Assembly: GCA_035547835.1 (NCBI GenBank)
Contig: DASZTW010000001.1
Location: 62,001-126,000, forward strand
From: Acidimicrobiales bacterium
Lineage (GTDB): Bacteria > Actinomycetota > Acidimicrobiia > Acidimicrobiales > Iamiaceae
DNA length: 64,000 nt
Direction: 5' to 3'
A program made the position numbers and the translations under genes. Positions 1 through 64,000 of this stretch are shown one piece after another. The notes below the pieces were generated by a model, which ran no database searches, was not told the DNA's origin, and saw nothing but the letters and a program-made list of their open reading frames with translations. Within the stretch, counting starts at the first letter, position 1, and each line of letters starts with the position of its first letter.

Positions 1-614
1 CCGCGGGGCGTCGGGTCGTGGTCACCGACACGGTGTTCTCGATGGACGGCGACGTCGCGCCGGTCGCGGAGCTGCAGGCGTTGTGCGCTCGGCACGGCGC
101 GCTGCTGGTGCTCGACGAGGCCCACGCCGTACTCGGACCCGACGTCGAGAGCTCGCCCGAGACGATCCGCGTCGGCACCTTGTCGAAGTCGCTCGGCGCG
201 CTCGGCGGGTTCGTCGCCGCCAGCCAGCCGTTCGTTGACTTGTTGGTGAATCGGGCGCGCTCGTACATCTTCACGACCGCGCCATCGCCGGCCGACATGG
301 CGGCCGCGCTGGCAGCCCTGCGGGTGCTCCGCAGCGAGGAGGGCGGCTCGCTCGTCGGCCGGCTACGTGCCGTGGTACAGCGGGTGGCGCCTGGTCACCC
401 GTCGCCGATTGTCCCCTTCGTCGTCGGTGAGGAGGCCGAAGCGGTGGCGGCCGCCGACGCGCTGCTCGCTCGCGGGCTGCTCGTCCCGGCCATCCGCCCA
501 CCGACCGTCGCGCCGGGCAGCTCGCGGCTGCGGGTGGCCCTGTCTGCTGCGCACGACGATGCCATGATCGATCGCCTCCTCGAGGGCCTGTCCGCAGTGG
601 GGCTGCGGCCGTGA
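1..614 (+). CDS. bioF: 8-amino-7-oxononanoate synthase (BioF), C-terminal part
   Basis: PLP-dependent alpha-oxoamine synthase that condenses pimeloyl-ACP/CoA with alanine in the first step of biotin ring assembly. The frame is open from base 3, so the 5' half lies outside the window. Visible family signatures are VFSMDGD, the PLP-aspartate region VLDEAHAVLG, and the Schiff-base lysine in VGTLSKSLGALGG, followed by an intact C-terminal domain. The stop overlaps the GTG start of bioD (GTGA), so the two genes are translationally coupled. Assignment to BioF rather than the related Kbl or HemA rests on the bioD neighbour. Cut by the window edge, not by mutation. Confidence 0.9.
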   Translation, partial: AGRRVVVTDTVFSMDGDVAPVAELQALCARHGALLVLDEAHAVLGPDVESSPETIRVGTLSKSLGALGGFVAASQPFVDLLVNRARSYIFTTAPSPADMAAALAALRVLRSEEGGSLVGRLRAVVQRVAPGHPSPIVPFVVGEEAEAVAAADALLARGLLVPAIRPPTVAPGSSRLRVALSAAHDDAMIDRLLEGLSAVGLRP

Positions 615-1255
615 CGGTCCTGTTCGTCGCAGGAACGGGCACCGAGGTCGGCAAGACGTGGGTCGCGTGCGAGGTGGCACGGGCGGCCCGGGGATCAGGT
701 CGGCGCGTGGCCGCCCGCAAGCCCGCGCAGTCATATGACGCGGGCGCGGACGGCGAGCCGCTGGCCGCGACCGACGCCGACCTGCTCGGCGCCGCGTCCG
801 GCGAAGCGCCCACCACGGTGTGCCCGTCGCACCGCTGGTACCCGGTGGCCATGGCGCCACCGATGGCCGCCGACGCGCTCGATCGTCCACCCGTCCGGCT
901 GGCCGACCTCGTCGCCGAGACGACTTGGCCGCAGGGGTGCGACCTGGTGGTCGTCGAAGCCGCGGGTGGCGTCCGCTCGCCCATCGCGCACGACGGCGAC
1001 GGCGTCGACCTCGCGCAGCGCCTCGCGCCGGACCTGGTCCTGCTGGTCGCCGACGCGACGCTCGGCACGATCAACCTCACCCGCCTGAGTGTCGACGCGC
1101 TCACGCCGCTCCCGGTCCTCGTCATCTTGAACCGCTACGACGACGCCGACGACCTCCAGCGCCGCAACCGTGCCTGGCTCGAGCACCACGCCGGACTCGA
1201 CGTCGTCGTCCACCCCGCCGACGCCCTCCACCACCCCTCCCTCACCCTGCTGTGA
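611..1255 (+). CDS. bioD: ATP-dependent dethiobiotin synthetase (BioD)
   Basis: Cytoplasmic enzyme closing the ureido ring of dethiobiotin from 7,8-diaminononanoate, CO2 and ATP. The 214-residue length is normal. The N-terminal P-loop GTGTEVGKT (about residues 8-16), the KPAQSYD substrate/Mg segment and VVVEAAGGVRSPI are textbook BioD motifs. The GTG start overlaps the bioF stop. The last three codons read CTG CTG TGA, and the stop is bases 4-6 of a 43-bp palindromic element that begins at 1250, so the repeat supplies the end of this gene. Confidence 0.95.
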   Translation: MTVLFVAGTGTEVGKTWVACEVARAARGSGRRVAARKPAQSYDAGADGEPLAATDADLLGAASGEAPTTVCPSHRWYPVAMAPPMAADALDRPPVRLADLVAETTWPQGCDLVVVEAAGGVRSPIAHDGDGVDLAQRLAPDLVLLVADATLGTINLTRLSVDALTPLPVLVILNRYDDADDLQRRNRAWLEHHAGLDVVVHPADALHHPSLTLL

Positions 1256-1438
1256 GCACTTGGCCACCCAGGAGGTGGCTGAGCGCGCACAGCAGGAATG
1301 GTGGGGACCCCTCCCACCGCTGCTGTGAGCACTTGACCACCCAGGAGGTGGCTGAGCGCGCACAGCAGGAATCGTGGGGACCCCTCCCACCGCTGCTGTG
1401 AGCACTTGACCACCCAGGAGGTGGCTGAGCGCGCACAG
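1250..1438. repeat. Three tandem copies of 43-bp palindromic element, family 1
   Basis: Copies lie at 1250-1292, 1323-1365 and 1396-1438, a strict 73-bp period. Each is a 19-nt arm CTGTGAGCACTTGACCACC (first copy TTGGCC), a 5-nt spacer CAGGA and a 19-nt imperfect complementary arm GGTGGCTGAGCGCGCACAG. The 30-bp linkers are near-identical and contain their own small inverted repeat (GTGGG/CCCAC). Related single copies occur at 11156, 28741, 50646 and 51882. There is no T-run after the hairpins. Confidence 0.9.
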
Positions 1439-1486
1439 CGGGAATGGTGGGGGCGAAACGGTTGGGGGGTCCGCCGGTCGCCCTCG

Positions 1487-1492
1487 TATCGT
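1487..1492 (+). promoter_or_regulatory. -10 hexamer of a leaderless promoter for the ABC exporter
   Basis: TATCGT ends 6 nt before the GTG at 1499, so the transcript should begin at or next to the start codon. No Shine-Dalgarno sequence is present. The same layout recurs at many operon heads in the window. Confidence 0.5.
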
Positions 1493-1498
1493 CGGGTC

Positions 1499-3457
1499 GT
1501 GCAACCCGACACGGAACCGCCCGTCGACGGGCAGGACCGGACCACCGTCCCCACGACCGCGGCGTCTGCGATCCCCCTGTCGACCACCCCTCCGCTGCGC
1601 GACCTCTGGCGCTACGCACGGGGACACCGCCCGCAAGCGGTGTTCGCCTTCGTGATGTCGGTGTGCAACAAGGTGTTCGACATCGCGCCCGAGCTGTTGA
1701 TCGGTGCCGCGGTCGATCTGGTGGTCAAGCAGAACGGCCGCTCGTTCGTGGGCCGCGTGATCGGCTCGGACGACCGCTTCACCCAACTCACGGTGCTCGT
1801 CGTGGTCACCGTGGCGATCTGGCTGCTCGAGTCCCTCACCGAGTACCTCGCGGTCACCAACTGGCGGAACCTCGCCCAGTCGATCGAGCACGACGCGCGC
1901 ATGGACACCTACCGCCACGTGCAGACGCTCGAGATGGCCTACTTCGAGGACCGTACGTCGGGTGGGCTGATGACCGTGCTGAACGACGACGTCAACCAGC
2001 TCGAGCGCTTCCTCGACATGGGCCCGCACAAGCTCGTGATCACGGCGGCCAACGTCGTGTTCCTGGGCGTCACGTTCCTGGTGGTGTCGCCGCTGCTCGC
2101 GCTGTTGGCGTTCGTGCCGATCCCGGTGATCGTCGCCGGATCGCTCTGGTACCAGAAGCGGCTCGAGCCGCGATACGCCAGGGTTCGCCGGGCGGCCGGC
2201 GCGATCAGCGACGCCCTCACCAACGGGATCGGCGGCATCGCCACCATCAAGGCGTTCAACGCCGAAGTCCGGGAAGTGGCCCGGGTGCGCGCCGACAGCG
2301 ACGACTACCGCCTGGCCAACGCCGACGCGATCACGTACTCCACCGCGTTCCGCCCGCTCATCCGCACCGCGGTGCTCGCCGGCTTCACGATGACGTTGGT
2401 GATCGGTGGCCGTGCGGCGCTCCGAGGCGACCTGGCCGTCGGCCTGTTCTCGATGCTCGTGTACATGACCCAGCGGCTGCTGTGGCCACTCACCGACTTG
2501 GGCGAGACGTTCGACCTGTACCAGCGGGCCATGGCGTCGTGCCGGCGGATCTTCGGGTTGTTGCAGGCGGAGCCGCGCATCCTCCCCGGCGCCCATGACC
2601 TGCCGGCTCCCGTGCGGGGCGCCGTGCGATTCGAGAACGTGTCGTTCGCGTATTCACCGGCGAGCGGCGACGTGCTGCAGGGGTTCGACCTCGACGCCGG
2701 TGCCGGCGAGACCCACGCGATCGTCGGCGCGACCGGGTCGGGCAAGTCGACCGTGGTCAAGCTGCTCTTGCGGCTCTACGAGCCGACGTCGGGTCGCATC
2801 ACGGTCGACGGCGAGGCCATCGACCGGCTCACGTTCCGCTCTTTGCGGGGGGCCACCGGGTTCGTGGCACAGGACGTGTTCCTCTTCTACGGCACCATCC
2901 GGGAGAACCTCACGTACGGTCGTCCCGACGCGACCGACGCCGAGATCCGACAGGCCGCCCGCCTCGCCGAGGCGGATACGTTCATCGAGTCGCTGCCGGA
3001 CGGCTACGACACGATGGTCGGCGAGCGCGGCCAGAAGCTGTCCGGTGGGCAGCGTCAGCGCCTCACCATCGCGCGGGCGATCCTCCGCGACCCCGCGATC
3101 TTGATGCTCGACGAGGCGACGTCGGCGGTCGACAACGAGACCGAGGCCGCCATCCAGCGGTCGCTCGCCAAGGTGTCGGCCGGCCGGACCACCATCGTGA
3201 TCGCCCACCGCCTGTCGACCGTGCGCCACGCCCACCGCATCCACGTGATGGAGGCCGGACGCGTGATCGAGGCAGGTACCCACGACGAGCTCGTCGCTCG
3301 CGGCGGTCTCTACGCCGCCCTGTGGCGCGTCCAGACGGGTGAGGCGATCCCGACCGCCGATGCCACCCTCGCCGACCCGGACGACCCCGACGACCCGGGC
3401 GGCCCGGGCGGCCCGGACGATCCGGATCTTCCGATTCGTGCACAAGTGGCGAAATAG
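1499..3457 (+). CDS. ABC transporter, exporter type (fused membrane and ATPase domains)
   Basis: Inner-membrane half-transporter, 652 residues. An N-terminal ABC_membrane domain with several hydrophobic helices is followed by an ATPase domain with Walker A GATGSGKST, signature LSGGQRQR, Walker B ILMLDEAT and H-loop IAHRLST. Substrate is unknown; MsbA/LmrA-like multidrug or lipid export is the family default. GTG at 1499 is chosen because a TATCGT hexamer lies 6 nt upstream and the longer frame would read through the palindromic repeats. The C-terminus is unusual: a low-complexity Asp/Pro/Gly tail (about 20 residues), then IRAQVAK, which is encoded by the arm of a family 2 palindrome that also supplies the TAG stop. 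Confidence 0.85.
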   Translation: MQPDTEPPVDGQDRTTVPTTAASAIPLSTTPPLRDLWRYARGHRPQAVFAFVMSVCNKVFDIAPELLIGAAVDLVVKQNGRSFVGRVIGSDDRFTQLTVLVVVTVAIWLLESLTEYLAVTNWRNLAQSIEHDARMDTYRHVQTLEMAYFEDRTSGGLMTVLNDDVNQLERFLDMGPHKLVITAANVVFLGVTFLVVSPLLALLAFVPIPVIVAGSLWYQKRLEPRYARVRRAAGAISDALTNGIGGIATIKAFNAEVREVARVRADSDDYRLANADAITYSTAFRPLIRTAVLAGFTMTLVIGGRAALRGDLAVGLFSMLVYMTQRLLWPLTDLGETFDLYQRAMASCRRIFGLLQAEPRILPGAHDLPAPVRGAVRFENVSFAYSPASGDVLQGFDLDAGAGETHAIVGATGSGKSTVVKLLLRLYEPTSGRITVDGEAIDRLTFRSLRGATGFVAQDVFLFYGTIRENLTYGRPDATDAEIRQAARLAEADTFIESLPDGYDTMVGERGQKLSGGQRQRLTIARAILRDPAILMLDEATSAVDNETEAAIQRSLAKVSAGRTTIVIAHRLSTVRHAHRIHVMEAGRVIEAGTHDELVARGGLYAALWRVQTGEAIPTADATLADPDDPDDPGGPGGPDDPDLPIRAQVAK

Positions 3458-3498
3458 CATCGACCGGCTGAGCCAGCCCGCCGCTTCTGCACGAATCG
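3432..3498. repeat. Palindromic element, family 2, copy A
   Basis: Arms CGATTCGTGCA (3432-3442) and TGCACGAATCG (3488-3498) are perfect complements. Pairing continues inward with one mismatch, giving the 16-nt family arm TTCGTGCAnAAGtGGC. The loop is about 29 nt, longer than in the other copies. It lies between the convergent ABC exporter and moaA and carries the exporter's last codons and stop. Confidence 0.85.
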
Positions 3499-3538
3499 CA
3501 GGAATACGCGCGGGACGGGCGGGTGGCCCGCGGGCTGG

Positions 3539-4576
3539 TCAGCCGCCGATCTGGCTCATGGAGCGACGCGGGCGGATGAACTGGACCTGGCCGATGGCGT
3601 GACCTGACCACTTGGCGGCGACGTTGCCCTCCACCAGCGCGGCGAGCTCGCCGTCGCCGGCGCCGGCTCGAAGCGGCCCACGCAAGTCGGTTTCCTCCAA
3701 GGCGAACAGGCAGTTGCGGAGCTTCCCGTCGGCGGTGAGGCGGACCCGGTCGCACTGCTCGCAGAACGGTCGGGTGACGCTGGCGATCACCCCGACCTCA
3801 CCGGCGCCATCGGCATACCGCCATCGTTCGGCGGGCTCATGGCCGCGGCCCACCGAACCACCGCGGCCCACCGAACCACCCCGGCCCACCGAACCACCGC
3901 GGCCCACCGACTCGAGCGGGAACGCGGACTCGATGGCGGCGAGGATCTCCCCCGAGGGCACCACCTGGTCGGGCCGCCACTTGCCTTGGGCGTCGAGCGG
4001 CATGAATTCGATGAAGCGCACGACCACGCCCCGGTCGCGCCCGAAGCGGGCGAAGTCGACCACCTCGTCATCGTTCACGCCTCGCATGACCACGACGTTG
4101 ACCTTGACCGGCGAGAATCCCTCGTCGACGGCGGCATCGATCCCGGCGAGCACCTTGGCGAGCTCGTCGCGCCCGGTGAGCGCCTCGAAGCGGTCGGATC
4201 GCAACGAGTCGCACGACACGTTCAGGCGGCCCAGGCCGGCCACCCGCAGATCGTGGGCCATCGTGGGCAGCGCCGAGCCGTTCGTGGTCAGCGCCAGGTC
4301 GACCGGGAGCGCGGCCAGCTTGGCGACCAGCACTGGGAGGTGGGCACGGACGGTGGGCTCCCCACCGGTGAGCCGGATCGAGTCGACCCCCCAGCGGTCG
4401 ACGAACAGCGTCGCGAGCCGCTCGATCTCCTCGAACGTGAGGACTTCCGATCGGGGTAGCCAGGTCATGCCTTCGGCGGGCATGCAGTAGGCGCAGCGGA
4501 AGTTGCATCGGTCGGTGACCGAGATCCGCAGGTCGCGGTGGGTGCGCCCGTACCCGTCGACCAGCTGTCGTGTCAC
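3539..4576 (-). CDS. moaA: GTP 3',8-cyclase (MoaA), molybdenum cofactor biosynthesis
   Basis: Radical SAM enzyme that rearranges GTP in the first step of molybdopterin synthesis. About 345 residues. The N-terminal Cys motif CNFRCAYC (C24, C28, C31) binds the SAM 4Fe-4S cluster; the C-terminal CEQCDRVR and the downstream LRNCLF provide the second cluster. Start is GTG 4576 or GTG 4585, both just after the moeA stop; 4576 has a GGTGGG 5 nt upstream. Oddity: between FPLE and RWRYADGAGEVG lies an in-frame 18-bp tandem repeat (about 3847-3910) encoding repeated GRGGSV, a loop expansion. Last gene of the galU-moeA-moaA operon. Confidence 0.93.
   Translation of the reverse strand: MTRQLVDGYGRTHRDLRISVTDRCNFRCAYCMPAEGMTWLPRSEVLTFEEIERLATLFVDRWGVDSIRLTGGEPTVRAHLPVLVAKLAALPVDLALTTNGSALPTMAHDLRVAGLGRLNVSCDSLRSDRFEALTGRDELAKVLAGIDAAVDEGFSPVKVNVVVMRGVNDDEVVDFARFGRDRGVVVRFIEFMPLDAQGKWRPDQVVPSGEILAAIESAFPLESVGRGGSVGRGGSVGRGGSVGRGHEPAERWRYADGAGEVGVIASVTRPFCEQCDRVRLTADGKLRNCLFALEETDLRGPLRAGAGDGELAALVEGNVAAKWSGHAIGQVQFIRPRRSMSQIGG
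3847..3910. repeat. 18-bp minisatellite inside moaA
   Basis: Three near-perfect units of 18 bp plus a partial fourth, starting GGCCCACCGAACCACC on the plus strand. The middle unit differs by one base. In frame, it encodes repeated GRGGSV hexapeptides in the moaA product. Confidence 0.9.
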
Positions 4577-4592
4577 GTCGCCCACCGTAACG

Positions 4593-5816
4593 TCAGGTGC
4601 CGAGCACGAGGCAGGCCACTTCGCACCCCGCGTCGACGCCGGGCCCGTCGGGTAGCACCACCAGCGCGTTGGCGGCCGCCATGGCCGTGAGTTGGTGCGA
4701 CCCCTGCCCGCCCGCCGACCGCACGTGGAAACGCCCGTCCGACGCCCACTGACCGGTGGCCCGCACGAAGTGGGTCTTGCCGTCGGCGCGCCGGGCGAAC
4801 GCCTCCTCCGCGACGGCGGCGAGCTCGGGACGCCGGAGCGCCTCGGCGGGGTGGCCGGCGACAGCCCGTAGGGCCGGACGGGCCAACAGCTCGAACGAGA
4901 CAAGGGATGACACAGGGTTGCCCGGGAGTCCGAACACCGGCGTGTGGTCCACCACCCCGAACGCGAAGGGCTTGGCCGGCCGGATGGCGATCTGCATCCA
5001 CCGCATCTGACCGATGCGGTCGAGCACGGCCTTGACCTCGTCGAAATCGCCCATGCTCACCCCACCACTGCTCACCACTGCGTCGCACGTGGCGGCACCG
5101 CGACGGAGCAGCGCCTCGATGGCCACTGGGTCGTCGGGCGCCCAACCGAGGTCGACGGGTTCGAACCCCCCGGCGCGGATGAGCGCGAGAAGGCCGAGCC
5201 GGTTGCTGTCGTGGATCTGCCCCGGCCCCAGCGGCGCACCAGGAGCGACCAACTCGTCGCCGGTCGACAACACCCCGACCCGCGGGCGCGGCGTCACCAT
5301 GACCTCGGCAACTCCGGCGGTTGCAAGGAGCGAGAGGTTCGCCGGGCCGAGTTGCACGCCCGCGGCCACGACCGGCGCACCGGGCAAGAGGTCGGACCCC
5401 GCCCGCCGCACGTTCGCGCCGCCGGTCACGGCTTCGGTCACGGTGACGAGATCGCCGTCGACCGTGGTTCGTTCCACGATGACCACCGCGTCCGCACCCG
5501 CGGGCAGCGGTGCACCCGTCATGATCCGGATGGCGCAGCCGGGACCCACCGCCTCCGTGGCGACCGCCCCGGCGGCGACGGTCTCGATGATGCGCAGCCT
5601 CGCGGGCGTGTCCTGGGAGGCGCCGGCGACATCGGCCGAGCGCAGTGCGAACCCGTCCATCGCCGAGTTGTCGAACGGGGGGACCGCAACCTCGCTGGTG
5701 ACGGTCTCGGCCACGACGAGGCCGAGCGCCTCGCCGAGCGGGTACTGCTCCGGCGGGAGCGGACCGACCCGGCTCAGGACGTGCTGGACAGCAGCGTCGA
5801 GCGGGAGCAGCGCCAC
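4593..5816 (-). CDS. moeA: Molybdopterin molybdenumtransferase (MoeA)
   Basis: Inserts molybdenum into adenylylated molybdopterin. About 407 residues, the normal length. The MoeA N-terminal motif PPFDNSAMDGFALR is present, followed by the MoCF-binding core with GVLSTGDEL and VSSGGVSMGDFD, and the FGLPGNPVSS signature of domain III. The GTG start at 5816 is one base after the galU stop. The stop is 8-16 bp before moaA, so the three genes form one transcription unit from the galU promoter. Confidence 0.93.
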   Translation of the reverse strand: MALLPLDAAVQHVLSRVGPLPPEQYPLGEALGLVVAETVTSEVAVPPFDNSAMDGFALRSADVAGASQDTPARLRIIETVAAGAVATEAVGPGCAIRIMTGAPLPAGADAVVIVERTTVDGDLVTVTEAVTGGANVRRAGSDLLPGAPVVAAGVQLGPANLSLLATAGVAEVMVTPRPRVGVLSTGDELVAPGAPLGPGQIHDSNRLGLLALIRAGGFEPVDLGWAPDDPVAIEALLRRGAATCDAVVSSGGVSMGDFDEVKAVLDRIGQMRWMQIAIRPAKPFAFGVVDHTPVFGLPGNPVSSLVSFELLARPALRAVAGHPAEALRRPELAAVAEEAFARRADGKTHFVRATGQWASDGRFHVRSAGGQGSHQLTAMAAANALVVLPDGPGVDAGCEVACLVLGT

Positions 5817-5817
5817 C

Positions 5818-6711
5818 TCAGAGGCCGCGGTCGCGGACCAGATCAGCGAGGAAAGTCGCGAACTCAGCTCCCAAGTCGTCGCGCTCGAGGGCCAACTCCA
5901 CCGTGGCCCGGAGGTAGTCGAGCTTGTCGCCGACGTCATAGCGGCCGTCGGTGAAGCACACGCCGTACACGGGTTCGGTGTCCATGAGGAAGCTGATCGC
6001 GTCGGTCAGCTGGATCTCACCGCCGACACCGGGCTCGATCTTGTCGATGGCGTCGAAGATCCGCGGCGAGAAGATGTAGCGGCCCATCACCGCGTAGTTC
6101 GACGGCGCGTCGGCAGGCTTGGGCTTCTCCTCGATGCCCGTGAGGCGCACGATGTCGGGCTCATCGGTGGTTTCGACTGCGGCGCAGCCGTAGGAGGAGA
6201 TCGACTCGATCGGCACCTGCTTGAGCGCCAGCACGGTGCCGCCGCGCGCTTCGTACACCTCGATCATGCGCCGCAGCAGACGGGCCTCGTCGACCATGAT
6301 GTCGTCGCCGAGCAGCACGGCGAACGGTTGGTCGCCCACGTGCTTTGCCGCGACGCCCACCGCGTGGCCCAGACCGAGCGGTTCACCCTGGCGCACGTAG
6401 TGGATGTCGGCCAGGTCGGCCAGCCCCTGGACCTCGGCCAACATGTCGTGCTTGCCGGCCCGGTCCAGCGCGAACTCCAGCTCGCCCTGGCGATCGAAGT
6501 GGTCCTCGATCGAGCGCTTGTTGCGCCCGGTGACCACCAAGATGTCGGTGAGGCCGGCCTGCACCGCTTCCTCGACCACGTATTGGATCGCCGGCTTGTC
6601 GACGATCGGCAGCATTTCCTTTGGCTGGGCCTTGGTGGCCGGCAGGAACCTGGTGCCCAGACCAGCAGCTGGCACCACCGCCTTGCGCACCGCCCCGTGC
6701 GTCGCATCCAT
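5818..6711 (-). CDS. galU: UTP-glucose-1-phosphate uridylyltransferase
   Basis: Makes UDP-glucose from UTP and glucose 1-phosphate for glycan and glycolipid synthesis. 297 residues. The nucleotidyltransferase signature AAGLGTRFLPATKAQPKEM sits at the N-terminus, followed by LPIVDKP and the LGDDIMVD metal site. The ATG at 6711 is preceded by TAGGAT 8 nt upstream, a leaderless layout. First gene of an operon with moeA and moaA. The link between UDP-glucose and Moco synthesis looks like co-transcription of housekeeping genes rather than one pathway. Confidence 0.93.
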   Translation of the reverse strand: MDATHGAVRKAVVPAAGLGTRFLPATKAQPKEMLPIVDKPAIQYVVEEAVQAGLTDILVVTGRNKRSIEDHFDRQGELEFALDRAGKHDMLAEVQGLADLADIHYVRQGEPLGLGHAVGVAAKHVGDQPFAVLLGDDIMVDEARLLRRMIEVYEARGGTVLALKQVPIESISSYGCAAVETTDEPDIVRLTGIEEKPKPADAPSNYAVMGRYIFSPRIFDAIDKIEPGVGGEIQLTDAISFLMDTEPVYGVCFTDGRYDVGDKLDYLRATVELALERDDLGAEFATFLADLVRDRGL

Positions 6712-6719
6712 CGCCGCGC

Positions 6720-6725
6720 ATCCTA
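6720..6725 (-). promoter_or_regulatory. -10 hexamer, galU-moeA-moaA operon
   Basis: TAGGAT on the minus strand, 8 nt before the galU ATG. It fits the leaderless pattern of the window. Confidence 0.45.
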
Positions 6726-6816
6726 CGACCGGGCCACCCCGCAGCGCAGGTCCGGACCGTCGAGCACTGTCTCGCCGCTCGCGCCACGGATTGGAGGCCG
6801 CGGCGGGACGGTCCGG

Positions 6817-6822
6817 TAGCAT
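6817..6822 (+). promoter_or_regulatory. -10 hexamer of the FmdB-type gene
   Basis: TAGCAT directly abuts the CIRCE-like inverted repeat, so the transcription start would fall inside the operator. Confidence 0.5.
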
Positions 6823-6848
6823 TGGCACTCAACGTTGCCGAGTGCCAG
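6822..6848 (+). promoter_or_regulatory. CIRCE-like operator (HrcA type)
   Basis: TTGGCACTC, nine bases, then GAGTGCCAG. This matches the architecture and most bases of the CIRCE element (TTAGCACTC-N9-GAGTGCTAA) bound by the heat-shock repressor HrcA. It overlaps the expected transcription start, where a repressor would block RNA polymerase. Likeness is seen in the sequence; HrcA binding is inferred. Confidence 0.6.
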
Positions 6849-6861
6849 CCGGCGAGGTCCG

Positions 6862-7221
6862 ATGCCCACCTACGAGTACCGCTGCAAGAAGTGCGACCAG
6901 ACCCTCGAGGTCTTCCAGTCGTTCACCGACGACTCGCTCACCGAATGCCCCAACTGCGGCGGCACGCTGCGAAAGGTCTTCGGCAACGTCGGCATCACAT
7001 TCAAAGGCAGCGGCTTCTACAAGACCGACAGCCGCTCGGGAACCAAGAGCCGATCGGGCTCCGGCTCATCGTCGTCCGACGGCTCGTCCACGACGTCGTC
7101 GAGCGAGTCGACCAGTAGCTCCGGCGGATCGGGCGGTACCAACGGCTCCGCCGGATCCGGGGGATCGAAGGGCTCGGGCGACAAGAGCCCCTCAGCCACG
7201 ACTTCCAGCTCCAGTTCCTGA
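6862..7221 (+). CDS. FmdB family zinc-ribbon protein
   Basis: 119 residues. Begins MPTYEYRCKKC and has a second CPNC pair, the four-Cys zinc ribbon of the FmdB/CxxC_CXXC_SSSS family, followed by the typical GSGFYKTD. The remaining 55 or so residues are a Ser/Gly/Thr low-complexity tail ending in a run of serines. Start at ATG 6862 with GGCGAGG (6851-6857) 4 nt upstream. Family function is poorly defined; regulation of amidase genes was proposed for the founding member. A CIRCE-like operator upstream suggests heat-shock control, which hints at a protein-quality role. Confidence 0.85.
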   Translation: MPTYEYRCKKCDQTLEVFQSFTDDSLTECPNCGGTLRKVFGNVGITFKGSGFYKTDSRSGTKSRSGSGSSSSDGSSTTSSSESTSSSGGSGGTNGSAGSGGSKGSGDKSPSATTSSSSS

Positions 7222-7318
7222 GCCGCAGCGCGGCGATCGCCTAACCTCCCCTCGTTCGTGGGTCGACGCACGGCCCTCCTCCGCATCTTGGCCAACCGGC
7301 CTGTCCCGAGGAGCTTCC

Positions 7319-7933
7319 GTGCCGCCTCTGTCGCTGATCGTCGCCCGCCTCCGCCTCCGCTTGCACCGCCGGGCCGTCGCCACCTGGCTGACCGTGGTCC
7401 TGTGTTCGGCCACTGCCGGCTTCGTCGCCCGCGGCGGCTCCGGTCGCTCCTCCCCGGCTCCCGCCGCCACGCGTCGCGTCGTGGTGGCCACGGCCAACCT
7501 CACGCCGGGCGCGTCGCTCGACGGCCATGTCCGCTACGCCGACGTCGACACGTCGATCGTGCCCGCCGGCGCGGTCACCCGACTCCCGCGGCACCGTGCC
7601 GCTCGAGTCACGCTCCACCGGGGCGAGGTCCTGGTGACCGATCGGGTTTCGGGCCGGACCGGCGCTGGGCCCGCTGCGCTGTTGGCGCCGGGATTCAGCG
7701 GCGTGGCCGTGCCGCTCCCCGACACCGCGCCCACCTTGCGAGTGGGCGACCGTGTCGACGTGGTGGACACGACAGCGGCGGGTGAGGCCCGGGTGGTGGG
7801 GCACCGCCTCGAAGTGATCGACGCGCACGCCGAGTCGATCACGGTCGCGGTCCGCGCCGACGAAGTGCCTTCGCTGGCGTCGTCGCTGGCGGACGGCGAG
7901 TTGACCGTGGTGTTCGTGGGCCCGCCCTCATGA
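7319..7933 (+). CDS. SAF domain protein, CpaB/RcpC-like
   Basis: 204 residues. A basic N-terminus and one transmembrane helix (about residues 18-37, ATWLTVVLCSATAGFVA) are followed by a SAF domain (VVVATANLTPGASLDGHVRY), as in CpaB/RcpC, periplasmic proteins of Flp/Tad pilus assembly. GTG start 7319 is supported by GAGGAG 5 nt upstream. No other tad genes are nearby, so a pilus role is only inferred. Upstream, TAACCT at 7242-7247 could be its -10 element. Confidence 0.75.
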   Translation: MPPLSLIVARLRLRLHRRAVATWLTVVLCSATAGFVARGGSGRSSPAPAATRRVVVATANLTPGASLDGHVRYADVDTSIVPAGAVTRLPRHRAARVTLHRGEVLVTDRVSGRTGAGPAALLAPGFSGVAVPLPDTAPTLRVGDRVDVVDTTAAGEARVVGHRLEVIDAHAESITVAVRADEVPSLASSLADGELTVVFVGPPS

Positions 7934-7960
7934 GCGGGCATCGGTCGCCGGGGCCGGCGA

Positions 7961-9331
7961 TCAGCTCCCCGACACCGACACGTCGCGGATGACCAGGCTC
8001 ACCCCGGTGGCGCTCATCGGCAGCCACTCGACGTCACCGCCCACCTCGACCACGTCTTGCAGCATCTTTTGGAGCGTCGACGCGATCGTGAACTCTCGCA
8101 AGGGCTCGCCGACCGCGCCGCCGCTGATGCGCAGGCCTTGCGCGCCGGTCGAGAAGTCACCGCTCACCGGGTTCACCCCCGAGTGCAACCCCGACACCGA
8201 CGACACCAACAGCCCGTCGCCCACCGCAGCGAGCAACTCATCCTGCATGCGGGTGCCCGGCTGCAACGCCACGGCGAGGCAGCCGACGCCGGGCACGCCC
8301 CGGAACCCTCCACGAACGGCGTTGCCCGTCGAGCCTGCACCGGACCACCGGCCGGTGTACGTGTTGTGCACGAACTGCCGCAGCACACCGCCGTCGATCA
8401 GCACGTTGCGCCGCGCCGCGAGCCCTTCGCCATCGGTCTCCGACGCGCTGTACGCGCGCGGCTCGGTGGGGTCGTCGATCAGCGTCACCAGCGAGGCCGC
8501 CACCTCCTCGCCGAGCCGGTCGGCGAACAGCGACCGCCCCTTGAGGACCGACTCGCCGTTGAGCGTGCCGCCGATGATCCCGATGAGTTGGGCGGTCACA
8601 TACGGGTCGAGCACCACGGTCATCCGGCCGCCGCGGGGCTTGGTGGCCCCGAGCAGCCGGGTCGCGCGGTGGGCCGCCTCGCGGGCGGCCGCCTCGGCGT
8701 CGAGGTCGCCGAGCACCCTGCCCACCGAGAAACCGAAGCCCGTCTGGGTCTCGTCGCCTTCGGCGGCCAGCGGATACGCGCCGATGTAGCAGCCGCTCTC
8801 GCGGCTCGCCGTGCGGATCCCGGTGTTGGTGACCACGCAACCCTCGGCGAGCACGTCGCCGTAGTCGACGCTCTCGGCACCCGTGATGCGCGGGTCGGCC
8901 GCGCGCACAGCTCGTTCGAGCTCCATCGCCAACGCCACTTTGTCCGGGGTGGGGGTGTCGGCCAGCTCGGGACGGTACAGATCGAGCTCGGGCACCGGCA
9001 CGCCGTCGGGTTCGGCCAGGCCGAGGTGCTCGTCGGGCGAACCGAACTTGGCGTTGTCGCGGGCCTCGGCCAGCGTCTCGGCCAGCACCGACTCGTCGAG
9101 CGACCCGGCGTACGCGAACCCCTGCCGGTGGTCGGCCACCACCCGGATGCCGAACCCCTGGGACTCGGCCGACTGGAGCTGTTCGATCTCGCCTTCGTAG
9201 ACCCGCACATCGGTGGTGCGGCCGCGACCGACCACGACCTCGATCTGCTCGCCGTCGACCGCCTGGTCGACGACGCGGTCGGCCAGGGCCAACAGGTCGT
9301 CGCTGGTGGTGGGCGCCGTGGCCGCGCTCAC
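7961..9331 (-). CDS. pmbA: TldE/PmbA family metalloprotease subunit
   Basis: 456 residues. Partner of TldD in a heterodimeric protease that, in E. coli, matures microcin B17 and degrades CcdA; the general substrate in actinobacteria is unknown. Matches the family in the N-terminal IEVVVGRGRTTDVRVYEGEIE segment and the C-terminal region with LISGG-type glycine-rich turns. It lacks the HExxxH motif, as expected for the non-catalytic subunit. GTG start overlaps the tldD stop (GTGA). Confidence 0.88.
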   Translation of the reverse strand: MSAATAPTTSDDLLALADRVVDQAVDGEQIEVVVGRGRTTDVRVYEGEIEQLQSAESQGFGIRVVADHRQGFAYAGSLDESVLAETLAEARDNAKFGSPDEHLGLAEPDGVPVPELDLYRPELADTPTPDKVALAMELERAVRAADPRITGAESVDYGDVLAEGCVVTNTGIRTASRESGCYIGAYPLAAEGDETQTGFGFSVGRVLGDLDAEAAAREAAHRATRLLGATKPRGGRMTVVLDPYVTAQLIGIIGGTLNGESVLKGRSLFADRLGEEVAASLVTLIDDPTEPRAYSASETDGEGLAARRNVLIDGGVLRQFVHNTYTGRWSGAGSTGNAVRGGFRGVPGVGCLAVALQPGTRMQDELLAAVGDGLLVSSVSGLHSGVNPVSGDFSTGAQGLRISGGAVGEPLREFTIASTLQKMLQDVVEVGGDVEWLPMSATGVSLVIRDVSVSGS

Positions 9332-10722
9332 GCTGCGGTCCCGCCGATGGTCAGCCGGGTCACGCGCAAGGTGGGACAACCATCGCCGACCGGTACGCCT
9401 TGCCCGTCCTTGCCGCACGTGCCGGGCGGGCCCATCTCGAAGTCGTGGGCCACCGCATCGATGTCGGCCAACACTTGGGGCCCGTTGCCGATCAGGTTGC
9501 CCTCACGCAGCGGCTCGGTGATCTTGCCGCCCTCGATCAGGTACGCCTCGGTCATGCCGAACACGAAGTCGCCGGTGGCCGTGTTCACTTGGCCGCCGCC
9601 GAGTTGTGCCACGTACACCCCGTGGTCGGTGCCCGCGATGATCGCTTCGGGATCCTCCTGGCCGGCCAGCACATAGGTGTTGGTCATGCGGACCATCGGC
9701 AAGTGCTGGTAGCTCTGTCGGCGTCCGTTGCCCGACCGAGCCCGACCTTCCTTGCGGGCTCGGAGGAAGTCCCACATGTAGTCGGTGAGCACGCCGTCTT
9801 CGATCAGGACGTTGCGACCCGCGGGCGTGCCTTCGTCGTCGATGCCGAAGCAACCCCACTCGGTCGGCATCGTGCCGTCGTCGACGAGCGTGACCAGCGG
9901 CGACGCCACCTGCTCACCACGCCGACCGCGGAACACCGACGCACCTTTGCCCACGAGGTCGGCCTCGAGACCGTGGCCGCAAGCCTCGTGGAACAAGACC
10001 CCACCGGCGCCCCGGCCGATCACCACCGGCATCTCGCCCGTGGGAGCGGGGCTCGCCGCCAGCTTGGTGACCGCCCGGTTGGCCGCCCGTCGGGCGAGCT
10101 CGTCGACGTCGTAGCGGTCGAACAACTCGAAGCCGATCGTGTGGCCGATCGACTCGCGCCCGGTCTGCATGCCGGTGTCGCCGGATGCCACCGTGCTGAC
10201 GGAGAACAACGTTCGGACCTGTTCGTCGCCGGTGAGGAGACCGTCAGAGTTGGCCACCAGGATCCGACGCTCCGAGTCGGCGTACTGCGAGGTGACCTGC
10301 GTGATCGAGGAGTGCTCGGCGCGTGCCACCTCGTCGGCCCGCTGGAGCAGCGCAACTTTCGTGGCCTTCTCGACGTCGGACGGCACGATCGACGCCGGCG
10401 AAGGGTGCGCGTGGTGCTCCTCGGTGAGCGACACCTGGCGGACGCCGCCGCCGCCCGATCGAGCCGCGGCCGACGCGGCCCGGGCCGCGCTGCGCAGCCC
10501 CTCGGGCGTCAAGTCGGCCGTGTGCGCAAAGCCGGTGGTGTCACCGACGACCACCCGGATGCCGGCCCCGCGGTCGCGTCCCGACGTGAGCCGCTCGATG
10601 CGGCCGTCGTCGAGCAAGGCCGACGACGAGCGCTTGTCCTCGACGAAGACCTCGGCGAACTCGCCGCCGGTCTGCAGCGCGGCATCCAGCGTCTCGCTCA
10701 CGACATCGGCATCGACCAGCAT
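9328..10722 (-). CDS. tldD: TldD family metalloprotease, catalytic subunit
   Basis: 464 residues. Carries the zinc-binding HEACGHGLEAD motif (H245, E246, H250) that defines TldD. ATG start at 10722 with GAGGAG 8-9 nt upstream, a classical ribosome-binding site. Forms a two-gene operon with pmbA, the usual TldD-TldE arrangement. No modified-peptide precursor gene is visible beside it. Confidence 0.92.
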   Translation of the reverse strand: MLVDADVVSETLDAALQTGGEFAEVFVEDKRSSSALLDDGRIERLTSGRDRGAGIRVVVGDTTGFAHTADLTPEGLRSAARAASAAARSGGGGVRQVSLTEEHHAHPSPASIVPSDVEKATKVALLQRADEVARAEHSSITQVTSQYADSERRILVANSDGLLTGDEQVRTLFSVSTVASGDTGMQTGRESIGHTIGFELFDRYDVDELARRAANRAVTKLAASPAPTGEMPVVIGRGAGGVLFHEACGHGLEADLVGKGASVFRGRRGEQVASPLVTLVDDGTMPTEWGCFGIDDEGTPAGRNVLIEDGVLTDYMWDFLRARKEGRARSGNGRRQSYQHLPMVRMTNTYVLAGQEDPEAIIAGTDHGVYVAQLGGGQVNTATGDFVFGMTEAYLIEGGKITEPLREGNLIGNGPQVLADIDAVAHDFEMGPPGTCGKDGQGVPVGDGCPTLRVTRLTIGGTAA

Positions 10723-10760
10723 CGGCTTCTCCTCGTTGGCTGCGTGCGGCCGGGACGGCT

Positions 10761-10766
10761 TATGGT
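10761..10766 (+). promoter_or_regulatory. -10 hexamer, thioesterase gene
   Basis: TATGGT lies 6 nt before the GTG at 10773, giving a leaderless transcript. It is in the short divergent interval with tldD. Confidence 0.5.
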
Positions 10767-10772
10767 ACGCGG

Positions 10773-11150
10773 GTGCCAGTGGATACCGGTCGGTGCGCCG
10801 AACTTCGTGTACAGGTGGGAGAGGGCGACACCGCTATCGCGTACGGATCCGGTGACGTGCCGGTGCTGGCCACGCCTCGACTCATCGCCTTGTGCGAGCA
10901 GGCGTCGATCCTTGCCATCGGCGACGCGCTGCCGCCGGGCACCACCAGCGTCGGCATGCGGGTCGAGGTGTCGCACCTGATGCCCACTGCGATCGGCCAA
11001 GAGGTCGAGATCGAGGCCACCCTCGACCGTATCGAGGGCAAGCGCCTCACCTTCAACGTCTCGGCCCACGACGACCGCGGCCTGATCGCCGCCGGCAAGG
11101 TCACCCGCGCCGTGGTCGACCGCGCGGCCTTCCTCGCCAAGACAGCCTGA
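10773..11150 (+). CDS. FlK-like acyl-CoA thioesterase (hotdog fold)
   Basis: 125 residues, a single hotdog domain resembling fluoroacetyl-CoA thioesterase FlK and the YbgC-like cytoplasmic thioesterases. Characteristic features are VPVLATPRLIALCEQAS with its catalytic-type Glu, the GTTSVGMRVEVSHLMPT strand, and the C-terminal FNVSAHDD. The natural substrate cannot be read from the sequence. GTG start from the TATGGT spacing. A family 1 palindrome begins 6 nt after the stop. Confidence 0.8.
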   Translation: MPVDTGRCAELRVQVGEGDTAIAYGSGDVPVLATPRLIALCEQASILAIGDALPPGTTSVGMRVEVSHLMPTAIGQEVEIEATLDRIEGKRLTFNVSAHDDRGLIAAGKVTRAVVDRAAFLAKTA

Positions 11151-11155
11151 CCGAG

Positions 11156-11198
11156 CTGTGAGCGGTCAGCCACCCACCAGGTGGTCAAGTGCTCACAG
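11156..11198. repeat. 43-bp palindromic element, family 1
   Basis: Left arm CTGTGAGCGGTCAGCCACC, spacer CACCA, right arm GGTGGTCAAGTGCTCACAG (family consensus). It lies 6 nt downstream of the thioesterase stop and is followed by CAGGACGGGGTG, which is also shared with the copy at 50646. Confidence 0.88.
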
Positions 11199-11261
11199 CA
11201 GGACGGGGTGACCGGGCCAAAGGCCGAGGCGACATCCGCCGGGGTGGGAGAAATGAGCCGG

Positions 11262-11267
11262 TAGCCT
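11262..11267 (+). promoter_or_regulatory. Possible -10 hexamer for the flippase-like/PAP2 pair
   Basis: TAGCCT about 33 nt before the ATG at 11301. Unlike most operon heads here it leaves a short 5' leader. Confidence 0.3.
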
Positions 11268-11300
11268 GTCGCCGTTCCCGTTGCCGACACCGAGTCCGCC

Positions 11301-12323
11301 ATGACCGCGAAGAAGGCGCTGATCCTCGTGGCCCGGGTCGTCGTCTCGGTCGGGATGCTCGCCTTCCTCGTCTGGAAGATCAACGACTCCAAGAACGGCC
11401 ACGGTCACGACCGCATCCTTCCGCCGTTCACCGGAACGACCGTCGCCTGGCTGGCGCTGGCCCTCGCGCTCACCTTCTTGTCGGTGGTGGTGTCCTCCCT
11501 GCGGTGGCGTGCGGTGCTCGAAGCGCTCGAGGTCGACCACGTGCCGCCACTCACGAGGCTCGTGTCGCTCTACCTGGCAGGGCTGTTCGTCGGCAACGTG
11601 CTGCCGTCCACGATCGGCGGCGACGTCTTGCGGGTCAGCCGCCTGTCCCACGACCTCGGCTCCGACACGCCGGCGAGCTTCGCGTCGGTCGTCCTCGAAC
11701 GGCTCACGGGCTGGCTGGTGCTCCCCGTCCTCACCCTCGCGGGTTTCACGATCAACCGGGGGTTCCTGCGCGAGCACCACTCGCGCACCGTCGCCCTGCT
11801 CATCGCCTGCGGGACGTTGGCGCTCCTGGCGATCGTGTCCTACCTGTTGGTGCACCCTCGCATCGGTGGGCGGCTCGGCTCGTCGGAAGGTTGGCGGCGC
11901 TTCGCCGGCGCCGTCCACTACGGCAGCGACCACCTCCGGCGGCACCCGGCGAGGGGGCTGCGCGTGGTGGCGTGGGGGTTCCTGTACCAGCTGATCTTGG
12001 TCACCGCGGCGTACAGCGCAGCTCGCACCTTGTCGGCGGAAGCCATCGGCTACACCGCCATGCTCACGTACTTCCCGGTGGTGCTCATCGCGCAAGTGCT
12101 GCCCATCTCGATCAGCGGACTCGGCGTGCGCGAGGGTCTGTTCGTGCTGTTCCTCCACCCGCTGGGCGTTCCGAACGGCAAGTCCGTGGCGCTCGGGATC
12201 TTGATCTACCTTCTGACGCTCGGGGTGAGCCTGTTCGGCGCCCCCGCGTTTGCGCTGGGCGCCAAAGGGGGTCAACGCCACTCCTCGCCTCCCAGCCCGG
12301 AGGCCTCGACCGCAAGGACATGA
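11301..12323 (+). CDS. Lysylphosphatidylglycerol synthase-type membrane protein (UPF0104, flippase-like domain)
   Basis: 340 residues with eight or so hydrophobic helices. The loop after helix 2 contains RWRAVLEALEV and the conserved GNVLPSTIGGDVLRVSRLS, and the C-terminal part has ISISGLGVREGLFV, both hallmarks of the LPG_synthase_TM/UPF0104 family. These proteins are thought to translocate lipids or polyprenyl-linked intermediates. It overlaps by 4 bp (ATGA) with a PAP2-type phosphatase, suggesting joint action on a membrane lipid. Substrate unknown. Confidence 0.85.
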   Translation: MTAKKALILVARVVVSVGMLAFLVWKINDSKNGHGHDRILPPFTGTTVAWLALALALTFLSVVVSSLRWRAVLEALEVDHVPPLTRLVSLYLAGLFVGNVLPSTIGGDVLRVSRLSHDLGSDTPASFASVVLERLTGWLVLPVLTLAGFTINRGFLREHHSRTVALLIACGTLALLAIVSYLLVHPRIGGRLGSSEGWRRFAGAVHYGSDHLRRHPARGLRVVAWGFLYQLILVTAAYSAARTLSAEAIGYTAMLTYFPVVLIAQVLPISISGLGVREGLFVLFLHPLGVPNGKSVALGILIYLLTLGVSLFGAPAFALGAKGGQRHSSPPSPEASTART

Positions 12324-13396
12324 CCGCGGAGACTCGACTGCACGACGACGACGACAGCAGCGCCGGCGCCCGCAAGGCAGGCCCCTCCGCCGCGCCACAT
12401 CGGCCCGGCGGATCCGGGGGGTCTGGCGCGGTGCACGCGGGCGGCACAGTTGATGGCGTGGTGTCGCGCGCGACCGCCGATCCCCAGGCGGCCCGGACCC
12501 GCCGGCCATGGCGCCGACCCACGACCGACGACGGGGTGAAGACCAGCCGGCTGCGATGGTGGAAGGAGCTGATCTTCGTCTGGGTGTTCTACGAGATCTA
12601 TTCGCTCGTGCGGAACCAGTTCGGGTCCAGCGGCTCGGCAAGCCACGGCAAGATCAGTCCCACGGCCGTGGCCCACGCCTACGGTCACGCCCACGACGTC
12701 ATCTCGGTCGAGAAGTCGCTGGGGTTCTTCTTCGAACCGCACCTCCAGCGCTGGTACCTCGACCTCCCCACCCACGGCATCATCCGGTTCTGGAACGTGT
12801 ACTACGCCAGCTTGCACTTCGTGATCACGATCGTGGCGCTGGTCCTGCTGTACCGCAACGCACGGCGGCGCTACCGGTTGTGGCGCAACGTGTTCGCCGC
12901 CACGACCGGCTTGGCGCTGGTGGGGTTCGCGGCATTCACGCTCATGCCGCCACGCCTGCTGTCGGACAGCTCGATGTACGGCGCGTGCCACGCCTCGTAC
13001 CACCTGAGCTGCGTGCACTACGGGCTCGTCGACACGCTGGCGAAGTTCGGCGGCCTGTGGTCGTTCGGATCGGGCACGATGGCGGCGATCTCGAACCAGT
13101 ACGCCGCCATGCCGAGCTTGCACATCGGCTGGTCCACCTGGTGCGCCATTGTGTTGCTACCCATGATCAAGCGTCGTTGGGTGAAGGCGCTCGTCGTGCT
13201 CTACCCGATGGCCACGCTGTTTTGCATCCTGGTGACCGCCAACCACTACTGGCTCGACGCGGTCGGTGGCCTCGTCACCCTCGCGGCCGGCTTCCTGGTC
13301 GGCTACCTCGCGCTGCAACTCACTCTCCGCTGGGATGAGCGCCGCGAGCGCCGCGACAGTCCCCAACCGGCGATTCGTGCAGAACTGGCTGAATGA
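12320..13396 (+). CDS. PAP2 superfamily membrane protein (inositol phosphotransferase-like)
   Basis: 358 residues. A disordered, Gly/Ala/Arg-rich N-terminus (about 75 residues) is followed by six membrane helices. The phosphatase motifs PSLH and HYWLD (NHYWLDAVGG) are in the order expected for the PAP2_3 branch, which includes mycobacterial phosphoinositide and lipoarabinomannan enzymes. Start ATG 12320 overlaps the preceding stop. The final codons (IRAELAE plus TGA) are encoded by a family 2 palindrome arm, the same reading as in the unrelated exporter ending at 3457. Confidence 0.83.
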   Translation: MTAETRLHDDDDSSAGARKAGPSAAPHRPGGSGGSGAVHAGGTVDGVVSRATADPQAARTRRPWRRPTTDDGVKTSRLRWWKELIFVWVFYEIYSLVRNQFGSSGSASHGKISPTAVAHAYGHAHDVISVEKSLGFFFEPHLQRWYLDLPTHGIIRFWNVYYASLHFVITIVALVLLYRNARRRYRLWRNVFAATTGLALVGFAAFTLMPPRLLSDSSMYGACHASYHLSCVHYGLVDTLAKFGGLWSFGSGTMAAISNQYAAMPSLHIGWSTWCAIVLLPMIKRRWVKALVVLYPMATLFCILVTANHYWLDAVGGLVTLAAGFLVGYLALQLTLRWDERRERRDSPQPAIRAELAE

Positions 13397-13415
13397 CCGC
13401 CAAGAGTGCACGAAG
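13371..13415. repeat. Palindromic element, family 2, copy B
   Basis: Left arm TTCGTGCAGAACTGGC (from 13374), right arm GCCAAGAGTGCACGAA. It begins inside the PAP2 gene and supplies its last codons and TGA stop. Arms are imperfect complements: the outer nine bases and the inner GGC pair. Confidence 0.85.
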
Positions 13416-13443
13416 AACCGCGCCGCAACACACCGCCACCAAC

Positions 13444-13489
13444 TCTTCGTGCAGAAGTGGCTGAACAGCCGCCATTTCTGCACGAATCG
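13444..13489. repeat. Palindromic element, family 2, copy C
   Basis: Left arm TTCGTGCAGAAGTGGC, nine bases, right arm GCCATTTCTGCACGAA, nearly perfect 16-bp arms. Second of a tandem pair in the interval between the convergent PAP2 and cyclase genes. Confidence 0.87.
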
Positions 13490-13565
13490 GAGGATTTTGG
13501 CGCGAGCGGGGTGGCGACAGGGCAGAGGTGACGACGGGGTCAGCGGGCGGCCGGTGACGACGGGG

Positions 13566-14438
13566 TCAGCGGCGTGCGGTGGAGACGCGGCAGATCTCGG
13601 TTCGCCCGGAGATGCCCTTGAGCCGGACGGCCCGGGCGTGGTCGAACCGCAGGCCAGGAACGTCGGCTGCGGCATCGCGCACGGCGGCCGTGGCCAGCAC
13701 TTCGCCCCCAGCCGCCTGTTCGGTGACTCGGGCGGCGATGTTGACGACGTGGCCGACGAGGTCGTCGGCGGTCACCACCGCCTCCCCCGCGTGCATGCCG
13801 GCCCGCAACCGCAACGGGCCGTCGGTGACCTCGACCAGTTCCACCCCCGCCAGGGCGGCCGCGGCCGGGTCGGAGAACGACAGGAGCAGACCATCGCCGA
13901 GGCGCTTCACCACCTTGCCGCCGCGGCTGCGAACCACCGGGCCCACCTTGCGGTGGTGGTCGGCGAGCAGCTCGATGGCCGCCTCGTCACCGCGCGACGA
14001 CGTGAAACGGGTGAAGTCCTCGAGGTCGGTGAACATCACCGTCAGTTCCTCAGTGCCGGTGGTGCCACCGTGTTCAGCGTCGTATGACAGGAGCTGCAGC
14101 GTGGTCAGCCCGAGCTGGTTGATCATCGAGGGCCGCTGCTCGACCGAGCGCTCGAGGAACCGTTGCAGCACTTCCTTCGGTCCGGCGGTCGACACGCGGT
14201 GGCGGCTCGGGTCCTCGAGCCACTTGCGGTCGATCAGCCCCACCTCCACGGCGCTGGCGGCACGCTCGGGATCGCTGCGGATCACTTCCGCGAGGTGCAC
14301 GCCGAGGTTGCGGCGCATGGTGGCCAGCGCCTCTGATCCGGCGGCCCGAGCCTTGGCCCGCCGCACGCGCGGACTTGCGGCGTCGCCGGCGGGACGGTCG
14401 CCGCGTCGGGCGGGCGTCAGGTCAGGGGTCTCAGACAC
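13566..14438 (-). CDS. Class III nucleotidyl cyclase
   Basis: 290 residues. The N-terminal half is a helical domain without a known match (about residues 1-125). The C-terminal catalytic domain has VMFTDLEDFTRFTS (metal-binding Asp), VKRLGDGLLLSF with the second Asp, and HAGEAVVTADDLVGHVVNIAARV with transition-state residues. Family 4-type mycobacterial cyclases are similar. Makes cAMP (or cGMP) in the cytoplasm; no membrane helix is seen. GTG start is placed 6 nt after TAGAGT. A second, much larger cyclase protein is at 58.8-62.5 kb. Confidence 0.85.
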   Translation of the reverse strand: MSETPDLTPARRGDRPAGDAASPRVRRAKARAAGSEALATMRRNLGVHLAEVIRSDPERAASAVEVGLIDRKWLEDPSRHRVSTAGPKEVLQRFLERSVEQRPSMINQLGLTTLQLLSYDAEHGGTTGTEELTVMFTDLEDFTRFTSSRGDEAAIELLADHHRKVGPVVRSRGGKVVKRLGDGLLLSFSDPAAAALAGVELVEVTDGPLRLRAGMHAGEAVVTADDLVGHVVNIAARVTEQAAGGEVLATAAVRDAAADVPGLRFDHARAVRLKGISGRTEICRVSTARR

Positions 14439-14444
14439 GCCGTG

Positions 14445-14450
14445 ACTCTA
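14445..14450 (-). promoter_or_regulatory. -10 hexamer of a leaderless promoter, cyclase gene
   Basis: TAGAGT on the minus strand, then six bases, then the GTG start at 14438. Confidence 0.5.
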
Positions 14451-14503
14451 TGCGCCGCGATATCCGGGCCTCCGCTCGACGGGCCACTTGGGCGCGGCGT
14501 CGA

Positions 14504-14509
14504 TAGCAT
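14504..14509 (+). promoter_or_regulatory. -10 hexamer, dxs
   Basis: TAGCAT 35 nt before the dxs ATG, leaving a leader of about 29 nt. Confidence 0.4.
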
Positions 14510-14544
14510 TGGTACGTCCGCCCAACCTCGGAGCCTCACCCCAC

Positions 14545-16443
14545 ATGCTCCTCGACACCATCGACAGCCCGGCGGACCTGCGCCGGCTGACGTATGAGCA
14601 ACTCGACCAGCTGGCAGCGGAGATCCGCGACTTCATCGTCGGAGCGGTCTCCGCCACCGGTGGTCACCTCGGATCCAACCTCGGCGCGGTCGAGTTGTCG
14701 ATCGCGCTCCACCGGGTCTTCGACTCGCCCCGCGACATCCTGCTGTGGGACACCGGCCACCAGGCCTACGTCCACAAGCTGCTCACCGGGCGTCGCGCCG
14801 GCTTCGTCGACCTGCGCCAGCAAGGCGGCCTGTCCGGCTACCCGAACCGGGCCGAGTCGCCCCACGACTGGATCGAGAACAGTCACGCCTCCACGAGCTT
14901 GAGCTACGCGCACGGCCTTGCGGTCGCCCAGGCCTCGCCCGAAGTAGGCGAGGGCCGCCGCGTCATCGCCGTCATCGGCGACGGCTCGATGACCGGCGGC
15001 ATGGCCTACGAGGCGCTCAACAACCTGGGCCACTCCGGCAAACGGGCCGTGATCGTGCTCAACGACAACGGCCGCTCTTATGCCCCGACCGTGAGTCGGC
15101 TGTCCGAGAGCGTCGCGCGCCTGCGGCTCAACCCCGCCTACTTGAAGTCGCGCGAGCGCTTCAAGCGGCGCGTGCAGGAGCTGCCGCTCATCGGCGACCG
15201 GATCGCCTGGGGGCTGAGCGGCGCGGCGGCCGGCCTGCGCGAGTTGGTCGAGCCGCACGTGTTCTTCGAGACGCTCGGCGTGCGCTATTCCGGTCCATTC
15301 GACGGCCACGACGTCGAGGGGCTCGAGCGCGCGCTGCGCGCCGCTGGCAGCTACGACGGTCCGGTCGTGGTCCACGTGCTCACCACCAAGGGCAAGGGCT
15401 ACCCGCCTGCCGAAGGCGACGAGGAGATGTGCCTCCACGACACGTCGGTGTTCGATCCCGAGTTGGGCCCGCAGCCGGTCGACAACCCCTCGCCCAAGTA
15501 CACCGGGGCCTTCAGCGAGGTCGTACTCAAAGAAGCCGAGGCCCGCCCCGAGATCGTGGCGATCACCGCGGCCATGCCGGGATCCACCGGACTGCTCCCG
15601 TTCGCCGCCCGCTACCCCGATCGCTTCTTCGACGTGGGCATTGCCGAGCAGCACGCGGTCACCTCTGCGGCCGGTATGGCGATCGGCGGCCTGCGGCCAG
15701 TCGTCGCCATCTACTCCACGTTCCTCACCCGCGCGCTCGACCAGATCCTGTACGACGTCGGTCTGCACCGCGAGCCGATCATCTTCGCCATCGACCGGGC
15801 CGGCATCACCGGTCCCAACGGACCGAGCCATCACGGCTTGTACGACCTCCGCCTGCTCATGGCCGTCCCCGGGATCACCGTTTTCGCGCCGTCGTCCTAC
15901 CAAGAGCTCCAGCAGATGTTCCACGACTCGCTCGAGCTCACTGACGGACCGGTGGCGATCCGCTGGCCCGGTACCGACGCTCGCATGGTCGGCGAGCACG
16001 AGGTAGGCCGCGGCCTCCACGCCCGCCTCGCCCGACCGCTCGCGGATGGCGCCGATGCCGACCTGTGCATGGTCGGCGTGGGTGACCGGCTGGAAGTGTG
16101 CGAGGAGGCAGCCGACCGCCTGAGCGCCGAAGGCATCGGCGTGTCGATCTGGGACCCCAGAGTCGTCAAACCGCTCGATCCCGACCTCGTCGCTGACGCG
16201 GTCCGCCACCGGGCCGTGCTCACGGTCGAGAACGGTGTGCGCACAGGTGGCGTCGGCTCGGCCGTCGCCGACGCCGTCACGGAAGCCGCCGTGGCGGCCG
16301 GCGCGGCCCACCCTCCGTTCGTCCGCATGCTCGGCACACCTGATGCGTACGTCGAACAAGGCAAGCCGGCAGCCTTGTTGGCGATGCTCGGCCTCGACGC
16401 CGACGGCATCGCGACCGCGGCGCGGCACCTCCTCGGCGCCTGA
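14545..16443 (+). CDS. dxs: 1-deoxy-D-xylulose-5-phosphate synthase
   Basis: Thiamine-diphosphate enzyme joining pyruvate and glyceraldehyde 3-phosphate, first step of the non-mevalonate isoprenoid pathway. About 632 residues. N-terminal GHLGSNLGAVELSIALH, the ThDP/Mg motif GDGSMTGGMAYEALNN, then the pyrimidine domain with VGIAEQHAVTSAAGMA and the substrate histidine region GPSHHGLYDL. Start chosen at the ATG giving MLLDTIDSP, the usual Dxs N-terminus; an upstream in-frame start would precede the promoter hexamer. Single gene between divergent and convergent neighbours. Confidence 0.96.
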   Translation: MLLDTIDSPADLRRLTYEQLDQLAAEIRDFIVGAVSATGGHLGSNLGAVELSIALHRVFDSPRDILLWDTGHQAYVHKLLTGRRAGFVDLRQQGGLSGYPNRAESPHDWIENSHASTSLSYAHGLAVAQASPEVGEGRRVIAVIGDGSMTGGMAYEALNNLGHSGKRAVIVLNDNGRSYAPTVSRLSESVARLRLNPAYLKSRERFKRRVQELPLIGDRIAWGLSGAAAGLRELVEPHVFFETLGVRYSGPFDGHDVEGLERALRAAGSYDGPVVVHVLTTKGKGYPPAEGDEEMCLHDTSVFDPELGPQPVDNPSPKYTGAFSEVVLKEAEARPEIVAITAAMPGSTGLLPFAARYPDRFFDVGIAEQHAVTSAAGMAIGGLRPVVAIYSTFLTRALDQILYDVGLHREPIIFAIDRAGITGPNGPSHHGLYDLRLLMAVPGITVFAPSSYQELQQMFHDSLELTDGPVAIRWPGTDARMVGEHEVGRGLHARLARPLADGADADLCMVGVGDRLEVCEEAADRLSAEGIGVSIWDPRVVKPLDPDLVADAVRHRAVLTVENGVRTGGVGSAVADAVTEAAVAAGAAHPPFVRMLGTPDAYVEQGKPAALLAMLGLDADGIATAARHLLGA

Positions 16444-16455
16444 CAAGCCCGCCCG

Positions 16456-17001
16456 CTACCCCACCATCCGCACCGGCTTGGCCAGGATGCCGGCCGCCGC
16501 GATCACGGCGTCGTGGTCGAGGCCGAGATCGAGCACGCGCACCACGCGAACGTCGGTCGACCACAACGCCAGCAGCGGCCGGTGCTCGGGCCACGTCGAC
16601 CACCAGCGCACCCCGTCGGCACCCCGCTCGTGGATGCGACGAGCCAACTCCTGGGTGACGGACCGGTCGGCGCTCATCACCTCGGTGGGCCGCGACCCCA
16701 AGTCGACCAGCCGTCGCGGGTCATCGAGATCGACCACGTCGATGCCCTCGTCGACTTCGAGCACGCCGAGCCGATACATCGCGCCGGCCAGACCCGGCAC
16801 CCGGAACATGGCGGCGCTCCACCACGCCAGGCCTGCGAACCGCTCGATCACGGCGGTCGTGGGGTCGAGCGCGAGGTACCGCGCGCGGTACGAGGCGGGG
16901 TTGTCGAAACGGCCCGCCCCCTGCTCGGGCAAGTAGCGGGCATGGCCGGGCTGGGTGGCTCGAACCCCCGCGACGTGCGGGAAGACCCGGTAGGTGAGCA
17001 C
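16456..17001 (-). CDS. RES domain toxin of a Res-Xre toxin-antitoxin pair
   Basis: 181 residues. The RES fold (ADP-ribosyltransferase-like; family members deplete NAD+ or modify targets) is shown by the N-terminal Tyr-Arg (TYRVFP), GRFDNPASYRARYLAL with its conserved Arg/Tyr, and the Glu-Arg AVIERFAGL. Downstream of, and 10 bp from, the Xre/MbcA-like antitoxin, the standard order for MbcTA/Res-Xre. GTG start. Acts in the cytoplasm; exact chemistry inferred from family. Confidence 0.85.
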   Translation of the reverse strand: MLTYRVFPHVAGVRATQPGHARYLPEQGAGRFDNPASYRARYLALDPTTAVIERFAGLAWWSAAMFRVPGLAGAMYRLGVLEVDEGIDVVDLDDPRRLVDLGSRPTEVMSADRSVTQELARRIHERGADGVRWWSTWPEHRPLLALWSTDVRVVRVLDLGLDHDAVIAAAGILAKPVRMVG

Positions 17002-17011
17002 GGCTCGGGCG

Positions 17012-17365
17012 CTAACCGAAGGCGCCTTGGGCCTCGGCGTCGAGCGCCGCGAGCACCTCGGGCGCGCCTCGGTGGCGCAGCACGTCGATCGGGCGGCGGC
17101 CCGCGAGGTGGGCGTTCGAGCCGGTGAGCCACGCTTCCACCAGCGACCGGTCCCACAACAGCAGCACTCTCGCCACCACGTGGTCGAGGTCGAGCAGCCG
17201 CCGTGCGGTCTCGGGCCCGGGCGCCTCGAGGCCCTTGCGCCAGCGGCTGGGTTGCGATGCCGACACGTCGAGCAGGCGGGCCAGCGCGTTCACGCCCCCC
17301 ACCACATCGATCAGGAACTCGGTCCGTTCGCTCGACAACCAACTCGTGGCCGCACGCACTGCCAT
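17012..17365 (-). CDS. Xre/MbcA/ParS family antitoxin
   Basis: 117 residues. An N-terminal helix-turn-helix (about 20-60; VNALARLLDVSASQPSRWRKG) and a C-terminal toxin-binding domain with the ending LDAEAQGAFG and the RPIDVLRHRGAPEVLAAL segment typical of DUF2384/MbcA antitoxins. ATG at 17365 is 6 nt after TAGCCT. A perfect 8-bp inverted repeat sits just upstream of that hexamer, as expected for self-repression. Confidence 0.88.
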   Translation of the reverse strand: MAVRAATSWLSSERTEFLIDVVGGVNALARLLDVSASQPSRWRKGLEAPGPETARRLLDLDHVVARVLLLWDRSLVEAWLTGSNAHLAGRRPIDVLRHRGAPEVLAALDAEAQGAFG

Positions 17366-17371
17366 GCCGCA

Positions 17372-17377
17372 AGGCTA
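17372..17377 (-). promoter_or_regulatory. -10 hexamer, toxin-antitoxin operon
   Basis: TAGCCT on the minus strand, six bases before the antitoxin ATG. Confidence 0.55.
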
Positions 17378-17380
17378 CCA

Positions 17381-17402
17381 TGCCCAACGAATTTGTTGGG
17401 CA
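17381..17402. promoter_or_regulatory. Probable autoregulatory operator of the Res-Xre pair
   Basis: TGCCCAAC, six bases (GAATTT), GTTGGGCA: perfect 8-bp arms. It covers the -35/spacer region of the toxin-antitoxin promoter and lies about 40 bp upstream of the divergent PaaX promoter hexamer. Confidence 0.6.
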
Positions 17403-17441
17403 GACTGAACCAGGGTTCCGGGGACCGATCGGGCGCCGACG

Positions 17442-17447
17442 TAGCTT
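17442..17447 (+). promoter_or_regulatory. -10 hexamer, PaaX gene
   Basis: TAGCTT, six bases, then GTG at 17454: the leaderless layout again. Confidence 0.5.
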
Positions 17448-17453
17448 GGCGCG

Positions 17454-18338
17454 GTGACCTCGACCCGACCCCACGCCACCCGCACGCGGCGTCGAGCCGA
17501 CGGTCAGCCGAGCGCCAGGGCGCTGCTGCTGTCGATCCTCGGCCAGCACGTCGCCCCTGCCGGTGGCCAAGCGTGGACGTGGACGCTCGTCGGAGCGCTC
17601 GGCGCCGTCGGCGTCGAGGAGCGCGCAGCCCGCCAGGCGCTCGCACGCTCCGAAGCGGGCGGATGGTTCACGTCGACCACCGAAGGTCGCTTCACCCGCC
17701 TGCGGCTCACCGAGGGCGCATGCCAGTTGCTCGCATCAGCGACCGCCCGCCTGACGCGCTCGCTCGAGGACGGCGACCGTCCCGCATGGGACGGGCAGTG
17801 GCTGATCCTCCACCTCCGACCCCCGGCGGACGGCGACCGGGCCGGCGACGCACGAACCGCCCGCGCGTCGCTGCAGAGCCGGCTCGAGTTCGAGGGGTTC
17901 GGTTCGCTGGCAAGCGGCTTGTGGATCGCGACCGACCGCCGGGCTGCGGCAGGGACGCGCGAAGCAGTGGCCGAGGCCGGGCTCACCGACCGGACCGTGC
18001 TGTTCGAAGCCCGGCTGCTCGATGACGTCGACCTCGTGGGCCAGGCGTGGGACCTCGATGCTGCGGCAGCCGCGCACGACAGCTTCCTGCACCGGTGGGC
18101 TGACGCTCCAGGCGACGACGGGCGGGCCGTCGCACCGCCCGACGCGTTCGCCACGATCACTCGCCTGGGCCACGAGTGGCAGGAGCTTCTCCAGTTCGCA
18201 CCCGATCTGCCCGATGAGCTCCTGCCCGACGATTGGCCGGGCCGGACGAGTCGAGCGCGCTTCGTCACCCTCTACCGGCGTTGCGTGGAGCCCGCGGCCA
18301 CGTACTACACAGCATTGACAGAGCGCGATCTTGCGTAG
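17454..18338 (+). CDS. PaaX family transcriptional regulator
   Basis: 294 residues. N-terminal winged-helix region ARALLLSILGQHV (about 20-100) with the LVGALGAVGVEERAARQALARSEAGGW wing typical of PaaX, a central domain with FEGFGSLASGLWIATD, and the C-terminal PaaX_C domain ending in RCVEPAATYYTAL. Members usually repress aryl-CoA catabolism and respond to a CoA thioester. An amidohydrolase starts 3-12 bp after its stop, so the two are probably co-transcribed and the enzyme may be in the regulated pathway. Confidence 0.83.
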   Translation: MTSTRPHATRTRRRADGQPSARALLLSILGQHVAPAGGQAWTWTLVGALGAVGVEERAARQALARSEAGGWFTSTTEGRFTRLRLTEGACQLLASATARLTRSLEDGDRPAWDGQWLILHLRPPADGDRAGDARTARASLQSRLEFEGFGSLASGLWIATDRRAAAGTREAVAEAGLTDRTVLFEARLLDDVDLVGQAWDLDAAAAAHDSFLHRWADAPGDDGRAVAPPDAFATITRLGHEWQELLQFAPDLPDELLPDDWPGRTSRARFVTLYRRCVEPAATYYTALTERDLA

Positions 18339-18343
18339 ACAAT
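18315..18343 (+). promoter_or_regulatory. Possible internal promoter for the amidohydrolase
   Basis: TTGACA (18315-18320), 17 bases, GACAAT (18338-18343), at the very end of the PaaX gene. It would start transcription next to the second ATG (18351) of the amidohydrolase. Confidence 0.35.
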
Positions 18344-19541
18344 GAGTGACATGGCAGCGCGCACGCCGACCCACCCCATCTTCGACGCGGACAACCACTA
18401 CTACGAGGGCCTTGACGCGTTCACCCGCCACCTCCCAGCGGGCGCCGGCCCCCGCACGGTGGAGTGGGCCGAAGTCAACGGCCGCAAGTACCACTTGCTC
18501 GCCGGGAAGATCTGCCGGGCCGTGACCAACCCCACGTTCGACCCGGTGGCGAAGCCGGGCATCCTCGCGGACTACTTCCGTGGCAACCCCAACGGCGCCA
18601 ACCCGCTCGAGCGGCTCAAAGAGCGTGAGCCCGTGCGCGACGCGTACCGAACCGCCGCGGCGCGGCTGCCGGTCCTCGAGGAGCACGGGCTGGAGGCCGC
18701 ATGGATCTTCCCGACGCTCGGGATGATCTACGAGGAGCACCTCAAGCACGATCCCGGCGCGGTCGCCATCACCTTCGAGGCCTTCAACCGCTGGCTGCTC
18801 GACGACTGGGGCTACAACCACGACGACCGGCTGTTCGCGGCGCCGTACCTGTCGCTCGCCGATCCCGGGTGGGCCTGCCGCGAGCTCGAGTTCGCGCTCG
18901 ACCACGGCGCCCGCACGGTGGTCATGCGCCCCGCCGCGCCCACCACGGTCGACGGCCCCAAGCCGCCCGCCGACACCGCCTTCGACCCGTTCTGGGCACG
19001 GGTCAACGAAGCCGGCATCACCGTGGTGGTCCATGCGGGCGACTCGGGCTACACGTCCCACGGCTACGCCGACGACGGCTTCAGCGCGAACTTCGCCGGC
19101 GGCGGCGTGCCACGCCCCATCAAGATGCTGAACCTCGAGCGACCGATCGAGGACTTCCTCGCGTCGCTGGTCGGCGACCAACTCTTCGCCCGCTTCCCCA
19201 ACGTGCGGATCGCATCGGTCGAGAACGGCTCAGGCTTCCTCCGCTCGCTCCTGCACCGCCTCCAGATCGTCAGCAAGAAGATGCCCGGTTGGTTCCAGGA
19301 AGACCCGGCGGTCACGTTCCGGCGCCACATCTGGATCAACCCGTTCTGGGAGGACGACATCGACGAGGTCGTCGAGCTGATGGGCGCCGACCGTGTGCTG
19401 TTCGGGTCGGACTGGCCCCACATCGAGGCACTTCCCCACCCGCTCGACTACCTCGAGGAAGTCGCCCACCTCGACGAGGCCTCACGCCGCAAGATCCTGC
19501 ACGACAACGTCGCCGAGCTCAACGACCTGCGTCCCGCGTGA
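18342..19541 (+). CDS. Amidohydrolase 2 family metal-dependent hydrolase
   Basis: About 399 residues (396 if ATG 18351 is used). TIM-barrel amidohydrolase_2: the N-terminal IFDADNHYYEG with its DxH metal motif, a central VVHAGDSGY with the metal histidine, and C-terminal LFGSDWPHIEALPHP with the catalytic Asp. Relatives decarboxylate or hydrolyse aromatic and related acids; the substrate cannot be told. Follows a PaaX regulator in the same direction. Confidence 0.85.
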   Translation: MSDMAARTPTHPIFDADNHYYEGLDAFTRHLPAGAGPRTVEWAEVNGRKYHLLAGKICRAVTNPTFDPVAKPGILADYFRGNPNGANPLERLKEREPVRDAYRTAAARLPVLEEHGLEAAWIFPTLGMIYEEHLKHDPGAVAITFEAFNRWLLDDWGYNHDDRLFAAPYLSLADPGWACRELEFALDHGARTVVMRPAAPTTVDGPKPPADTAFDPFWARVNEAGITVVVHAGDSGYTSHGYADDGFSANFAGGGVPRPIKMLNLERPIEDFLASLVGDQLFARFPNVRIASVENGSGFLRSLLHRLQIVSKKMPGWFQEDPAVTFRRHIWINPFWEDDIDEVVELMGADRVLFGSDWPHIEALPHPLDYLEEVAHLDEASRRKILHDNVAELNDLRPA

Positions 19542-20126
19542 CCCGCACCGGACGGCGCTCGCCGCCCGCGCGCCGGTCGCCCAGAACTCCTTGCGGCGTT
19601 CGGTCGGCCCGACCCCGGGCGCGGGAGGTTGGCCCGGCAGCGGGGTCCTCGGCAGGTCGCGGTAGGGCGGTGGACGTGGCGGCAGGTGGGGATCGGACGC
19701 CACGGGCCCCGGAGGCGCAGAGGACCACGCCGTCGGGGGCCGCTCCCCGCCACGTCGGTGTACGAGGAGCCGGCGAGCGTTGCGCGGGGCCCCGCACCGC
19801 GCTGTCGGTCCACAGGACTGCGCCTTCGCACCGCGCGACCACGGTGCCACCGCGGCAGGAGTCGCCGCGGAGCTCGACCGGCTGCAGCGGGGTGTCGGAG
19901 AACCGGCCTGCGAGGCGTACCGCGCCCAGCCAGTGCCCGTGCGGCCCACTGGGTTCGCCGGGATCGAGGTGCAGCACGAGGTGGGCCCGACCCCGGCTGC
20001 CGCGGACGATCTCGCCCCACGACGTCCACCCCGATCGACGCGATGAGCAGCGCCCCCAATGCACCCAGCTGACCCGGCTGGCGTTCGACGCCGGACCATG
20101 CGCCCGTCGGCGCGCCCGTCACCCAT
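19482..20126 (-). pseudogene. Possible frame-disrupted coding remnant
   Basis: The 624 bp between the amidohydrolase and the TetR gene contain no intact gene. On the minus strand, protein-like stretches with strong G/C third-position bias shift frame: HLVLHLDPGEPSGPHGHWL and RFSDTPLQPVELRGDS in one frame (about 20010-19810), then a Pro-rich PYRDLPRTPLPGQPPAPG in another (about 19640-19560). The plus-strand frames are Arg/Pro-rich and look spurious. Either a decayed gene or a sequence with indel errors; no family recognised. Confidence 0.25.
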
Positions 20127-20165
20127 GGCGATCCCCGCGGTGACGGCGTGAGACCAGGCACGCAG

Positions 20166-20768
20166 CTATCCCCCAGGGAAGAGCACCGACGCGAGATCGG
20201 CCGCGGCGACGGTGGCATCTGCCTCGCCGACGGCCAGCTCTTCCACGATCAGCGCGAACAATGTGGAGCGCACGAGCCGAGCTGCCATGGCGACGTCGAC
20301 GGGTCCGGCGGCAAGCTCCGGAAACAGCTGCGACATCCACGCGGCGAGGCCGTCGGACACGGAGGACACCAGCTCGTCGATGGCTGACCGAACCGACGCG
20401 TCGCCTTGGATCGATTCCGAGACCAGCACGCGCCACACCGATTCCTCCGCAAGCGTCCCTTCCCAGACGGCTGCGAACAGCGATTCGAGCCGAGCGGGGG
20501 GCGGCAGCGACGGGTCGACCGTGGGCTGCTCCTCGCGAAGGCGTTCGGTGTAGCGCCGCTCGAAGAGCAGTGCCCGCACGAGCTCCGCTTTCGACGGGAA
20601 GTAGTGGTACAGCGTGGCCACGTTGAGGCCGCACGCGGACGCGAGCCGGCGCATCGACGTCTTGGCCACCCCACGTTCGCCCATCAGCTCCAGCGCGGTC
20701 GCGAGGATGCGCGCCCGCTGGTCGACAGTGCCGGCGCCGGCGGGGGACGCGGTGACGGAAGCGGGCAT
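20166..20768 (-). CDS. TetR/AcrR family transcriptional regulator
   Basis: 200 residues. N-terminal helix-turn-helix (about 17-62; ILATALELMGERGVAKTSMRRLASACGLNVATLYHYFPSK split over the TetR helices) and an all-helical ligand domain. Located 9 bp after the P450 gene on the same strand, so it is likely co-transcribed with it. A perfect 6-bp inverted repeat with a 2-bp spacer in front of the P450 gene is the obvious candidate site for it. Confidence 0.88.
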   Translation of the reverse strand: MPASVTASPAGAGTVDQRARILATALELMGERGVAKTSMRRLASACGLNVATLYHYFPSKAELVRALLFERRYTERLREEQPTVDPSLPPPARLESLFAAVWEGTLAEESVWRVLVSESIQGDASVRSAIDELVSSVSDGLAAWMSQLFPELAAGPVDVAMAARLVRSTLFALIVEELAVGEADATVAAADLASVLFPGG

Positions 20769-20777
20769 GTCGACTGT

Positions 20778-22085
20778 CTAGACCCCCGCCTGCGGCGCGC
20801 GGCCTTCGCGCTCGGGCGTGAACCGCGCCGGCAAGCGCTTGATCGACATGACCAACGACGAGTCGCCCCGCTCGAGCGGAGCCGACGGGTCGACGGCCGA
20901 GATGTCCCGGAGTCGAGCGAACAGCTCCTCGTACACGATGCGGATCTCGGCCTTGGCGAGGTTGTAGCCCATGCAGAAGTGGGTGCCGACCCCGAACGCC
21001 AACGACGGGTTGGGGTCGCGGTCGAGGATCAGGTCGTCGGGCCGGTCGAAGACGTCCTCGTCGCGGTTGGCCGACTGGTACAGCATCAGCACTTTGTCGC
21101 CTTCGCAGAGCTGCACGCCCTTGTAGACGTGGTCACGCGTGAGGGTGCGGTTGAAGCTCAGCACGGGCGACACGAACCGCACGATCTCATCGACCGCGGT
21201 CTCCATCAGCTCGGGCTCCGCCACCAGGCGGGCGCGCTGGTCCGGGAAGCGGCTCAACGCGTGGAGCCCGCCGGACAGCGCGTTGCGGGTGGTCTCGTTG
21301 CCGGCCACCACCAACAACGTGAGGAACATCAGGAGGTCGTCGTTGCTCAACGGGCTCACCGCAGTCGCAGTGGCCTCGTCGGCCACCGACGGCATCCCGC
21401 CCCGGCCGAGCTCCCCGTCGTCAAAGGCGTTGGTCAAGATCCCGATGATGTCGTCGGTCCGTCCGGTGCGGCGGCGCTCGTCGATGTGCACGCTGCACGC
21501 ATCGCAGAACTCGCCGAACGCCACCGCGGCGGCTAGCAGCGCCGGGCTCTCGGGGTCCGTGTGGCCGTCGCCCGCCATCATGTCGTCGGACCAGTGGTAC
21601 AGGTGCTTGCGCTGTTCGGGGTCGAGCCCCATCATCTCGGCGATCACGATCAGCGGCACGTGGATGGCGAAGTCCTCGACGAACTCGACCTCGCCCTTGG
21701 CCGCGACCGAGTCGATCAGCTCGCGTGACAGATCGCGGATGTGGTCGCTGAGCTGCCGCACGACCCGCGGTGTGAAGCCCTTGCTCACCAGGCGCCGCTG
21801 GCGAGTGTGCTCGGGGTCGTCCATCGCGATGATCGACATCGGCGCCATGAGCTTCGGCCGTACACCCTGCGCCGCGGAGAAAAGGTCGTCGTTGCGGCTC
21901 ACGTAGCTGACGTCCTCGTGCTTGGACACGACCCACAGCTCGTTGCGGGGGTCCCACCAGACCGGTGCATGGTTCCGCAGCCAGCGGTAGCCGTCCCACG
22001 GATCGTCGTAGAACCGGGGATCCAGCACGTCGAGGTCGAACGGTGGGGTGGGCAGATCGTCCTTGGTCACCACGGTGTCAGCCAT
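20778..22085 (-). CDS. Cytochrome P450
   Basis: 435 residues, soluble bacterial P450. Oxygen-binding I-helix AGNETTRN, K-helix ExxR in DEIVRF, and the heme loop FGVGTHFCMGYNLAK with Cys371 as thiolate ligand. Close in style to actinobacterial CYPs acting on steroids, terpenes or fatty acids (STIAMDDPEHTRQRRL-like C-helix), but substrate is not deducible. ATG 22085 is chosen because TACGGT lies 8 nt upstream. No ferredoxin gene is adjacent. Confidence 0.92.
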   Translation of the reverse strand: MADTVVTKDDLPTPPFDLDVLDPRFYDDPWDGYRWLRNHAPVWWDPRNELWVVSKHEDVSYVSRNDDLFSAAQGVRPKLMAPMSIIAMDDPEHTRQRRLVSKGFTPRVVRQLSDHIRDLSRELIDSVAAKGEVEFVEDFAIHVPLIVIAEMMGLDPEQRKHLYHWSDDMMAGDGHTDPESPALLAAAVAFGEFCDACSVHIDERRRTGRTDDIIGILTNAFDDGELGRGGMPSVADEATATAVSPLSNDDLLMFLTLLVVAGNETTRNALSGGLHALSRFPDQRARLVAEPELMETAVDEIVRFVSPVLSFNRTLTRDHVYKGVQLCEGDKVLMLYQSANRDEDVFDRPDDLILDRDPNPSLAFGVGTHFCMGYNLAKAEIRIVYEELFARLRDISAVDPSAPLERGDSSLVMSIKRLPARFTPEREGRAPQAGV

Positions 22086-22093
22086 GGCGCCAG

Positions 22094-22099
22094 ACCGTA
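22094..22099 (-). promoter_or_regulatory. -10 hexamer, P450-tetR operon
   Basis: TACGGT on the minus strand, eight bases before the P450 ATG. Confidence 0.45.
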
Positions 22100-22100
22100 C

Positions 22101-22114
22101 CAAACGAACGTTTG
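22101..22114. promoter_or_regulatory. Probable TetR operator
   Basis: CAAACG-AA-CGTTTG, a perfect inverted repeat immediately upstream of the P450 -10 hexamer. Size and placement fit a TetR-family site controlling the P450-tetR operon. Confidence 0.55.
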
Positions 22115-22154
22115 ATGGGGAGCGCGCGCCGGTGCCGGGACCACAGTCCCGACA

Positions 22155-23645
22155 TCAGGCCCGGCTGTGCGTCGGCGACGACGACCCGAACCACGTCGCC
22201 CGCGCCCGGGACAAGTCGGGATCTCCGACCTCTCCGGCCCACGCCACATACCCGTCGGGTCGGACCAGGACGGCCTCGGGCGGATCGACCTCCCCCACGA
22301 CCGGTAACTCCCAACGACCGTCGCACGTGGCGTGGACCGTTCGGACCCGGTCGGCCCACGGCACCCCGTCGAGGCCGTCTCCGGCGTCGAACGCCACCAG
22401 GATCGGGCGCGCGTCGTGCAGGAGGTCGAACACCCGCCGTGGACCCTCGGCCGTCACCAAGTCGAGGTCGGGCATGCGTCGCCCGACGAGCGCATGCCCG
22501 CCGCCGAGGTCGTAGTGAAGGTCGAGCGCCGAGATCATCCCGGCGATGTGGCGGCGCGGCTCATCCAGCGCCAACAGCTCGGTCATCGTGTCGAGCAACG
22601 CTCGGTGGCGGTCGTCAGGTAGGCCGAGGGCCACTTGCGCCAGCGTGTTGCGCAGCACCCGCGCCCCCACAGGTTGGCGTTCGGCGTGGTACGTGTCGAG
22701 CAAGCTGTCGGGCGAGACCCCACTGACCACCTGGGCGAGCTTCCATCCGAGGTTCACCGCGTCCTGCACCCCGAGGTTGAGGCCCTGGCCGCCGTGCGGC
22801 GGGTGCACGTGCGCCGCGTCGCCCGCCAGCAACACCCGCCGGTCGCGATACGCGACGGCCTGGCGAGTCATGTCGGTGAAGCGGGAGACCCAGTCGACAC
22901 GCTGCAGATCGAAGTCCGTGCCGTACACGCCGATCAGGGTGGCCCGCAGCTCGTCGACGGTCGGATCCCGGTGGTCGACCTCGCGCTCGGTCAGCGCGAG
23001 CCGGATCGGCTCATCCGGCTGGCGGCGACCGATCGCATGCGTGCCGGCGTCGTCGTGGCGGAAGCCGAACTCGGGCTCCTCGCCCATCTCGACCTCCGCG
23101 ATCATCCAGCTCGTCGACGCGTCCGTCCCCACGAAGTCGATGCCGGCCGCCCTGCGGACCAGGCTGCGCCCTCCGTCGCACCCGACGAGGTACTCCGCCC
23201 GCAAGGTCGTCGGACCGTCGCCGCCGATGTGGACATCGACGCCGGTCTCGTCCTGCTCGAAGCTCTCCACCTCACGGCCGCGCAGGATCGCGACACCGAT
23301 CTGCGCGACCCATTCGGCCAATATCCGCTCGAAATCCCGCTGCCACAACGCCAACACGTAATTGTGTCGACTCGGGAAATCGCTGATGCCCAGCGGGATG
23401 TGGGCAAAGCCGACGCCCGGGTGCGGCTCGCCCGCGGACACGAACCGGTCCGCCACGCCGCGCTGGTCGAGCACTTCGAGGGTGCGAGGGTGCAGCCCGC
23501 CCGCGCGCGAGCTCTCGAGCGCTTGGCTGGTTCGGCGCTCGACGACGACCACGTCGGTCCCAGCCAGCATCAGCTCCGCAGCCAGCATCAGCCCGACCGG
23601 GCCGCCGCCCGCCACCACCACCGAAGGTGAACGATCCACGTGCAT
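22155..23645 (-). CDS. FAD-dependent aromatic hydroxylase (PheA/TfdB family)
   Basis: About 496 residues, NAD(P)H-dependent flavoprotein monooxygenase. Rossmann motif VVAGGGPVGLMLAAEL at the N-terminus, the mid-chain YLVGCDGGRSLVRR (DG motif) and the FAD ribityl motif LLAGDAAHVHPPHGGQGLN. A C-terminal thioredoxin-like domain is present (FDLLHDARPILVAF), as in phenol hydroxylases. ATG 23645 has GAGGGAG 7-9 nt upstream; an in-frame ATG at 23687 is an alternative. Lies upstream of the P450 on the same strand, 70 bp apart; together with PaaX and the amidohydrolase it suggests aromatic degradation. Confidence 0.87.
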   Translation of the reverse strand: MHVDRSPSVVVAGGGPVGLMLAAELMLAGTDVVVVERRTSQALESSRAGGLHPRTLEVLDQRGVADRFVSAGEPHPGVGFAHIPLGISDFPSRHNYVLALWQRDFERILAEWVAQIGVAILRGREVESFEQDETGVDVHIGGDGPTTLRAEYLVGCDGGRSLVRRAAGIDFVGTDASTSWMIAEVEMGEEPEFGFRHDDAGTHAIGRRQPDEPIRLALTEREVDHRDPTVDELRATLIGVYGTDFDLQRVDWVSRFTDMTRQAVAYRDRRVLLAGDAAHVHPPHGGQGLNLGVQDAVNLGWKLAQVVSGVSPDSLLDTYHAERQPVGARVLRNTLAQVALGLPDDRHRALLDTMTELLALDEPRRHIAGMISALDLHYDLGGGHALVGRRMPDLDLVTAEGPRRVFDLLHDARPILVAFDAGDGLDGVPWADRVRTVHATCDGRWELPVVGEVDPPEAVLVRPDGYVAWAGEVGDPDLSRARATWFGSSSPTHSRA

Positions 23646-23781
23646 CTTCTTCTCCCTCGCCGTCGCCAGCCCGTCAGGGCCTGACATAGGGAGTAATGGT
23701 CAACACACTTTGGGCGTTTGCAGCAAGCCCCCACCCCTGGGCTATATTGCTAATGACGGAGCGGGCGGGCGCCCTCGGGGA

Positions 23782-24396
23782 TCAGTAGAACGGGTTTTCA
23801 CCCGCGTCGTGATCCGTGACGTCGACCACGTCGGTCACTTCGGGGATGCGCTCTTTGATCGTGCGCTCGATGCCCTGCCGCAGGGTCATCGCCGACACGG
23901 CGCAGCCCTGGCAGCCGCCACCCATCGACACGAACACCCGGTCGCCGTCGACACCCTTGAACTCCGCGTAGCCGCCGTGCGCGTCGAGCGCAGGGTTGAT
24001 CACCTGCTCCAGCAACGTGGTGACCTTCTCGGCGATGTCACCGGTGAGCTCGATGTCGATCCCCGCCAGCGGGTCGGGCCGGTTGGGGTTGCGCAGCACC
24101 AGACCCGCTTGGTCGGCGTTGCGTGGCAGGTCGAGCGTGGCGCCCTGCAATGGGTCGAGCGAATCGGCCGGCACGATCACCGGGAGGCCACCTTGTTCCG
24201 TGATCACGTCATCGTCGTCGGCCGAGCCGAGCTCTTCGAACGACAAGTCGTACGTGTACTCCGGCCCCCGCACGCCCGTGACCGCGATCCGCAGACCGAG
24301 CGTGTCGGCGCCGTCTTCGTTGGCGCGCAGCTCGAGGATCTTGGTGAGGGCCTGTTCGGTGACAGTGATGACGGGTTCCGTGAGGGTTTGAGCCAC
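23782..24396 (-). CDS. NifU-like/NfuA Fe-S scaffold protein
   Basis: 204 residues. The N-terminal half is an A-type-carrier (HesB-like) domain without its cysteines (about 1-95). The C-terminal NifU domain has GGGCQGCAVSAMTLRQGIE, whose CxxC pair binds a transferable Fe-S cluster. This is the NfuA two-domain layout, supplying clusters to client proteins. GTG start is 7 nt after TAGCCT. The long upstream extension of the frame runs antisense to the next gene and is rejected. Confidence 0.9.
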   Translation of the reverse strand: MAQTLTEPVITVTEQALTKILELRANEDGADTLGLRIAVTGVRGPEYTYDLSFEELGSADDDDVITEQGGLPVIVPADSLDPLQGATLDLPRNADQAGLVLRNPNRPDPLAGIDIELTGDIAEKVTTLLEQVINPALDAHGGYAEFKGVDGDRVFVSMGGGCQGCAVSAMTLRQGIERTIKERIPEVTDVVDVTDHDAGENPFY

Positions 24397-24403
24397 GGCC
24401 GCA

Positions 24404-24409
24404 AGGCTA
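24404..24409 (-). promoter_or_regulatory. -10 hexamer, nfuA-like gene
   Basis: TAGCCT, then seven bases, then GTG. The string TAGCCTTGCGGC is identical to that before the antitoxin gene. Confidence 0.5.
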
Positions 24410-24463
24410 TCTTCGGTCGCAGGTGGCCCCACCGGGCCGCCGGCAGCAGGAGGCGACTCGTCC

Positions 24464-25135
24464 ATGTTCTTCATCGTGTGGGGCTTCAAGTACCGCTGGT
24501 CGACGAAGCGGGAGCACACCGGCCAGTTCTTCTGCCCGGCGTGCGGCGGCGACCGCACGTGGGTCAAGTCGGTCGCCCGGCGCTGGTTCACGTTGTTTTG
24601 GATCCCGCTGTTCCCCACCGGCAAGCCGGCCGCCGAAGCCGTGCAGTGCGAGACGTGCAAGAACCGCTTCGAGCCGGGGGTGCTGCAGCAGCCCACCAGC
24701 ACCGAGCTCAGCACCGAGCTGCAGGGGTCGATGCGTCTCGCCGTCGCCACCGTGCTTCGTGCGAGCGGCGGCTCCGGCGCCCCGGCAGCGGTCGAGGCGA
24801 TCCAGCGCACCGGCTTCGCCGGCTACGACGACGCCGCGCTGGCACACGACCTTGCCAACCTCGACACCAACGAGCTCGGCCAACACCTGTCGTACCTGTC
24901 GGGTGCGCTCACCCTGCCCGGCAAGGAGCAGTTCCTCAGCTCGCTGGTGCACGTGGCCAACAGCGACGGCGGCGTCGAGCCGGCCCGCCCCGTCCTCGAA
25001 CAGGTCGGCGGCGCGCTCGGGCTCAGCCCGGCGCACGTGGCGGGCGTGGTGCTGTCGCCCGCACCCGTCGCCGCAGCTGACGACGTCGCGGTGCCTCCCC
25101 CGCCGCCCCCGGCGCTGCCCGAGGACCCGAGCTGA
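24464..25135 (+). CDS. Zinc-ribbon / TerB-like domain protein of unknown function
   Basis: 223 residues. The N-terminus has one hydrophobic stretch and two Cys pairs (CPAC, CETC), a probable zinc ribbon (about 24-65). The middle to C-terminal part is helical with AANSDGGVEPARP-type acidic turn, like TerB/DjlA-N domains, and the end is Pro-rich. Start ATG 24464 with GGAGG 10 nt upstream. Divergent from nfuA-like gene. Function unknown. Confidence 0.65.
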   Translation: MFFIVWGFKYRWSTKREHTGQFFCPACGGDRTWVKSVARRWFTLFWIPLFPTGKPAAEAVQCETCKNRFEPGVLQQPTSTELSTELQGSMRLAVATVLRASGGSGAPAAVEAIQRTGFAGYDDAALAHDLANLDTNELGQHLSYLSGALTLPGKEQFLSSLVHVANSDGGVEPARPVLEQVGGALGLSPAHVAGVVLSPAPVAAADDVAVPPPPPPALPEDPS

Positions 25136-25151
25136 GCCACCGGGGAGCGGG

Positions 25152-25928
25152 TCAGACCTCGGCAGGAAGCGACCGCGCCGTCTCCGACCGGGGCACCTCG
25201 CCCGGCACCGGCATCGTGCCGAACGCTTGGTCGGCGAGGTGGGTGGTGACGCCGAACCAGTACTTCTCGTTGCGGTAGTGGTGCAGCCGGTGGGTGCGGA
25301 AACGGCTGCGGAACCAACCGGTTTTCGGCCGGTAGCCGGTGTGCATCAAGTAGTGCGACCACTCGTACGCGGCCAACAACGCTCCGCCGGTCACTGCAGC
25401 GGTCGAGGTCAGGCGGCGGTCGGCCCCGGGGATGCACGCCCCGGCGGCCGCAGCACCGAAACCGATGAGCAAGGTTGGGAGCGGCACGAACACCCAGCTC
25501 AGGTCCTTCGGGTCCGCGTGGTGGATGCGGTGGTCGTGCGCCGCCACCGGGTCGATGGTGCGACCCCGCCACCGGGTGGGCCGACGGTGCAACAGCCGCG
25601 TGTGGATCACGAACTCAGTGAGAGGCTGGGCGGCGACCATCGCCGCCGCGACCGCGGCATCGCTGCGGCGCGGCTTGCCTTCCGTCGCCCGGCCGACCAC
25701 GGCTGCGGCGAGAAAGCCGGCCATGAGGCGGGGCGTCGGCCGGCGGATGAACCACCGGGCGAGATCAGCAAGGTCGTTCGACGCCGGGCCACCGGGGCCG
25801 CCGACCACCAGCCGCGGCCGTCCCGATGAGGGCGGCTCGGTGAGCAGCGGGGCCCGCTGGACCCGAGGCGTCGTACCGGATGCGGGGTCCGGAGCCGGGC
25901 GGGGCGGCGGCGCGTCGGTGGTGGTCAC
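25152..25928 (-). CDS. Fatty acid hydroxylase / sterol desaturase family protein
   Basis: 258 residues, integral membrane di-iron enzyme. Histidine clusters HTRLLHRRP, HDHRIHH, EWSHYLMHTGY and HRLHHYRNEKYWFGV give the eight-His pattern of the family, which includes carotenoid hydroxylases and sterol desaturases. The first 50 residues are a Pro/Ser-rich, probably disordered extension. GTG start overlaps the gntR stop (GTGA), so it is coupled to that regulator. Confidence 0.85.
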   Translation of the reverse strand: MTTTDAPPPRPAPDPASGTTPRVQRAPLLTEPPSSGRPRLVVGGPGGPASNDLADLARWFIRRPTPRLMAGFLAAAVVGRATEGKPRRSDAAVAAAMVAAQPLTEFVIHTRLLHRRPTRWRGRTIDPVAAHDHRIHHADPKDLSWVFVPLPTLLIGFGAAAAGACIPGADRRLTSTAAVTGGALLAAYEWSHYLMHTGYRPKTGWFRSRFRTHRLHHYRNEKYWFGVTTHLADQAFGTMPVPGEVPRSETARSLPAEV

Positions 25929-26674
25929 GACGCAGCCCCTTCGGTCGCCGACAGCGACTCGAGCACAGACTCCATCGCCGCAGTCCCGCGGGCCAGCAAC
26001 GCCCAGGCAGCGTCCTGCGCCGTAGCCGGATCACGATCGGCCACGGCCGCGACGATGGCACGGTGGTCGTCGAGGTCGCCGAACTCGTCGGCGAGGATGC
26101 CCGCCAACACCGGGAGGACAGGCTCGTAAACCTGGCGGAGGCTGTTGAACGCCAGGCGGTAGGCCACGTTGTCGGCGCCCTCCACCAGGCACTCCCAGAA
26201 ACGAAGATCGCGCTCGGCGCGTTCCACCGTGTCGACCCGCGGGGTGGCGACGAGCTCGGCCAGCGCCTCGCGCAGCTCGGCGGCCACGGCGACCGAGGCC
26301 CGCTCGGCGCACCGTGCGGCGATGTCTGGCCCGAGCGTGGCTCGTAGCTCCATCACCGATCGGATCACCGAAGGGTCGGGAACGCCGTCCCGGCCGAGGA
26401 GGAGACGAGGCAGTAGGTCGAGGCCAGCGGCGTGGCGGAAGTCGCGCACGCGGGTGAGCCCGCCTTGGCGGATGTCGACGAGGCCGGCCTGGGCGAGGCG
26501 TTGCAGCGCCTCGCGCACGGCTTGGCGATTGACACCGAGCTGCTCACTCAGCGCCCGCTCGGCGGGGAGCGGATCGCCGGCGCTGACCTGACCTGCGCGG
26601 ATCTCCTCGAGCAGCCGCTCGAAGACTTCGTCTGCCACCGTTCGGCGTTCGAGCGGTTCGAGTTGCAAGGCCAT
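25925..26674 (-). CDS. GntR family regulator, FadR subfamily
   Basis: 249 residues. Winged helix at the N-terminus (about 10-75; LPAERALSEQLGVNRQAVREAL) and an all-helical FCD ligand domain (about 90-235) with the metal-type residues Asp and His. ATG 26674 with GAGAGGA 8 nt upstream. Two perfect TGGTCTGACCA boxes upstream match the known FadR-subfamily operator style, so self-control is likely. Co-transcribed with a membrane hydroxylase, pointing to lipid-related control. Confidence 0.88.
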   Translation of the reverse strand: MALQLEPLERRTVADEVFERLLEEIRAGQVSAGDPLPAERALSEQLGVNRQAVREALQRLAQAGLVDIRQGGLTRVRDFRHAAGLDLLPRLLLGRDGVPDPSVIRSVMELRATLGPDIAARCAERASVAVAAELREALAELVATPRVDTVERAERDLRFWECLVEGADNVAYRLAFNSLRQVYEPVLPVLAGILADEFGDLDDHRAIVAAVADRDPATAQDAAWALLARGTAAMESVLESLSATEGAAS

Positions 26675-26694
26675 CAGCTGTCCTCTCGCTTCCG

Positions 26695-26706
26695 TTCCGC
26701 GCGGAA
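26695..26706. promoter_or_regulatory. Perfect palindrome upstream of gntR (a)
   Basis: TTCCGCGCGGAA, 12 bp, 20 bp before the gntR start. Similar to the next palindrome. Confidence 0.4.
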
Positions 26707-26725
26707 GATCCCACCGTCGCGGTCA

Positions 26726-26743
26726 CCTTCTGCGCGCAGAAGG
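26726..26743. promoter_or_regulatory. Perfect palindrome upstream of gntR (b)
   Basis: CCTTCTGCGCGCAGAAGG, an 18-bp perfect palindrome sharing the TTCnGCGC...GAA pattern with the site at 26695. Confidence 0.45.
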
Positions 26744-26763
26744 ACTTGTGGCGGATCATCAGG

Positions 26764-26774
26764 TGGTCTGACCA
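26764..26774. promoter_or_regulatory. FadR/GntR-type operator, copy 1
   Basis: TGGTCTGACCA, a perfect palindrome around a central T, extended by G and C to 13 bp. Same box recurs 92 bp away. Confidence 0.6.
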
Positions 26775-26855
26775 CTATGCCACTGGAGACCGACGAGGCG
26801 CAAGAACCACGACCAGCGCCGAGGCAAACAGACCGGCTGGCGGTCGCTGCTCCAC

Positions 26856-26866
26856 TGGTCTGACCA
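26856..26866. promoter_or_regulatory. FadR/GntR-type operator, copy 2
   Basis: TGGTCTGACCA again, 18 bp past the uppP stop. The pair could support looping by the GntR dimer. Confidence 0.6.
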
Positions 26867-26883
26867 CTGAGTCCGCGTGAGGA

Positions 26884-27714
26884 TCAGATCGAGGTGATCG
26901 TGTGCGACAGCAGCAGGCCGATCACGACGAGCGCGGCGATGACCCGGTACGGCACGAACGTGTCGATCCGATGGTGGCCCACGAACCGGAGGAACCAGGC
27001 AATGGCTGCGTAGGCCACCGCGAAGCTCACGACGATCCCGACCACCGTCGGGGCCGCGCCAACACCCCCGTGCTTGAAGGCCTTGGGCGCTTCGAGCCCG
27101 GCAGCGGCCACCAAGGCCGGGATCGCGAGGAAGAACGACAGGCGGGTGGCCGTCACCCGGTCGATGCCGCGGAAGAGCCCCGCCGCGATGGTGGCGCCCG
27201 ACCGGGACACGCCCGGAATGAGCGCCAAACATTGCGCCACGCCGATGACCAGCCCGTCGATCACGGTGAGCGACGGTTCGCCGCGCGTCTGGCGAGCCGA
27301 CGACTCTGACCACACCATCGCTGCGCCCCAGGCGATCAGCGCGGCGACCACCCACCACAAGTTGCGCAACGGCCCTTCGATCACGCCTTTGGCGGCCAAG
27401 CCCACGATGGCGATCGGGATCGTGCCGACGATGATCAGCCACCCCATGCGGTAGTGCAGCTCACCGCGGCGCTCCCGCTGGCGCAGCCCCCCGAACCACC
27501 CCTCGACGATGGCGACGATGTCGCGCCGGAAGTACCAGAGGGCGGCGATGATCGCGCCCACTTGGATCACCGCGGTGTAGGCGGTGACCGAGTCGTTGTT
27601 GACCTTCATCCCCATCAACTTCTCGACCACGGTCAGGTGGCCGGTGCTCGAGACGGGCAGGAACTCGGTCACGCCCTCGACGACGCCGAGAATGATCGAC
27701 TGCCAGATGTGCAC
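26884..27714 (-). CDS. uppP: Undecaprenyl-diphosphatase (UppP/BacA)
   Basis: 276 residues, polytopic membrane enzyme recycling undecaprenyl diphosphate for peptidoglycan and other glycans; gives bacitracin resistance when abundant. N-terminal GVVEGVTEFLPVSSTGHL (Glu-rich motif with catalytic Glu and His) and the second repeat motif PGVSRSGATI are diagnostic. GTG start. A TAGAGT hexamer at 27775-27780 (minus strand) would give a leader of about 55 nt. Confidence 0.95.
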   Translation of the reverse strand: MHIWQSIILGVVEGVTEFLPVSSTGHLTVVEKLMGMKVNNDSVTAYTAVIQVGAIIAALWYFRRDIVAIVEGWFGGLRQRERRGELHYRMGWLIIVGTIPIAIVGLAAKGVIEGPLRNLWWVVAALIAWGAAMVWSESSARQTRGEPSLTVIDGLVIGVAQCLALIPGVSRSGATIAAGLFRGIDRVTATRLSFFLAIPALVAAAGLEAPKAFKHGGVGAAPTVVGIVVSFAVAYAAIAWFLRFVGHHRIDTFVPYRVIAALVVIGLLLSHTITSI

Positions 27715-27861
27715 GAAGCGACTCCAACGGACCAGGCGGGAGCACGCTGGAGGTGCTCGGGGGCGACGGATGTGACTCTATTGGGCGGTGACGTCGCGGC
27801 CGCGCGCGGTGGCGTGGAGGCCAGGCGTGCTCTGATCCCCCGCAGCGGACCGGTTGACGGG

Positions 27862-27867
27862 TACGTT
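27862..27867 (+). promoter_or_regulatory. Possible -10 hexamer, DUF3097 gene
   Basis: TACGTT nine bases before the GTG at 27877. Confidence 0.35.
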
Positions 27868-27876
27868 CACGGGACC

Positions 27877-28725
27877 GTGTCCCGCCCGCATCGCTACGCA
27901 CCGCCTCCGGGGGCCGAACCGCTCGACCTCGACGGACCCCGACGCCGCCGCACGACGTACCCCGAAGTGGAGGCCCGACCAGGGCTGGTCGCCCAGCAGC
28001 GCGGCACACCGTTCGCCGGGGCCATCATCGAGGCCAACACCGAAGCGGTGCTGCTGCGCGACCGTCGGGGCGACGATCATTGGGTGCGCTACACGCCTGG
28101 CGGGTTCGAGGTCGACGGCGCGTACGTCACGCTTGTTCCGCCACGCGTCCGGCCGGGCGACGCGAGGCGCGCGCCGACGCGCACGACGTCGGGGTCGATC
28201 GCGGTCGAGGGCGGCGCGGCAAAGGTCGCCCGAGCCAGCCGCATCCTCGTGGAAGGCCAACACGACGCCGAGTTGGTCGAGAAAGTGTGGGGTGACGATC
28301 TCCGCGTCGAGGGGGTGGTGGTCGAGGAGCTCGGCGGCGCCGACCACCTGGCCGAAGTGGTGCGAACGTTCGGGCCGCGCCCCGGCCGACGCCTCGGGAT
28401 CCTGCTCGACCACCTCGTCGACGGGTCGAAGGAGACGCGGCTGGCGGCCGCCGTCGACCACCCCGACGTGCTGGTGGTCGGGCACCCGTTCGTCGACATC
28501 TGGCAGGCCGTGAAGCCAGGCGCGATCGGCGCGGACACCTGGCCCGCGGTGCCGATCGGTGAGCCGTGGAAGGAAGGCGTGCTGGCGCGCCTGGGCGTGC
28601 AGGAGGAGCCGGGACGCTTCTGGAAGCGCCTGTTGGGGTCGGTGTCGTCGTGGACCGACCTCGAGCCTGCACTGATCGGCGCCGTCGAGCAGCTGATCGA
28701 CTTCGTGACGGTTCCGGCGTCGTAG
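27877..28725 (+). CDS. DUF3097 family protein
   Basis: 282 residues. Matches the actinobacterial DUF3097 family as I know it: an N-terminal region with a small beta domain (GAIIEANTEAVLLRDRRG), then VEGQHDAELVEKVWGDDLR, LGILLDHLVDGSKE, VVGHPFVDIWQAVKPG and a C-terminal LEPALIGAVEQLIDFVT. The VEGxxDxELVEKVWG and LxDHL motifs resemble an acidic TOPRIM-like metal site, which would suggest nucleic-acid chemistry; this is inference. GTG start. Ends 15 bp before a family 1 palindrome shared with convergent nurA. Confidence 0.8.
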   Translation: MSRPHRYAPPPGAEPLDLDGPRRRRTTYPEVEARPGLVAQQRGTPFAGAIIEANTEAVLLRDRRGDDHWVRYTPGGFEVDGAYVTLVPPRVRPGDARRAPTRTTSGSIAVEGGAAKVARASRILVEGQHDAELVEKVWGDDLRVEGVVVEELGGADHLAEVVRTFGPRPGRRLGILLDHLVDGSKETRLAAAVDHPDVLVVGHPFVDIWQAVKPGAIGADTWPAVPIGEPWKEGVLARLGVQEEPGRFWKRLLGSVSSWTDLEPALIGAVEQLIDFVTVPAS

Positions 28726-28740
28726 CCGGACCAGGCCCTG

Positions 28741-28783
28741 CTGTGAGCACTTGACCACCGTGGAGGTGGCTACGTGCTCACAG
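28741..28783. repeat. 43-bp palindromic element, family 1
   Basis: CTGTGAGCACTTGACCACC, spacer GTGGA, GGTGGCTACGTGCTCACAG. It fills the gap between convergent DUF3097 and nurA and carries the nurA stop codon in its right arm. Confidence 0.9.
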
Positions 28784-29707
28784 CAGCGTGGTGGTGGCCG
28801 CGGCGACGCGCAGGGCGCGTTGCAACACGTTGGTGTCGCCGAGCCGCCGACGGAGCTCGCGCTCGAGGCCGGCGATCGGGTACAGGTTCTGCGGTGCGCG
28901 GGCGTCCTTGTGCGGGCGCGAAGCGAAGCGGGGCAACGCCACGCCCAACTGGTCGGCCAGCCGGATGACCTGATCGAGCGGGCGATCGGCCGGCACCTCG
29001 GCACGCACCACCGCCGCCCAGACGTGGGTCCGCTCACCGGGGAGGCACACGTACCACGACCAGCGCCGCGACTGCCCGTCGATCAAGAAGACGGGGGTGC
29101 GCTCCCCTGCGGCAAGCCGGCCGACCACCGGCTGGAGCGGCTCGGGCAAGTACGAGCGATGATGCGTCTTGACGTAGCCGACCGCTCCCGGCATCCGGTG
29201 GCGAGAACGCAACGGGCCGTCGACCACCAGCAGCTCACCCGGCGGCGCGCCGACGCTCACCTCGTGCTCGAGCTCGGCCATGGCTCCTTGCAGCGCCACG
29301 CTGAGGTGATCGGGCCCATCGGCCGCAACGGGTTGGTGCACGAACGTGCCGTGCGACGTGACCACCGGGCCGGCACCCTCCACCGGCGCGAACAGCGCCC
29401 GACGGACCATGGCCGACTCGATGGCGGCCCGCCCGTCGCACACGACCACCCCGGCCGCGTAGCTGGCGCAGATCCCTTGGCGGACGAGACCGTCCGCGCC
29501 CGTGATCCAGACCCGCGCCTCGATCCGGCGGACCCCGTCGACGAAGCGAACCGGGCCTTCGGGCGGACCGCCCGCGGCTGCGATGGGCGCCCAGCCCGCC
29601 GGGGCGACCTCGACGGCGAGGTCGACCGGCTCGCTCGCCGCCTCCGGCCCCGCCTCATCGACCGACGCGCCGTACTCCGGCGCCCACGTCTCGACCGCGA
29701 ACTTCAC
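28778..29707 (-). CDS. nurA: NurA domain nuclease
   Basis: 309 residues. Resembles NurA, the 5'-3' nuclease that works with HerA and Mre11-Rad50 in DNA end resection. Seen: VRFVDGVRRIEARV with Asp57 (the first metal Asp motif), LLVVDGPLRSRH with Asp163, then GAVGYVKTHHRSYLP (His/Lys) and a C-terminal helical part. GTG start at 29707 has GGAGGTGGAGG directly upstream. Third gene in line after sbcD and sbcC, 97 bp after sbcC. The last codons CTG CTG TGA come from the family 1 palindrome, as for bioD. Confidence 0.75.
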   Translation of the reverse strand: MKFAVETWAPEYGASVDEAGPEAASEPVDLAVEVAPAGWAPIAAAGGPPEGPVRFVDGVRRIEARVWITGADGLVRQGICASYAAGVVVCDGRAAIESAMVRRALFAPVEGAGPVVTSHGTFVHQPVAADGPDHLSVALQGAMAELEHEVSVGAPPGELLVVDGPLRSRHRMPGAVGYVKTHHRSYLPEPLQPVVGRLAAGERTPVFLIDGQSRRWSWYVCLPGERTHVWAAVVRAEVPADRPLDQVIRLADQLGVALPRFASRPHKDARAPQNLYPIAGLERELRRRLGDTNVLQRALRVAAATTTLL

Positions 29708-29804
29708 GCCTCCACCTCCGCCGTCGGTGCCACCGACCGGCGCGCCACACGACGTGCCCGCCGGCCCGTCCGCTGGCCCAGCCGACGGCTGACGCCAGGA
29801 CCGG

Positions 29805-32198
29805 TCAAACCACGACCTTCTCGACATGCGATCCCGCCGGGTCACGACGCACCTCGAATCGGACGGGCACCCGCTCGGCCAGTTCCGGTACGTGGCTGAC
29901 GAGGCCCACCATGCGGCCGCGCGAGCCAAGCTCCTCGATGGCGGCAGCCACCACATCGAGCGTGTCGGCGTCGAGCGTGCCGAAGCCCTCGTCGAGGAAG
30001 ATCGACTCGATCCGGGCGGCACCGTCGCTGGCCAGCGACCCCACCTGATCGGCCAGGGCGAGCGCCAGCGCCAGCGACGCCAGGAAGGTCTCACCGCCCG
30101 ACAACGTGCGGGCGGACCGATTTTCGTCGGCATTGCGATGGTCGACCACCACGAAGTTGGACTTGTCGTCGAGGGTGAGCGAGTACGCCCCGCCGGAAAG
30201 GGTGCGCAGCGTCTCCGTTGCACCGACCGTGAGCTCCGCCAGCGCCTCGTCGAGCACCCATTTCTCGAAGCCGCGGGCAGACAAGTGCTGACCGAGGGCC
30301 CGCGCGAGGTCGGCCGAACGCTCCGCCTCGTGGCACTGGGTCCGGAGATCCGCTGCCCGTCCGGCATCGCGCTGGAGCCGTTCGAGCCCGGCACGGCTGC
30401 GCTCGGTGCCGGCCGCCGCAACCCGCGCCGGATCCTCGCCGGTCGCGAGTTGCAGGCCGTGCTCAGCGAGTGCCGCGGCCGCCTCCGAGCGGATCGCCTG
30501 CGCCTGCCCTCGCGCGGCTTCCACGCGCGCGCTCGCTGCGTCGGCCGCGTCGCGGGCAACGGGGAGCCGCTCAGCCACCCACGCCTTCAGCGCCGACCAC
30601 GCGGCCGCCAAGTCGGCGCGATCGGCCGCCGGTGGACCCAAGGAAGCGACGGTGTCGCGGACGCGGTCGAAGGCGGCGAGGTCATCGCGCTGGGCGCCCT
30701 CCAGCTCCCGCACCCGTGCTTGCGCTTCGCTCTCCGCCCGGCGAGCGCGGCGCGCGTGCGCTTGCGTCGCCGCGACCGCCTCGTCGGCGGCGACGACCTC
30801 GTCGATCGCGGTGCGCAGCGCGGCGAGGTCGGGCCACGCCGCCACCAGTGGTTCGAGCCCGGCGACCCGGCTCAGCGCCTGCGTCAACTCGGTGTCGGCG
30901 CGCACGTGGTCGCGCTCGGCCTTGGAGTGGCGACGCCGAGCCTGGTCGCGTGCGGACGTCGCTTGCTCGGCCGCCTCGCGGGCCGCCGCGACGGGATCAC
31001 TCCCCGACGGCCCTGCGGACGGCAGGGCGGCCACTTCCTGCTCGCACACCGGGCAGGCCTCGCCCACCACCAAGTGGGCGGCGAGGTCGCGGGCACGATG
31101 GCGCCACTGCGCTGCCTCGAGCGCCGCGGCTGCGTCGACCATCGCGGCCTCGGCCTCCGCCAGCTCGCGGTCGGCGTTCGCGACGGCTGCTTCAGCGGAG
31201 GCCACGGCGGCCTCGGCAGTGTCGCGAGCTTCGCCCACCGCCGCCAGCTGCTCGTGGGCCTGGGCTGCCCGCTCGAGCTCGCTGCGGTCAGCCAGTACCG
31301 CGCGGGCCGCGGCTGCGGCATCGCTCGCCGCCACCGCGGCTTCATGTTCGGCACCGGCTTCGTCCAGCGCGGCGCGCGCCGCAAGCAAGTCGGCGGACCG
31401 CTCGGCTACCCCGGCCGGGACCTGCACCGACGCCAGCAGGTCGACGTGGTCGTTGGCGGCGCCAGCAGCCGCGACGGCGGTCTGGTGGTCGCTCGCCAGC
31501 TCGGTCAGCTGGGCCGCCCAGCCGTCGGCCTTGGCCGCCAGCGCCTCGCGCGCGGCGAGCTCGGCTTCGGCTGCGGCCACGGCTGCTGGGGTCGCGTCGG
31601 CCAGCGCCTCGAGCTGGCCCGACAGCTGGTCGAACGACCGGCGCGCCTCGGCTTCTCGTTGTCGGGCGACCGAGGCCATGCGCTCGTAGAGGCCGAGATC
31701 GAGGAGCTTGATCAGCAGGCCTTGGCGGTCGGCACCACTGTCGTGCAGGAACGAAGCGAACGCGCCTTGCGGGAGTACCACGCACTTGACGAAGTGCTCG
31801 TAGCCCAGCCCCAGCAGGTCGGTCACCGAGGCGGTGAGCTCATCGGCGGTGCCGGCGAGCACCTCGCCATCACTCGCCCGCACCAAGCGGGCCTCCTTGG
31901 TGGTTGCGCCGGCCCTCGTGCGCCGCACGACCCGCACGGCGGTGAACGACTCGGCGCCGACGGCGAAGTCGAGCCGCACCTTCGCCTCGCTGGCGCCGAG
32001 GGCGATGATCGGCGCGACGGCACGCCGATCGAGCCGCGGGATCGAGCCGTACAGCGCGAAGACCATGGCGTCGATGAGGCTCGACTTGCCGGAGCCGGTG
32101 GGTCCCACCAGCGCGAACAGCTCGACCCCGTCGAGGTCGACCACCGTGGGTCGCCGGAACACGGTGAAGCCCTCGACTTCGAGGCGGCTGGGGCGCAT
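29805..32198 (-). CDS. sbcC: Exonuclease SbcC / Rad50-like ATPase
   Basis: 797 residues, somewhat short for SbcC. N-terminal ABC half with Walker A GPTGSGKSS (32-40) and Q-loop VVLPQGAFASFL, then a long Ala/Glu-rich coiled coil broken at its apex by the zinc hook CPVC (C382, C385), a second coil, and the C-terminal half with signature TLSGGETFLASLALALALADQ (split) and Walker B ESIFLDEGFGTLD. Tethers and opens DNA ends with SbcD. ATG overlaps the sbcD stop by one base (TGATG). Confidence 0.95.
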   Translation of the reverse strand: MRPSRLEVEGFTVFRRPTVVDLDGVELFALVGPTGSGKSSLIDAMVFALYGSIPRLDRRAVAPIIALGASEAKVRLDFAVGAESFTAVRVVRRTRAGATTKEARLVRASDGEVLAGTADELTASVTDLLGLGYEHFVKCVVLPQGAFASFLHDSGADRQGLLIKLLDLGLYERMASVARQREAEARRSFDQLSGQLEALADATPAAVAAAEAELAAREALAAKADGWAAQLTELASDHQTAVAAAGAANDHVDLLASVQVPAGVAERSADLLAARAALDEAGAEHEAAVAASDAAAAARAVLADRSELERAAQAHEQLAAVGEARDTAEAAVASAEAAVANADRELAEAEAAMVDAAAALEAAQWRHRARDLAAHLVVGEACPVCEQEVAALPSAGPSGSDPVAAAREAAEQATSARDQARRRHSKAERDHVRADTELTQALSRVAGLEPLVAAWPDLAALRTAIDEVVAADEAVAATQAHARRARRAESEAQARVRELEGAQRDDLAAFDRVRDTVASLGPPAADRADLAAAWSALKAWVAERLPVARDAADAASARVEAARGQAQAIRSEAAAALAEHGLQLATGEDPARVAAAGTERSRAGLERLQRDAGRAADLRTQCHEAERSADLARALGQHLSARGFEKWVLDEALAELTVGATETLRTLSGGAYSLTLDDKSNFVVVDHRNADENRSARTLSGGETFLASLALALALADQVGSLASDGAARIESIFLDEGFGTLDADTLDVVAAAIEELGSRGRMVGLVSHVPELAERVPVRFEVRRDPAGSHVEKVVV

Positions 32199-33349
32199 CA
32201 GCCGGCGACTTCCTCGTGGACCTCGCGGAACAGCGCTTCGAGCGCGGGATCGACGACGTCGCGGCTCGCCAGGTAGTCGGTGAACAGCTCGCTGGGCGAC
32301 CGGCCCCGGCGTGACGGCGTGGGCGGCGCGGACCCCCGCTCGACTCCGGGCGGTTCGACGAGCACGTCGACGGCATGCGGAAACAGGTCGCGCACCTCAT
32401 CGGCGAGGCCTACCCGCGCCGCCGACCGCACGACGACCTTCAGGTAGTCGTCACCCGTGGTGCCGGCGAGCGCCTCCAACTCGGCGACGGTCCCGGCGAT
32501 GGTGCGAAGCCGGCGGCCGGTCTCGAGCTCCACCGCGCGGACCTTCACGGGCACGCCCGCCATCGCGTCGATCACGAGCACGCCCTTGCGGTCGTCGACC
32601 TCACCGAAATCGAGCTGGAGCGGCGACCCGCAGTAGCGGATCGGACACGGCCCCGGCACGACCTGGGAGCGGTGCAGGTGGCCGAGCGCGACGTACTGCG
32701 CGGTGGCGGGGAAGCCCAAGGCGCCGACTTCGTACTCGAACACGGTGTGGGCGGCCCGCTCCCCGCCTCCGAGCAGGCCGCCCTTCACCGTGAGGTGGGC
32801 GGCGACGAGGTTCACCGTGGTGGGCTCGAACGACTCGCACAACTTGCCGAGGATCGAGCGGACCCGGCTGTCGTAGCTGTGCTGGTGCTGATCGTGGTCG
32901 TTCTGCATCAACGCGTCGGCCGTGACGACGTGGCGCTGGGACAGGAACGGCAACACCGCGACCTTCGCCTGCTGCACGCCGTCGCGGGTGGTGATCTCGA
33001 TGACGCCTCCCTCATCGGCCGGAAGGAAGAACGGTCGGGTGACGACATGGCCGAGCTCGAGCAGCGGCTCGACCGCCTGCAAGCGGCGGGCGTTGTCGTG
33101 GTTGCCCGCGATGACCACCACGGTGGCGCCCGTGGCGGCGAGGGCCAAGAGCGCTCCGTACACGATGCGCTCCGACTCGGGGCTAGGCGTGGCCGTGTCG
33201 AACAAGTCGCCACACACCAACACGACATCTGCCCGCTCCGCCTCGGCGATCCCGACGATCTCGGCGAGCACCGCCCGGTGCTCGCCGGCCCGGCTCCTGC
33301 CCCGCAACAGGCGGCCGACGTGCCAGTCCGACGTGTGGATGATCTTCAC
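32198..33349 (-). CDS. sbcD: Exonuclease SbcD / Mre11-like nuclease
   Basis: 383 residues. Metallophosphoesterase motifs in order: IIHTSDWHVG, VCGDLFDT, AGNHDN, AAHLTV and GHLHRSQ, forming the two-Mn active site. The C-terminal capping region is followed by a helical SbcC-binding tail. GTG 33349 gives the canonical MKIIHTSDWH start and lies 7 nt after TACCAT, so the operon appears leaderless. The longer upstream frame has no family similarity. Confidence 0.95.
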   Translation of the reverse strand: MKIIHTSDWHVGRLLRGRSRAGEHRAVLAEIVGIAEAERADVVLVCGDLFDTATPSPESERIVYGALLALAATGATVVVIAGNHDNARRLQAVEPLLELGHVVTRPFFLPADEGGVIEITTRDGVQQAKVAVLPFLSQRHVVTADALMQNDHDQHQHSYDSRVRSILGKLCESFEPTTVNLVAAHLTVKGGLLGGGERAAHTVFEYEVGALGFPATAQYVALGHLHRSQVVPGPCPIRYCGSPLQLDFGEVDDRKGVLVIDAMAGVPVKVRAVELETGRRLRTIAGTVAELEALAGTTGDDYLKVVVRSAARVGLADEVRDLFPHAVDVLVEPPGVERGSAPPTPSRRGRSPSELFTDYLASRDVVDPALEALFREVHEEVAG

Positions 33350-33356
33350 TCCGGCG

Positions 33357-33362
33357 ATGGTA
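33357..33362 (-). promoter_or_regulatory. -10 hexamer, sbcD-sbcC-nurA operon
   Basis: TACCAT, seven bases, GTG. No SOS-box-like sequence was seen nearby. Confidence 0.45.
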
Positions 33363-33758
33363 TCGACGGGGTCCGACAACTTCGGGAATCCCTTGCACAG
33401 CAAGGCATTCCTCACCACCCCGATGGCCGTGTGGCAACGCCGTGGACGGTGGTCGGGACACGCAGGAGGCCGGTCGCCCCACCACTGGCGCGGGCGGGAG
33501 AGCGACGAACGGCCGCTGGTTGCGCGAACAACCACTTCTGGTCAGGTGTCACGTGATCTCATCCGACGCCAGAAAGCAAGTTACAGTTTCGTTGCTTTCG
33601 CATGACGCAACCGTCGCGGACCGACACACCACCCGGGCCACAGGCCCACCGGTCTGAGCGATCGCAACCGGCACAGAACTGACACGCCGGCCCGCCCGTC
33701 CCTTCTGGATCGCCCGATCCTGCGCGCGTGCCGTCGCGTCAGCGGAAGGAGCCCCCTG
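33363..33758. other. Divergent intergenic region without a gene
   Basis: About 400 bp between sbcD and the secreted lysozyme-like gene. It holds a locally AT-rich inverted repeat, GAAAGCAA (33572-33579), 12 bases, TTGCTTTC (33592-33599), and a shorter one GGTTG-N6-CAACC near 33517-33532. No riboswitch class recognised; in particular I do not see the conserved core of the c-di-AMP (ydaO) riboswitch that often precedes actinobacterial lysozyme genes. Confidence 0.4.
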
Positions 33759-34349
33759 ATGCACCGCTATAGACGCACCGCGACGCTGGCCGTCGCGGTC
33801 CTGGCGCTGATCGCCCTGGTCGGCGCCGCTTGGAACTTCCCTGCCGCGTCGGCCGAACACGAGGCCAACGTCGGCACCGCGGCGCTGGCCACGCCGACCG
33901 GCGCCCCGTACCTGGTCCGCACCGGACCCGATGGCGGCGACGTGCGGCTGGCCAACCTGGCCGCCGACCTCCACTACCACCAGGTTGCCGCGTTCTTGCT
34001 GGCGGCCAAGGCCAACGCCGACGCCCGGGCACGAGCCCAGGCAGCCCGGTCCCGCGCCAACCAGGCCCGGCACTCGTCGAACCGCATGGCCGGCACCTCG
34101 ACCGGTCACGCGTGCGGCGGCGACCTGCCCCCCTGCTGCGTGATGATCCGTGAATCGCACGGCAACCCCACGGCCGTGAACTCCAGCTCCGGCGCGTCCG
34201 GCAAGTGGCAGTTCATGCCCGGTACGTGGAACAACTACGGCGGCTACTCGAGCGCCGCCCAGGCCCCGGAGTCCGTCCAGGACGCACGGGCCCGCCAGGT
34301 CTACGCAGGTGGCGCTGGAGCCGGCAACTGGGCCGGCCCCGGCTGTTGA
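33759..34349 (+). CDS. Secreted Rpf-like / transglycosylase-like domain protein
   Basis: 196 residues. Sec signal peptide (about 1-32; RRTATLAVAVLALIALVGAAW, cleavage near ASA-EHE). A helical Ala/Arg-rich linker follows. The C-terminal lysozyme-like domain (from about 118) has MIRESHGNPTAVN with candidate catalytic Glu132 and SGKWQFMPGTWNNYGGY, as in resuscitation-promoting factors and actinobacterial transglycosylase-like proteins. Two cysteine pairs could form disulfides. ATG with AAGGAG about 7 nt upstream. Cleaves peptidoglycan; lies between, and opposite to, sbcD and herA. Confidence 0.85.
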   Translation: MHRYRRTATLAVAVLALIALVGAAWNFPAASAEHEANVGTAALATPTGAPYLVRTGPDGGDVRLANLAADLHYHQVAAFLLAAKANADARARAQAARSRANQARHSSNRMAGTSTGHACGGDLPPCCVMIRESHGNPTAVNSSSGASGKWQFMPGTWNNYGGYSSAAQAPESVQDARARQVYAGGAGAGNWAGPGC

Positions 34350-34396
34350 ACCCGCCCGCCGGCACCCTTCCGCGGCTGCCGGCGACCTCGCTGGGG

Positions 34397-34439
34397 GAGA
34401 GGGTCGTGGGCCACTGGCCTGCGGCCCTCTCGCCGTTTT
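34397..34439 (+). terminator. Intrinsic terminator of the Rpf-like gene
   Basis: GAGAGGG (34397-34403) pairs with CCCTCTC (34425-34431), with an inner GGCC-ACT-GGCC stem. It is followed by GCCG and TTTT, 47 nt after the stop. Also close to the herA 3' end on the other strand. Confidence 0.65.
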
Positions 34440-34491
34440 CGGGCCGCCTGAGAGGCCGGTCGACCGACCTCGCTCAGCGGGCGACCTCCGC

Positions 34492-36312
34492 TCAGCGAGG
34501 CAGGCCGGCGAAGGGATCGTCTGGCTGGTCGGAGGGATCGACCCTCGGGTTGTCCTGCGCACGTGCCTCCGCCGAGCGTGTCGCCCAGGCCGGGAACGGG
34601 AACTGCACCAGCAGGGGCACGGGCAGCTCGGGCTGCGACACGAGCATCGTGCCCGGTTTCAAGATGGTCGACCGTTGGCGCTGCACCTGCGGCAAGAAGC
34701 CGTACTCCCCGCGGCTGGACTCGGCCGCATCGAGCCGGCCGACGATGCGGATCGCCGAGTTCGCCACGATGCGCCGCTCGACCTCGCTGGCGGTCTGCTG
34801 GGCGCCGATCAAGATGATGCCGAGCGATCGGCCACGCTCGGCCACGTCGAGGAGGATCTCCTTGATCGGGCTCGACCCCTCACGGGGGGCGTACTTGTTG
34901 AGCTCGTCGAGCACCACGAACTGGAGCGGGCGGGCCTGGCCCGACTGCTCCTTGTCGCGGAAGGCCGCTCGGAGCACGACGCCGACCACGAACCGCTTGG
35001 CGCGGTCGTTGAGGTTGTGGAGGTCGACGACCGTGACCTGCTCCTCGAAGGAGATCCGATGGCGTTCGGGGTGCGGCACGCCCGACCGGACCAGATCGCG
35101 CACGTGCGGGACCGCGGCCCACAACCGGCGGATGAACGCGTTGACGGTGCCGGCACCGACTGCGCGGCCCGACCAACGCTGCGCCTCGATCGGGTCCTCG
35201 TCCTCCAACTTGTCGCAGATGTGCTCGACCAGGTCGTGGAACGTGCGGACGGTCGCCCCGTCGATCCGCACGGCGCCGTCGTCGCCCACCCGCTCGGCCT
35301 CGGTGAGGCGGAGCGTCACTTGGAACACCACCATCGTGTACTGCTGGCGCTCGTCCTCCGCGTCGGCGAACAGGAACGGCAACAGCTCCTGCTTGCAGAA
35401 CTCGTGGAGAGTCCAAAAGAACGACGTCACCCCATGGGTGCGGCTGGCGACGTCGGCCACCGCGTGGGCGTCGTCGCGCCGGGGCGGGGCCAGCACGCCG
35501 ACGCTCGGGAACGCCCCCGGGGCGAGGCCGAGGTGGCGGTAGCGCTCCGCCTCGGCTGGCGCGAGGGCGGCGTTGGGGTGGTCGAGGAACAACAGGTCCT
35601 CGCCCTTGACGTTGAAGATGAGTGCCTTGGTGTTGACGGCCTCGGGGCCCAGCACACCAGACGTGAACAAGCTGAACAGCAAGAAGGTGGCATACGTGGT
35701 CTTGGTGGCCACGCCAGAGATGCCGCTGATGTTGACGTGGGCGCCGCGGGTGCCATCGACGAACTCGAGGTTCAAGAAGAACGGCTCGTCGTCGCGGGAC
35801 AGGCCGGCCGGGAGGCGCCGTTCCATGCCGTCGAAGAACAACGCCTGGTCGCGCCCCGCGCCCGCAGCGCGACGCACCAGGTCGCCTGGCCGCGGCGGCA
35901 CGAACACCTCAGGCTCGAAACGGGTCGCCTGGATCAGGGCGGCCTCGCTGATCTCGGCGGGCAGGACGCCCTCGGCGATGAGGAAGACGTCGCTGTCGAA
36001 ACGGGCGCCCTCGTGGCGGGCACGGACCTGGGCGACCATGCCGTAGATCCGCACCGGATCGCGGCCGGGCAGCTCACGCTCGAGGGCGACCACGTCGTCG
36101 AGTTGGAGGAACTGGCCGGGTTCGACGGCGACCCAGAACTCGAGCGGGGTCGCGTCGTCGGTACCGATGACGCGACCGACCGCGTCGCCCAGCTCGTCGG
36201 GCGGGCCCGCGCCGGCGGGGTGGTACAAGTCGTCGCCCAGCTGTTGCGGCGGGCCCGCGCCGTTCAGCTGTTCCGGGTCGCTCCCCGCGTGGGTCCCCTC
36301 GGCCTCCGCCAT
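34492..36312 (-). CDS. herA: HerA-like DNA translocase ATPase (DUF87 type)
   Basis: 606 residues. N-terminal beta-barrel-like HAS region with PGDLV (about 40-150), then the RecA-like ATPase: P-loop region HVNISGISGVATKTT, Walker B LQFVVLDELNKYAP, sensor-type IILIGAQQTASEVERRI and arginine-finger region NSAIRIVGRLDAAE. These are HerA/FtsK-superfamily signatures. The P-loop reads GISGVATKTT, lacking the usual GSGKS. Partner NurA is encoded about 5 kb downstream on the same strand. ATG is 8 nt after TAGGGT. Confidence 0.8.
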   Translation of the reverse strand: MAEAEGTHAGSDPEQLNGAGPPQQLGDDLYHPAGAGPPDELGDAVGRVIGTDDATPLEFWVAVEPGQFLQLDDVVALERELPGRDPVRIYGMVAQVRARHEGARFDSDVFLIAEGVLPAEISEAALIQATRFEPEVFVPPRPGDLVRRAAGAGRDQALFFDGMERRLPAGLSRDDEPFFLNLEFVDGTRGAHVNISGISGVATKTTYATFLLFSLFTSGVLGPEAVNTKALIFNVKGEDLLFLDHPNAALAPAEAERYRHLGLAPGAFPSVGVLAPPRRDDAHAVADVASRTHGVTSFFWTLHEFCKQELLPFLFADAEDERQQYTMVVFQVTLRLTEAERVGDDGAVRIDGATVRTFHDLVEHICDKLEDEDPIEAQRWSGRAVGAGTVNAFIRRLWAAVPHVRDLVRSGVPHPERHRISFEEQVTVVDLHNLNDRAKRFVVGVVLRAAFRDKEQSGQARPLQFVVLDELNKYAPREGSSPIKEILLDVAERGRSLGIILIGAQQTASEVERRIVANSAIRIVGRLDAAESSRGEYGFLPQVQRQRSTILKPGTMLVSQPELPVPLLVQFPFPAWATRSAEARAQDNPRVDPSDQPDDPFAGLPR

Positions 36313-36320
36313 GGCCCCGG

Positions 36321-36326
36321 ACCCTA
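36321..36326 (-). promoter_or_regulatory. -10 hexamer, herA
   Basis: TAGGGT eight bases before the herA ATG. Confidence 0.45.
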
Positions 36327-36393
36327 CTGGCCGCCTCCGACAACCTCCCTGCCGCGAGGGTCACGGTGGGGATGGGGGACGCGGGCGGACCGG

Positions 36394-36399
36394 TAGGTT
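36394..36399 (+). promoter_or_regulatory. -10 hexamer, enoyl-CoA hydratase gene
   Basis: TAGGTT eight bases before the ATG at 36408. Confidence 0.5.
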
Positions 36400-36407
36400 G
36401 CGGGGCC

Positions 36408-37130
36408 ATGACCGATCAGCCGGGATCCACCGCCCCCACCTACGAGCTGCGCGACGGCGTCGCCGTGATCACCCTCGACGACGGCAAGGCCAACGCCATC
36501 GACTTCGCGTTGCTCGACGCGGTCCACGACAACCTCGACCGTGCGGCCGACGAGGCGCGCGCGGTCGTCATCGCCGGCCGTCCGGGCAAGTTCAGCGCGG
36601 GCTTCAACCTGGCGCTGATGACCGAAGGCGTCGACACCATGCGTGAACTGGTCACCGCCGGTGCTCGGATGCTGATCCGGCTCTACGGGTTCGAGCTGCC
36701 GACGGTGACGGCGTCGGACGGACACGCGCTGGCAGCCGGCGCGCTGTTGTTGTTGGCGGCCGATGTGCGGATCGGTGCGGCCGACACGCCGTCGAAGATC
36801 GGCCTGAACGAGGTGGCCATCGGGATGCAGCTTCCGGTCTTCGCTGTCGAGCTGGCGCGGGCGCGGATGCCCAACCCGGCCACGCTCGAGCGGGCCACCG
36901 CGCAAGCCCAGCTCTACGACCCGGAGGGGGCGGTCGCCGCGGGCTACCTCGATCGCGTGGTGCCGTCGGCGTCGCTGCTCGACGAAGCCATGGCCGAAGC
37001 CACCCGGCTCGGCGAACTGCGCACCGGTGCGTACCGGGTGACCAAGCAGAACCTCCGCCGCCAAGCCATCGACTACATGGAGGCCACGCTCGCGCCGGAC
37101 ATGGCAAGCCTCACCGGCCCCGCGACCTGA
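36408..37130 (+). CDS. Enoyl-CoA hydratase/isomerase family protein
   Basis: 240 residues, crotonase fold. VAVITLDDGKANAIDFALLDAV, the oxyanion-hole stretch KFSAGFNLALM and SDGHALAAGALLLLAADVRIGA (second oxyanion glycine). The usual catalytic glutamates are not both evident (IGLNEVAIGMQLP has one Glu), so hydratase versus isomerase or other acyl-CoA activity is undecided. Monocistronic; the 190 bp after it are C-rich with no visible gene. Confidence 0.85.
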   Translation: MTDQPGSTAPTYELRDGVAVITLDDGKANAIDFALLDAVHDNLDRAADEARAVVIAGRPGKFSAGFNLALMTEGVDTMRELVTAGARMLIRLYGFELPTVTASDGHALAAGALLLLAADVRIGAADTPSKIGLNEVAIGMQLPVFAVELARARMPNPATLERATAQAQLYDPEGAVAAGYLDRVVPSASLLDEAMAEATRLGELRTGAYRVTKQNLRRQAIDYMEATLAPDMASLTGPAT

Positions 37131-37322
37131 CCGCCCGACACCCCACATCACCAGCCCGCCCCCCGACCCCGAAGCTGCGTCACCAGGTCCGCGGCCCAAC
37201 CGCCGGGCACGCCGCCGCAACGACTCCACCCGACCTCCTGCAGGCCGCACCTTCTGACACCCCATCGGTCCCAGGACTGGCACGGATGCCGCGGAGGGGC
37301 CGGTGTCGCGGAGGACTCGGTC

Positions 37323-37784
37323 TCAGTCGGCGCTGCGGGGGCGGAAGGGGCGGGGCTGGCGGCCGATCTCGATCTGGCCGATGATCTCGCGCCCGATCCA
37401 GCGCAGCACCCACACCTGGTCGGCGGTGCGCGGCGGCGCGGCGAGGTGACCGCTGCGGCACCACTCGTCGAGCTCGTCGAGGATCAACATCATGCGGGCG
37501 ATGCGCGTGGCCGCCTCGATGCCGACGTCGAGCTGCAAGTCGGCGTTGTCGGCGTGCGCAGCCTCGGCTTGCACCACCTGCCCGCCGAGCACGAACCGGG
37601 GTCGTTCGATCAACTCCTCCAGCGCGTCGCCGAGCTCGACGAGCCGGCGGGGCACTTGCGTGGCGTCGATCTTCTCCAGCGCGCCGAACACAGTGGCGAA
37701 CCACTCGTTGAGATCGGCGAGCACCTCGATCGGCGCGTCGACGAGGAGGACCGGTCGGCGGTCTCCTGGGGTCGACGCCGGCAT
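37323..37784 (-). CDS. Conserved-looking hypothetical protein
   Basis: 153 residues, not recognised. Mostly helical and acidic, with LEKIDATQVPRRLVELGDALEEL, no signal peptide or membrane helix, and a basic C-terminus (GRQPRPFRPRSAD). Coding is supported by G/C third positions and by a TAGGAT hexamer 8 nt before the ATG, the same layout as galU. Divergent from the CDF transporter gene. Confidence 0.6.
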   Translation of the reverse strand: MPASTPGDRRPVLLVDAPIEVLADLNEWFATVFGALEKIDATQVPRRLVELGDALEELIERPRFVLGGQVVQAEAAHADNADLQLDVGIEAATRIARMMLILDELDEWCRSGHLAAPPRTADQVWVLRWIGREIIGQIEIGRQPRPFRPRSAD

Positions 37785-37792
37785 GTCCGCTG

Positions 37793-37798
37793 ATCCTA
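37793..37798 (-). promoter_or_regulatory. -10 hexamer, hypothetical gene at 37.3 kb
   Basis: TAGGAT eight bases before the ATG at 37784. Confidence 0.45.
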
Positions 37799-37819
37799 CC
37801 GACGTGCGATCCTGAAGGC

Positions 37820-38758
37820 ATGGGGATCGGCGATCACCACCATGGCCCCGCGGTCCCGCCGCGACGTGCCGACCAGTGGCGGTCGCTTGCCTGGGCGCTC
37901 GCCTTGAACAGCGCGCTCCTGCTCGCCGAAGTGATCGGCGCGCTCGTGTTCGGCTCGCTGAGCCTGCTGGCCGACGGCGTGCACATGCTCACCGACGTCG
38001 TGGGCCTCGGCATCGCCGCAGCCGCGTTCCGGCTCGCCGAACGCCCCGCCACCGATCGGCACTCGTACGGCCTGCAACGTGCAGAAGTGCTGGCCGCGCA
38101 AGCGAACGGCGTCTTGCTGCTCGGCGCCAGTGTCGTGATCGTGGTCGAGGCGATCGGTCGGCTCGGTCGGGGCCACCACTTCGACGGTTGGCCCACGTTG
38201 GGGATCGCGCTGGCCGGTCTGGCCGCCAACGTGGTGAGTGCTGCGCTGGTGGCCCGCCACGCGGGCCGGTCGCTCAACTTGCGCGCCGCGATGGCGCACT
38301 TGGCGGCCGACGCGGCCACGTCGGTGGCGGTGGTCGTCGCGGCCGGCGCCATGCTCGTGTGGGGCGCCACCTGGCCCGACCCCGTGATCTCGCTGCTCAT
38401 CGCGCTGGTCGTGGTCTGGACCGCCTGGGTCCTGCTCCGCGACACCACGCACGTGCTGCTCGAGGGCACCCCCCACCACCTCGACCCCCACGACGTCACG
38501 GCCGCATTGGTGGCCGATCCAGCGGTCGAGGAAGTGCACCACCTCCATCTGTGGGACCTGGCGTCAGACACCACCGCCTTGTCGGCCCACGTGGTGCTGG
38601 GCGGCGAGCTCACCCTCCACGACGCGCAACGCCACGCCGACCGCCTCAAGCGCCTGCTCGAGGAACGGTTCGGTGTGGCGCACGCGACGCTCGAAGTCGA
38701 GTGCCACCCGTGCGAGCCGACGTCGTCGGAGATCGGCCCACACGGGTCGGTGCACTAG
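37820..38758 (+). CDS. Cation diffusion facilitator transporter (ZitB/CzcD-like)
   Basis: 312 residues. Six membrane helices; the metal sites are visible as SLLADGVHMLTDVVG in helix 2 (HxxxD) and MAHLAADAATSVAVV in helix 5 (HxxxD). An N-terminal HHH tract and a loop GRGHHFDG add histidines. The C-terminal cytoplasmic domain has VHHLHLWDLASDTTALSAHVVL. Exports Zn2+ or similar divalent metals from the cytoplasm. A second CDF of another type is at 54.98 kb. Confidence 0.9.
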   Translation: MGIGDHHHGPAVPPRRADQWRSLAWALALNSALLLAEVIGALVFGSLSLLADGVHMLTDVVGLGIAAAAFRLAERPATDRHSYGLQRAEVLAAQANGVLLLGASVVIVVEAIGRLGRGHHFDGWPTLGIALAGLAANVVSAALVARHAGRSLNLRAAMAHLAADAATSVAVVVAAGAMLVWGATWPDPVISLLIALVVVWTAWVLLRDTTHVLLEGTPHHLDPHDVTAALVADPAVEEVHHLHLWDLASDTTALSAHVVLGGELTLHDAQRHADRLKRLLEERFGVAHATLEVECHPCEPTSSEIGPHGSVH

Positions 38759-38803
38759 ACACCCGAGCGGCAGGACCGGCGCAGCTCGCCCCGCCCGGCC
38801 CCG

Positions 38804-38809
38804 TAACAT
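38804..38809 (+). promoter_or_regulatory. -10 hexamer, mscR
   Basis: TAACAT about 100 nt before the mscR ATG. The leader contains GGACTC and GAGTCC about 32 nt apart, which could form a long hairpin. Confidence 0.35.
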
Positions 38810-38908
38810 TCGCCCACAAGGACTCGGGTTCGTCGACCGCAACCGACCCCGGGACCGGAGTCCACGAACCCCGTCAGATCCGTGCAGGATTCGCAAGAGG
38901 AGCCCGTC

Positions 38909-40003
38909 ATGAGCGAGGTCGGCGGCCAGGACGTCCGAGGGGTGGTCGCCACATCGGCGGGCGCCCCGGTCGAGGTGGTGACGATCCACGTGCCCGATCC
39001 AGGTCCCGGTGAGGTCGTCGTGCAGGTGCAAGCGTGCGGGGTCTGCCACACCGACCTGCACTACCGGGAAGGCGCGATCAACGACGAGTTCCCGTTCCTG
39101 CTCGGCCACGAGGCCGCCGGCTGTGTCGAGTCGGTGGGCCGTGACGTGACCGATGTTTCGCCGGGCGACTTCGTGATCTTGAACTGGCGCGCCGTGTGCG
39201 GATCGTGCCGGGCATGTCGCACCGGCCGGCCGCAGTACTGCTTCGCCACCCACAACGCCGCCCAGAAGATGACGCTCGACGGCACGGCGCTCACCCCCGC
39301 GCTCGGCATCGGCGCTTTCGCCGAAAAGACGTTGGTGGCCGCCGGGCAGGCCACCAAGGTCGACCCCGCCGCCCGGCCCGAGGCCGCCGGCCTGCTCGGC
39401 TGCGGGGTGATGGCCGGCCTCGGCGCGGCCATGCACACCGGCGACGTGCAACCGGGCGAGTCGGTGGCCGTGTTCGGCTGCGGCGGTGTGGGTGACGCGG
39501 CCATCGCGGGCGCGCGCCTCGCCGGCGCGTCGACGGTGATCGCTGTCGACCTCGACCCCCGCAAGCTCGAGCTCGCCACCGGGTTCGGTGCCACCCACAC
39601 GGTCGACGCGTCGAGCACCGACCCGGTCGCTGCGATCCAGGCCCTCACGGGTGGTAACGGCGCCGACGTCGTGATCGAAGCGGTCGGCAACCCCAAGGTG
39701 TTCGAGCAAGCGTTCTACGCCCGGGACTTGGCGGGACGCCTCGTGCAGGTCGGCGTGCCCGACCCAGCCATGAAGATCGAGCTGCCCATGATCGACTTCT
39801 TCGGACGCGGCGGCGCGCTGAAGCCGAGCTGGTACGGCGACTGCCTACCGAGCCGTGACTTCCCCACGCTCATCGACCTCTACCTCCAAGGACGCCTCGA
39901 CCTCGACCGGTTCGTGAGCGAGACGATCGACCTCAGCGGAGTGGAAGATGCCTTCCACCGCATGGAGGCCGGCGAGGTGCTCCGATCTGTCGTGGTGTTC
40001 TGA
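38909..40003 (+). CDS. mscR: S-(hydroxymethyl)mycothiol dehydrogenase (formaldehyde detoxification)
   Basis: 364 residues, zinc-dependent medium-chain alcohol dehydrogenase. Catalytic zinc ligands in [16 protein letters not shown] and LLGHEAAG; structural zinc Cys cluster in [18 protein letters not shown] site [15 protein letters not shown]. The segments [29 protein letters not shown] and [18 protein letters not shown] closely resemble known mycothiol-dependent formaldehyde dehydrogenase/MSNO reductase. ATG 38909 with AAGAGGAG 6 nt upstream. Implies the host makes mycothiol. The metallo-beta-lactamase gene often paired with it is absent here. Confidence 0.92.
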
Positions 40004-40063
40004 CGCCACGCATCGGCCCGATCCGTCTGGCCCGACGGCGGCTCCGGACGCGACCATCACCAC

Positions 40064-40873
40064 GTGCCCGAAGGCCACACCATCCACCGCCTCGCCGCCG
40101 AGATCGACCGTCGCTTCGGCCGCCGTCCCGTCGCGGTATCGAGCCCGCAGGGTCGATTCGCCGACGGCGCCGCCCTGCTCGACGGACGCAAGGTGGTCTC
40201 GGCCGAGGCGCACGGCAAGCACTTGTTCGTGCGGTTCACCGGCATGCAGTACCTGCACGTCCACCTCGGGCTGTACGGCAAGTTCGACCTCGGTCGGACG
40301 CCGGCGCCTGATCCGGTGGGCCAGGTCCGGCTCCGCATGGTGAACAAGACCTCGTGGGGGCACCTCCGAGGCGCGACCACCTGTGAGGTGCTCGACCCCG
40401 ACGGCAAGGCAGCGGTCATGGCGCGCCTCGGCGATGACCCCCTCGACCCCGGCGCGGACGGCGAGATCGCGTGGCGCAAGATCAGCCGCAGCACCACACC
40501 GATCGGCGCACGTCTGATGGACCAAGCGGTGACACCAGGCGTCGGCAACGTCTACCGGGCAGAAGTGCTGTTCCGCGCCGGGATCGACCCTCTGCGCGAG
40601 AGCCGTTCGCTGACCCGCGAGGAGTGGGACGCCATCTGGGCCGACCTCGTCGGACTGCTCCGCGAAGGCGTGCGCACCGGCCGGATCGACACGGTGCGGC
40701 CGGAGCACGAGCCTGAGGCGATGGGCCGGCCGCCCCGCGTCGACGACCACGGCGGCGAGGTCTACGTGTACCGGCGCCAGGGACAGCCGTGCCATGTGTG
40801 CGGTTCCGAGATCCGCACCCGCGAGCTGGCCGGACGCAACCTGTTCTGGTGCCCGACCTGCCAGCGCGCCTGA
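40064..40873 (+). CDS. DNA glycosylase of the Fpg/Nei family (Nei2-like)
   Basis: 269 residues. Begins (M)PEGHTIHRLA, with the N-terminal Pro and Glu that perform the glycosylase/lyase chemistry of endonuclease VIII. Contains SSPQGRFADGA as in mycobacterial Nei2, the H2TH region VGNVYRAEVLFRAGIDP, and a C-terminal zinc finger CHVCGSEI...CPTC. Removes oxidised pyrimidines in base excision repair. GTG start; no clear promoter hexamer in the short gap after mscR, so possible read-through from it. Confidence 0.88.
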   Translation: MPEGHTIHRLAAEIDRRFGRRPVAVSSPQGRFADGAALLDGRKVVSAEAHGKHLFVRFTGMQYLHVHLGLYGKFDLGRTPAPDPVGQVRLRMVNKTSWGHLRGATTCEVLDPDGKAAVMARLGDDPLDPGADGEIAWRKISRSTTPIGARLMDQAVTPGVGNVYRAEVLFRAGIDPLRESRSLTREEWDAIWADLVGLLREGVRTGRIDTVRPEHEPEAMGRPPRVDDHGGEVYVYRRQGQPCHVCGSEIRTRELAGRNLFWCPTCQRA

Positions 40874-40991
40874 CCCGCCGGCCCTGATCTTGGCCGCAGC
40901 GCACCGCGGTCTGCTGACCACGGAACGTAAGGAGCGGACGGGCTGAGGAACGGTCCCGATCGCGTCGGGTACCTGGCCCCGAACGCAGAAA

Positions 40992-41019
40992 GTGCCGGGC
41001 CTTCCGCCAGGCCCGGCAC
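40992..41019. terminator. Strong GC hairpin, terminator-like
   Basis: GTGCCGGGCC, loop TTCCGCCA, GGCCCGGCAC: a perfect 10-bp stem. Followed by TTTCT when read on the minus strand. Confidence 0.5.
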
Positions 41020-41067
41020 CTCCCACCCGACGGGCAGATGGGCCCATCAGCCTCCTGCCGTATCGAG

Positions 41068-41100
41068 ACCTTCACCGGCCCGCCCGCAGCCGGTGAAGGT
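41068..41100. terminator. Strong hairpin, terminator-like
   Basis: ACCTTCACCGGC, 9-nt loop, GCCGGTGAAGGT: a perfect 12-bp stem followed by TTTCG on the plus strand. Could end transcription from nei2. Confidence 0.5.
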
Positions 41101-41192
41101 TTCGCGTCGAACGTTGACATTGTTACCCCGACCGGCCGCCTCGTGTCGATGACAGAATTGGGACAATCATCTAGGAAACTGCATCACTTGTT

Positions 41193-41212
41193 CGAGTGGA
41201 GTAAAACACTCG
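41193..41212. promoter_or_regulatory. Inverted repeat at the start of the double TetR gene
   Basis: CGAGTG, eight bases (GAGTAAAA), CACTCG, ending 1 bp before the ATG at 41214. AT-rich relative to its surroundings and overlapping the only -10-like sequence, so a self-operator is plausible. Confidence 0.4.
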
Positions 41213-41213
41213 T

Positions 41214-42545
41214 ATGAGTTCGACTGGTCGGCGGGTCGGCCGTGACGCGCTGCTCGGAGCGGCCCTCGATCTGCTCGGGGAAACCATGCTCACCGATGCC
41301 GCGGGTGCCATCGGAACACGCTCCGTGGCGGAGCGTGCCAAGGTCGCTCCCAGCACGGTCAGTCACCATTTTGCGCCGTTGGGAGGACGAGGGGCACCCA
41401 ACCGACGACTGGCGCGCGCCGCGCTCGAGCGGGCGATCGCCATCGGCAACGAAGTCACCAACGCCACCCGGGTCGAGCTGCAAGACGGCGCGGTGGTCGT
41501 GACCGCCACCGGGTCCAGCGGCGTCGACATCGTCGTGCAGGCCGCCGTGGCGAACCTCAACCGCTGGCGGCAACCCACGCACACCCTGGCGCTGACGGCT
41601 CGCTACCTGCTGTACGCCGCGGCTGCACGCGACGACGACGCTCGCGAGCTGCTCGCCGACCGCGAAGCTGAGATCCGCCGGCGGCTGATCCCCGCCTACG
41701 ACGCCTTCGTTGAAGCGCTCGATCGCACATGGGCACCGGCGTGGGACTCGTCGCGCTTCGCCGTCGCCGTCTCGTCGATGGCCGACGGCTTCGCGATGCG
41801 CAACCGGTTCGATCCCGAGCTCGCCGACCCCGAGGTGTTCGGTGAAGCGGTGAGCGTGCTGGTCGAAGGCTGCACCGTCGGGCGGGCCACGTACGTCACC
41901 GAGCCCGCACCACACGTGCCGCTCCCGTCGAGCTCCAAGCTCGACCCCCACAAGCGCGATGCCATCGCGGCAGCCGCAGCTCGCCTGTACGACCACGACG
42001 GCTGGCCAGCGCTCACGATCGCGAGCGTCGCCGCGGAGGCCAGGGTCAGCCGCGCCACGGTCAACGCCCACTTCCGCACCCGGCTCGGGCTGGCGGCGCC
42101 CGTGTTCGGGCGGTGCATCCCGATGCTCGACGCCGCGATCTGGACCGAGAAGTCGCTGCCACTTCACCTGGCGATCCGCAACCACCTCGAACGGCTCGCC
42201 GCCTACGCCCAGCAGCACCCAGCGGTCACTGCCGCGTTCCTCGCATCGCTGCACGAACGTGAGTACGCGCAGCACGAGCGGAACCCGAGCCCCAACCCCG
42301 TGTTCGTCGTGCCGATCCACGAGCTGCTCGTCGGCCTGATCGAACCGGCCACGAACCGGTTCCGGGCCGGGCTCGTCGACTCGCCGATCAAACTGCTGCA
42401 GTTTTCGATCTTCTTGACCCGCTCGACGCTTTCGCTGGCGACCGGGCGACCTGACGCGACGCCGGGCGAGGTGGCCGATCTGATCCACGACACGGTGGTT
42501 GCCGGGGCGCTGGCTCGCCGCCCTGCGGTGCGCGGCACGGCCTGA
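41214..42545 (+). CDS. Double-headed TetR family regulator
   Basis: 443 residues, about twice the normal TetR length. Two helix-turn-helix regions: residues about 8-55 (RDALLGAALDLLGE...VAERAKVAPSTVSHHF) and about 245-290 (RDAIAAAAARLYDHDG...VAAEARVSRATVNAHF). Each is followed by its own helical ligand-binding-like domain, so it is a tandem fusion of two TetR units. Target genes unknown; an inverted repeat lies directly before the ATG. Convergent with the Liv-type operon. Confidence 0.8.
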   Translation: MSSTGRRVGRDALLGAALDLLGETMLTDAAGAIGTRSVAERAKVAPSTVSHHFAPLGGRGAPNRRLARAALERAIAIGNEVTNATRVELQDGAVVVTATGSSGVDIVVQAAVANLNRWRQPTHTLALTARYLLYAAAARDDDARELLADREAEIRRRLIPAYDAFVEALDRTWAPAWDSSRFAVAVSSMADGFAMRNRFDPELADPEVFGEAVSVLVEGCTVGRATYVTEPAPHVPLPSSSKLDPHKRDAIAAAAARLYDHDGWPALTIASVAAEARVSRATVNAHFRTRLGLAAPVFGRCIPMLDAAIWTEKSLPLHLAIRNHLERLAAYAQQHPAVTAAFLASLHEREYAQHERNPSPNPVFVVPIHELLVGLIEPATNRFRAGLVDSPIKLLQFSIFLTRSTLSLATGRPDATPGEVADLIHDTVVAGALARRPAVRGTA

Positions 42546-42572
42546 GCGCCGGATCGACCCCGACCGGCTCGC

Positions 42573-44300
42573 TCAGCCCCCTGCAGCCGGCGAGCCCGGC
42601 CAGGGCGGCACATCGGGGATCCGGTCGCTGGCGGGCAGCTTCGTCGGGTCGTCGTACTCGACGACGGAACCGGCCCTCTTGAACGCGTCGGACGGGCGCT
42701 TCGGGATCTGGCCCGGCAGGTAGCGCCGGCCACCGTTGGCGTAACGGTAGTGGCCCTTGGCGACCTTGCCCTGCTCGTCTTCCGCGGTGACGTTCGCGTC
42801 CCACCAGATCTCGGTCGTGTCGTCGACACCGACGTAGTCAGGCGCCGGGAACAGCCCGTGGTTGCCGTAGCTGATCCGCGGGTTGGTGGGCCCTCCCCCG
42901 CTCGGCGGATACCGGAACAGGCCGCCCTGGAACGTGAGGTCGGTGAGATGCGGGCCAGCGAGGTGAATGCCGGTGAACAGCTGGAACAGCGACGGGTAGA
43001 TCACACCGACCGTCTTGGGAGCGGCCGGGTCATGGCCGTAGTACCAGGTGTACAGCCGCCAAGCGGTGCTCTGGTGCTGTGGCACCGGCACCGCGAGGCT
43101 CGACACCCCGAACGCGTGGGCCCACTGCTCTTGGTCATAGAGGCGCGCCAGCGCCGACGTGTCGGTGAGCACCGTGCCCGTGACGATCCACTCGGGGAAG
43201 TAATGCTGGGCGGTGGCGGCCTTGGTGAGGTAGATCGGCATGATCGGATCGCCGACGAAAACGACCGTCGTGACGCCCTTGGCCTTGAGGTGGCCGACGA
43301 TCGTCGTGGCGGTCTCGGGAAGTTTGGCGAGGTCGAGCAGGTACGTCTCGTTCACGCCTTGACGGATGCCGGCTTTGGCGTACTGCTTGTTGAGCTTGTC
43401 GCGCAGCGCGGTGGCGGACGGTACCGGTGGGTCCTGCGTGTAGCTGACCGTGCCGAACTTGCGGGTCTCCTTGCGGAACGCGGGGTCGCCGGCGAACGAC
43501 GCCTTGCGGCCGTACAACCGCTGCACCACGTAGTCGAAGACCGACTCGAGGAGTTGGTCGGGCGTGGCCAGCGTGCCCCACATGTGCGGTGCGTCGCGCT
43601 GGAAGTCGGCGTCGCCGACCGACAGCCCGCAACCCAGGCACAGCACGCCACGAGCCGCGAGCTCGTCCTCGTAGGCCGCTGTCTGCGCGGGCCCGCCGAT
43701 CGACGCGAACGCGTGGAGGTCGTCGGCGACCTTGATGGCATCCGCACGGGCAGTCGTGTCGTCGGTGCTGATCCCGTTGCTCTGGAAGCGGATCAGCTTC
43801 ACTTTCCGACCCGACATCTGGAAGAGGTGGTTGAACTCGGCCGCGAAGTCCTGGGCCGTCGCCCACTGCGCCTCCGGCGGGTCGGTGTTCGCCTGCAGCG
43901 CAGCGGTGAGATCGGTGGGCGGTGCCTGGTACAGGACGACGTTGATCGTGTCGGCGGTGACGCCGGGGGCGGTGGCGCCTCCATTGGGGCCGGTGTGGAC
44001 CGGGACGCAAGGCGGCGCGTACACCGTGGGGAGCGCCAGGCGCCCGGAGGTCTTGTCGCAGCCGGGGTCCCAGTCGTAGTCGCCGACCTTGCCCTCCTTC
44101 TTGGCGGTCTCGTACATCACCGGCAAGTCGGGGTTGTCGACCGGGTTGGTGGTGGCCCGCTGCGTCGACGCCTTGCCCTTGTCGGTGGTGTGCGTCGTGG
44201 CGACCACCCCGGCAGCCACGAACACCGCGAGCACCACGGCGATGGGTCCCCACCGCCGGAGCAGCGGGGTGCGGGGCCACGGTCGCTGGGCAGGAGTCAC
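42573..44300 (-). CDS. Branched-chain amino acid-type ABC substrate-binding protein
   Basis: 575 residues, longer than usual LivK (about 370). An N-terminal membrane anchor (RWGPIAVVLAVFVAAGVVA) without a lipobox Cys, an insertion rich in Cys/Pro (CDKTSGRLALPTVYAPPC), then a type I periplasmic-binding fold (Peripla_BP_6) with VVLYQAPPTD, LIRFQSNG and GGPAQTAAYEDEL. Ligand unknown. Third gene of the operon; GTG start overlaps the preceding stop by 4 bp. Confidence 0.82.
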   Translation of the reverse strand: MTPAQRPWPRTPLLRRWGPIAVVLAVFVAAGVVATTHTTDKGKASTQRATTNPVDNPDLPVMYETAKKEGKVGDYDWDPGCDKTSGRLALPTVYAPPCVPVHTGPNGGATAPGVTADTINVVLYQAPPTDLTAALQANTDPPEAQWATAQDFAAEFNHLFQMSGRKVKLIRFQSNGISTDDTTARADAIKVADDLHAFASIGGPAQTAAYEDELAARGVLCLGCGLSVGDADFQRDAPHMWGTLATPDQLLESVFDYVVQRLYGRKASFAGDPAFRKETRKFGTVSYTQDPPVPSATALRDKLNKQYAKAGIRQGVNETYLLDLAKLPETATTIVGHLKAKGVTTVVFVGDPIMPIYLTKAATAQHYFPEWIVTGTVLTDTSALARLYDQEQWAHAFGVSSLAVPVPQHQSTAWRLYTWYYGHDPAAPKTVGVIYPSLFQLFTGIHLAGPHLTDLTFQGGLFRYPPSGGGPTNPRISYGNHGLFPAPDYVGVDDTTEIWWDANVTAEDEQGKVAKGHYRYANGGRRYLPGQIPKRPSDAFKRAGSVVEYDDPTKLPASDRIPDVPPWPGSPAAGG

Positions 44301-47300
44301 GTCGTCGTCGCCTTGTTCGGGTGCGGTTCGTGGTTCGGGCGCGGTTCGCGCTGGCCGGTCCGTCGGAGGGTCGCACCTCCGGAGCCCAGGTACGCCTCGA
44401 GCACCTGGGGGTGGGCCAGCACCTCGCCGGGCGGGCCGTCGGCGATCAACAACCCCTGGTCCATCGCCACCAGGCGACCGGCGACCGTGGACACGAGATG
44501 GATGTCGTGTTCGACCACGAGCAGCGTGGCATCGAGGTGGTCACGGAGGTTGATGAGCAGCGGTGCCAGCGCCTCGGCTTCGCGCTGGGCGATCCCCGAC
44601 GACGGCTCGTCGAGCAACAGCAACGACGGGCCGTGGCCGACGACACCCGCGAGGTCGACCAACCGCCGCGTACCCGTCGAGAGGTCACCGACGAAGCTGT
44701 CACGGTACGGCCCCAGACCGAAGAGCTCGAGCAGCTCGTCGACCCGCGCCGCGATCGCGGCCTCACTGTCGACCAGTGCCGGAGCGCGGAGCGCGGCGGC
44801 CAGCGTGTCACCCGCGTCGATCCAGCGCTCGAGCGACACGGCCAACGTCTCCGCGACCGTCAGCGACGGGAACAGCCGGGAGTCCTGGAACGAGCGTCCC
44901 AACCCGAGATCGGCTCGACGGCTGGCGCTCGCCGCCGTGAGGTCGACGCCGTCGAGGCGCACTTCACCCGCGGTGCTCGGCGTGAACCCCGAGACCAGGT
45001 CGAACAGCGTGGTCTTGCCGGCGCCGTTGGGTCCGATGATGCCGACGATCTCTCCGTGCGCGACCGACAGGCTGACGTCGCGGACCGCGGCGATCCCGCC
45101 GAACGACACGGACAACCCACGTACCTCGAGGTGGGGTTGCCGGCCGGGGTCGGCCGCGGCGGCACGGAGCTCGCCGGGCGCGCGGGTGGTGGGGGCAGAG
45201 GCCGACCCCGCCGACGCCGCCGACGCCGTCGACGCCGCGCCCGCGGCCGGCAGCGCGGACCCTGCACGCAGGGGCTCGCCACGCCGGCGCGTCGCACCCG
45301 ATGGCGCCGGGCCGCGCGCGCCCTGATCGTGGCCGGGTGACGTGTCGCGGGTGGCTGCGCCGACGCCTTCGGCGGCCCCGTGCAGAAAGACCGATCGCAG
45401 CACGTCCGGCCGCTCGAGGAGGTCCGCGGCCGAGCCGCTGAACCGCAGCTCGCCCTTCTCCATGAACAGCGCCCGGTCGGCGACCTCGAGCGCCACGTTC
45501 ACCGACTGCTCCACCAGCACCACCGTGGTGCCCCGATCGCGCAGCTCGCGCACGAGCTCGAGAAGCTGCTCCACCACGATCGGGGCCAGACCGAGCGACA
45601 GCTCGTCGATGAGCAACAACCGCGGCCGGGCCACCAGCGCCATGCCGAGGGCGAGCATCTGCTGCTGGCCGCCGGACAGGTCGGCCGCCGGTTCGCCGCG
45701 TCGATCGGCGAGGATCGGGAACTGCGCGTAGACCTGCTCCCAACGGCGCCGTGCTTCGTCGGGCTCGTGGCGCAACCCCCAGGCCGCGGCACGCAAGTTG
45801 TCATCGACCGTGAGCGACGGGAACACACCCTCGCCGCCCGGCACCTGGGCGATGCCGAGCCGGGCGATCTCCTCGGGCGGCATGTGCGTGATGTCGCGTC
45901 CGTCGAACACGACCGCGCCGTTGTCGGCTTCGGTCACCCCGCCGATCGCGCGCAACAACGTCGACTTGCCCGCGCCGTTCGTGCCGAGCAACGCCACGAT
46001 CTCGCCCTCGTCGACGTCGAGGTCGATCTCGTACAACACGCGCACCCCGCCGTAGCCGACGTCGAGGCCTCGGATCATGAGCAACGGCAGCCGGCCGCCC
46101 TGACGCGCGAGGAGCAGTTCAGCCCGCGTCGCGGTCGACGTCCACACGTCGTGGATGTCCTTGTCGATCACCGCGCCGACGGCCGCCACGAGCAAGCCGC
46201 CGACCAGGAAGACCGGCGTGAGCATCGCCATGCCCCAGCGGGTGCCGAGGGCGTCGCCGATCCCGCCGATCACCGGCAACACGATCAACCCGGGGAGCAC
46301 GAACAGCGCACCGATCGAGAACCCGATGGCCCGGGCCCGTGGCGGCAGCGCCAGCGACAGCGACGCGAGCACCCCGGGTCCGACCACGGCGAGCGACCCG
46401 GCGATGAGCCCGTTGGCGATGAACGCCACCGGCACCGAGGGCGCGAACGCGAACAGCAGGCCGGCGAGGGACGCCACGACGGAGGCGACCGCCAGCATCT
46501 TGAACACGAGCGAGGGGCTCCGCGTCGCCAGTCGGGTCCCGTACCTGGCGGCGATCAGCAGGCCGGCCACCTCGAAGACCTGGACGGGAACGGTGATGAG
46601 CGCCCGCTGCACCTCGTCGAGGTGGAACGTGCGGTCGTACTGGATCGACGCGAGCGACTGGAAGCCGATGATGGCCGCCGCGAGGAACGGCAGCGCCACG
46701 AAGATCCGCCGCAGCGCCGCGATCTTCCACACCATGCGGTAGGCCTCACCGAACGACGGTGGTGGTTCGACCCCGAGCGCGCCGTCGGCCGCACCGCCGG
46801 CCTCGCGCTCGAAACCACCTCGCACCGGCTCCTTCATGCGGAGGCCCACCACCACCAGCGCCAAGGTCGGGACGGCGAACACCACGAACGGAACCCGCCA
46901 GTTGAAGACGTGGGCGAGCCCTGCGCCGACGAGCACGCCGATCACCACGCCGAGCGAGTTGCCGCCGCGGTGCGCCGCGAACACCCGCGGGCGCGCTTCG
47001 ATCGGGTAGTAGTCGGACAACAGCGAGTTGTGGGTCGGGAACACGACGCCTTGCCCCACCGAGGTGCCGGCGCGGACGATCACCAGCATCACGACCCCGA
47101 ACGTGGCGGCGGTGCCGAGTGAGAACAGCGACCACACCACCGCCCCGAGCAGCGCCAGGCGAACCCGGTTCGTGCGGTCGGCGAGCAGCGAGATCGGCAC
47201 GGTGAGGAGCAGACCTGCCGCAGCCGCGAGCGCCACCACCGTCAAGATGCCCTGGTCGGACAAGTGGAGCGCGTCGCGGATGTTGGGGATCAGCACGCCG

Positions 47301-47401
47301 AACGCGTCGCGGTCGACTTCGTCCATGAGGTTCAAGCCGATCAGCACGACCAGCGGCAGCACCGGGCCCCCGGCGGTCAGTTCGGCGAGACGGCGCTTCA
47401 T
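44297..47401 (-). CDS. MFS domain fused to LivF- and LivG-type ABC ATPases
   Basis: 1,034 residues with three parts. Residues 1-415: MFS fold with about 12 helices (LADRTNRVRLALLG loop between helices 2 and 3). Residues 440-680: LivF-like ATPase (Walker A GTNGAGKST 473-481, LSGGQQQM, LLLIDELSLGLAP). Residues 681-755: Ala/Ser/Gly-rich linker. Residues 755-1005: LivG-like ATPase (GPNGAGKTT 790-798, Walker B LLLLDEP); its signature reads LSTGTRR instead of LSxGQ. Both ATPases serve the LivHM permease encoded upstream. The role of the MFS part is unknown. Start ATG overlaps the livHM stop (ATGA). Confidence 0.88.
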   Translation of the reverse strand: MKRRLAELTAGGPVLPLVVLIGLNLMDEVDRDAFGVLIPNIRDALHLSDQGILTVVALAAAAGLLLTVPISLLADRTNRVRLALLGAVVWSLFSLGTAATFGVVMLVIVRAGTSVGQGVVFPTHNSLLSDYYPIEARPRVFAAHRGGNSLGVVIGVLVGAGLAHVFNWRVPFVVFAVPTLALVVVGLRMKEPVRGGFEREAGGAADGALGVEPPPSFGEAYRMVWKIAALRRIFVALPFLAAAIIGFQSLASIQYDRTFHLDEVQRALITVPVQVFEVAGLLIAARYGTRLATRSPSLVFKMLAVASVVASLAGLLFAFAPSVPVAFIANGLIAGSLAVVGPGVLASLSLALPPRARAIGFSIGALFVLPGLIVLPVIGGIGDALGTRWGMAMLTPVFLVGGLLVAAVGAVIDKDIHDVWTSTATRAELLLARQGGRLPLLMIRGLDVGYGGVRVLYEIDLDVDEGEIVALLGTNGAGKSTLLRAIGGVTEADNGAVVFDGRDITHMPPEEIARLGIAQVPGGEGVFPSLTVDDNLRAAAWGLRHEPDEARRRWEQVYAQFPILADRRGEPAADLSGGQQQMLALGMALVARPRLLLIDELSLGLAPIVVEQLLELVRELRDRGTTVVLVEQSVNVALEVADRALFMEKGELRFSGSAADLLERPDVLRSVFLHGAAEGVGAATRDTSPGHDQGARGPAPSGATRRRGEPLRAGSALPAAGAASTASAASAGSASAPTTRAPGELRAAAADPGRQPHLEVRGLSVSFGGIAAVRDVSLSVAHGEIVGIIGPNGAGKTTLFDLVSGFTPSTAGEVRLDGVDLTAASASRRADLGLGRSFQDSRLFPSLTVAETLAVSLERWIDAGDTLAAALRAPALVDSEAAIAARVDELLELFGLGPYRDSFVGDLSTGTRRLVDLAGVVGHGPSLLLLDEPSSGIAQREAEALAPLLINLRDHLDATLLVVEHDIHLVSTVAGRLVAMDQGLLIADGPPGEVLAHPQVLEAYLGSGGATLRRTGQREPRPNHEPHPNKATTT

Positions 47402-49620
47402 GGAGCCGCCCCTCCCGCCCCTCCCGTCACAGCCGGCCCACCCGGCCCACCCGGCCCACCCGACGACGCGTTCTGCAGCGCGTGCGCGCCGGCCTCGAGG
47501 CGACCGTCGACCCGGCTCGGTGTGTCGCCGTCGTCAAGGCCCGCTTCGGGCGTGCGACCGGTGAGCGAAGGGGCGTCGATGCCGCGGTGCACTGCGAGCC
47601 GTCGGGCCAGGGCGTCGCGGGCCCGCAACAAGAGGTCGGCCAGGCCGCCGGGCCAGATCATCAACACGGCGAGCACGCCGATCGCGGTCGGCAGCAGTTG
47701 CCACGTCGACGGCAGGAACCACCGGCCGCCTTGCAGGAACAACGCACCGAGCACCGCGCCCAACGTCGAGCCCAAGCCACCGACGGCCGCCGCCGTGAAC
47801 ACACCGAGGCTCTCGGCCGGTGCGTACGTGTTCTCGCTGTAGGCCTGCTGGAGCACGACGAGCAGGCAACCGGCCACGCCCGCCAGGAACCCCGACACCG
47901 CGAACGCGGCCAGCTTGGTGCGCACCGCGGACACGCCGTAGGCCCTCGCAGCGCGGTCGTTCATCCGCACCGCCCTCGTGACGCGGCCGGGTCGCGATCG
48001 TCGGACCCCGTGGGCGGCCAGGAGCGCGGCGGCGAGCACGACCAGACACACCTCGTACGCGGTGGCCTGCGACGACAGGGAGAACGTGGCGAACAAGTGG
48101 GGTCGGTCCAGGCGGTCGCTCGGTATCCACGTGAAGAAGCTGCGGTTCAGCAACCACCCGGTGGCCGCCAAACCGAACACCAGCGTGGTGACCGCGAAGA
48201 ACAAGCCGCCGAGGCGCAGCGCGGGCAACCCCACGAGCACCGCCGCGACGGCACCGGCCACCCCGGCGACGACGAGCGCCAGCGAGAGGTCGAGGCCCCA
48301 GTCGACCAGCCCGACCGCCCCCATGACGGCGCCCACGGCCACGAACGCCATGTGCCCCAAGCTCACCTGACCGGCCCAGCCGCTCAGCAAGACGATCGAC
48401 AAGGTGATCAACGCGAACACCAAGACGGTGGCGGCCTTGAGCTGTTGTGACGAGTCGAGCCACAACGGGAGCAGCGCAGCCAGCGCGACGACCACCGCCG
48501 CGCCGCCCGCCGTTGCGAGGCGCACCTCCCAGCGGCCGCGGACCGACTGCGGCAAGGGACGGACGTCGGTGGCCGCTTCCCAGGTGGAGATGTCGGCTCG
48601 CTCCGCCCGCCGCGTCCCGGGCCGCCGGATCACGATGCCGACCAGCAACACGGCCGCCAGCACCGCGTACACGAACGTCGGACGGGTCTGCTCGTGCCAC
48701 GCCACCCCTTGTTGGAGGATGCCCAACGCCACCGCGGCAGCTCCCACGGCCGCGAAATCGGTGAACCCGCCGAGGGTGAGCGCGGTGAGCGCCGCCACCA
48801 GCGCGCCGAGGCTGAGCGTTGCCGACAGCGGCAGACCGACGATGGCCGCCCGCAGGAACACGCCGAGGAACGACAGCACCGACGCCACCACCCACACGAC
48901 GGTCTGCAGCCGCCGGACGGGGATGCCCAACATGAACGCCCGCTCGCCGCGCTCGGCGCTGGCGCGAACCGCCACGCCGATATCGGTGCGCACCAGCCAC
49001 AAGGCGACGGCGCCCAGCGCGAGCGGGGCCACGACCATCGCCACGATGTGGTCCGAGCCGAACACCAGCGGCGACAACGTGAACGACGTGTGCCACGGGA
49101 AGCTCACCGTCTCGCTGCTGAGCAGGGAAGAGCCCCAGATGCGGGGCAGCAGCAGGCTGACCGTGATCAGCAGCTGCGACAACCCCACGGTGGCCACCGT
49201 CAAGATCAACCTCGGCGCCCGGAAGAACCGCCGGATGATGAGGAACTCCACCACCGCGCCGAGCACGACCGCCGCGGCCAGGCCGGTGAGGAGTCCGACC
49301 ACGTAACCCACACCCGACAGCGTGATCAGGCCGAACGCCAGCACCGTGGGCACCGCGCCGAGATCGGCCTGGGCGAAGTTCAGGATCCGGTTGGCCCGGT
49401 AGACGAGCGAGAGACCCACCGCGACCATCGCGTCGAGCAGACCCAGCACGAGCCCCTGCACCCACACCCCGAGCGGCACCGGGAACGCGACGAGCTGCAA
49501 CACCACGACACCCACCGCCGGTCCGAGCGTGCCGGCGAGGGTGGACGCGGTGACGGCGCGGAACGCGCGCCGGGCCGGGCCGGGACTCGACTGCACCGGG
49601 TCAGCGACGGCGGTGGTCAT
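47398..49620 (-). CDS. Fused LivH-LivM type ABC permease
   Basis: 740 residues. The first half (about 40-340) is LivH-like (AVGLSLVYRANRILNFAQADLGAVP, the hallmark) and the second half (about 390-680) LivM-like (GWAGQVSLGHMAFVAVGA, ALRLGGLFFAVTTL, RMNDRAARAYGVSAVRTKLAAF). Normally two polypeptides. The C-terminus is a Gly/Pro/Ala-rich cytoplasmic tail encoded partly by 9-bp repeats near 47440. First or second gene of the operon, followed by the ATPase fusion with a 4-bp overlap. Probable import of branched-chain amino acids, urea or other small amides/acids. Confidence 0.9.
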   Translation of the reverse strand: MTTAVADPVQSSPGPARRAFRAVTASTLAGTLGPAVGVVVLQLVAFPVPLGVWVQGLVLGLLDAMVAVGLSLVYRANRILNFAQADLGAVPTVLAFGLITLSGVGYVVGLLTGLAAAVVLGAVVEFLIIRRFFRAPRLILTVATVGLSQLLITVSLLLPRIWGSSLLSSETVSFPWHTSFTLSPLVFGSDHIVAMVVAPLALGAVALWLVRTDIGVAVRASAERGERAFMLGIPVRRLQTVVWVVASVLSFLGVFLRAAIVGLPLSATLSLGALVAALTALTLGGFTDFAAVGAAAVALGILQQGVAWHEQTRPTFVYAVLAAVLLVGIVIRRPGTRRAERADISTWEAATDVRPLPQSVRGRWEVRLATAGGAAVVVALAALLPLWLDSSQQLKAATVLVFALITLSIVLLSGWAGQVSLGHMAFVAVGAVMGAVGLVDWGLDLSLALVVAGVAGAVAAVLVGLPALRLGGLFFAVTTLVFGLAATGWLLNRSFFTWIPSDRLDRPHLFATFSLSSQATAYEVCLVVLAAALLAAHGVRRSRPGRVTRAVRMNDRAARAYGVSAVRTKLAAFAVSGFLAGVAGCLLVVLQQAYSENTYAPAESLGVFTAAAVGGLGSTLGAVLGALFLQGGRWFLPSTWQLLPTAIGVLAVLMIWPGGLADLLLRARDALARRLAVHRGIDAPSLTGRTPEAGLDDGDTPSRVDGRLEAGAHALQNASSGGPGGPGGPAVTGGAGGAAP

Positions 49621-49636
49621 CTGCGGGTCGCTCGCA

Positions 49637-50074
49637 TCACGACCGTCGCCGGACGGGAGCGCGACGGGGGCACGACCCGCGCGACGCCGTGACCGACCAG
49701 CCCACCGCCGAGTACGCCAGCCGCCTCGGCCCGCGTCGCGCGCGGGTCTTCCCGGCGCATTGGACCCTCCCCCGGTCGGCGCCCCCCGATGGCTGGAAAA
49801 CCTTCACCACCCGCCCAGCCGCGTCAAGGGTCAATACGTACCGGTTCGCGGCATCTATGGGGATTCGCAGGTCTCCCGCCGTGACCGCCGGGAAGCGACC
49901 CGACACGTTGTCTCGCCATCCGCACGGCAGGCTGCCTACGGTGGTCACCACGTCTGGCGGAGCGCCGTGACGATCATCGACGACATCGACAGGCGAGGCG
50001 AACCACACCCGAGCCACGAGCACGGCCGCCTGGTTCGCCGCCAACTGCAGCCAATCGTCTGGAGAGGATCGCAT
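49637..50074 (-). CDS. Uncertain small ORF upstream of the Liv-type operon
   Basis: 145 codons, ending 16 bp before the livHM start on the same strand. The middle reads like a protein (SLPCGWRDNVSGRFPAVTAG, RYVLTLDAAGRVVKVFQP) but the third-position G/C bias is weaker than in neighbours, the last 40 residues are Arg-rich and no family is recognised. Its ATG would overlap the start codon of the divergent DinB-like gene. If not a gene, 49621-50072 is a 450-bp promoter region. Confidence 0.28.
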   Translation of the reverse strand: MRSSPDDWLQLAANQAAVLVARVWFASPVDVVDDRHGAPPDVVTTVGSLPCGWRDNVSGRFPAVTAGDLRIPIDAANRYVLTLDAAGRVVKVFQPSGGADRGRVQCAGKTRARRGPRRLAYSAVGWSVTASRGSCPRRAPVRRRS

Positions 50075-50615
50075 GTCGCCCACGCCTGACAACCTGGCCA
50101 GCCGAGGCATCCTGCTCGACTCCTTCAGCCGGATCGAGGAGCAGGTCCGGCACATCAGCGCCTCGATCACACCCGAGCAGCTCGCCTTCCGGCCCGACTC
50201 GCAGGCCAACACCATCGCCTGGCAGATCTGGCACCTCGGCCGGGGACAGGACGCCCAGATCGCCGACATCGCGGGCCGGCCCCAAGTGTGGAAGGCCGGC
50301 GGGTGGGTCGAGCGGTTCGGACTGCCGTTCGACGAGGACGCCACGGGTTACGGGCAGTCGCCCGACGAGGCAGGGCAGGTGGACGTCCGCGCCGATCTGC
50401 TCGGCGGCTACCACGCCGAAGTGCACGCCATGACCGTCGAGTACCTGCGCGAGGTCGACACCCTCGAACTGGCTCGGATCGTCGACGACGGATGGGATCC
50501 GCCGGTCACCGCGGCGGTCCGGCTGGTCAGCGTCATCGGCGACTGCATGCAACATCTCGGCCAAGCCGCGTACATCCGCGGCCTGGCCGAGCGCGCCGCT
50601 CATCGCGCCACCTGA
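50073..50615 (+). CDS. DinB-like domain protein (DUF664 / mycothiol-dependent type)
   Basis: 180 residues, four-helix bundle. RIEEQVRHISASITPEQLAFRPDSQANTIAW (split in the sequence), then QIWHLGRGQD with the first metal His, a central GYHAEVHAM, and MQHLGQAAYIRGL with the third His: the DinB metal triad. Many actinobacterial members are thiol transferases using mycothiol, consistent with mscR in this genome. ATG with GAGAGGA upstream. A family 1 palindrome follows 30 bp after the stop. Confidence 0.83.
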   Translation: MSPTPDNLASRGILLDSFSRIEEQVRHISASITPEQLAFRPDSQANTIAWQIWHLGRGQDAQIADIAGRPQVWKAGGWVERFGLPFDEDATGYGQSPDEAGQVDVRADLLGGYHAEVHAMTVEYLREVDTLELARIVDDGWDPPVTAAVRLVSVIGDCMQHLGQAAYIRGLAERAAHRAT

Positions 50616-50645
50616 CGTCGCCCCCGCCCGCTCGACAACCTCGTG

Positions 50646-50688
50646 CTGTGAGCACTCAGCCACCGTGGAGGGGGTCAAGTGCTCACAG
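50646..50688. repeat. 43-bp palindromic element, family 1
   Basis: CTGTGAGCACTCAGCCACC, spacer GTGGA, GGGGGTCAAGTGCTCACAG, between the DinB-like gene and tRNA-Arg. Confidence 0.88.
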
Positions 50689-50711
50689 CAGGACGGGGCG
50701 GGCGCACCGCG

Positions 50712-50717
50712 TACGAT
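50712..50717 (+). promoter_or_regulatory. -10 hexamer, tRNA-Arg
   Basis: TACGAT 11 nt before the mature tRNA 5' end. Confidence 0.45.
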
Positions 50718-50728
50718 CGCGGTACCCC

Positions 50729-50804
50729 GCCCTCGTAGCTCAGGGGATAGAGCGTCGGTTTCCTAAACCGTGCGTCGCAGGTTCGAATCCTGCCGGGGGC
50801 ACCA
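50729..50804 (+). tRNA. tRNA-Arg (anticodon CCT)
   Basis: Acceptor GCCCTCG pairs with CGGGGGC (one G-T), D-arm GCTC/GAGC, anticodon loop TTCCTAA giving CCT, T-arm GCAGG-TTCGAAT-CCTGC, and an encoded CCA end. The first base pair of the anticodon stem is a T-T mismatch. Reads AGG codons. Confidence 0.95.
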
Positions 50805-50897
50805 GCGCCGCGTCGGCTCACCTGCCCGGGATGCCAGCGCCGCGTCGGCTCGTCGACGGTGCCCCGCTACTGCTGGTATCCCTCGACGGTGCCCCGC
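50802..50897. repeat. Short direct repeats after the tRNA and at the DUF2630 3' end
   Basis: CCAGCGCCGCGTCGGCTC occurs twice (from 50802 and from about 50833), the first starting in the tRNA CCA end. A 30-bp unit (starting TCGACGGTGCCCCGCTACTG on the plus strand) is tandemly duplicated at about 50851-50911; it contains the last codons and stop of the DUF2630 gene, so an identical second copy of the gene end lies just downstream. Confidence 0.75.
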
Positions 50898-51139
50898 TAC
50901 TGCTGGTATCCCTCGACGGTGGACTCGGGGCGGACGGCCGTGTCGGCCGGATCGCCGCCGATCTCGCGACGAGCCCGCCGCTGACGGAGCAGGTCCCAAC
51001 ACTGGTCGAGCGCGACCTCGATCTCGTGCAGCCGACCGAGGTCGTCGGCGCTCAGCGGCTCGCCCACATGCGAGCGCTCGAGCCGATGCTCCTCCTCTGC
51101 CAACTCATTGATCCGTTGCACCACCTCGTGGTCATCCAC
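50897..51139 (-). CDS. DUF2630 family protein
   Basis: 80 residues. Matches the small actinobacterial DUF2630 family: MDDHEVVQRINELAEEEHRL, then LHEIEVALDQCWDLLRQRRA and the C-terminal PESTVEGYQQ. Helical, acidic, no known function. ATG with GGAGGA 6 nt upstream. The end of the gene is duplicated downstream by a 30-bp tandem repeat. Confidence 0.85.
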   Translation of the reverse strand: MDDHEVVQRINELAEEEHRLERSHVGEPLSADDLGRLHEIEVALDQCWDLLRQRRARREIGGDPADTAVRPESTVEGYQQ

Positions 51140-51178
51140 GATCGTCCTCCTGCGTCGCCCACCTGGCCACCTCCACCA

Positions 51179-51841
51179 TCATGCGCCGCCGCGGCCGTAG
51201 AAGCGCGGCGCCCGGTAGTTGGCCCCGACCTCGGGGCGACCTCGGCGCGACGTCCACCGCCACTGCAACGACACCCGGCTGCCGTACGCGCTCGCGGGCT
51301 GGTAGGCAACCGAGTGCTCCCAGCCGACTTGGCAGGTCCCGCCCATCACCAGCAGGTCACCCGAATCGGGCGCGAAGTCATGGGTGGCGCCTTTGGCCGG
51401 CAGGTCGTGGTCGTGACGGTTCGCCCGTGGTCGGAGCAGCCAAGGCCGACGGGCACCGAGGCTGAGCACGCAGATCAGGGTCTCGTCGAGCCAGCGCAGC
51501 TCCCGATCGCGGTGAAACGCCTGGCCGTCGCTTCCGTCGCGATACCGGATGAGGCTGCACCCGTCGAACCGCACGTGGTAGCGGTGCTGCAACCAGCGCT
51601 GTGCGTCGAGCAGGACGGGATGGGGCGGCGGCGAGCCGAGCTTCCAGAACGAGCCCACCCGCCGCTCCTGCACGTAATGGTCGTACCGGTAGACCTGGCT
51701 CCCCCGCCACGGGACCCTCTCGGCGAGGTGGTCGTGTAGCTCGTCGCCGTCGTCGATCCACCCGCGCACCACATCGACCCACGCGCCGGCACCCAGGTCG
51801 AGCCGCTCCACCTCCGGCTCGGCTGCCAGCGCGACCGTCAT
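51179..51841 (-). CDS. AlkB-like 2-oxoglutarate/Fe(II) dioxygenase
   Basis: 220 residues. Iron ligands His110 and Asp112 in FHRDRE, a distal His in GWEHSVAY, and RVSLQWRW with the 2-oxoglutarate arginines. SLGARRPWLLRP is the usual AlkB central strand. Bacterial homologues demethylate alkylated DNA or RNA; ALKBH2/3-type and tRNA-acting members cannot be separated by eye. ATG 51841 is 6 nt after TACGTT. Confidence 0.85.
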   Translation of the reverse strand: MTVALAAEPEVERLDLGAGAWVDVVRGWIDDGDELHDHLAERVPWRGSQVYRYDHYVQERRVGSFWKLGSPPPHPVLLDAQRWLQHRYHVRFDGCSLIRYRDGSDGQAFHRDRELRWLDETLICVLSLGARRPWLLRPRANRHDHDLPAKGATHDFAPDSGDLLVMGGTCQVGWEHSVAYQPASAYGSRVSLQWRWTSRRGRPEVGANYRAPRFYGRGGA

Positions 51842-51847
51842 CCCCCG

Positions 51848-51853
51848 AACGTA
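51848..51853 (-). promoter_or_regulatory. -10 hexamer, alkB-like gene
   Basis: TACGTT, six bases, ATG: leaderless layout. Confidence 0.5.
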
Positions 51854-51881
51854 CCGCCCCCTGCGCCCCAAACCCCTGGTG

Positions 51882-51924
51882 GTGTGAGCACCTGGCCACC
51901 CCACAGGTGGTCAAGTGCTCACAG
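51882..51924. repeat. 43-bp palindromic element, family 1
   Basis: GTGTGAGCACCTGGCCACC, spacer CCACA, GGTGGTCAAGTGCTCACAG. Lies 26 bp downstream of the NlpC/P60 gene stop (minus strand). Confidence 0.87.
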
Positions 51925-51950
51925 CAGGGTGGGTCGAGCGGACGGAGGGG

Positions 51951-53168
51951 TCAAAAGACGACGCGGCCGAAGCCGCTGATGGAGCGGCGGTAGACCGGGT
52001 CGAGCCGCACGACCGTGCCGGTGTAGGGCGCGTCGATCATGTAGCCGTCGCCGATGTAGAGGCCGACGTGCGTGGCCGGGGTGCCGAAGAACACGAGGTC
52101 GCCGGGTTGGGCGTCGGCAGGGCTGACCGGGACGGTGTAGGCCTGCTGGTCGGCCGCCACGCGCGGGATCGCGGTGCCGGCGTGGAGGAATGCCTGCTGG
52201 GTGAGGCCCGAACAGTCGAAGCTGTTGGGTCCGTTGCCGCCCCACTGGTAGGGCTTGCCCATCTGGTCGCGGGCGAACTGGATGGCGCTCTGCACCCGGG
52301 GATCGAGCAGCGGTGCGGTGCCGTAACCGTCGAGGCCACGGCGGGCGAGCGCCTCGGCCAACAGCCGCTGGGCCTGTTCGGGGCTGATGGCCTTGTCGCC
52401 GATGGCCAGTTGCGACAGCTTGGTCTGGGCGACCCCCAGCTGGTCGAACAGCGACGTGATCTTGTGGTTCACGTCCTGCTGCGATTGCTGCACCTTCTGC
52501 AGCGCGTCCCTCGCCCGATCTCGATCACGGCGAGCGGCGCCCGCCCGCTGGTGGCGGGCGTGGGCGTTGTCCTCGGCCGACGCGAACTGCCGGCGAGCTT
52601 CACCGACCGTCAGGCTGCGGTACGTGGGCGTCGGATCACCTTCGAGCTTGCCCTCGAAGCTCATGTCGTCGTCGCTGACGTAGGACCGGATCGCCAATCG
52701 GGCGAGCACCGTGCGCCAGTGCGCGACCCGCCGGTCCGCTGCCCTCGACACGTTGCCCGCCTTCGCCAGCGCGGCGTTGGCCTTGTCGAGCACGCCCTGG
52801 GCCTGCACCACCGACTGGTTCGAGGTCGCCAGCGTGAGTTGCGCCTGGATCAACAACGCATGGAGACGGTCGACCATGACGCCCTGGTCGAACACGGGGT
52901 CGGCGACAGGCTGCCGCACGATCTTGGGCACGGGGGGCTGGTTGCCGGGCGTGGTGGTGGTCGTGGGGCGACGGGTCGTCGTGCTGCTCGACGGCGCCGA
53001 GGGCGGGCTGGGCCGCGTGGTCGCCGTGGTGGTGCTGGTGGTGCTGGACTCGCCCGGCTGCGGCACGATCGGCGGGATGGTCTGGGCCGGCGCGGGCGAT
53101 GGCAGGAGCGCCACCGACAACAGCACACCCAGCGCCAGGGCGAGCGCGACCACCGGACGGCGGTTCAC
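51951..53168 (-). CDS. Secreted NlpC/P60 peptidoglycan endopeptidase (RipA-like)
   Basis: 405 residues. Signal peptide (about 1-28; VVALALALGVLLSVALLP), a Thr/Ser/Pro-rich linker, a coiled-coil region (about 95-260) as in RipA/PcsB-type hydrolases, and a C-terminal NlpC/P60 domain with catalytic Cys319 (SFDCSGL), His367 (THVGLY) and a polar third residue in the IDAPYTG segment. Cleaves stem peptides during cell separation. GTG 53168 gives the proper signal peptide; the longer frame is antisense to the next gene. Confidence 0.9.
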   Translation of the reverse strand: MNRRPVVALALALGVLLSVALLPSPAPAQTIPPIVPQPGESSTTSTTTATTRPSPPSAPSSSTTTRRPTTTTTPGNQPPVPKIVRQPVADPVFDQGVMVDRLHALLIQAQLTLATSNQSVVQAQGVLDKANAALAKAGNVSRAADRRVAHWRTVLARLAIRSYVSDDDMSFEGKLEGDPTPTYRSLTVGEARRQFASAEDNAHARHQRAGAARRDRDRARDALQKVQQSQQDVNHKITSLFDQLGVAQTKLSQLAIGDKAISPEQAQRLLAEALARRGLDGYGTAPLLDPRVQSAIQFARDQMGKPYQWGGNGPNSFDCSGLTQQAFLHAGTAIPRVAADQQAYTVPVSPADAQPGDLVFFGTPATHVGLYIGDGYMIDAPYTGTVVRLDPVYRRSISGFGRVVF

Positions 53169-53265
53169 CCCGGGTTCCCCAGCTCGATCATCGGTGCTCC
53201 ATCTGCGTGCACGCGCCCGCCTACCACCTTCGGTCCGCGCGTCCCCCACTGTGAGTGGTTCTGCG

Positions 53266-54780
53266 TCAGTCGGCCGCATCCTGCACCTGTTGGAGGAACC
53301 GGGACCAGCCCGCAGCGAGATCCTGTCGTAGTTGTGCCTTTTGCACCTTTCCCATGGCGTTGCGGGGCAAGTCGGACACCACCACCGCCCAGCGCGGCAC
53401 CTTGTAGCGCGCCACGTGGCGAGCCAGCTCCTGCAAACACGCGTCGGGATCCGGCGAGCCAACCGGACCGGCGGGATCGGCAACGAGCACGGCGACGCCC
53501 GACTCGCCGAACTCCGGATGGGGCATCCCCACCACCGCCGATTCGGCCACACCCGGCAGCTCGTCGAGCAGCCGCTCGAGCTCGGCGGGATACACGTTGT
53601 AGCCACCCGAGATGATGAGGTCCTTCGAGCGACCCACCAGCGTGAGACGACCGTCGTCGGCCAACACGCCGAGGTCGCCGGTGCGGAACCACCCATCGGG
53701 GGTCGTGTCGACGGCGCGCCGCTCCGGTTGACGCCAGTAGCCGAGGCAGACGTTCGGACCGCGCACCTGCACGTCGCCCGCCGCCCTTGCGGGCAGGGTC
53801 GCTCCCGAGTCGTCGACCACACGCACCTCCACGCCCGGCAGCGCGTACCCGACGGTGCCGCCGATGCGGGGACCGTCGAGCGGGTTGCTGGCGATCATCA
53901 ACGTCTCGGTCATGCCGTAGCGCTCGAGCACGCGCTGCCCCGTCCGCTCCTCGAACGCCCCGTGGGTCGTGGCCTGCAGGGGAGCCGAACCGGAGACGAA
54001 CAGCCGGACATCGCCGACCGCCGTGCGATCGAGACGGGGTGAGCCCAACAACCTCGTGTAGTGAGTGGGTACGCCCATGAAGACGGTCGGCCGCACGGGG
54101 CTCGCGTCGAGGCCCGCCAACGAGTCGATGACCGCGTCGACGTCGAAGCCGTCGTGCCACACCAGCGGCGTGCCGTTGGCCAGCGAGGTGTTGCAGGCCA
54201 CGAACAGCCCGTGGGCGTGGAAGACCGGCAGCACGTGGAGCACCGCATCGTCGGGCTCGAAGCCCCATGCCCGGCGCAGCGCGACGGCGTTCGACGCCAA
54301 GTTGCCGTGGCTGATCATCGCCCCTTTCGGCCGTCCGGTCGTCCCCGAGGTGTACAGCAGGGCGGCGAGGTCGTCGGCGTCGCGGTCGACCGGCTCGGCC
54401 ATCGCTCGTCCGGGGCCGGCGTCGGCCGCGGCGACCAACTCGCCGAGCTCGGCGAGCGAACGGACCGCGAGCGCAGGTTCGGCATCGGACAGGAGGTAGT
54501 CGGCTTCCTCTGGCAGGTAGGCGGGGTTCATGGGGTGAAAGACGGCGCCGGCCCACAGGACTGCCAGGTACAGGACCACCGAGTCGGGATGGCGCTCGAC
54601 CTGCACCGAGACCCGGTCGCCGGGTCGTACGCCCCGGTCGTGCAACGCCCCCGCCAAACCCCGGACCCGCGAGGCGAGGTCGCCCAACGTGTGCGCGACG
54701 GCCCGGTCGCGCACGAGGAACGGCGCGTCGGGATGATCTTCCCAGTGCGGCACGAAGAGCTCGAGCAGGGGCGACCGCAT
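53266..54780 (-). CDS. AMP-dependent acyl-CoA synthetase (malonyl-CoA synthetase-like)
   Basis: 504 residues, ANL superfamily. Phosphate loop YTSGTTGRPKGAMISH, LPVFHAHGLFVA, ERYGMTE, DGWFRTGDLG and the hinge plus catalytic lysine region SGGYNVYPAELE ... NAMGKVQK. The HGLFVACNTSL segment resembles MatB malonyl-CoA synthetases, but short-chain specificity is inference. ATG 54780; ends 97 bp before the endopeptidase gene. Confidence 0.87.
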   Translation of the reverse strand: MRSPLLELFVPHWEDHPDAPFLVRDRAVAHTLGDLASRVRGLAGALHDRGVRPGDRVSVQVERHPDSVVLYLAVLWAGAVFHPMNPAYLPEEADYLLSDAEPALAVRSLAELGELVAAADAGPGRAMAEPVDRDADDLAALLYTSGTTGRPKGAMISHGNLASNAVALRRAWGFEPDDAVLHVLPVFHAHGLFVACNTSLANGTPLVWHDGFDVDAVIDSLAGLDASPVRPTVFMGVPTHYTRLLGSPRLDRTAVGDVRLFVSGSAPLQATTHGAFEERTGQRVLERYGMTETLMIASNPLDGPRIGGTVGYALPGVEVRVVDDSGATLPARAAGDVQVRGPNVCLGYWRQPERRAVDTTPDGWFRTGDLGVLADDGRLTLVGRSKDLIISGGYNVYPAELERLLDELPGVAESAVVGMPHPEFGESGVAVLVADPAGPVGSPDPDACLQELARHVARYKVPRWAVVVSDLPRNAMGKVQKAQLRQDLAAGWSRFLQQVQDAAD

Positions 54781-54883
54781 CCACTCAGTGTCGCGTCGGG
54801 GGCCCGCCGTGCCGGACCATTCCCCATGCCCGGCACCTGACCGTGCCGCCCGGGCGCTCTGCGGTGCCCGGTATGGGAGGTCG

Positions 54884-54889
54884 TACGAT
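54884..54889 (+). promoter_or_regulatory. Possible -10 hexamer, CDF transporter gene
   Basis: TACGAT, about 92 nt before the ATG at 54981; weak evidence. Confidence 0.25.
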
Positions 54890-54980
54890 CGGCGCTGGCG
54901 CCCTCGAGGTCGACGGGCGGCGAACGATCACCCGATCGCGATCACCCCGATCCACGACCACCTACCCCACGGAGCACCGC

Positions 54981-56090
54981 ATGTCCGACTCGGGCCACGG
55001 CACCCGGGCCATCGTCGCCGCGTTCCTCGCGAACTTGGGGATCGCCATCGCCAAGTTCGCCGGGTTCGCGTTCACCGGATCCGGGTCGATGCTCGCCGAG
55101 GGCGTGCACTCGGTGGCCGACACGGGCAACCAGCTGCTGCTCCTGTTCGGCGGCCGCAAGGCCCGCCGCGAAGCCGACCCGGAGCACCCCTTCGGCTACG
55201 GCCGGGAGCGCTACTTCTGGGCGTTCATGGTGGCCGTTGTGCTGTTCACGCTCGGTGCAGCGTTCGCCGTGTTCGACGGCATCGAGAAACTGCGCCACCC
55301 CCACCAGCTCGACGCCGCCCAGTGGGCGTACGCGATCTTGGGCGTCGCCGTCGTCCTCGAAGGCTTCAGCTTCCGCACCGCGATGCAAGAAGCCAAGACC
55401 GCGATGGGCCCGCGCACCCGGCTGTGGCGCTTCATCCGCAGCGCGAAAGCGCCCGAGGTGCCCGTGGTGCTGTTGGAGGACACCGCGGCCCTCACCGGTC
55501 TAGTGGTGGCGCTCGCCGCGGTGGTCGCCAGCCAGCTCACGCACGATCCCAAGTGGGACGCGATCGGCACCATCACCATCGGCGGTCTGCTCGGCATCGT
55601 TGCCGTCGTGCTCGCGTCGGAGATGAAGTCGCTGCTGATCGGCGAATCGGCCACCAAGCATGTGCAAGAAGCGATCCGGGGTGCCCTCGAGATCGAGCCG
55701 AGCGTGGTGCGGGTGATCCATCTGCGCACGGAGCACCGAGGTCCCGACGAGCTGCTCGTGGCGGCCAAGGTCGAGTTCCTCCACTCGCTGACACTCCCGG
55801 AGGTGGCCGAAGCTGTCGACCGCGTGGAAGCGAACGTCCGAGCGAACGTGCCCGCCGCCAAAGTGATGTACATCGAGCCCGACGTGTCGCGCGACAAGGT
55901 GGCCGCACCGATGGTCAGCGAGACAGCGGGGCTCACCACCGGCGAGTGGGAGACGATCACCGGCGCAGTCGACGCCGTCGCCGACGCGGGGCCGGTACCA
56001 CCGCACGACGACCTCGACGCGCTGTTGCGCCCGCAGCCCATTCCTGAGCAGGCCACCGGGGAGCGACGCCGTCGACGCGAGTCGTCGTAG
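54981..56090 (+). CDS. Cation diffusion facilitator transporter (second type)
   Basis: 369 residues. SMLAEGVHSVADTGNQ (metal site with HxxxD) in helix 2 and LLEDTAALTGLVVAL in helix 5 (ExxxD variant), then a C-terminal cytoplasmic domain (from about 235). The EDTAAL variant is typical of the larger CDF proteins related to ZNT9/MMT1-like exporters, which may handle iron, cobalt or zinc. ATG with GGAG 6-9 nt upstream. The Arg-rich C-terminal end is low complexity. Confidence 0.87.
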   Translation: MSDSGHGTRAIVAAFLANLGIAIAKFAGFAFTGSGSMLAEGVHSVADTGNQLLLLFGGRKARREADPEHPFGYGRERYFWAFMVAVVLFTLGAAFAVFDGIEKLRHPHQLDAAQWAYAILGVAVVLEGFSFRTAMQEAKTAMGPRTRLWRFIRSAKAPEVPVVLLEDTAALTGLVVALAAVVASQLTHDPKWDAIGTITIGGLLGIVAVVLASEMKSLLIGESATKHVQEAIRGALEIEPSVVRVIHLRTEHRGPDELLVAAKVEFLHSLTLPEVAEAVDRVEANVRANVPAAKVMYIEPDVSRDKVAAPMVSETAGLTTGEWETITGAVDAVADAGPVPPHDDLDALLRPQPIPEQATGERRRRRESS

Positions 56091-56156
56091 CCGACCGGGC
56101 GCCAACCAGGAGCGACCGGGGCGCGCCGTGCCGGTCGCCGGGCGCGACCGGGCGCG

Positions 56157-57068
56157 TCAGATCCAGCGCTTGTGACGGAACCAGGCGAGCTGGGCGGCGG
56201 TGCTGAGGACGATCAGCAGCCACGAGAACCCGTAGCCCTGCGCCCACCCCAGCTCCGGGATGTGGCGGAAGTTCTGGCCGTACAGGCCGACGATGAACGT
56301 CGGTAGCAGCAACGCCGACGCGATCACCGTGAGGACCTTCATCACTTCGTTCTGGTCGTTCGCCACCTTTGCCTGGTGGTAGTCGCGGACACCGCTGAGC
56401 AGATCGCGCGACGTCTCGAGCGCATCGGCGGCGCGCAGCAACTTGTCGAGTGCATCGCCGAAGTGCAGCTCCACGTCGCGGGGGAACAGCTCGCCGCCGC
56501 CGTCGAGCTCGACACGGTTGTCGACCACTTGGCGCACGGCGTCGCGCGTCGGGGCAAGGGTCTTGCGGACGCGCAACAGGTCGTGGCGCAAGTCGGAGAT
56601 GCGGTTGCGGACCTGCTCGTTGGTGGCGTCCTCGACTTGATCCTCGAGCTCGTCGATCTCGTCCTGCAGGTCGTCGACCAGGTCGAGATACGCCTCCGCG
56701 ACTTCGTCGACCAGCAGGTACGCGATCTGGCCGGGCGGATGGCCGTCGCGGCGGCACACGTCGATCAGCGCGGCGATGTCGAACGCCTGGCCGCGCTCGG
56801 GCGTCTTGCGGACCGTGACCACGCGGTCGCGGGTCAACACCAGGTCGATCTCCTGGTGGTACACGAGGTCGCGCTCGCGGTCGACGCGCATCACGAGCAG
56901 TACCCCGAACACGTAGTTGCCTTGGCTCACCATCTTCGGGCGGGGCTCGTCACCGTGACGGGCTGGCGCCGTGAGCTGCTCGATGGCGGTCACGTGCACT
57001 TCGACCGGGAGCTGCTCGCGCAACTGCTCGATGCTCGGGTCGAGCAAGTCGGTCCACGAGGTCGGCAC
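56157..57068 (-). CDS. CorA-like divalent cation channel/transporter
   Basis: 303 residues. Long acidic cytoplasmic helices (EAYLDLVDDLQDEIDELEDQ), two C-terminal membrane helices (MKVLTVIASALLLPTFIVGLYG and FSWLLIVLSTAAQL) and a basic end RHKRWI. The selectivity loop reads YGQNF rather than the near-universal YGMNF. Mg2+/Co2+ or, as for ZntB, Zn2+ transport. GTG start is 6 nt after TAGCGT. Confidence 0.88.
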   Translation of the reverse strand: MPTSWTDLLDPSIEQLREQLPVEVHVTAIEQLTAPARHGDEPRPKMVSQGNYVFGVLLVMRVDRERDLVYHQEIDLVLTRDRVVTVRKTPERGQAFDIAALIDVCRRDGHPPGQIAYLLVDEVAEAYLDLVDDLQDEIDELEDQVEDATNEQVRNRISDLRHDLLRVRKTLAPTRDAVRQVVDNRVELDGGGELFPRDVELHFGDALDKLLRAADALETSRDLLSGVRDYHQAKVANDQNEVMKVLTVIASALLLPTFIVGLYGQNFRHIPELGWAQGYGFSWLLIVLSTAAQLAWFRHKRWI

Positions 57069-57074
57069 GGCTGA

Positions 57075-57080
57075 ACGCTA
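57075..57080 (-). promoter_or_regulatory. -10 hexamer, corA-like gene
   Basis: TAGCGT, six bases, GTG: leaderless layout. Confidence 0.5.
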
Positions 57081-57167
57081 CGCGTGCGGGACGGCCCGCT
57101 GGAGGACCCTCCCGCTAAACCCGATAAGGTCAGTCGGGAATTCAGACCATCCGAGAAAGGACGCAAC

Positions 57168-57797
57168 ATGGCCGTTCGATTGGGCGACGAAGCCCCCGAC
57201 TTCACGGCGGAGACCACCGAAGGCACCGTCAACTTCCACGAGTGGAAGGGCGACAGCTGGGCCCTGCTCTTCTCGCACCCGAAGGACTTCACGCCCGTGT
57301 GCACCACCGAGCTCGGCTCGCTGGCCGGGCTCAAGCCCGAGTTCGACAAGCGCGGCGTCAAGCTGATCGGCATCTCGGTCGACCCGCTCGAGAGCCACAA
57401 GGGTTGGGCCGGCGACATCAAAGACGTCACCGGCAACGAGCTCAACTACCCGCTCATCGCCGATCCGGACCGTGAGGTCGCGAACAAGTACGACATGATC
57501 CACCCGAACGCGCTGGAGACCGCCACCGTCCGCACCGTGTTCGTGATCGGGCCCGACAACAAGGTGAAGCTCTCGCTCACCTACCCCGCCTCCACCGGCC
57601 GGAACTGGGCCGAGATCCTGCGCGCGATCGACTCGCTGCAGCTCACGGCCAACCACAGCGTGTCGACACCCGCCAACTGGAACCAGGGCGACGACGTGAT
57701 CATCTCGCCCGCCATCAACGACGAGGACGCCAAGGCCAAGTTCGGCGGCTTCGACAAGAAGAAGGACTACCTGCGCTACACCAAGCAGCCCGGCTGA
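57168..57797 (+). CDS. Peroxiredoxin, 1-Cys (Prx6) type
   Basis: 209 residues. Peroxidatic Cys in FSHPKDFTPVCTTELG, LIGISVDPLESHKGW, and a C-terminal Prx6-type arm with TPANWNQGDDVIISPAI. Reduces peroxides in the cytoplasm; no second catalytic Cys in the usual place. ATG 57168 with GAGAAAGGA 6 nt upstream. Ends with a clear hairpin terminator. Confidence 0.93.
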   Translation: MAVRLGDEAPDFTAETTEGTVNFHEWKGDSWALLFSHPKDFTPVCTTELGSLAGLKPEFDKRGVKLIGISVDPLESHKGWAGDIKDVTGNELNYPLIADPDREVANKYDMIHPNALETATVRTVFVIGPDNKVKLSLTYPASTGRNWAEILRAIDSLQLTANHSVSTPANWNQGDDVIISPAINDEDAKAKFGGFDKKKDYLRYTKQPG

Positions 57798-57818
57798 CCC
57801 GGTCCGAGCCTGACGCAC

Positions 57819-57847
57819 GAGGGGGTCGGCGGCCTGCCGGCCCCCTC
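57819..57847 (+). terminator. Terminator-like hairpin after the peroxiredoxin gene
   Basis: GAGGGGGTCGGC, loop GGCCT, GCCGGCCCCCTC: 12-bp stem with one G-T pair, 22 nt after the stop. No T-run. Confidence 0.55.
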
Positions 57848-58025
57848 GCCGCGTCCGGGTCGCGCCGCGACGCACACCGCGGACGGGCGCGAACGGCAGG
57901 CGGCCGAGCGATGGGTCTCGTCGCCGAATTGGGTGGGGATCCGGTCGCTGGCAACCGCTTCTCCGCCGGGTGGGGCAGCGGCTCGTCGCCACGCCCGTCC
58001 GCCGCACGCGCCAGACTCGGACCCG

Positions 58026-58928
58026 ATGTGGCTGGCGTGGGACGCGGCGGCATGGCTCGCGGCAGGGCTTGGGGTGGTGATGGTCATCACGGCGCGCGCC
58101 CGCGACCGACGGGTGCAAGCGGTGCGGGCCTTCGGCGTGGAGATCACGATCATCTTGGCGCTGTACGCCCTGTGGCAACGCGCCGGGATGCTCTCCATCA
58201 TGCACACCGACCACGCCATGTCGCGCGGCCGCTCGATCTGGAAGTTCGAGCGCGCCTGGCACCTTCCCAACGAGGTGACGATCCAGCGATGGGTGCTCCC
58301 CCACTCGCTGCTGTCGCAGCTGTGCAACCGCTACTACGCGTACCTACATGTGCCGACGCTCGGGATCTTCCTGCTGTGGCTGTTCGTCCGTCATCGCGAT
58401 CGGTACCCGTCGGCGCGCACCACGTTGGCGATCGCCACCGGCGGCTGTCTCGCGATCCAGCTCGTCCCGGTGGCTCCGCCACGGATGTTTCCCGACCTCG
58501 GGTTCGTCGACCTCGCCCAGCGCTACCACCAGTCCGTGTACAGCCCGCTCGGCACCGGGCTCGCCGACCAGCTGTCGGCGATGCCGTCGGTGCACGTGGC
58601 TTGGGCGGTGCTCGTCGGCTTCGTCGCGTGGCGCCTGTCGTCCAGCAGATGGCGCTACCTGGCCGTCGCCCACATGGTCATCACGATCTTCGTCGTGACC
58701 GTGACCGCCAACCACTGGCTGCTCGACGGGATCGTCGCCGTGGCGGTCCTGGCTGCCTCGTGGCTGGTGCAGCAGTCGATCCGGACGGCGTGGCGGCGCA
58801 TGGCCGCGGCGTGGCGCGACCGGTCCGACGCGGCGGGCGACGGCGGATCAGGCGGGAGCAGGGGCGGCGGCGTCGCGGAGGGTGTCGTCGATGACGCGAC
58901 GCCATCCGTAGGGGTCCACGCCCATTGA
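58026..58928 (+). CDS. PAP2 superfamily membrane protein (second copy type)
   Basis: 300 residues. Six membrane helices with PSVHVAWA and NHWLLDGIVAV, the PAP2_3 phosphatase motifs, similar in layout to the protein at 12.3 kb. ATG 58026 is 8 nt after CAGACT, a near-match to the leaderless pattern. The C-terminal 30 or so residues are Gly/Ala-rich and overlap by 81 bp, antisense, with the 3' end of the convergent cyclase gene. Substrate unknown, probably a membrane lipid phosphate. Confidence 0.78.
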   Translation: MWLAWDAAAWLAAGLGVVMVITARARDRRVQAVRAFGVEITIILALYALWQRAGMLSIMHTDHAMSRGRSIWKFERAWHLPNEVTIQRWVLPHSLLSQLCNRYYAYLHVPTLGIFLLWLFVRHRDRYPSARTTLAIATGGCLAIQLVPVAPPRMFPDLGFVDLAQRYHQSVYSPLGTGLADQLSAMPSVHVAWAVLVGFVAWRLSSSRWRYLAVAHMVITIFVVTVTANHWLLDGIVAVAVLAASWLVQQSIRTAWRRMAAAWRDRSDAAGDGGSGGSRGGGVAEGVVDDATPSVGVHAH

Positions 58929-61900
58929 CTCGAACGCCGTGATCGCTTCGAGTGCGTCGTGCCCGTCGTCGGGGCGGCCAGCGGCGGCGCGGATGCGCCC
59001 GGCGGCCATCCGCAGCAGCGCTTGCGCCACGCGGTCGCCCGTGCCATCGACCTCGGTCGACGCCGTGGCCAGCGCACGCATCGCCGCGTCGGGATCGCCG
59101 GACCGTAGCTCCGACAACGCAGTGGCGAGCTGCGCGGTGAGCCGGTCGAGGTAGGTGCCACGTTCAGCCTCGATGGCCGCCGACGCCATCGTTCTCGCCT
59201 CGTCGAACCTGCCCGCGCACGCCAGACCGAGCGCGTACGCGCTCGTGATGTTGGCGTCGGTCCGGCACAAGTCGAAGTCGTCGGACGCATCGACGCGCTC
59301 GGGAGCCGGCCCCCCACCGCCCGAGGCCGCCAACGTGCGCACACCGCGGTCGAGCGCCTCGGCGAACCATTCGACGGCGCGCTCGGGCTGGCCGCTCTGC
59401 AGCGCGGCGAGACCGCCGATCACGAGCCGATCGGTCTGCACCGACGACTCTTCGTGATGGTCCAGCGAGAGCTCTGCGCCGTCGGGGTCGATCCCGAGGG
59501 CCGAGAACGCACACCGGGGGTCGCCGATCTGCACGAGCGTGCCGGCCAAGGCCACACCGGCCAGCAGGCCTTCGTCGGTGCCGGCGAGGGCAGCGGCTTC
59601 CTCGGCGGCATCGCCGAGCACGTCGAGACCCTCGCTCACCCGGCCCGACATCACCAGCGCCCGACCGTGGGTCCATGACGAGCGCACGAACCCGAAGCGG
59701 TCCTGCACCTCGGTGAACTGCCCTCTCGCTTCTGCCGACTGCTCGATCGCTGCGTGCGTGTCGCCCAGCCACAGCGACATCAGCCCACCGAGCAGGAGCA
59801 TCATCCCGCAAGCCCAACGGTCACCCCCGACGCGGGCCTCGGCGAGCACCCGGGTCTGCAGCTCCCGCGCTTCGAGCGAGCGGCCCTCCTGGAAGCGGAC
59901 GTAGGCCAACAGGCCTTCGGCCCAGGCCTGCCCACCGGAGTCGCCGAGGCGGACGAACGTGGCGACGGCCCGGTCGAGCCAGCTGGCGGCAGCATCGATA
60001 CGGCCGGTCACGAACGTGATCCACCCGAGGGTCTGCGCCGACCAGGCTGCTTGGCGCTCGTCGCCCAACGACTCGTAGCCCTCGAGGGCTGCCAGCGCCG
60101 AGCGCTCGGCGTCGGAGTAGCGGCCACCGAAGAGCTCGGCCATCGCACGCGTGCGCAGCGCGTCGGCCCGGCCGTGCTCGTCGCCCGCGGCTTCGTAGCG
60201 CGCGACAGCGCGGTCGAGCAGCGCCACCGCGGCGTCGACATCGCCGTCTTTGGCCTCGATGTCGCCCTCGACCAGCAGCGCGGCGGCCTCGCCGTCCGCT
60301 TCGCCCATCTCCTCGGCCATCCTCCGAGCCTCGCCGATGTCGACCCGGGCCGCGTCGAGCTCGCGCCGTTCCGCGGACACCCGCGCCCGTCCCAGCAGCA
60401 GACGGAACCGCACGGCAGGGTCACGGTTGCCGGCCAACGTGAGGGCTTCGTCGTACAAGCGGGCGGCGACGGGCAACGTGCGCAGCTGCTCGGCTCGCGC
60501 CGACGCCTTCTCGAGCCACAGCAAGGCCCGATCGACCATGTCGTCGGTGAACTCGGGCAGCCCGCCGACCTCGTTGGACAACTCGGCAGCCAACCCGTAG
60601 TGGTGCGCGATCTGGTCGACTTGGCCGTCGCTCCAGTCACCTTCGTGCTTGTGCTCCAGCCAGGCCGCGATGCCGAGATGGCGGCGCGCACGGTCGAGCT
60701 TGGGCAGCGTGTGGTACGCCACCTCCCGCAACAAGTCGGACCGGAACGACCACACCGGGCCTTCGAGGACGAGCAAGTCGCGCCGCACGAGCTCGTCGAG
60801 GCTGCCATCGATGTCGGCGGTGCCGCGGACTTTCGACGACATGATCTCCAACCACTCCACCCGACCCCGGCGACCGAGGACCGCGGCGTCTTCGATGAGC
60901 ACCCGCTCGGCCGGGGCGAGCCGGTCGAGACGGGCCGTCAGCAGCCCGCGCAACGTGTCGGGAAGTTCGGCGAGCGGGCCGCCATACGGCGTGGCGACGG
61001 TGGGCGCGCCGCCGCGTTCTTTCACCAACGTGACGAGCTCCTCGAGGAAGAACGGGTTCCCGCCGCCCCGGTCGATGAGCGCGTCCTCGACCTCGGGGGT
61101 GAGCTGCGAGCGGTCGTCGACCAATGACCGCAACAGGGCGGCCGACGCCTCACGGTCGAGCGGTTCGAGGTTCACCACGATGGTGTCGAAGCGGCCGGCG
61201 GGTGGACGCCAGCGGTCGAGCAACGAGCCGCGCGCCGAAGTGACCAACGTGAAGGGCCGCCGGCTCAACCGGTCGAGCAGCGCGGCGCCGAGGTCGAGCA
61301 CGGCGTCATCGGCCCAGTGGAGGTCCGACAGCTGCACCACCACTGGCTGGTGGTCGGTGGCCGCCTCGAGGTAGGCGAGCAGCGCGCCGACCGCTTCGTC
61401 GCGCACCCGGTTCGGGTCGACTTCTCGGCCCGTGTGGTCGACGCCGAGGAACTGCAACAGACCCGGGACCAGGCGAGCAGCGTCGGGGCTGCCGGCGGGA
61501 AAGTGGGTGCGGGTGGCGACCAGGTTGGTCAACTTCTCGCGCGCGGTGTCGAGATCTTCGTCAGGTGAGATCGACGCGCCGGTCCGCAGCGCCTCGGCGA
61601 CCGGCCACCACACGTTGGCCTCGCCATAGGGGACGCAACGGCCGTGGAACGCCACCGCACCGTGACGCTCGACGAGGCTCTCCGTGAGCTCGTGGGCGAG
61701 ACGGCTCTTGCCCATGCCGGCGTCGCCCGCGATCAACACCAACGTGGCGCGCCGCCGGCACATCGCGGCGTTGGTGGCTTGCGCGAGCAGGGCGAGCTCG
61801 CTGGTGCGACCGACGAGCGGGACGTCGGGCCGGTCCGAGCGGTCGCCGGGCGCGGCGAGCGCGCCGGTGGCGACGAACGTGTCGATCGGCGCTTCGCGGC

Positions 61901-62483
61901 CCTTGGCGCTCAGCAGACCGCGGGGCTGGTACGCGATGGTCCGGCGGGTGGCATTCCATGTGGCGGGTCCGACCAGCACCTCACCAGGGCCCGCGCTGGT
62001 CTGCAACCGCGCCGCGGTGTTCACGACGTCGCCCATGGCCGTGTAGTCGCCGCCGGCCTGCAGGGCGCCGACCAGCACTTCACCGGTGTTGACGCCGACG
62101 CGCATGCGCACGAGGTGATCGAGGTCGGCCTGGCGGCTGTGGAGCGTCTCCTGCATGCGCAGCGCGGCCCGCACGGCACGCTCGGCATCGTCTTCGTGCG
62201 CTTCGGGAGCACCGAACAAGGCGACGATCGCATCGCCGATGATCTTGTCGACCCGGCCGCCGAACCCGACGATCTCCGCCACCATCAGCTGGAAGCAGCG
62301 GTCGACGAGGCCTTTGATCTCCTCGGGGTCGCGGGTCTCCGACAGGGACGTGAACCCGACCATGTCGGCGAACAGGACCGTGACGATGCGCCGCTCGTCG
62401 GCGCGTCCGTCGACCCGGTGCCCACACGAGGGACAGAACCGGGCGGCTCCCGGGATCTGGGCCCCGCAGGACACGCACAACAT
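58848..62483 (-). CDS. Cyclase-homology/AAA ATPase/TPR regulatory protein
   Basis: 1,211 residues. N-terminal double zinc ribbon (CVSCGAQIPGAARFCPSCG), class III cyclase domain (about 30-200; VLFADMVGFTSLSE, KIIGDAIVALFGAPE, GDVVNTAARLQ), an AAA/STAND ATPase (about 225-560; Walker A IAGDAGMGKSRLAHEL, VQLSDLHWADDAV), then TPR-like helical repeats to the end. Same architecture as the actinobacterial adenylate cyclase/LuxR-type ATPase regulators but without a LuxR domain. ATG 62483 is 7 nt after TATGCT. Probably integrates a signal into cAMP output; ligand unknown. Confidence 0.88.
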   Translation of the reverse strand: MLCVSCGAQIPGAARFCPSCGHRVDGRADERRIVTVLFADMVGFTSLSETRDPEEIKGLVDRCFQLMVAEIVGFGGRVDKIIGDAIVALFGAPEAHEDDAERAVRAALRMQETLHSRQADLDHLVRMRVGVNTGEVLVGALQAGGDYTAMGDVVNTAARLQTSAGPGEVLVGPATWNATRRTIAYQPRGLLSAKGREAPIDTFVATGALAAPGDRSDRPDVPLVGRTSELALLAQATNAAMCRRRATLVLIAGDAGMGKSRLAHELTESLVERHGAVAFHGRCVPYGEANVWWPVAEALRTGASISPDEDLDTAREKLTNLVATRTHFPAGSPDAARLVPGLLQFLGVDHTGREVDPNRVRDEAVGALLAYLEAATDHQPVVVQLSDLHWADDAVLDLGAALLDRLSRRPFTLVTSARGSLLDRWRPPAGRFDTIVVNLEPLDREASAALLRSLVDDRSQLTPEVEDALIDRGGGNPFFLEELVTLVKERGGAPTVATPYGGPLAELPDTLRGLLTARLDRLAPAERVLIEDAAVLGRRGRVEWLEIMSSKVRGTADIDGSLDELVRRDLLVLEGPVWSFRSDLLREVAYHTLPKLDRARRHLGIAAWLEHKHEGDWSDGQVDQIAHHYGLAAELSNEVGGLPEFTDDMVDRALLWLEKASARAEQLRTLPVAARLYDEALTLAGNRDPAVRFRLLLGRARVSAERRELDAARVDIGEARRMAEEMGEADGEAAALLVEGDIEAKDGDVDAAVALLDRAVARYEAAGDEHGRADALRTRAMAELFGGRYSDAERSALAALEGYESLGDERQAAWSAQTLGWITFVTGRIDAAASWLDRAVATFVRLGDSGGQAWAEGLLAYVRFQEGRSLEARELQTRVLAEARVGGDRWACGMMLLLGGLMSLWLGDTHAAIEQSAEARGQFTEVQDRFGFVRSSWTHGRALVMSGRVSEGLDVLGDAAEEAAALAGTDEGLLAGVALAGTLVQIGDPRCAFSALGIDPDGAELSLDHHEESSVQTDRLVIGGLAALQSGQPERAVEWFAEALDRGVRTLAASGGGGPAPERVDASDDFDLCRTDANITSAYALGLACAGRFDEARTMASAAIEAERGTYLDRLTAQLATALSELRSGDPDAAMRALATASTEVDGTGDRVAQALLRMAAGRIRAAAGRPDDGHDALEAITAFESMGVDPYGWRRVIDDTLRDAAAPAPA

Positions 62484-62490
62484 GGCTGTC

Positions 62491-62496
62491 AGCATA
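62491..62496 (-). promoter_or_regulatory. -10 hexamer, large cyclase gene
   Basis: TATGCT, seven bases, ATG. Confidence 0.45.
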
Positions 62497-62578
62497 CGGG
62501 TGGTCGTCGGGCGCACCTGTCCTCCTTTCACCGATTTCGGGCAGGTGGAGGGCGCGCCCGCGCCCCCACACGTGCTGG

Positions 62579-64000
62579 TCAGCGAACCGTGCCACCCCGT
62601 GCCCGGAGCACCAGACCCCTGTAGCCGTCGACGAAACCAGCGGCGCGCAACGCGGGCGCGAGGTCGGACTCACGAACGGGCTCGCCGTCGACTCTGCCGA
62701 TCTGCAGCGACCGATGGCGGCCGGACACGACGAGCGAGCGGAGCGCCTCCGCCACCCGCTCCGGCGCGTCGAGGCCGGCCGCGAAGCGGATCACGCTGCG
62801 GCCGCCCCGTTCGACGTAGGCCAGCGGCATGCCACCCGCCAACATGACGTGGGCCCCGGCGTTGCGGCCGGGTCGGGCGGTGACCGACACGTCGGGCCAC
62901 GGGAGGGTGGCGCCATACGGCTGCGCCGGGTCGGCCGCGGCGAGCACAGTGGGCGCCACGCCGGGTTCGCCGGCACCCCCCTCGCCGAACGGATCGGTGG
63001 TGCCGGACGCGGCGCCCGCCGTGCGGGCGGCGCGGAGCCGGTCGACCGCGCCCGGCAGCGCGAACTGCGCGCCACCCAACCCGTCGACGAAGTAGCCGCG
63101 GCGGACCTGCCCCCGCTCCTCCATCGCCTTCAGCACCGGGTACACACCGGCAAAGCCGCCTTCGGTGCCCTCGCCGAGCACCGCCTCGCGAACCAGCACG
63201 CCGTACCGCTCGAGCAGCTGCTGTGCACGCACCGCCGCGGTCACCGTGGCAGCCACCGGTCCCGCGTCGGCCTCATGTTCTGCCACCAGATCGGCCACGA
63301 GGTACCACCGACCCGATCCGGCGGGCGGGCCGAGGCGCGCCAAGCGACCCGGCCGTGGCTGGCGGGCACGGGCGGCGGAACCTCGCGTTGGCCCATCGAG
63401 GAAGGCACGCAGCGGCGCGACGGTGTCGCTGGTGACCAGGCCCGCCCAGACGAGATCCCACAGGGCCGCCAGGACGGTGGCGTCGTCGTAGGCAAGGCCC
63501 GCTTCCGACGACGCCCGCACCAGCTCGGGCCAAAACGACGCGCCCCGGTCGCGGAGGTGCCGCACCAGCGCCTCGTGCACGGGCTCGAGCTCGCCGGGTT
63601 CCGCCACACGGCCGAGCAGCGCAGCAGCCTGGTCGCGGAACAACAACCGAACCCGGCCGTCGCCGGACCCGAGCGCGCCGGCGCCGACCCACACGGTCTC
63701 GCCCGCCGCGCACAATGCGTCGAGGTCGGCCGGCGAGTAGGCGCGCAGCCGTGCGGGGAGCACGTCGGCCTCCAGGACGGACGCAGGGATGCTGGCGCCC
63801 TGCAACGTGCCCAGCACCTCCACCAGCCCGTCGATCCCGCGCCGGGCGGACCCGACTCCTTGCCAGTCGATGAGGAACCGTGCATAGGCCTCGGCTTCGA
63901 CGGGTTCGATCTCGCGCCGCAGCGCGGCGAGCGTGCGACGCCGCAGCTGGCGCAGCACCTCGACGTCGCACCACTCGCGCTCGGTGCCGCCGGGCCGGAA
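62579..64000 (-). CDS. lhr: ATP-dependent helicase Lhr, C-terminal part
   Basis: 474 codons in the window, open at the 64000 edge. The frame begins FRPGGTEREWCDVEVLRQL and continues RRRTLAALRREIEPVEAEAYARFL, a typical Lhr winged-helix junction, and includes FLIDWQGVG and the Lhr-type domain with GVYPVLKAMEERGQVRRGYFV. The C-terminal part (about 350-460) resembles the Lhr-CTD. Superfamily 2 3'-5' helicase used in DNA repair; the helicase motifs themselves are outside the window. An apparent GTG start at 63958 is internal. Confidence 0.88.
   Translation of the reverse strand, partial: FRPGGTEREWCDVEVLRQLRRRTLAALRREIEPVEAEAYARFLIDWQGVGSARRGIDGLVEVLGTLQGASIPASVLEADVLPARLRAYSPADLDALCAAGETVWVGAGALGSGDGRVRLLFRDQAAALLGRVAEPGELEPVHEALVRHLRDRGASFWPELVRASSEAGLAYDDATVLAALWDLVWAGLVTSDTVAPLRAFLDGPTRGSAARARQPRPGRLARLGPPAGSGRWYLVADLVAEHEADAGPVAATVTAAVRAQQLLERYGVLVREAVLGEGTEGGFAGVYPVLKAMEERGQVRRGYFVDGLGGAQFALPGAVDRLRAARTAGAASGTTDPFGEGGAGEPGVAPTVLAAADPAQPYGATLPWPDVSVTARPGRNAGAHVMLAGGMPLAYVERGGRSVIRFAAGLDAPERVAEALRSLVVSGRHRSLQIGRVDGEPVRESDLAPALRAAGFVDGYRGLVLRARGGTVR

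Follow-up and report, generated by a model that had tools for sequence, protein, structure and literature searches.

A conserved herA-sbcD-sbcC-nurA unit of bacterial type in an Acidimicrobiales genome and its probable role in DNA end resection

Four genes for HerA, SbcD, SbcC and NurA are found on the minus strand at positions 28778–36312 of a 64,000 nucleotide stretch of Acidimicrobiales bacterium DNA (GCA_035547835.1, contig DASZTW010000001.1, positions 62,001–126,000; the whole stretch is termed the window). Together the four genes probably encode a single bacterial-type machine for the resection of DNA ends. The gene set is conserved as a unit, its members co-occur in genomes and their proteins diverge in a correlated manner; the fold of NurA and the catalytic and motor residues of NurA and HerA are also conserved. 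A lysozyme-like gene on the opposite strand lies between herA and sbcD. The features, in window positions, are:

28778–29707, minus strand: nurA, GTG start preceded by the stretch GGAGGTGGAGG; 309 aa, RNase H-like nuclease of the Deinococcus/Thermotoga (bacterial) type
29805–32198, minus strand: sbcC, Rad50-type ATPase of 797 aa with a CPVC hook
32198–33349, minus strand: sbcD, Mre11-type nuclease; the GTG at 33349 is the most likely start and the frame is open up to 33535
33759–34349, plus strand: lysozyme/Rpf-like transglycosylase gene (PF06737, E-value = 4.5e-11), outside of the machine
34492–36312, minus strand: herA, FtsK/HerA-type ATPase with a HAS barrel and a RecA-like domain; 606 aa from the ATG at 36312

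The first-pass annotation described an sbcD-sbcC-nurA row with herA about 1.1 kb upstream and a single opposite-strand lysozyme gene between them; the coordinates, the strands and the herA-sbcD gap of 1142 bp agree with this. The sbcD stop codon and the sbcC start codon overlap (TGATG), and 97 bp separate sbcC from nurA. The start of herA is uncertain, at 36312 or at 36228, and the latter gives 578 aa including the stop. The lysozyme/Rpf-like gene that occupies the herA-sbcD gap is seen in the window alone among 61 loci compared and is a local insertion. Because this opposite-strand gene intervenes, herA in the window is not simply co-transcribed with sbcD. The neighboring genes in the window resemble housekeeping genes, as judged by eye.

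The nurA product displays no Pfam, NCBIfam or PADLOC match in family-model searches, and PF09376 (Pfam NurA) matches neither this protein nor any other in its own genome. PF09376 is matched by 49 of 61 NurA relatives at E-values up to 1 (best 6.8e-7). The herA product falls below every Pfam and NCBIfam cut-off (HAS-barrel, 0.013). Neither protein has a Pfam or NCBIfam match over cut-off, so that both were at first recognized in the first-pass annotation alone; their identities were settled by profiles of relatives.

The profile of the 61 NurA relatives (A1) matches Deinococcus NurA in the PDB (7f6d_H, E-value = 2.6e-50) as well as 1zup (E-value = 1.2e-23). The AlphaFold2 model of the window NurA (pLDDT 91.6, pTM 0.89) matches 7f6d_G in a Foldseek search (E-value = 3.5e-18). 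Superposed on Deinococcus NurA over 283 residues, it gives Z = 24.0 and an rmsd of 2.8; with the archaeal structure 2ygk Z is 14.3. The first-pass annotation took the 309-residue protein for NurA, and the predicted fold bears this out. Mutation of D53, K201 or R309 eliminates the activity of Deinococcus NurA (PMC9960219). The three residues align with D57, K180 and R270 of the window protein, which are invariant in all 61 rows of A1 and in all 63 rows of A3, an alignment of the window NurA with 62 of 79 NurA references. W8 is also invariant, and is equated with Deinococcus W8 by position only since it is beyond the aligned stretch. The basic NurA motif 3 is kept in part, i.e. H266 in 59 of 61 rows and a basic residue at position 267 in 39 of 61. 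By profile, predicted fold and catalytic residues the protein is a NurA, and a Mn-dependent nuclease activity is predicted for it.

The HerA profile (A2) was built from 37 of 53 HerA sequences. It matches Deinococcus HerA (7f6d_B, E-value = 1.9e-195) over profile positions 3–547 of 560. The one match of this profile that is presumably archaeal, Thermococcus 9x1l, reaches only 0.088. The window HerA itself matches the PADLOC HerA model at 2e-9. The P-loop has the form GxSGVATKT in 37 of 37 A2 rows; the Deinococcus counterpart displays the same unusual form, GISGVATKT. The motor residues of Deinococcus HerA are K175/T176, D220, D487/E488, R495 and R552 (PMC9960219), and correspond to K176/T177, D211, D441/E442, R449 and R506 of the window protein, as mapped by eye on the profile alignment. 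Positions K176, T177, D211, D441 and E442 are each conserved in 37 of 37 A2 rows, the DNA-pore arginine R449 in 36 of 37 and R506 in 34 of 37, where the remaining three rows are gaps. Deinococcus HerA has three acidic NurA-binding residues; D78 is kept in 37 of 37 rows, and E80 and D81 are not conserved. The profile match over most of the length, together with the Walker A and B residues, identifies the product as a HerA ATPase.

The sbcD and sbcC genes are identified by their sequences as adjacent bacterial SbcCD genes, encoding a metallophosphoesterase and an ABC ATPase with a CxxC hook. SbcD matches TIGR00619 (E-value = 1.4e-52) with 179 bits, above the cut-off of 77.65; the best archaeal Mre11 model gives 47. 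SbcC matches the Pfam AAA_23 and SbcC_Walker_B models, both over cut-off, and TIGR00618 (E-value = 3.6e-77) with 260.3 bits, which is under the curated cut-off of 478.5; the best Rad50 model gives 93.9. All 112 operon SbcC frames of at least 740 aa contain a CxxC as well as an S[GS]G[EQ] that resembles the ABC signature.

Stand-alone SbcCD is present in 21 class genomes that have neither HerA nor NurA, and its sbcC and sbcD genes are adjacent in 20 of 20 loci inspected (SbcD loci from 19 of the 21 genomes and the second copy of genome G013). In an SbcC tree of 86 of 145 rows, the operon SbcC sequences form two groups (SH-aLRT 99 and 98) and 19 stand-alone sequences are separate (100). G013 has both kinds, and its operon SbcC still groups apart from the stand-alone sequences. 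Smaragdicoccus niigatensis DSM 44881 likewise has another SbcD gene over cut-off in addition to the operon. The operon SbcC, while it shares with stand-alone SbcCD the same two adjacent genes, has its own place in the tree, and the stand-alone SbcC is longer in the main sample. Median lengths are 798.5 and 838 aa for operon SbcC versus 1001 aa for the stand-alone proteins, with starts estimated and duplicates kept. Short SbcC arms are not a mark of the operon, as three plasmid-borne SbcC of about 1000–1100 aa break the rule.

Of the 126 distinct loci compared (the window is one of them), 101 have all four genes on the same strand, and for this reason the arrangement is more than chance; the unit is kept in relatives, in keeping with the neighborhood proposed in the first-pass annotation. 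Regions were retrieved for 60 genomes, namely 57 of the 84 class genomes with NurA and three found in another search only. Two gene orders are found, herA-sbcD-sbcC-nurA (order A) and nurA-herA-sbcD-sbcC (order B). Many Actinomycetota have the full set, as do some records of Chloroflexota, Gemmatimonadota and Cyanobacteriota, and order A prevails (the named relatives used are the best 80 of 549). Median gaps are 6 bp for herA-sbcD (n = 101), −4 for sbcD-sbcC (n = 115), −1 for sbcC-nurA (n = 98) and 11 for nurA-herA (n = 25). The herA-sbcD gap exceeds 1 kb in 12 of the 101 loci, and in seven further loci herA was not found within 5–6.4 kb upstream of sbcD. A conserved cargo was not seen in the wide gaps: the open reading frames in eight of the 12 appear unrelated and locus-specific by eye, except that close relatives share them. 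One locus (L105) has its gap between sbcC and nurA instead, with open reading frames that are likewise unrelated by eye, and in another (L108) a herA broken into several frames accounts for some of the gap.

The four proteins diverge in step: across 93 loci their distances are correlated (Spearman 0.76–0.90), where protein pairs without overlap were assigned the largest distance. The trees of SbcC and of HerA and NurA concur on the split between orders A and B. The HerA tree has 93 rows and the NurA tree 92 (L167 left out); both are midpoint-drawn and carry long-branch warnings for L056 and for L156 with L170. Order B forms one group in these trees, but with the plasmid-collection copies added it falls in two places (supports 67–77, with L242 on a long branch).

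Among 247 genomes of the class, NurA is present in 84 and HerA in 82; both are present in 79 and just one of the two in eight. In the phylum sample NurA is found in 80 of 346 genomes, ten of these being weak matches. NurA thus occurs in roughly a fifth (phylum) to a third (class) of the genomes sampled. PF12705, the nuclease domain of the RecB/AddAB/AdnAB kind, is present in 244 of the 247 class genomes with or without the operon, which speaks against complementarity of the operon with RecBCD, AddAB or AdnAB. Nothing in this distribution hints that the operon takes the place of those nucleases, and it would be an additional resection route and not the only one.

The term "archaeal-style" given to this neighborhood in the first-pass annotation fits the gene content and, in most loci, the order of the genes; the proteins do not bear it out. 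The archaeal operons of Sulfolobus islandicus and Thermococcus cluster the same four functions, and the Sulfolobus order herA, mre11, rad50, nurA is that of order A (PMC4351679). However SbcC and SbcD are here of bacterial type (260.3 versus 93.9 bits and 179 versus 47 for the bacterial and archaeal models), and both HerA and NurA are much closer to the Deinococcus pair than to the archaeal proteins. Descent of the proteins from an archaeal operon thus appears to be contradicted by the model and profile scores. The direct relatives of HerA and NurA are those of Deinococcus radiodurans (7F6D, 7WRW, 7WRX), with the catalytic and motor residues kept. The Deinococcus pair differs in being without sbcD-sbcC, as far as the accessible accounts describe it, and in the 369-residue deposited NurA chain, which is longer than the 309 residues found here.

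The proposed machine would work as follows. SbcC-SbcD may bind a broken, blocked or hairpin end and nick or trim it, by analogy with SbcCD and Mre11-Rad50. The processed end would then admit a HerA hexamer together with its NurA dimer. By ATP hydrolysis HerA would pump the duplex through its ring into NurA, which would cut mainly the 5′ strand and leave a 3′ tail for RecA. ATP-driven feeding and predominant cutting of the 5′ strand are known in vitro for Deinococcus HerA-NurA, and the window proteins may be expected to behave likewise. Contact of SbcCD with HerA-NurA, the order of action, the polarity and a use in chromosome repair are all suggested by such parallels. In S. islandicus herA, mre11, rad50 and nurA form one operon and each gene is essential (PMC4351679), and in Sulfolobus Mre11, Rad50 and HerA co-precipitate (PMC2288612). 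Against contact of all four proteins, S. acidocaldarius NurA was not seen to interact with Mre11, Rad50 or HerA (PMC2288612).

The housekeeping-like neighbors, the mostly chromosomal position and the co-inheritance fit a role in repair. Against such a role, the double knockout of herA and nurA in Deinococcus raised resistance to high UV and mitomycin about 10-fold (PMC9960219). Damage boxes are in no clear excess upstream of the operon, in the 95 of 101 complete loci that have upstream sequence. LexA boxes occur in one of 95 loci versus four of 1900 random stretches within 150 bp, and in two of 95 versus eight of 1900 within 300 bp. For PafBC boxes the figures are one of 95 versus seven of 1900 and one of 95 versus 12 of 1900. 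A k-mer search upstream of the operon gives words common to just six to 13 of the 95 loci.

A function in defence, in which SbcCD would flag the free, hairpin or palindromic ends of invading phage or plasmid DNA for digestion of both strands by HerA-NurA, is by analogy conceivable but unlikely. The unit does occur on plasmids. On a Streptomyces linear plasmid herA-sbcD-sbcC-nurA adjoins TIGR02680, TIGR02678 and DUF2397 genes, which presumably belong to Wadjet. Plasmids of Sphaerospermopsis and Chlorohelix carry the set in the order nurA-herA-sbcD-sbcC. These few plasmid copies, one of them beside Wadjet-type genes, fit defence. The patchy presence of NurA (84 of 247 class genomes) also points this way. 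A few of the flanking genes (122 of 135 called genes, 15 of 29 loci) match PADLOC models at E-values up to 1e-20; the 25 of 43 families listed include mad3, mad6, mad8 and PD-T4-6, and the scan has no background set. SIR2-HerA, DUF4297-HerA and TdpAB likewise pair a HerA-type motor with a nuclease, and Thermococcus HerA-NurA cut mostly both strands, an antiviral role having been proposed for them (PMC12977600). HerA matches are rare in such records, however: six were obtained among 72,556 plasmid records, of which one measures 11.85 Mb, and two among 50,697 phage records. In viral contigs 26 pattern matches were followed, and not one of them encodes a NurA relative, although a distant NurA-HerA pair is present in a Marinitoga phage. 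The NurA fold is common to TdpB of TdpAB (Z = 12.5). TdpAB phosphorothioate defence works with the Dnd modification genes, and DndC (TIGR03183, E-values up to 1e-3) was not detected in the window's own genome. The operon also differs from these systems in that its nuclease is NurA proper and SbcCD is included. The housekeeping-like neighbors in the window, the divergence of the four proteins in step and the concurrence of the gene trees on the A/B split also argue against defence.

It is rather improbable that SbcCD belongs to one pathway and HerA-NurA to another (chromosome or DNA transfer, for example), the common operon serving dosage or co-transfer. The two pairs do occur apart: Thermus nurA-hepA sits among metabolic genes without sbcCD (PMC5448004), nurA and herA of Deinococcus were deleted together as a two-gene operon (PMC9960219), and SbcCD stands alone in the 21 class genomes noted above. 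The S. acidocaldarius NurA result is a further point in favor. However the operon SbcC is a lineage separate from stand-alone SbcC, even within G013 which holds both, and all four genes are kept together, overlapping or adjacent, under two different orders. A chance neighborhood of unrelated repair genes in this genome alone, to which two of four genes without a Pfam or NCBIfam match over cut-off and the unrelated gene in between might point, is refuted by the 101 loci and has practically no likelihood.

Thus a single resection machine is the favored reading. A similar cluster, hepA-sbcD-sbcC, is present in Oceanithermus profundus, where hepA (a HerA) is followed by sbcD and sbcC as in order B. 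It was likened to the archaeal repair cluster and read as recruitment of sbcDC in one genus (PMC5448004), and is the only published report of such a bacterial cluster found in a literature search. The available account, which does not place nurA, concerns one genus, whereas the full four-gene set described here spans several phyla and is mostly in the other order.

More tentatively, bacteria may own a co-inherited, sometimes plasmid-borne resection machine of SbcCD and HerA-NurA, made of bacterial proteins with its own SbcCD lineage. It would stand beside the AdnAB/AddAB-type enzymes and serve ends closed to them, i.e. hairpin, protein-blocked, plasmid or phage ends. The Actinomycetota order may have reached the archaeal order by one rearrangement, in which nurA moved from the front to the back, and not by transfer of an archaeal operon. 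In a 2026 paper bacterial HerA-NurA is placed in Deinococcus-Thermus and considered a likely transfer from archaea (PMC12977600, available part); in contrast, HerA-NurA here comes with an SbcCD of its own in a conserved unit of four genes. In S. islandicus each of the genes is essential (PMC4351679). The cultured carriers Smaragdicoccus niigatensis and Pseudonocardia endophytica would make it possible to study a putative hand-over of DNA ends from Mre11-Rad50 to HerA-NurA by gene removal.

The four putative DNA-end processing genes that the first-pass annotation placed at 28778–36312, herA with sbcD-sbcC-nurA, are confirmed in that neighbourhood, and the case is stronger than was claimed. The four genes and the gene lying between them are:

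34492–36312, minus strand, herA, first of the four in reading order
33759–34349, plus strand, lysozyme/Rpf-like gene (PF06737, E 4.5e-11)
32198–33349, minus strand, sbcD (TIGR00619 above cut-off)
29805–32198, minus strand, sbcC (Pfam SbcC_Walker_B above cut-off; TIGR00618 below its cut-off)
28778–29707, minus strand, nurA, last of the four in reading order

The herA to sbcD interval is 1142 bp and contains the single opposite-strand lysozyme gene originally described with a spacing of about 1.1 kb. Among 61 loci, window included, this gene is found in the window only. A single base is common to the sbcD stop and the sbcC start; 97 bp separate sbcC from nurA, whose start follows a GGAGGTGGAGG stretch. 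Two further DNA repair genes are recognized by eye, an Fpg/Nei-like glycosylase gene at 40064–40873 (plus strand) and an AlkB-like dioxygenase gene at 51179–51904 (minus strand).

The window NurA displays no Pfam or NCBIfam match whatever. The earlier assignment of this 309-residue protein to NurA is borne out by profile, structure and active-site residues. An alignment profile of 61 relatives matches PDB entry 7f6d_H, ‘NurA’ (E 2.6e-50), and also 1zup, Thermotoga TM1739 (E 1.2e-23); 49 of its 61 members match PF09376 at E up to 1. The AlphaFold2 model, made from the window protein and 62 named relatives (pLDDT 91.6, pTM 0.89), has Deinococcus NurA 7f6d_G as its top Foldseek match (E 3.5e-18). 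VIA-align gives Z 24.0 with Deinococcus NurA (rmsd 2.8, 283 residues), 23.8 with 1zup, 14.3 with Sulfolobus 2ygk and 12.5 with TdpB of TdpAB. Mutation of D53, K201 or R309 kills Deinococcus NurA, and W8 is also important (PMC9960219, excerpt). The aligned counterparts here are D57, K180 and R270, each invariant in two alignments (61/61 and 63/63 rows); W8, outside the aligned stretch and matched by position only, is also invariant.

Searches of the window HerA against Pfam and NCBIfam gave no match above cut-off. The profile of 37 HerA relatives matches Deinococcus HerA (7f6d_B, E 1.9e-195), and the P-loop GxSGVATKT is the same in both. With correspondence mapped by eye on the profile-PDB alignment, K176, T177, D211, D441 and E442 are each present in 37/37 rows, R449 in 36/37 and R506 in 34/37, the other three being gaps. 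Of three acidic residues by which Deinococcus HerA binds NurA, the first is invariant here (D80), but the second and third are not conserved.

Searches with the NurA protein find relatives in 5 of 24 genomes of the family and 84 of 247 of the class (E up to 1e-3), own genome counted in both; the class matches represent 67 of 175 good genomes and 55 of 124 genera. Among the best 80 of 549 named relatives from GTDB genomes, the close ones mostly bear the name Acidimicrobiia or Acidimicrobiales. Regions of 9–20 kb around nurA from 60 genomes (57 of the 84 class genomes and three from the family search), together with these best 80 and the window, gave 126 distinct loci after removal of duplicates. 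SbcC clusters with NurA in all 61 loci comprising the 60 genomes and the window. The synteny holds in relatives: the complete unit is present as herA-sbcD-sbcC-nurA (order A) in 76 of the 126 loci and as nurA-herA-sbcD-sbcC (order B) in 25. The incomplete loci consist of 14 sbcD-sbcC-nurA, eight sbcC-nurA and three nurA alone; 17 of these 25 begin no more than 300 bp from where the available sequence stops, seven show no herA in 5–6.4 kb upstream, and L122 shows no SbcC in 1.3 kb upstream. For three of the seven (G053, G226 and G057) the contig carries herA at a greater distance upstream. The median gap is 6 bp for herA-sbcD, -4 for sbcD-sbcC, -1 for sbcC-nurA and 11 for nurA-herA.

Single loci show other features. 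L087 (genome G061) has SbcD and SbcC matches in one 1202-aa open frame, a possible fusion. L105 has two restriction-modification-like genes, by eye a DNA methyltransferase and an HsdR-N-like gene, between sbcC and nurA. The L108 herA appears split over several overlapping frames in a MAG contig, due to either pseudogene formation or sequencing errors.

HerA is present in 82 of the 247 class genomes (E up to 1e-30). HerA and NurA occur together in 79, NurA only in five, HerA only in three and neither in 160; Fisher p values on these counts ignore kinship. SbcD is above cut-off in 101, 80 with HerA or NurA and 21 without. Inspection of 19 of these 21 and of the second SbcD of G013 shows sbcC adjoining in 20/20 loci and no herA or nurA nearby in any (4.5–17 kb each). 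In the SbcC tree (n=86) the 45 sequences of order A, the 22 of order B and the 19 stand-alone ones each form one group (SH-aLRT 99, 98 and 100), and G013 has one SbcC inside the B group and one inside the stand-alone group. Sampled operon SbcC proteins are shorter, median 798.5 (A) and 838 (B) versus 1001 for stand-alone. With four plasmid-collection copies added, A is still one group and B falls in two weakly supported places. The A/B split also appears in the HerA and NurA trees (support 100 and 100, with long-branch warnings). Over 93 loci, pairwise distances of the four proteins correlate at 0.76–0.90, a value reached by 0/500 permutations for any gene pair. We infer that order A, though identical to that of Sulfolobus, is a secondary arrangement that arose within bacteria, because nurA precedes herA also in Thermus (PMC5448004, excerpt) and in a Marinitoga phage.

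Across the phylum, the NurA profile has matches in 80 of 346 genomes (E up to 1e-5); ten matches, all from one family (f64), are weak and cover the C-terminal half only. SbcC or HerA is beside or close to NurA in 29 of the 30 short phylum loci listed. Carriers include Smaragdicoccus niigatensis DSM 44881 and Pseudonocardia endophytica, as well as Longimicrobiales, Dehalococcoidia and Anaerolinea MAGs. In the phylum to which an Anaerolinea MAG belongs, 11 of 151 genomes match NurA, with SbcC or HerA adjoining in all 12 loci listed. Three loci there (L233–L235) have a distant NurA-like sequence, matching in the C-terminal half only, each adjoining a HerA. The order A SbcC group contains MAGs labelled Gemmatimonadota, Chloroflexota, Acidobacteria and Gammaproteobacteria, which suggests transfer between phyla or mislabelled bins.

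HerA is found in six of 72,556 plasmid records, one being an 11.85 Mb Nonomuraea record (order A), and in two of 50,697 phage records, both distant. L237, order A on a 452 kb linear plasmid of Streptomyces sp. BB1-1-1, adjoins TIGR02680/TIGR02678/DUF2397 genes, which we take to be Wadjet genes, and also an ImmA/IrrE peptidase gene. Order B is on a conjugative Sphaerospermopsis plasmid and on a Chlorohelix plasmid (L242), where an ImmA/IrrE gene is directly upstream of the nurA-like gene; a Nostoc plasmid has nurA-herA running to the end of the record.

The unit probably functions in repair and end resection, because copies are mostly chromosomal, the window neighbours resemble housekeeping genes by eye, the gene trees agree and, by analogy, there is archaeal precedent. 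Counting against repair induction, LexA/PafBC boxes show no clear excess upstream of the operon in 95 loci; the sole TTGTC[AG]GTG, presumably the PafBC-type box motif, is upstream of herA in P. endophytica (L167). Deleting both herA and nurA in Deinococcus raised resistance to high UV and mitomycin about 10-fold (PMC9960219, excerpt), and in Sulfolobus acidocaldarius NurA was not caught together with the interacting Mre11, Rad50 and HerA (PMC2288612, excerpt). A defence function appears rather unlikely, although the patchy presence, the plasmid-borne copies, the Wadjet-type neighbour of one copy, the fold common to NurA and TdpB and some PADLOC matches among 122 flanking genes (a figure without background) are in its favor. 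Repair and defence roles may overlap, by analogy with RecBCD.

In Sulfolobus islandicus herA, mre11, rad50 and nurA form a single operon and all are essential (PMC4351679, excerpt). Bacterial herA-nurA is mentioned for Deinococcus-Thermus (PMC12977600, 2026, excerpt). A bacterial cluster of this sort has been seen once before, since Oceanithermus profundus has hepA with sbcD-sbcC downstream, likened to the archaeal system, although the excerpted text does not place nurA (PMC5448004). The literature searched gave no published report of such a cluster in Actinomycetota. The unit is a bacterial-type form of a known system, with its own SbcCD.
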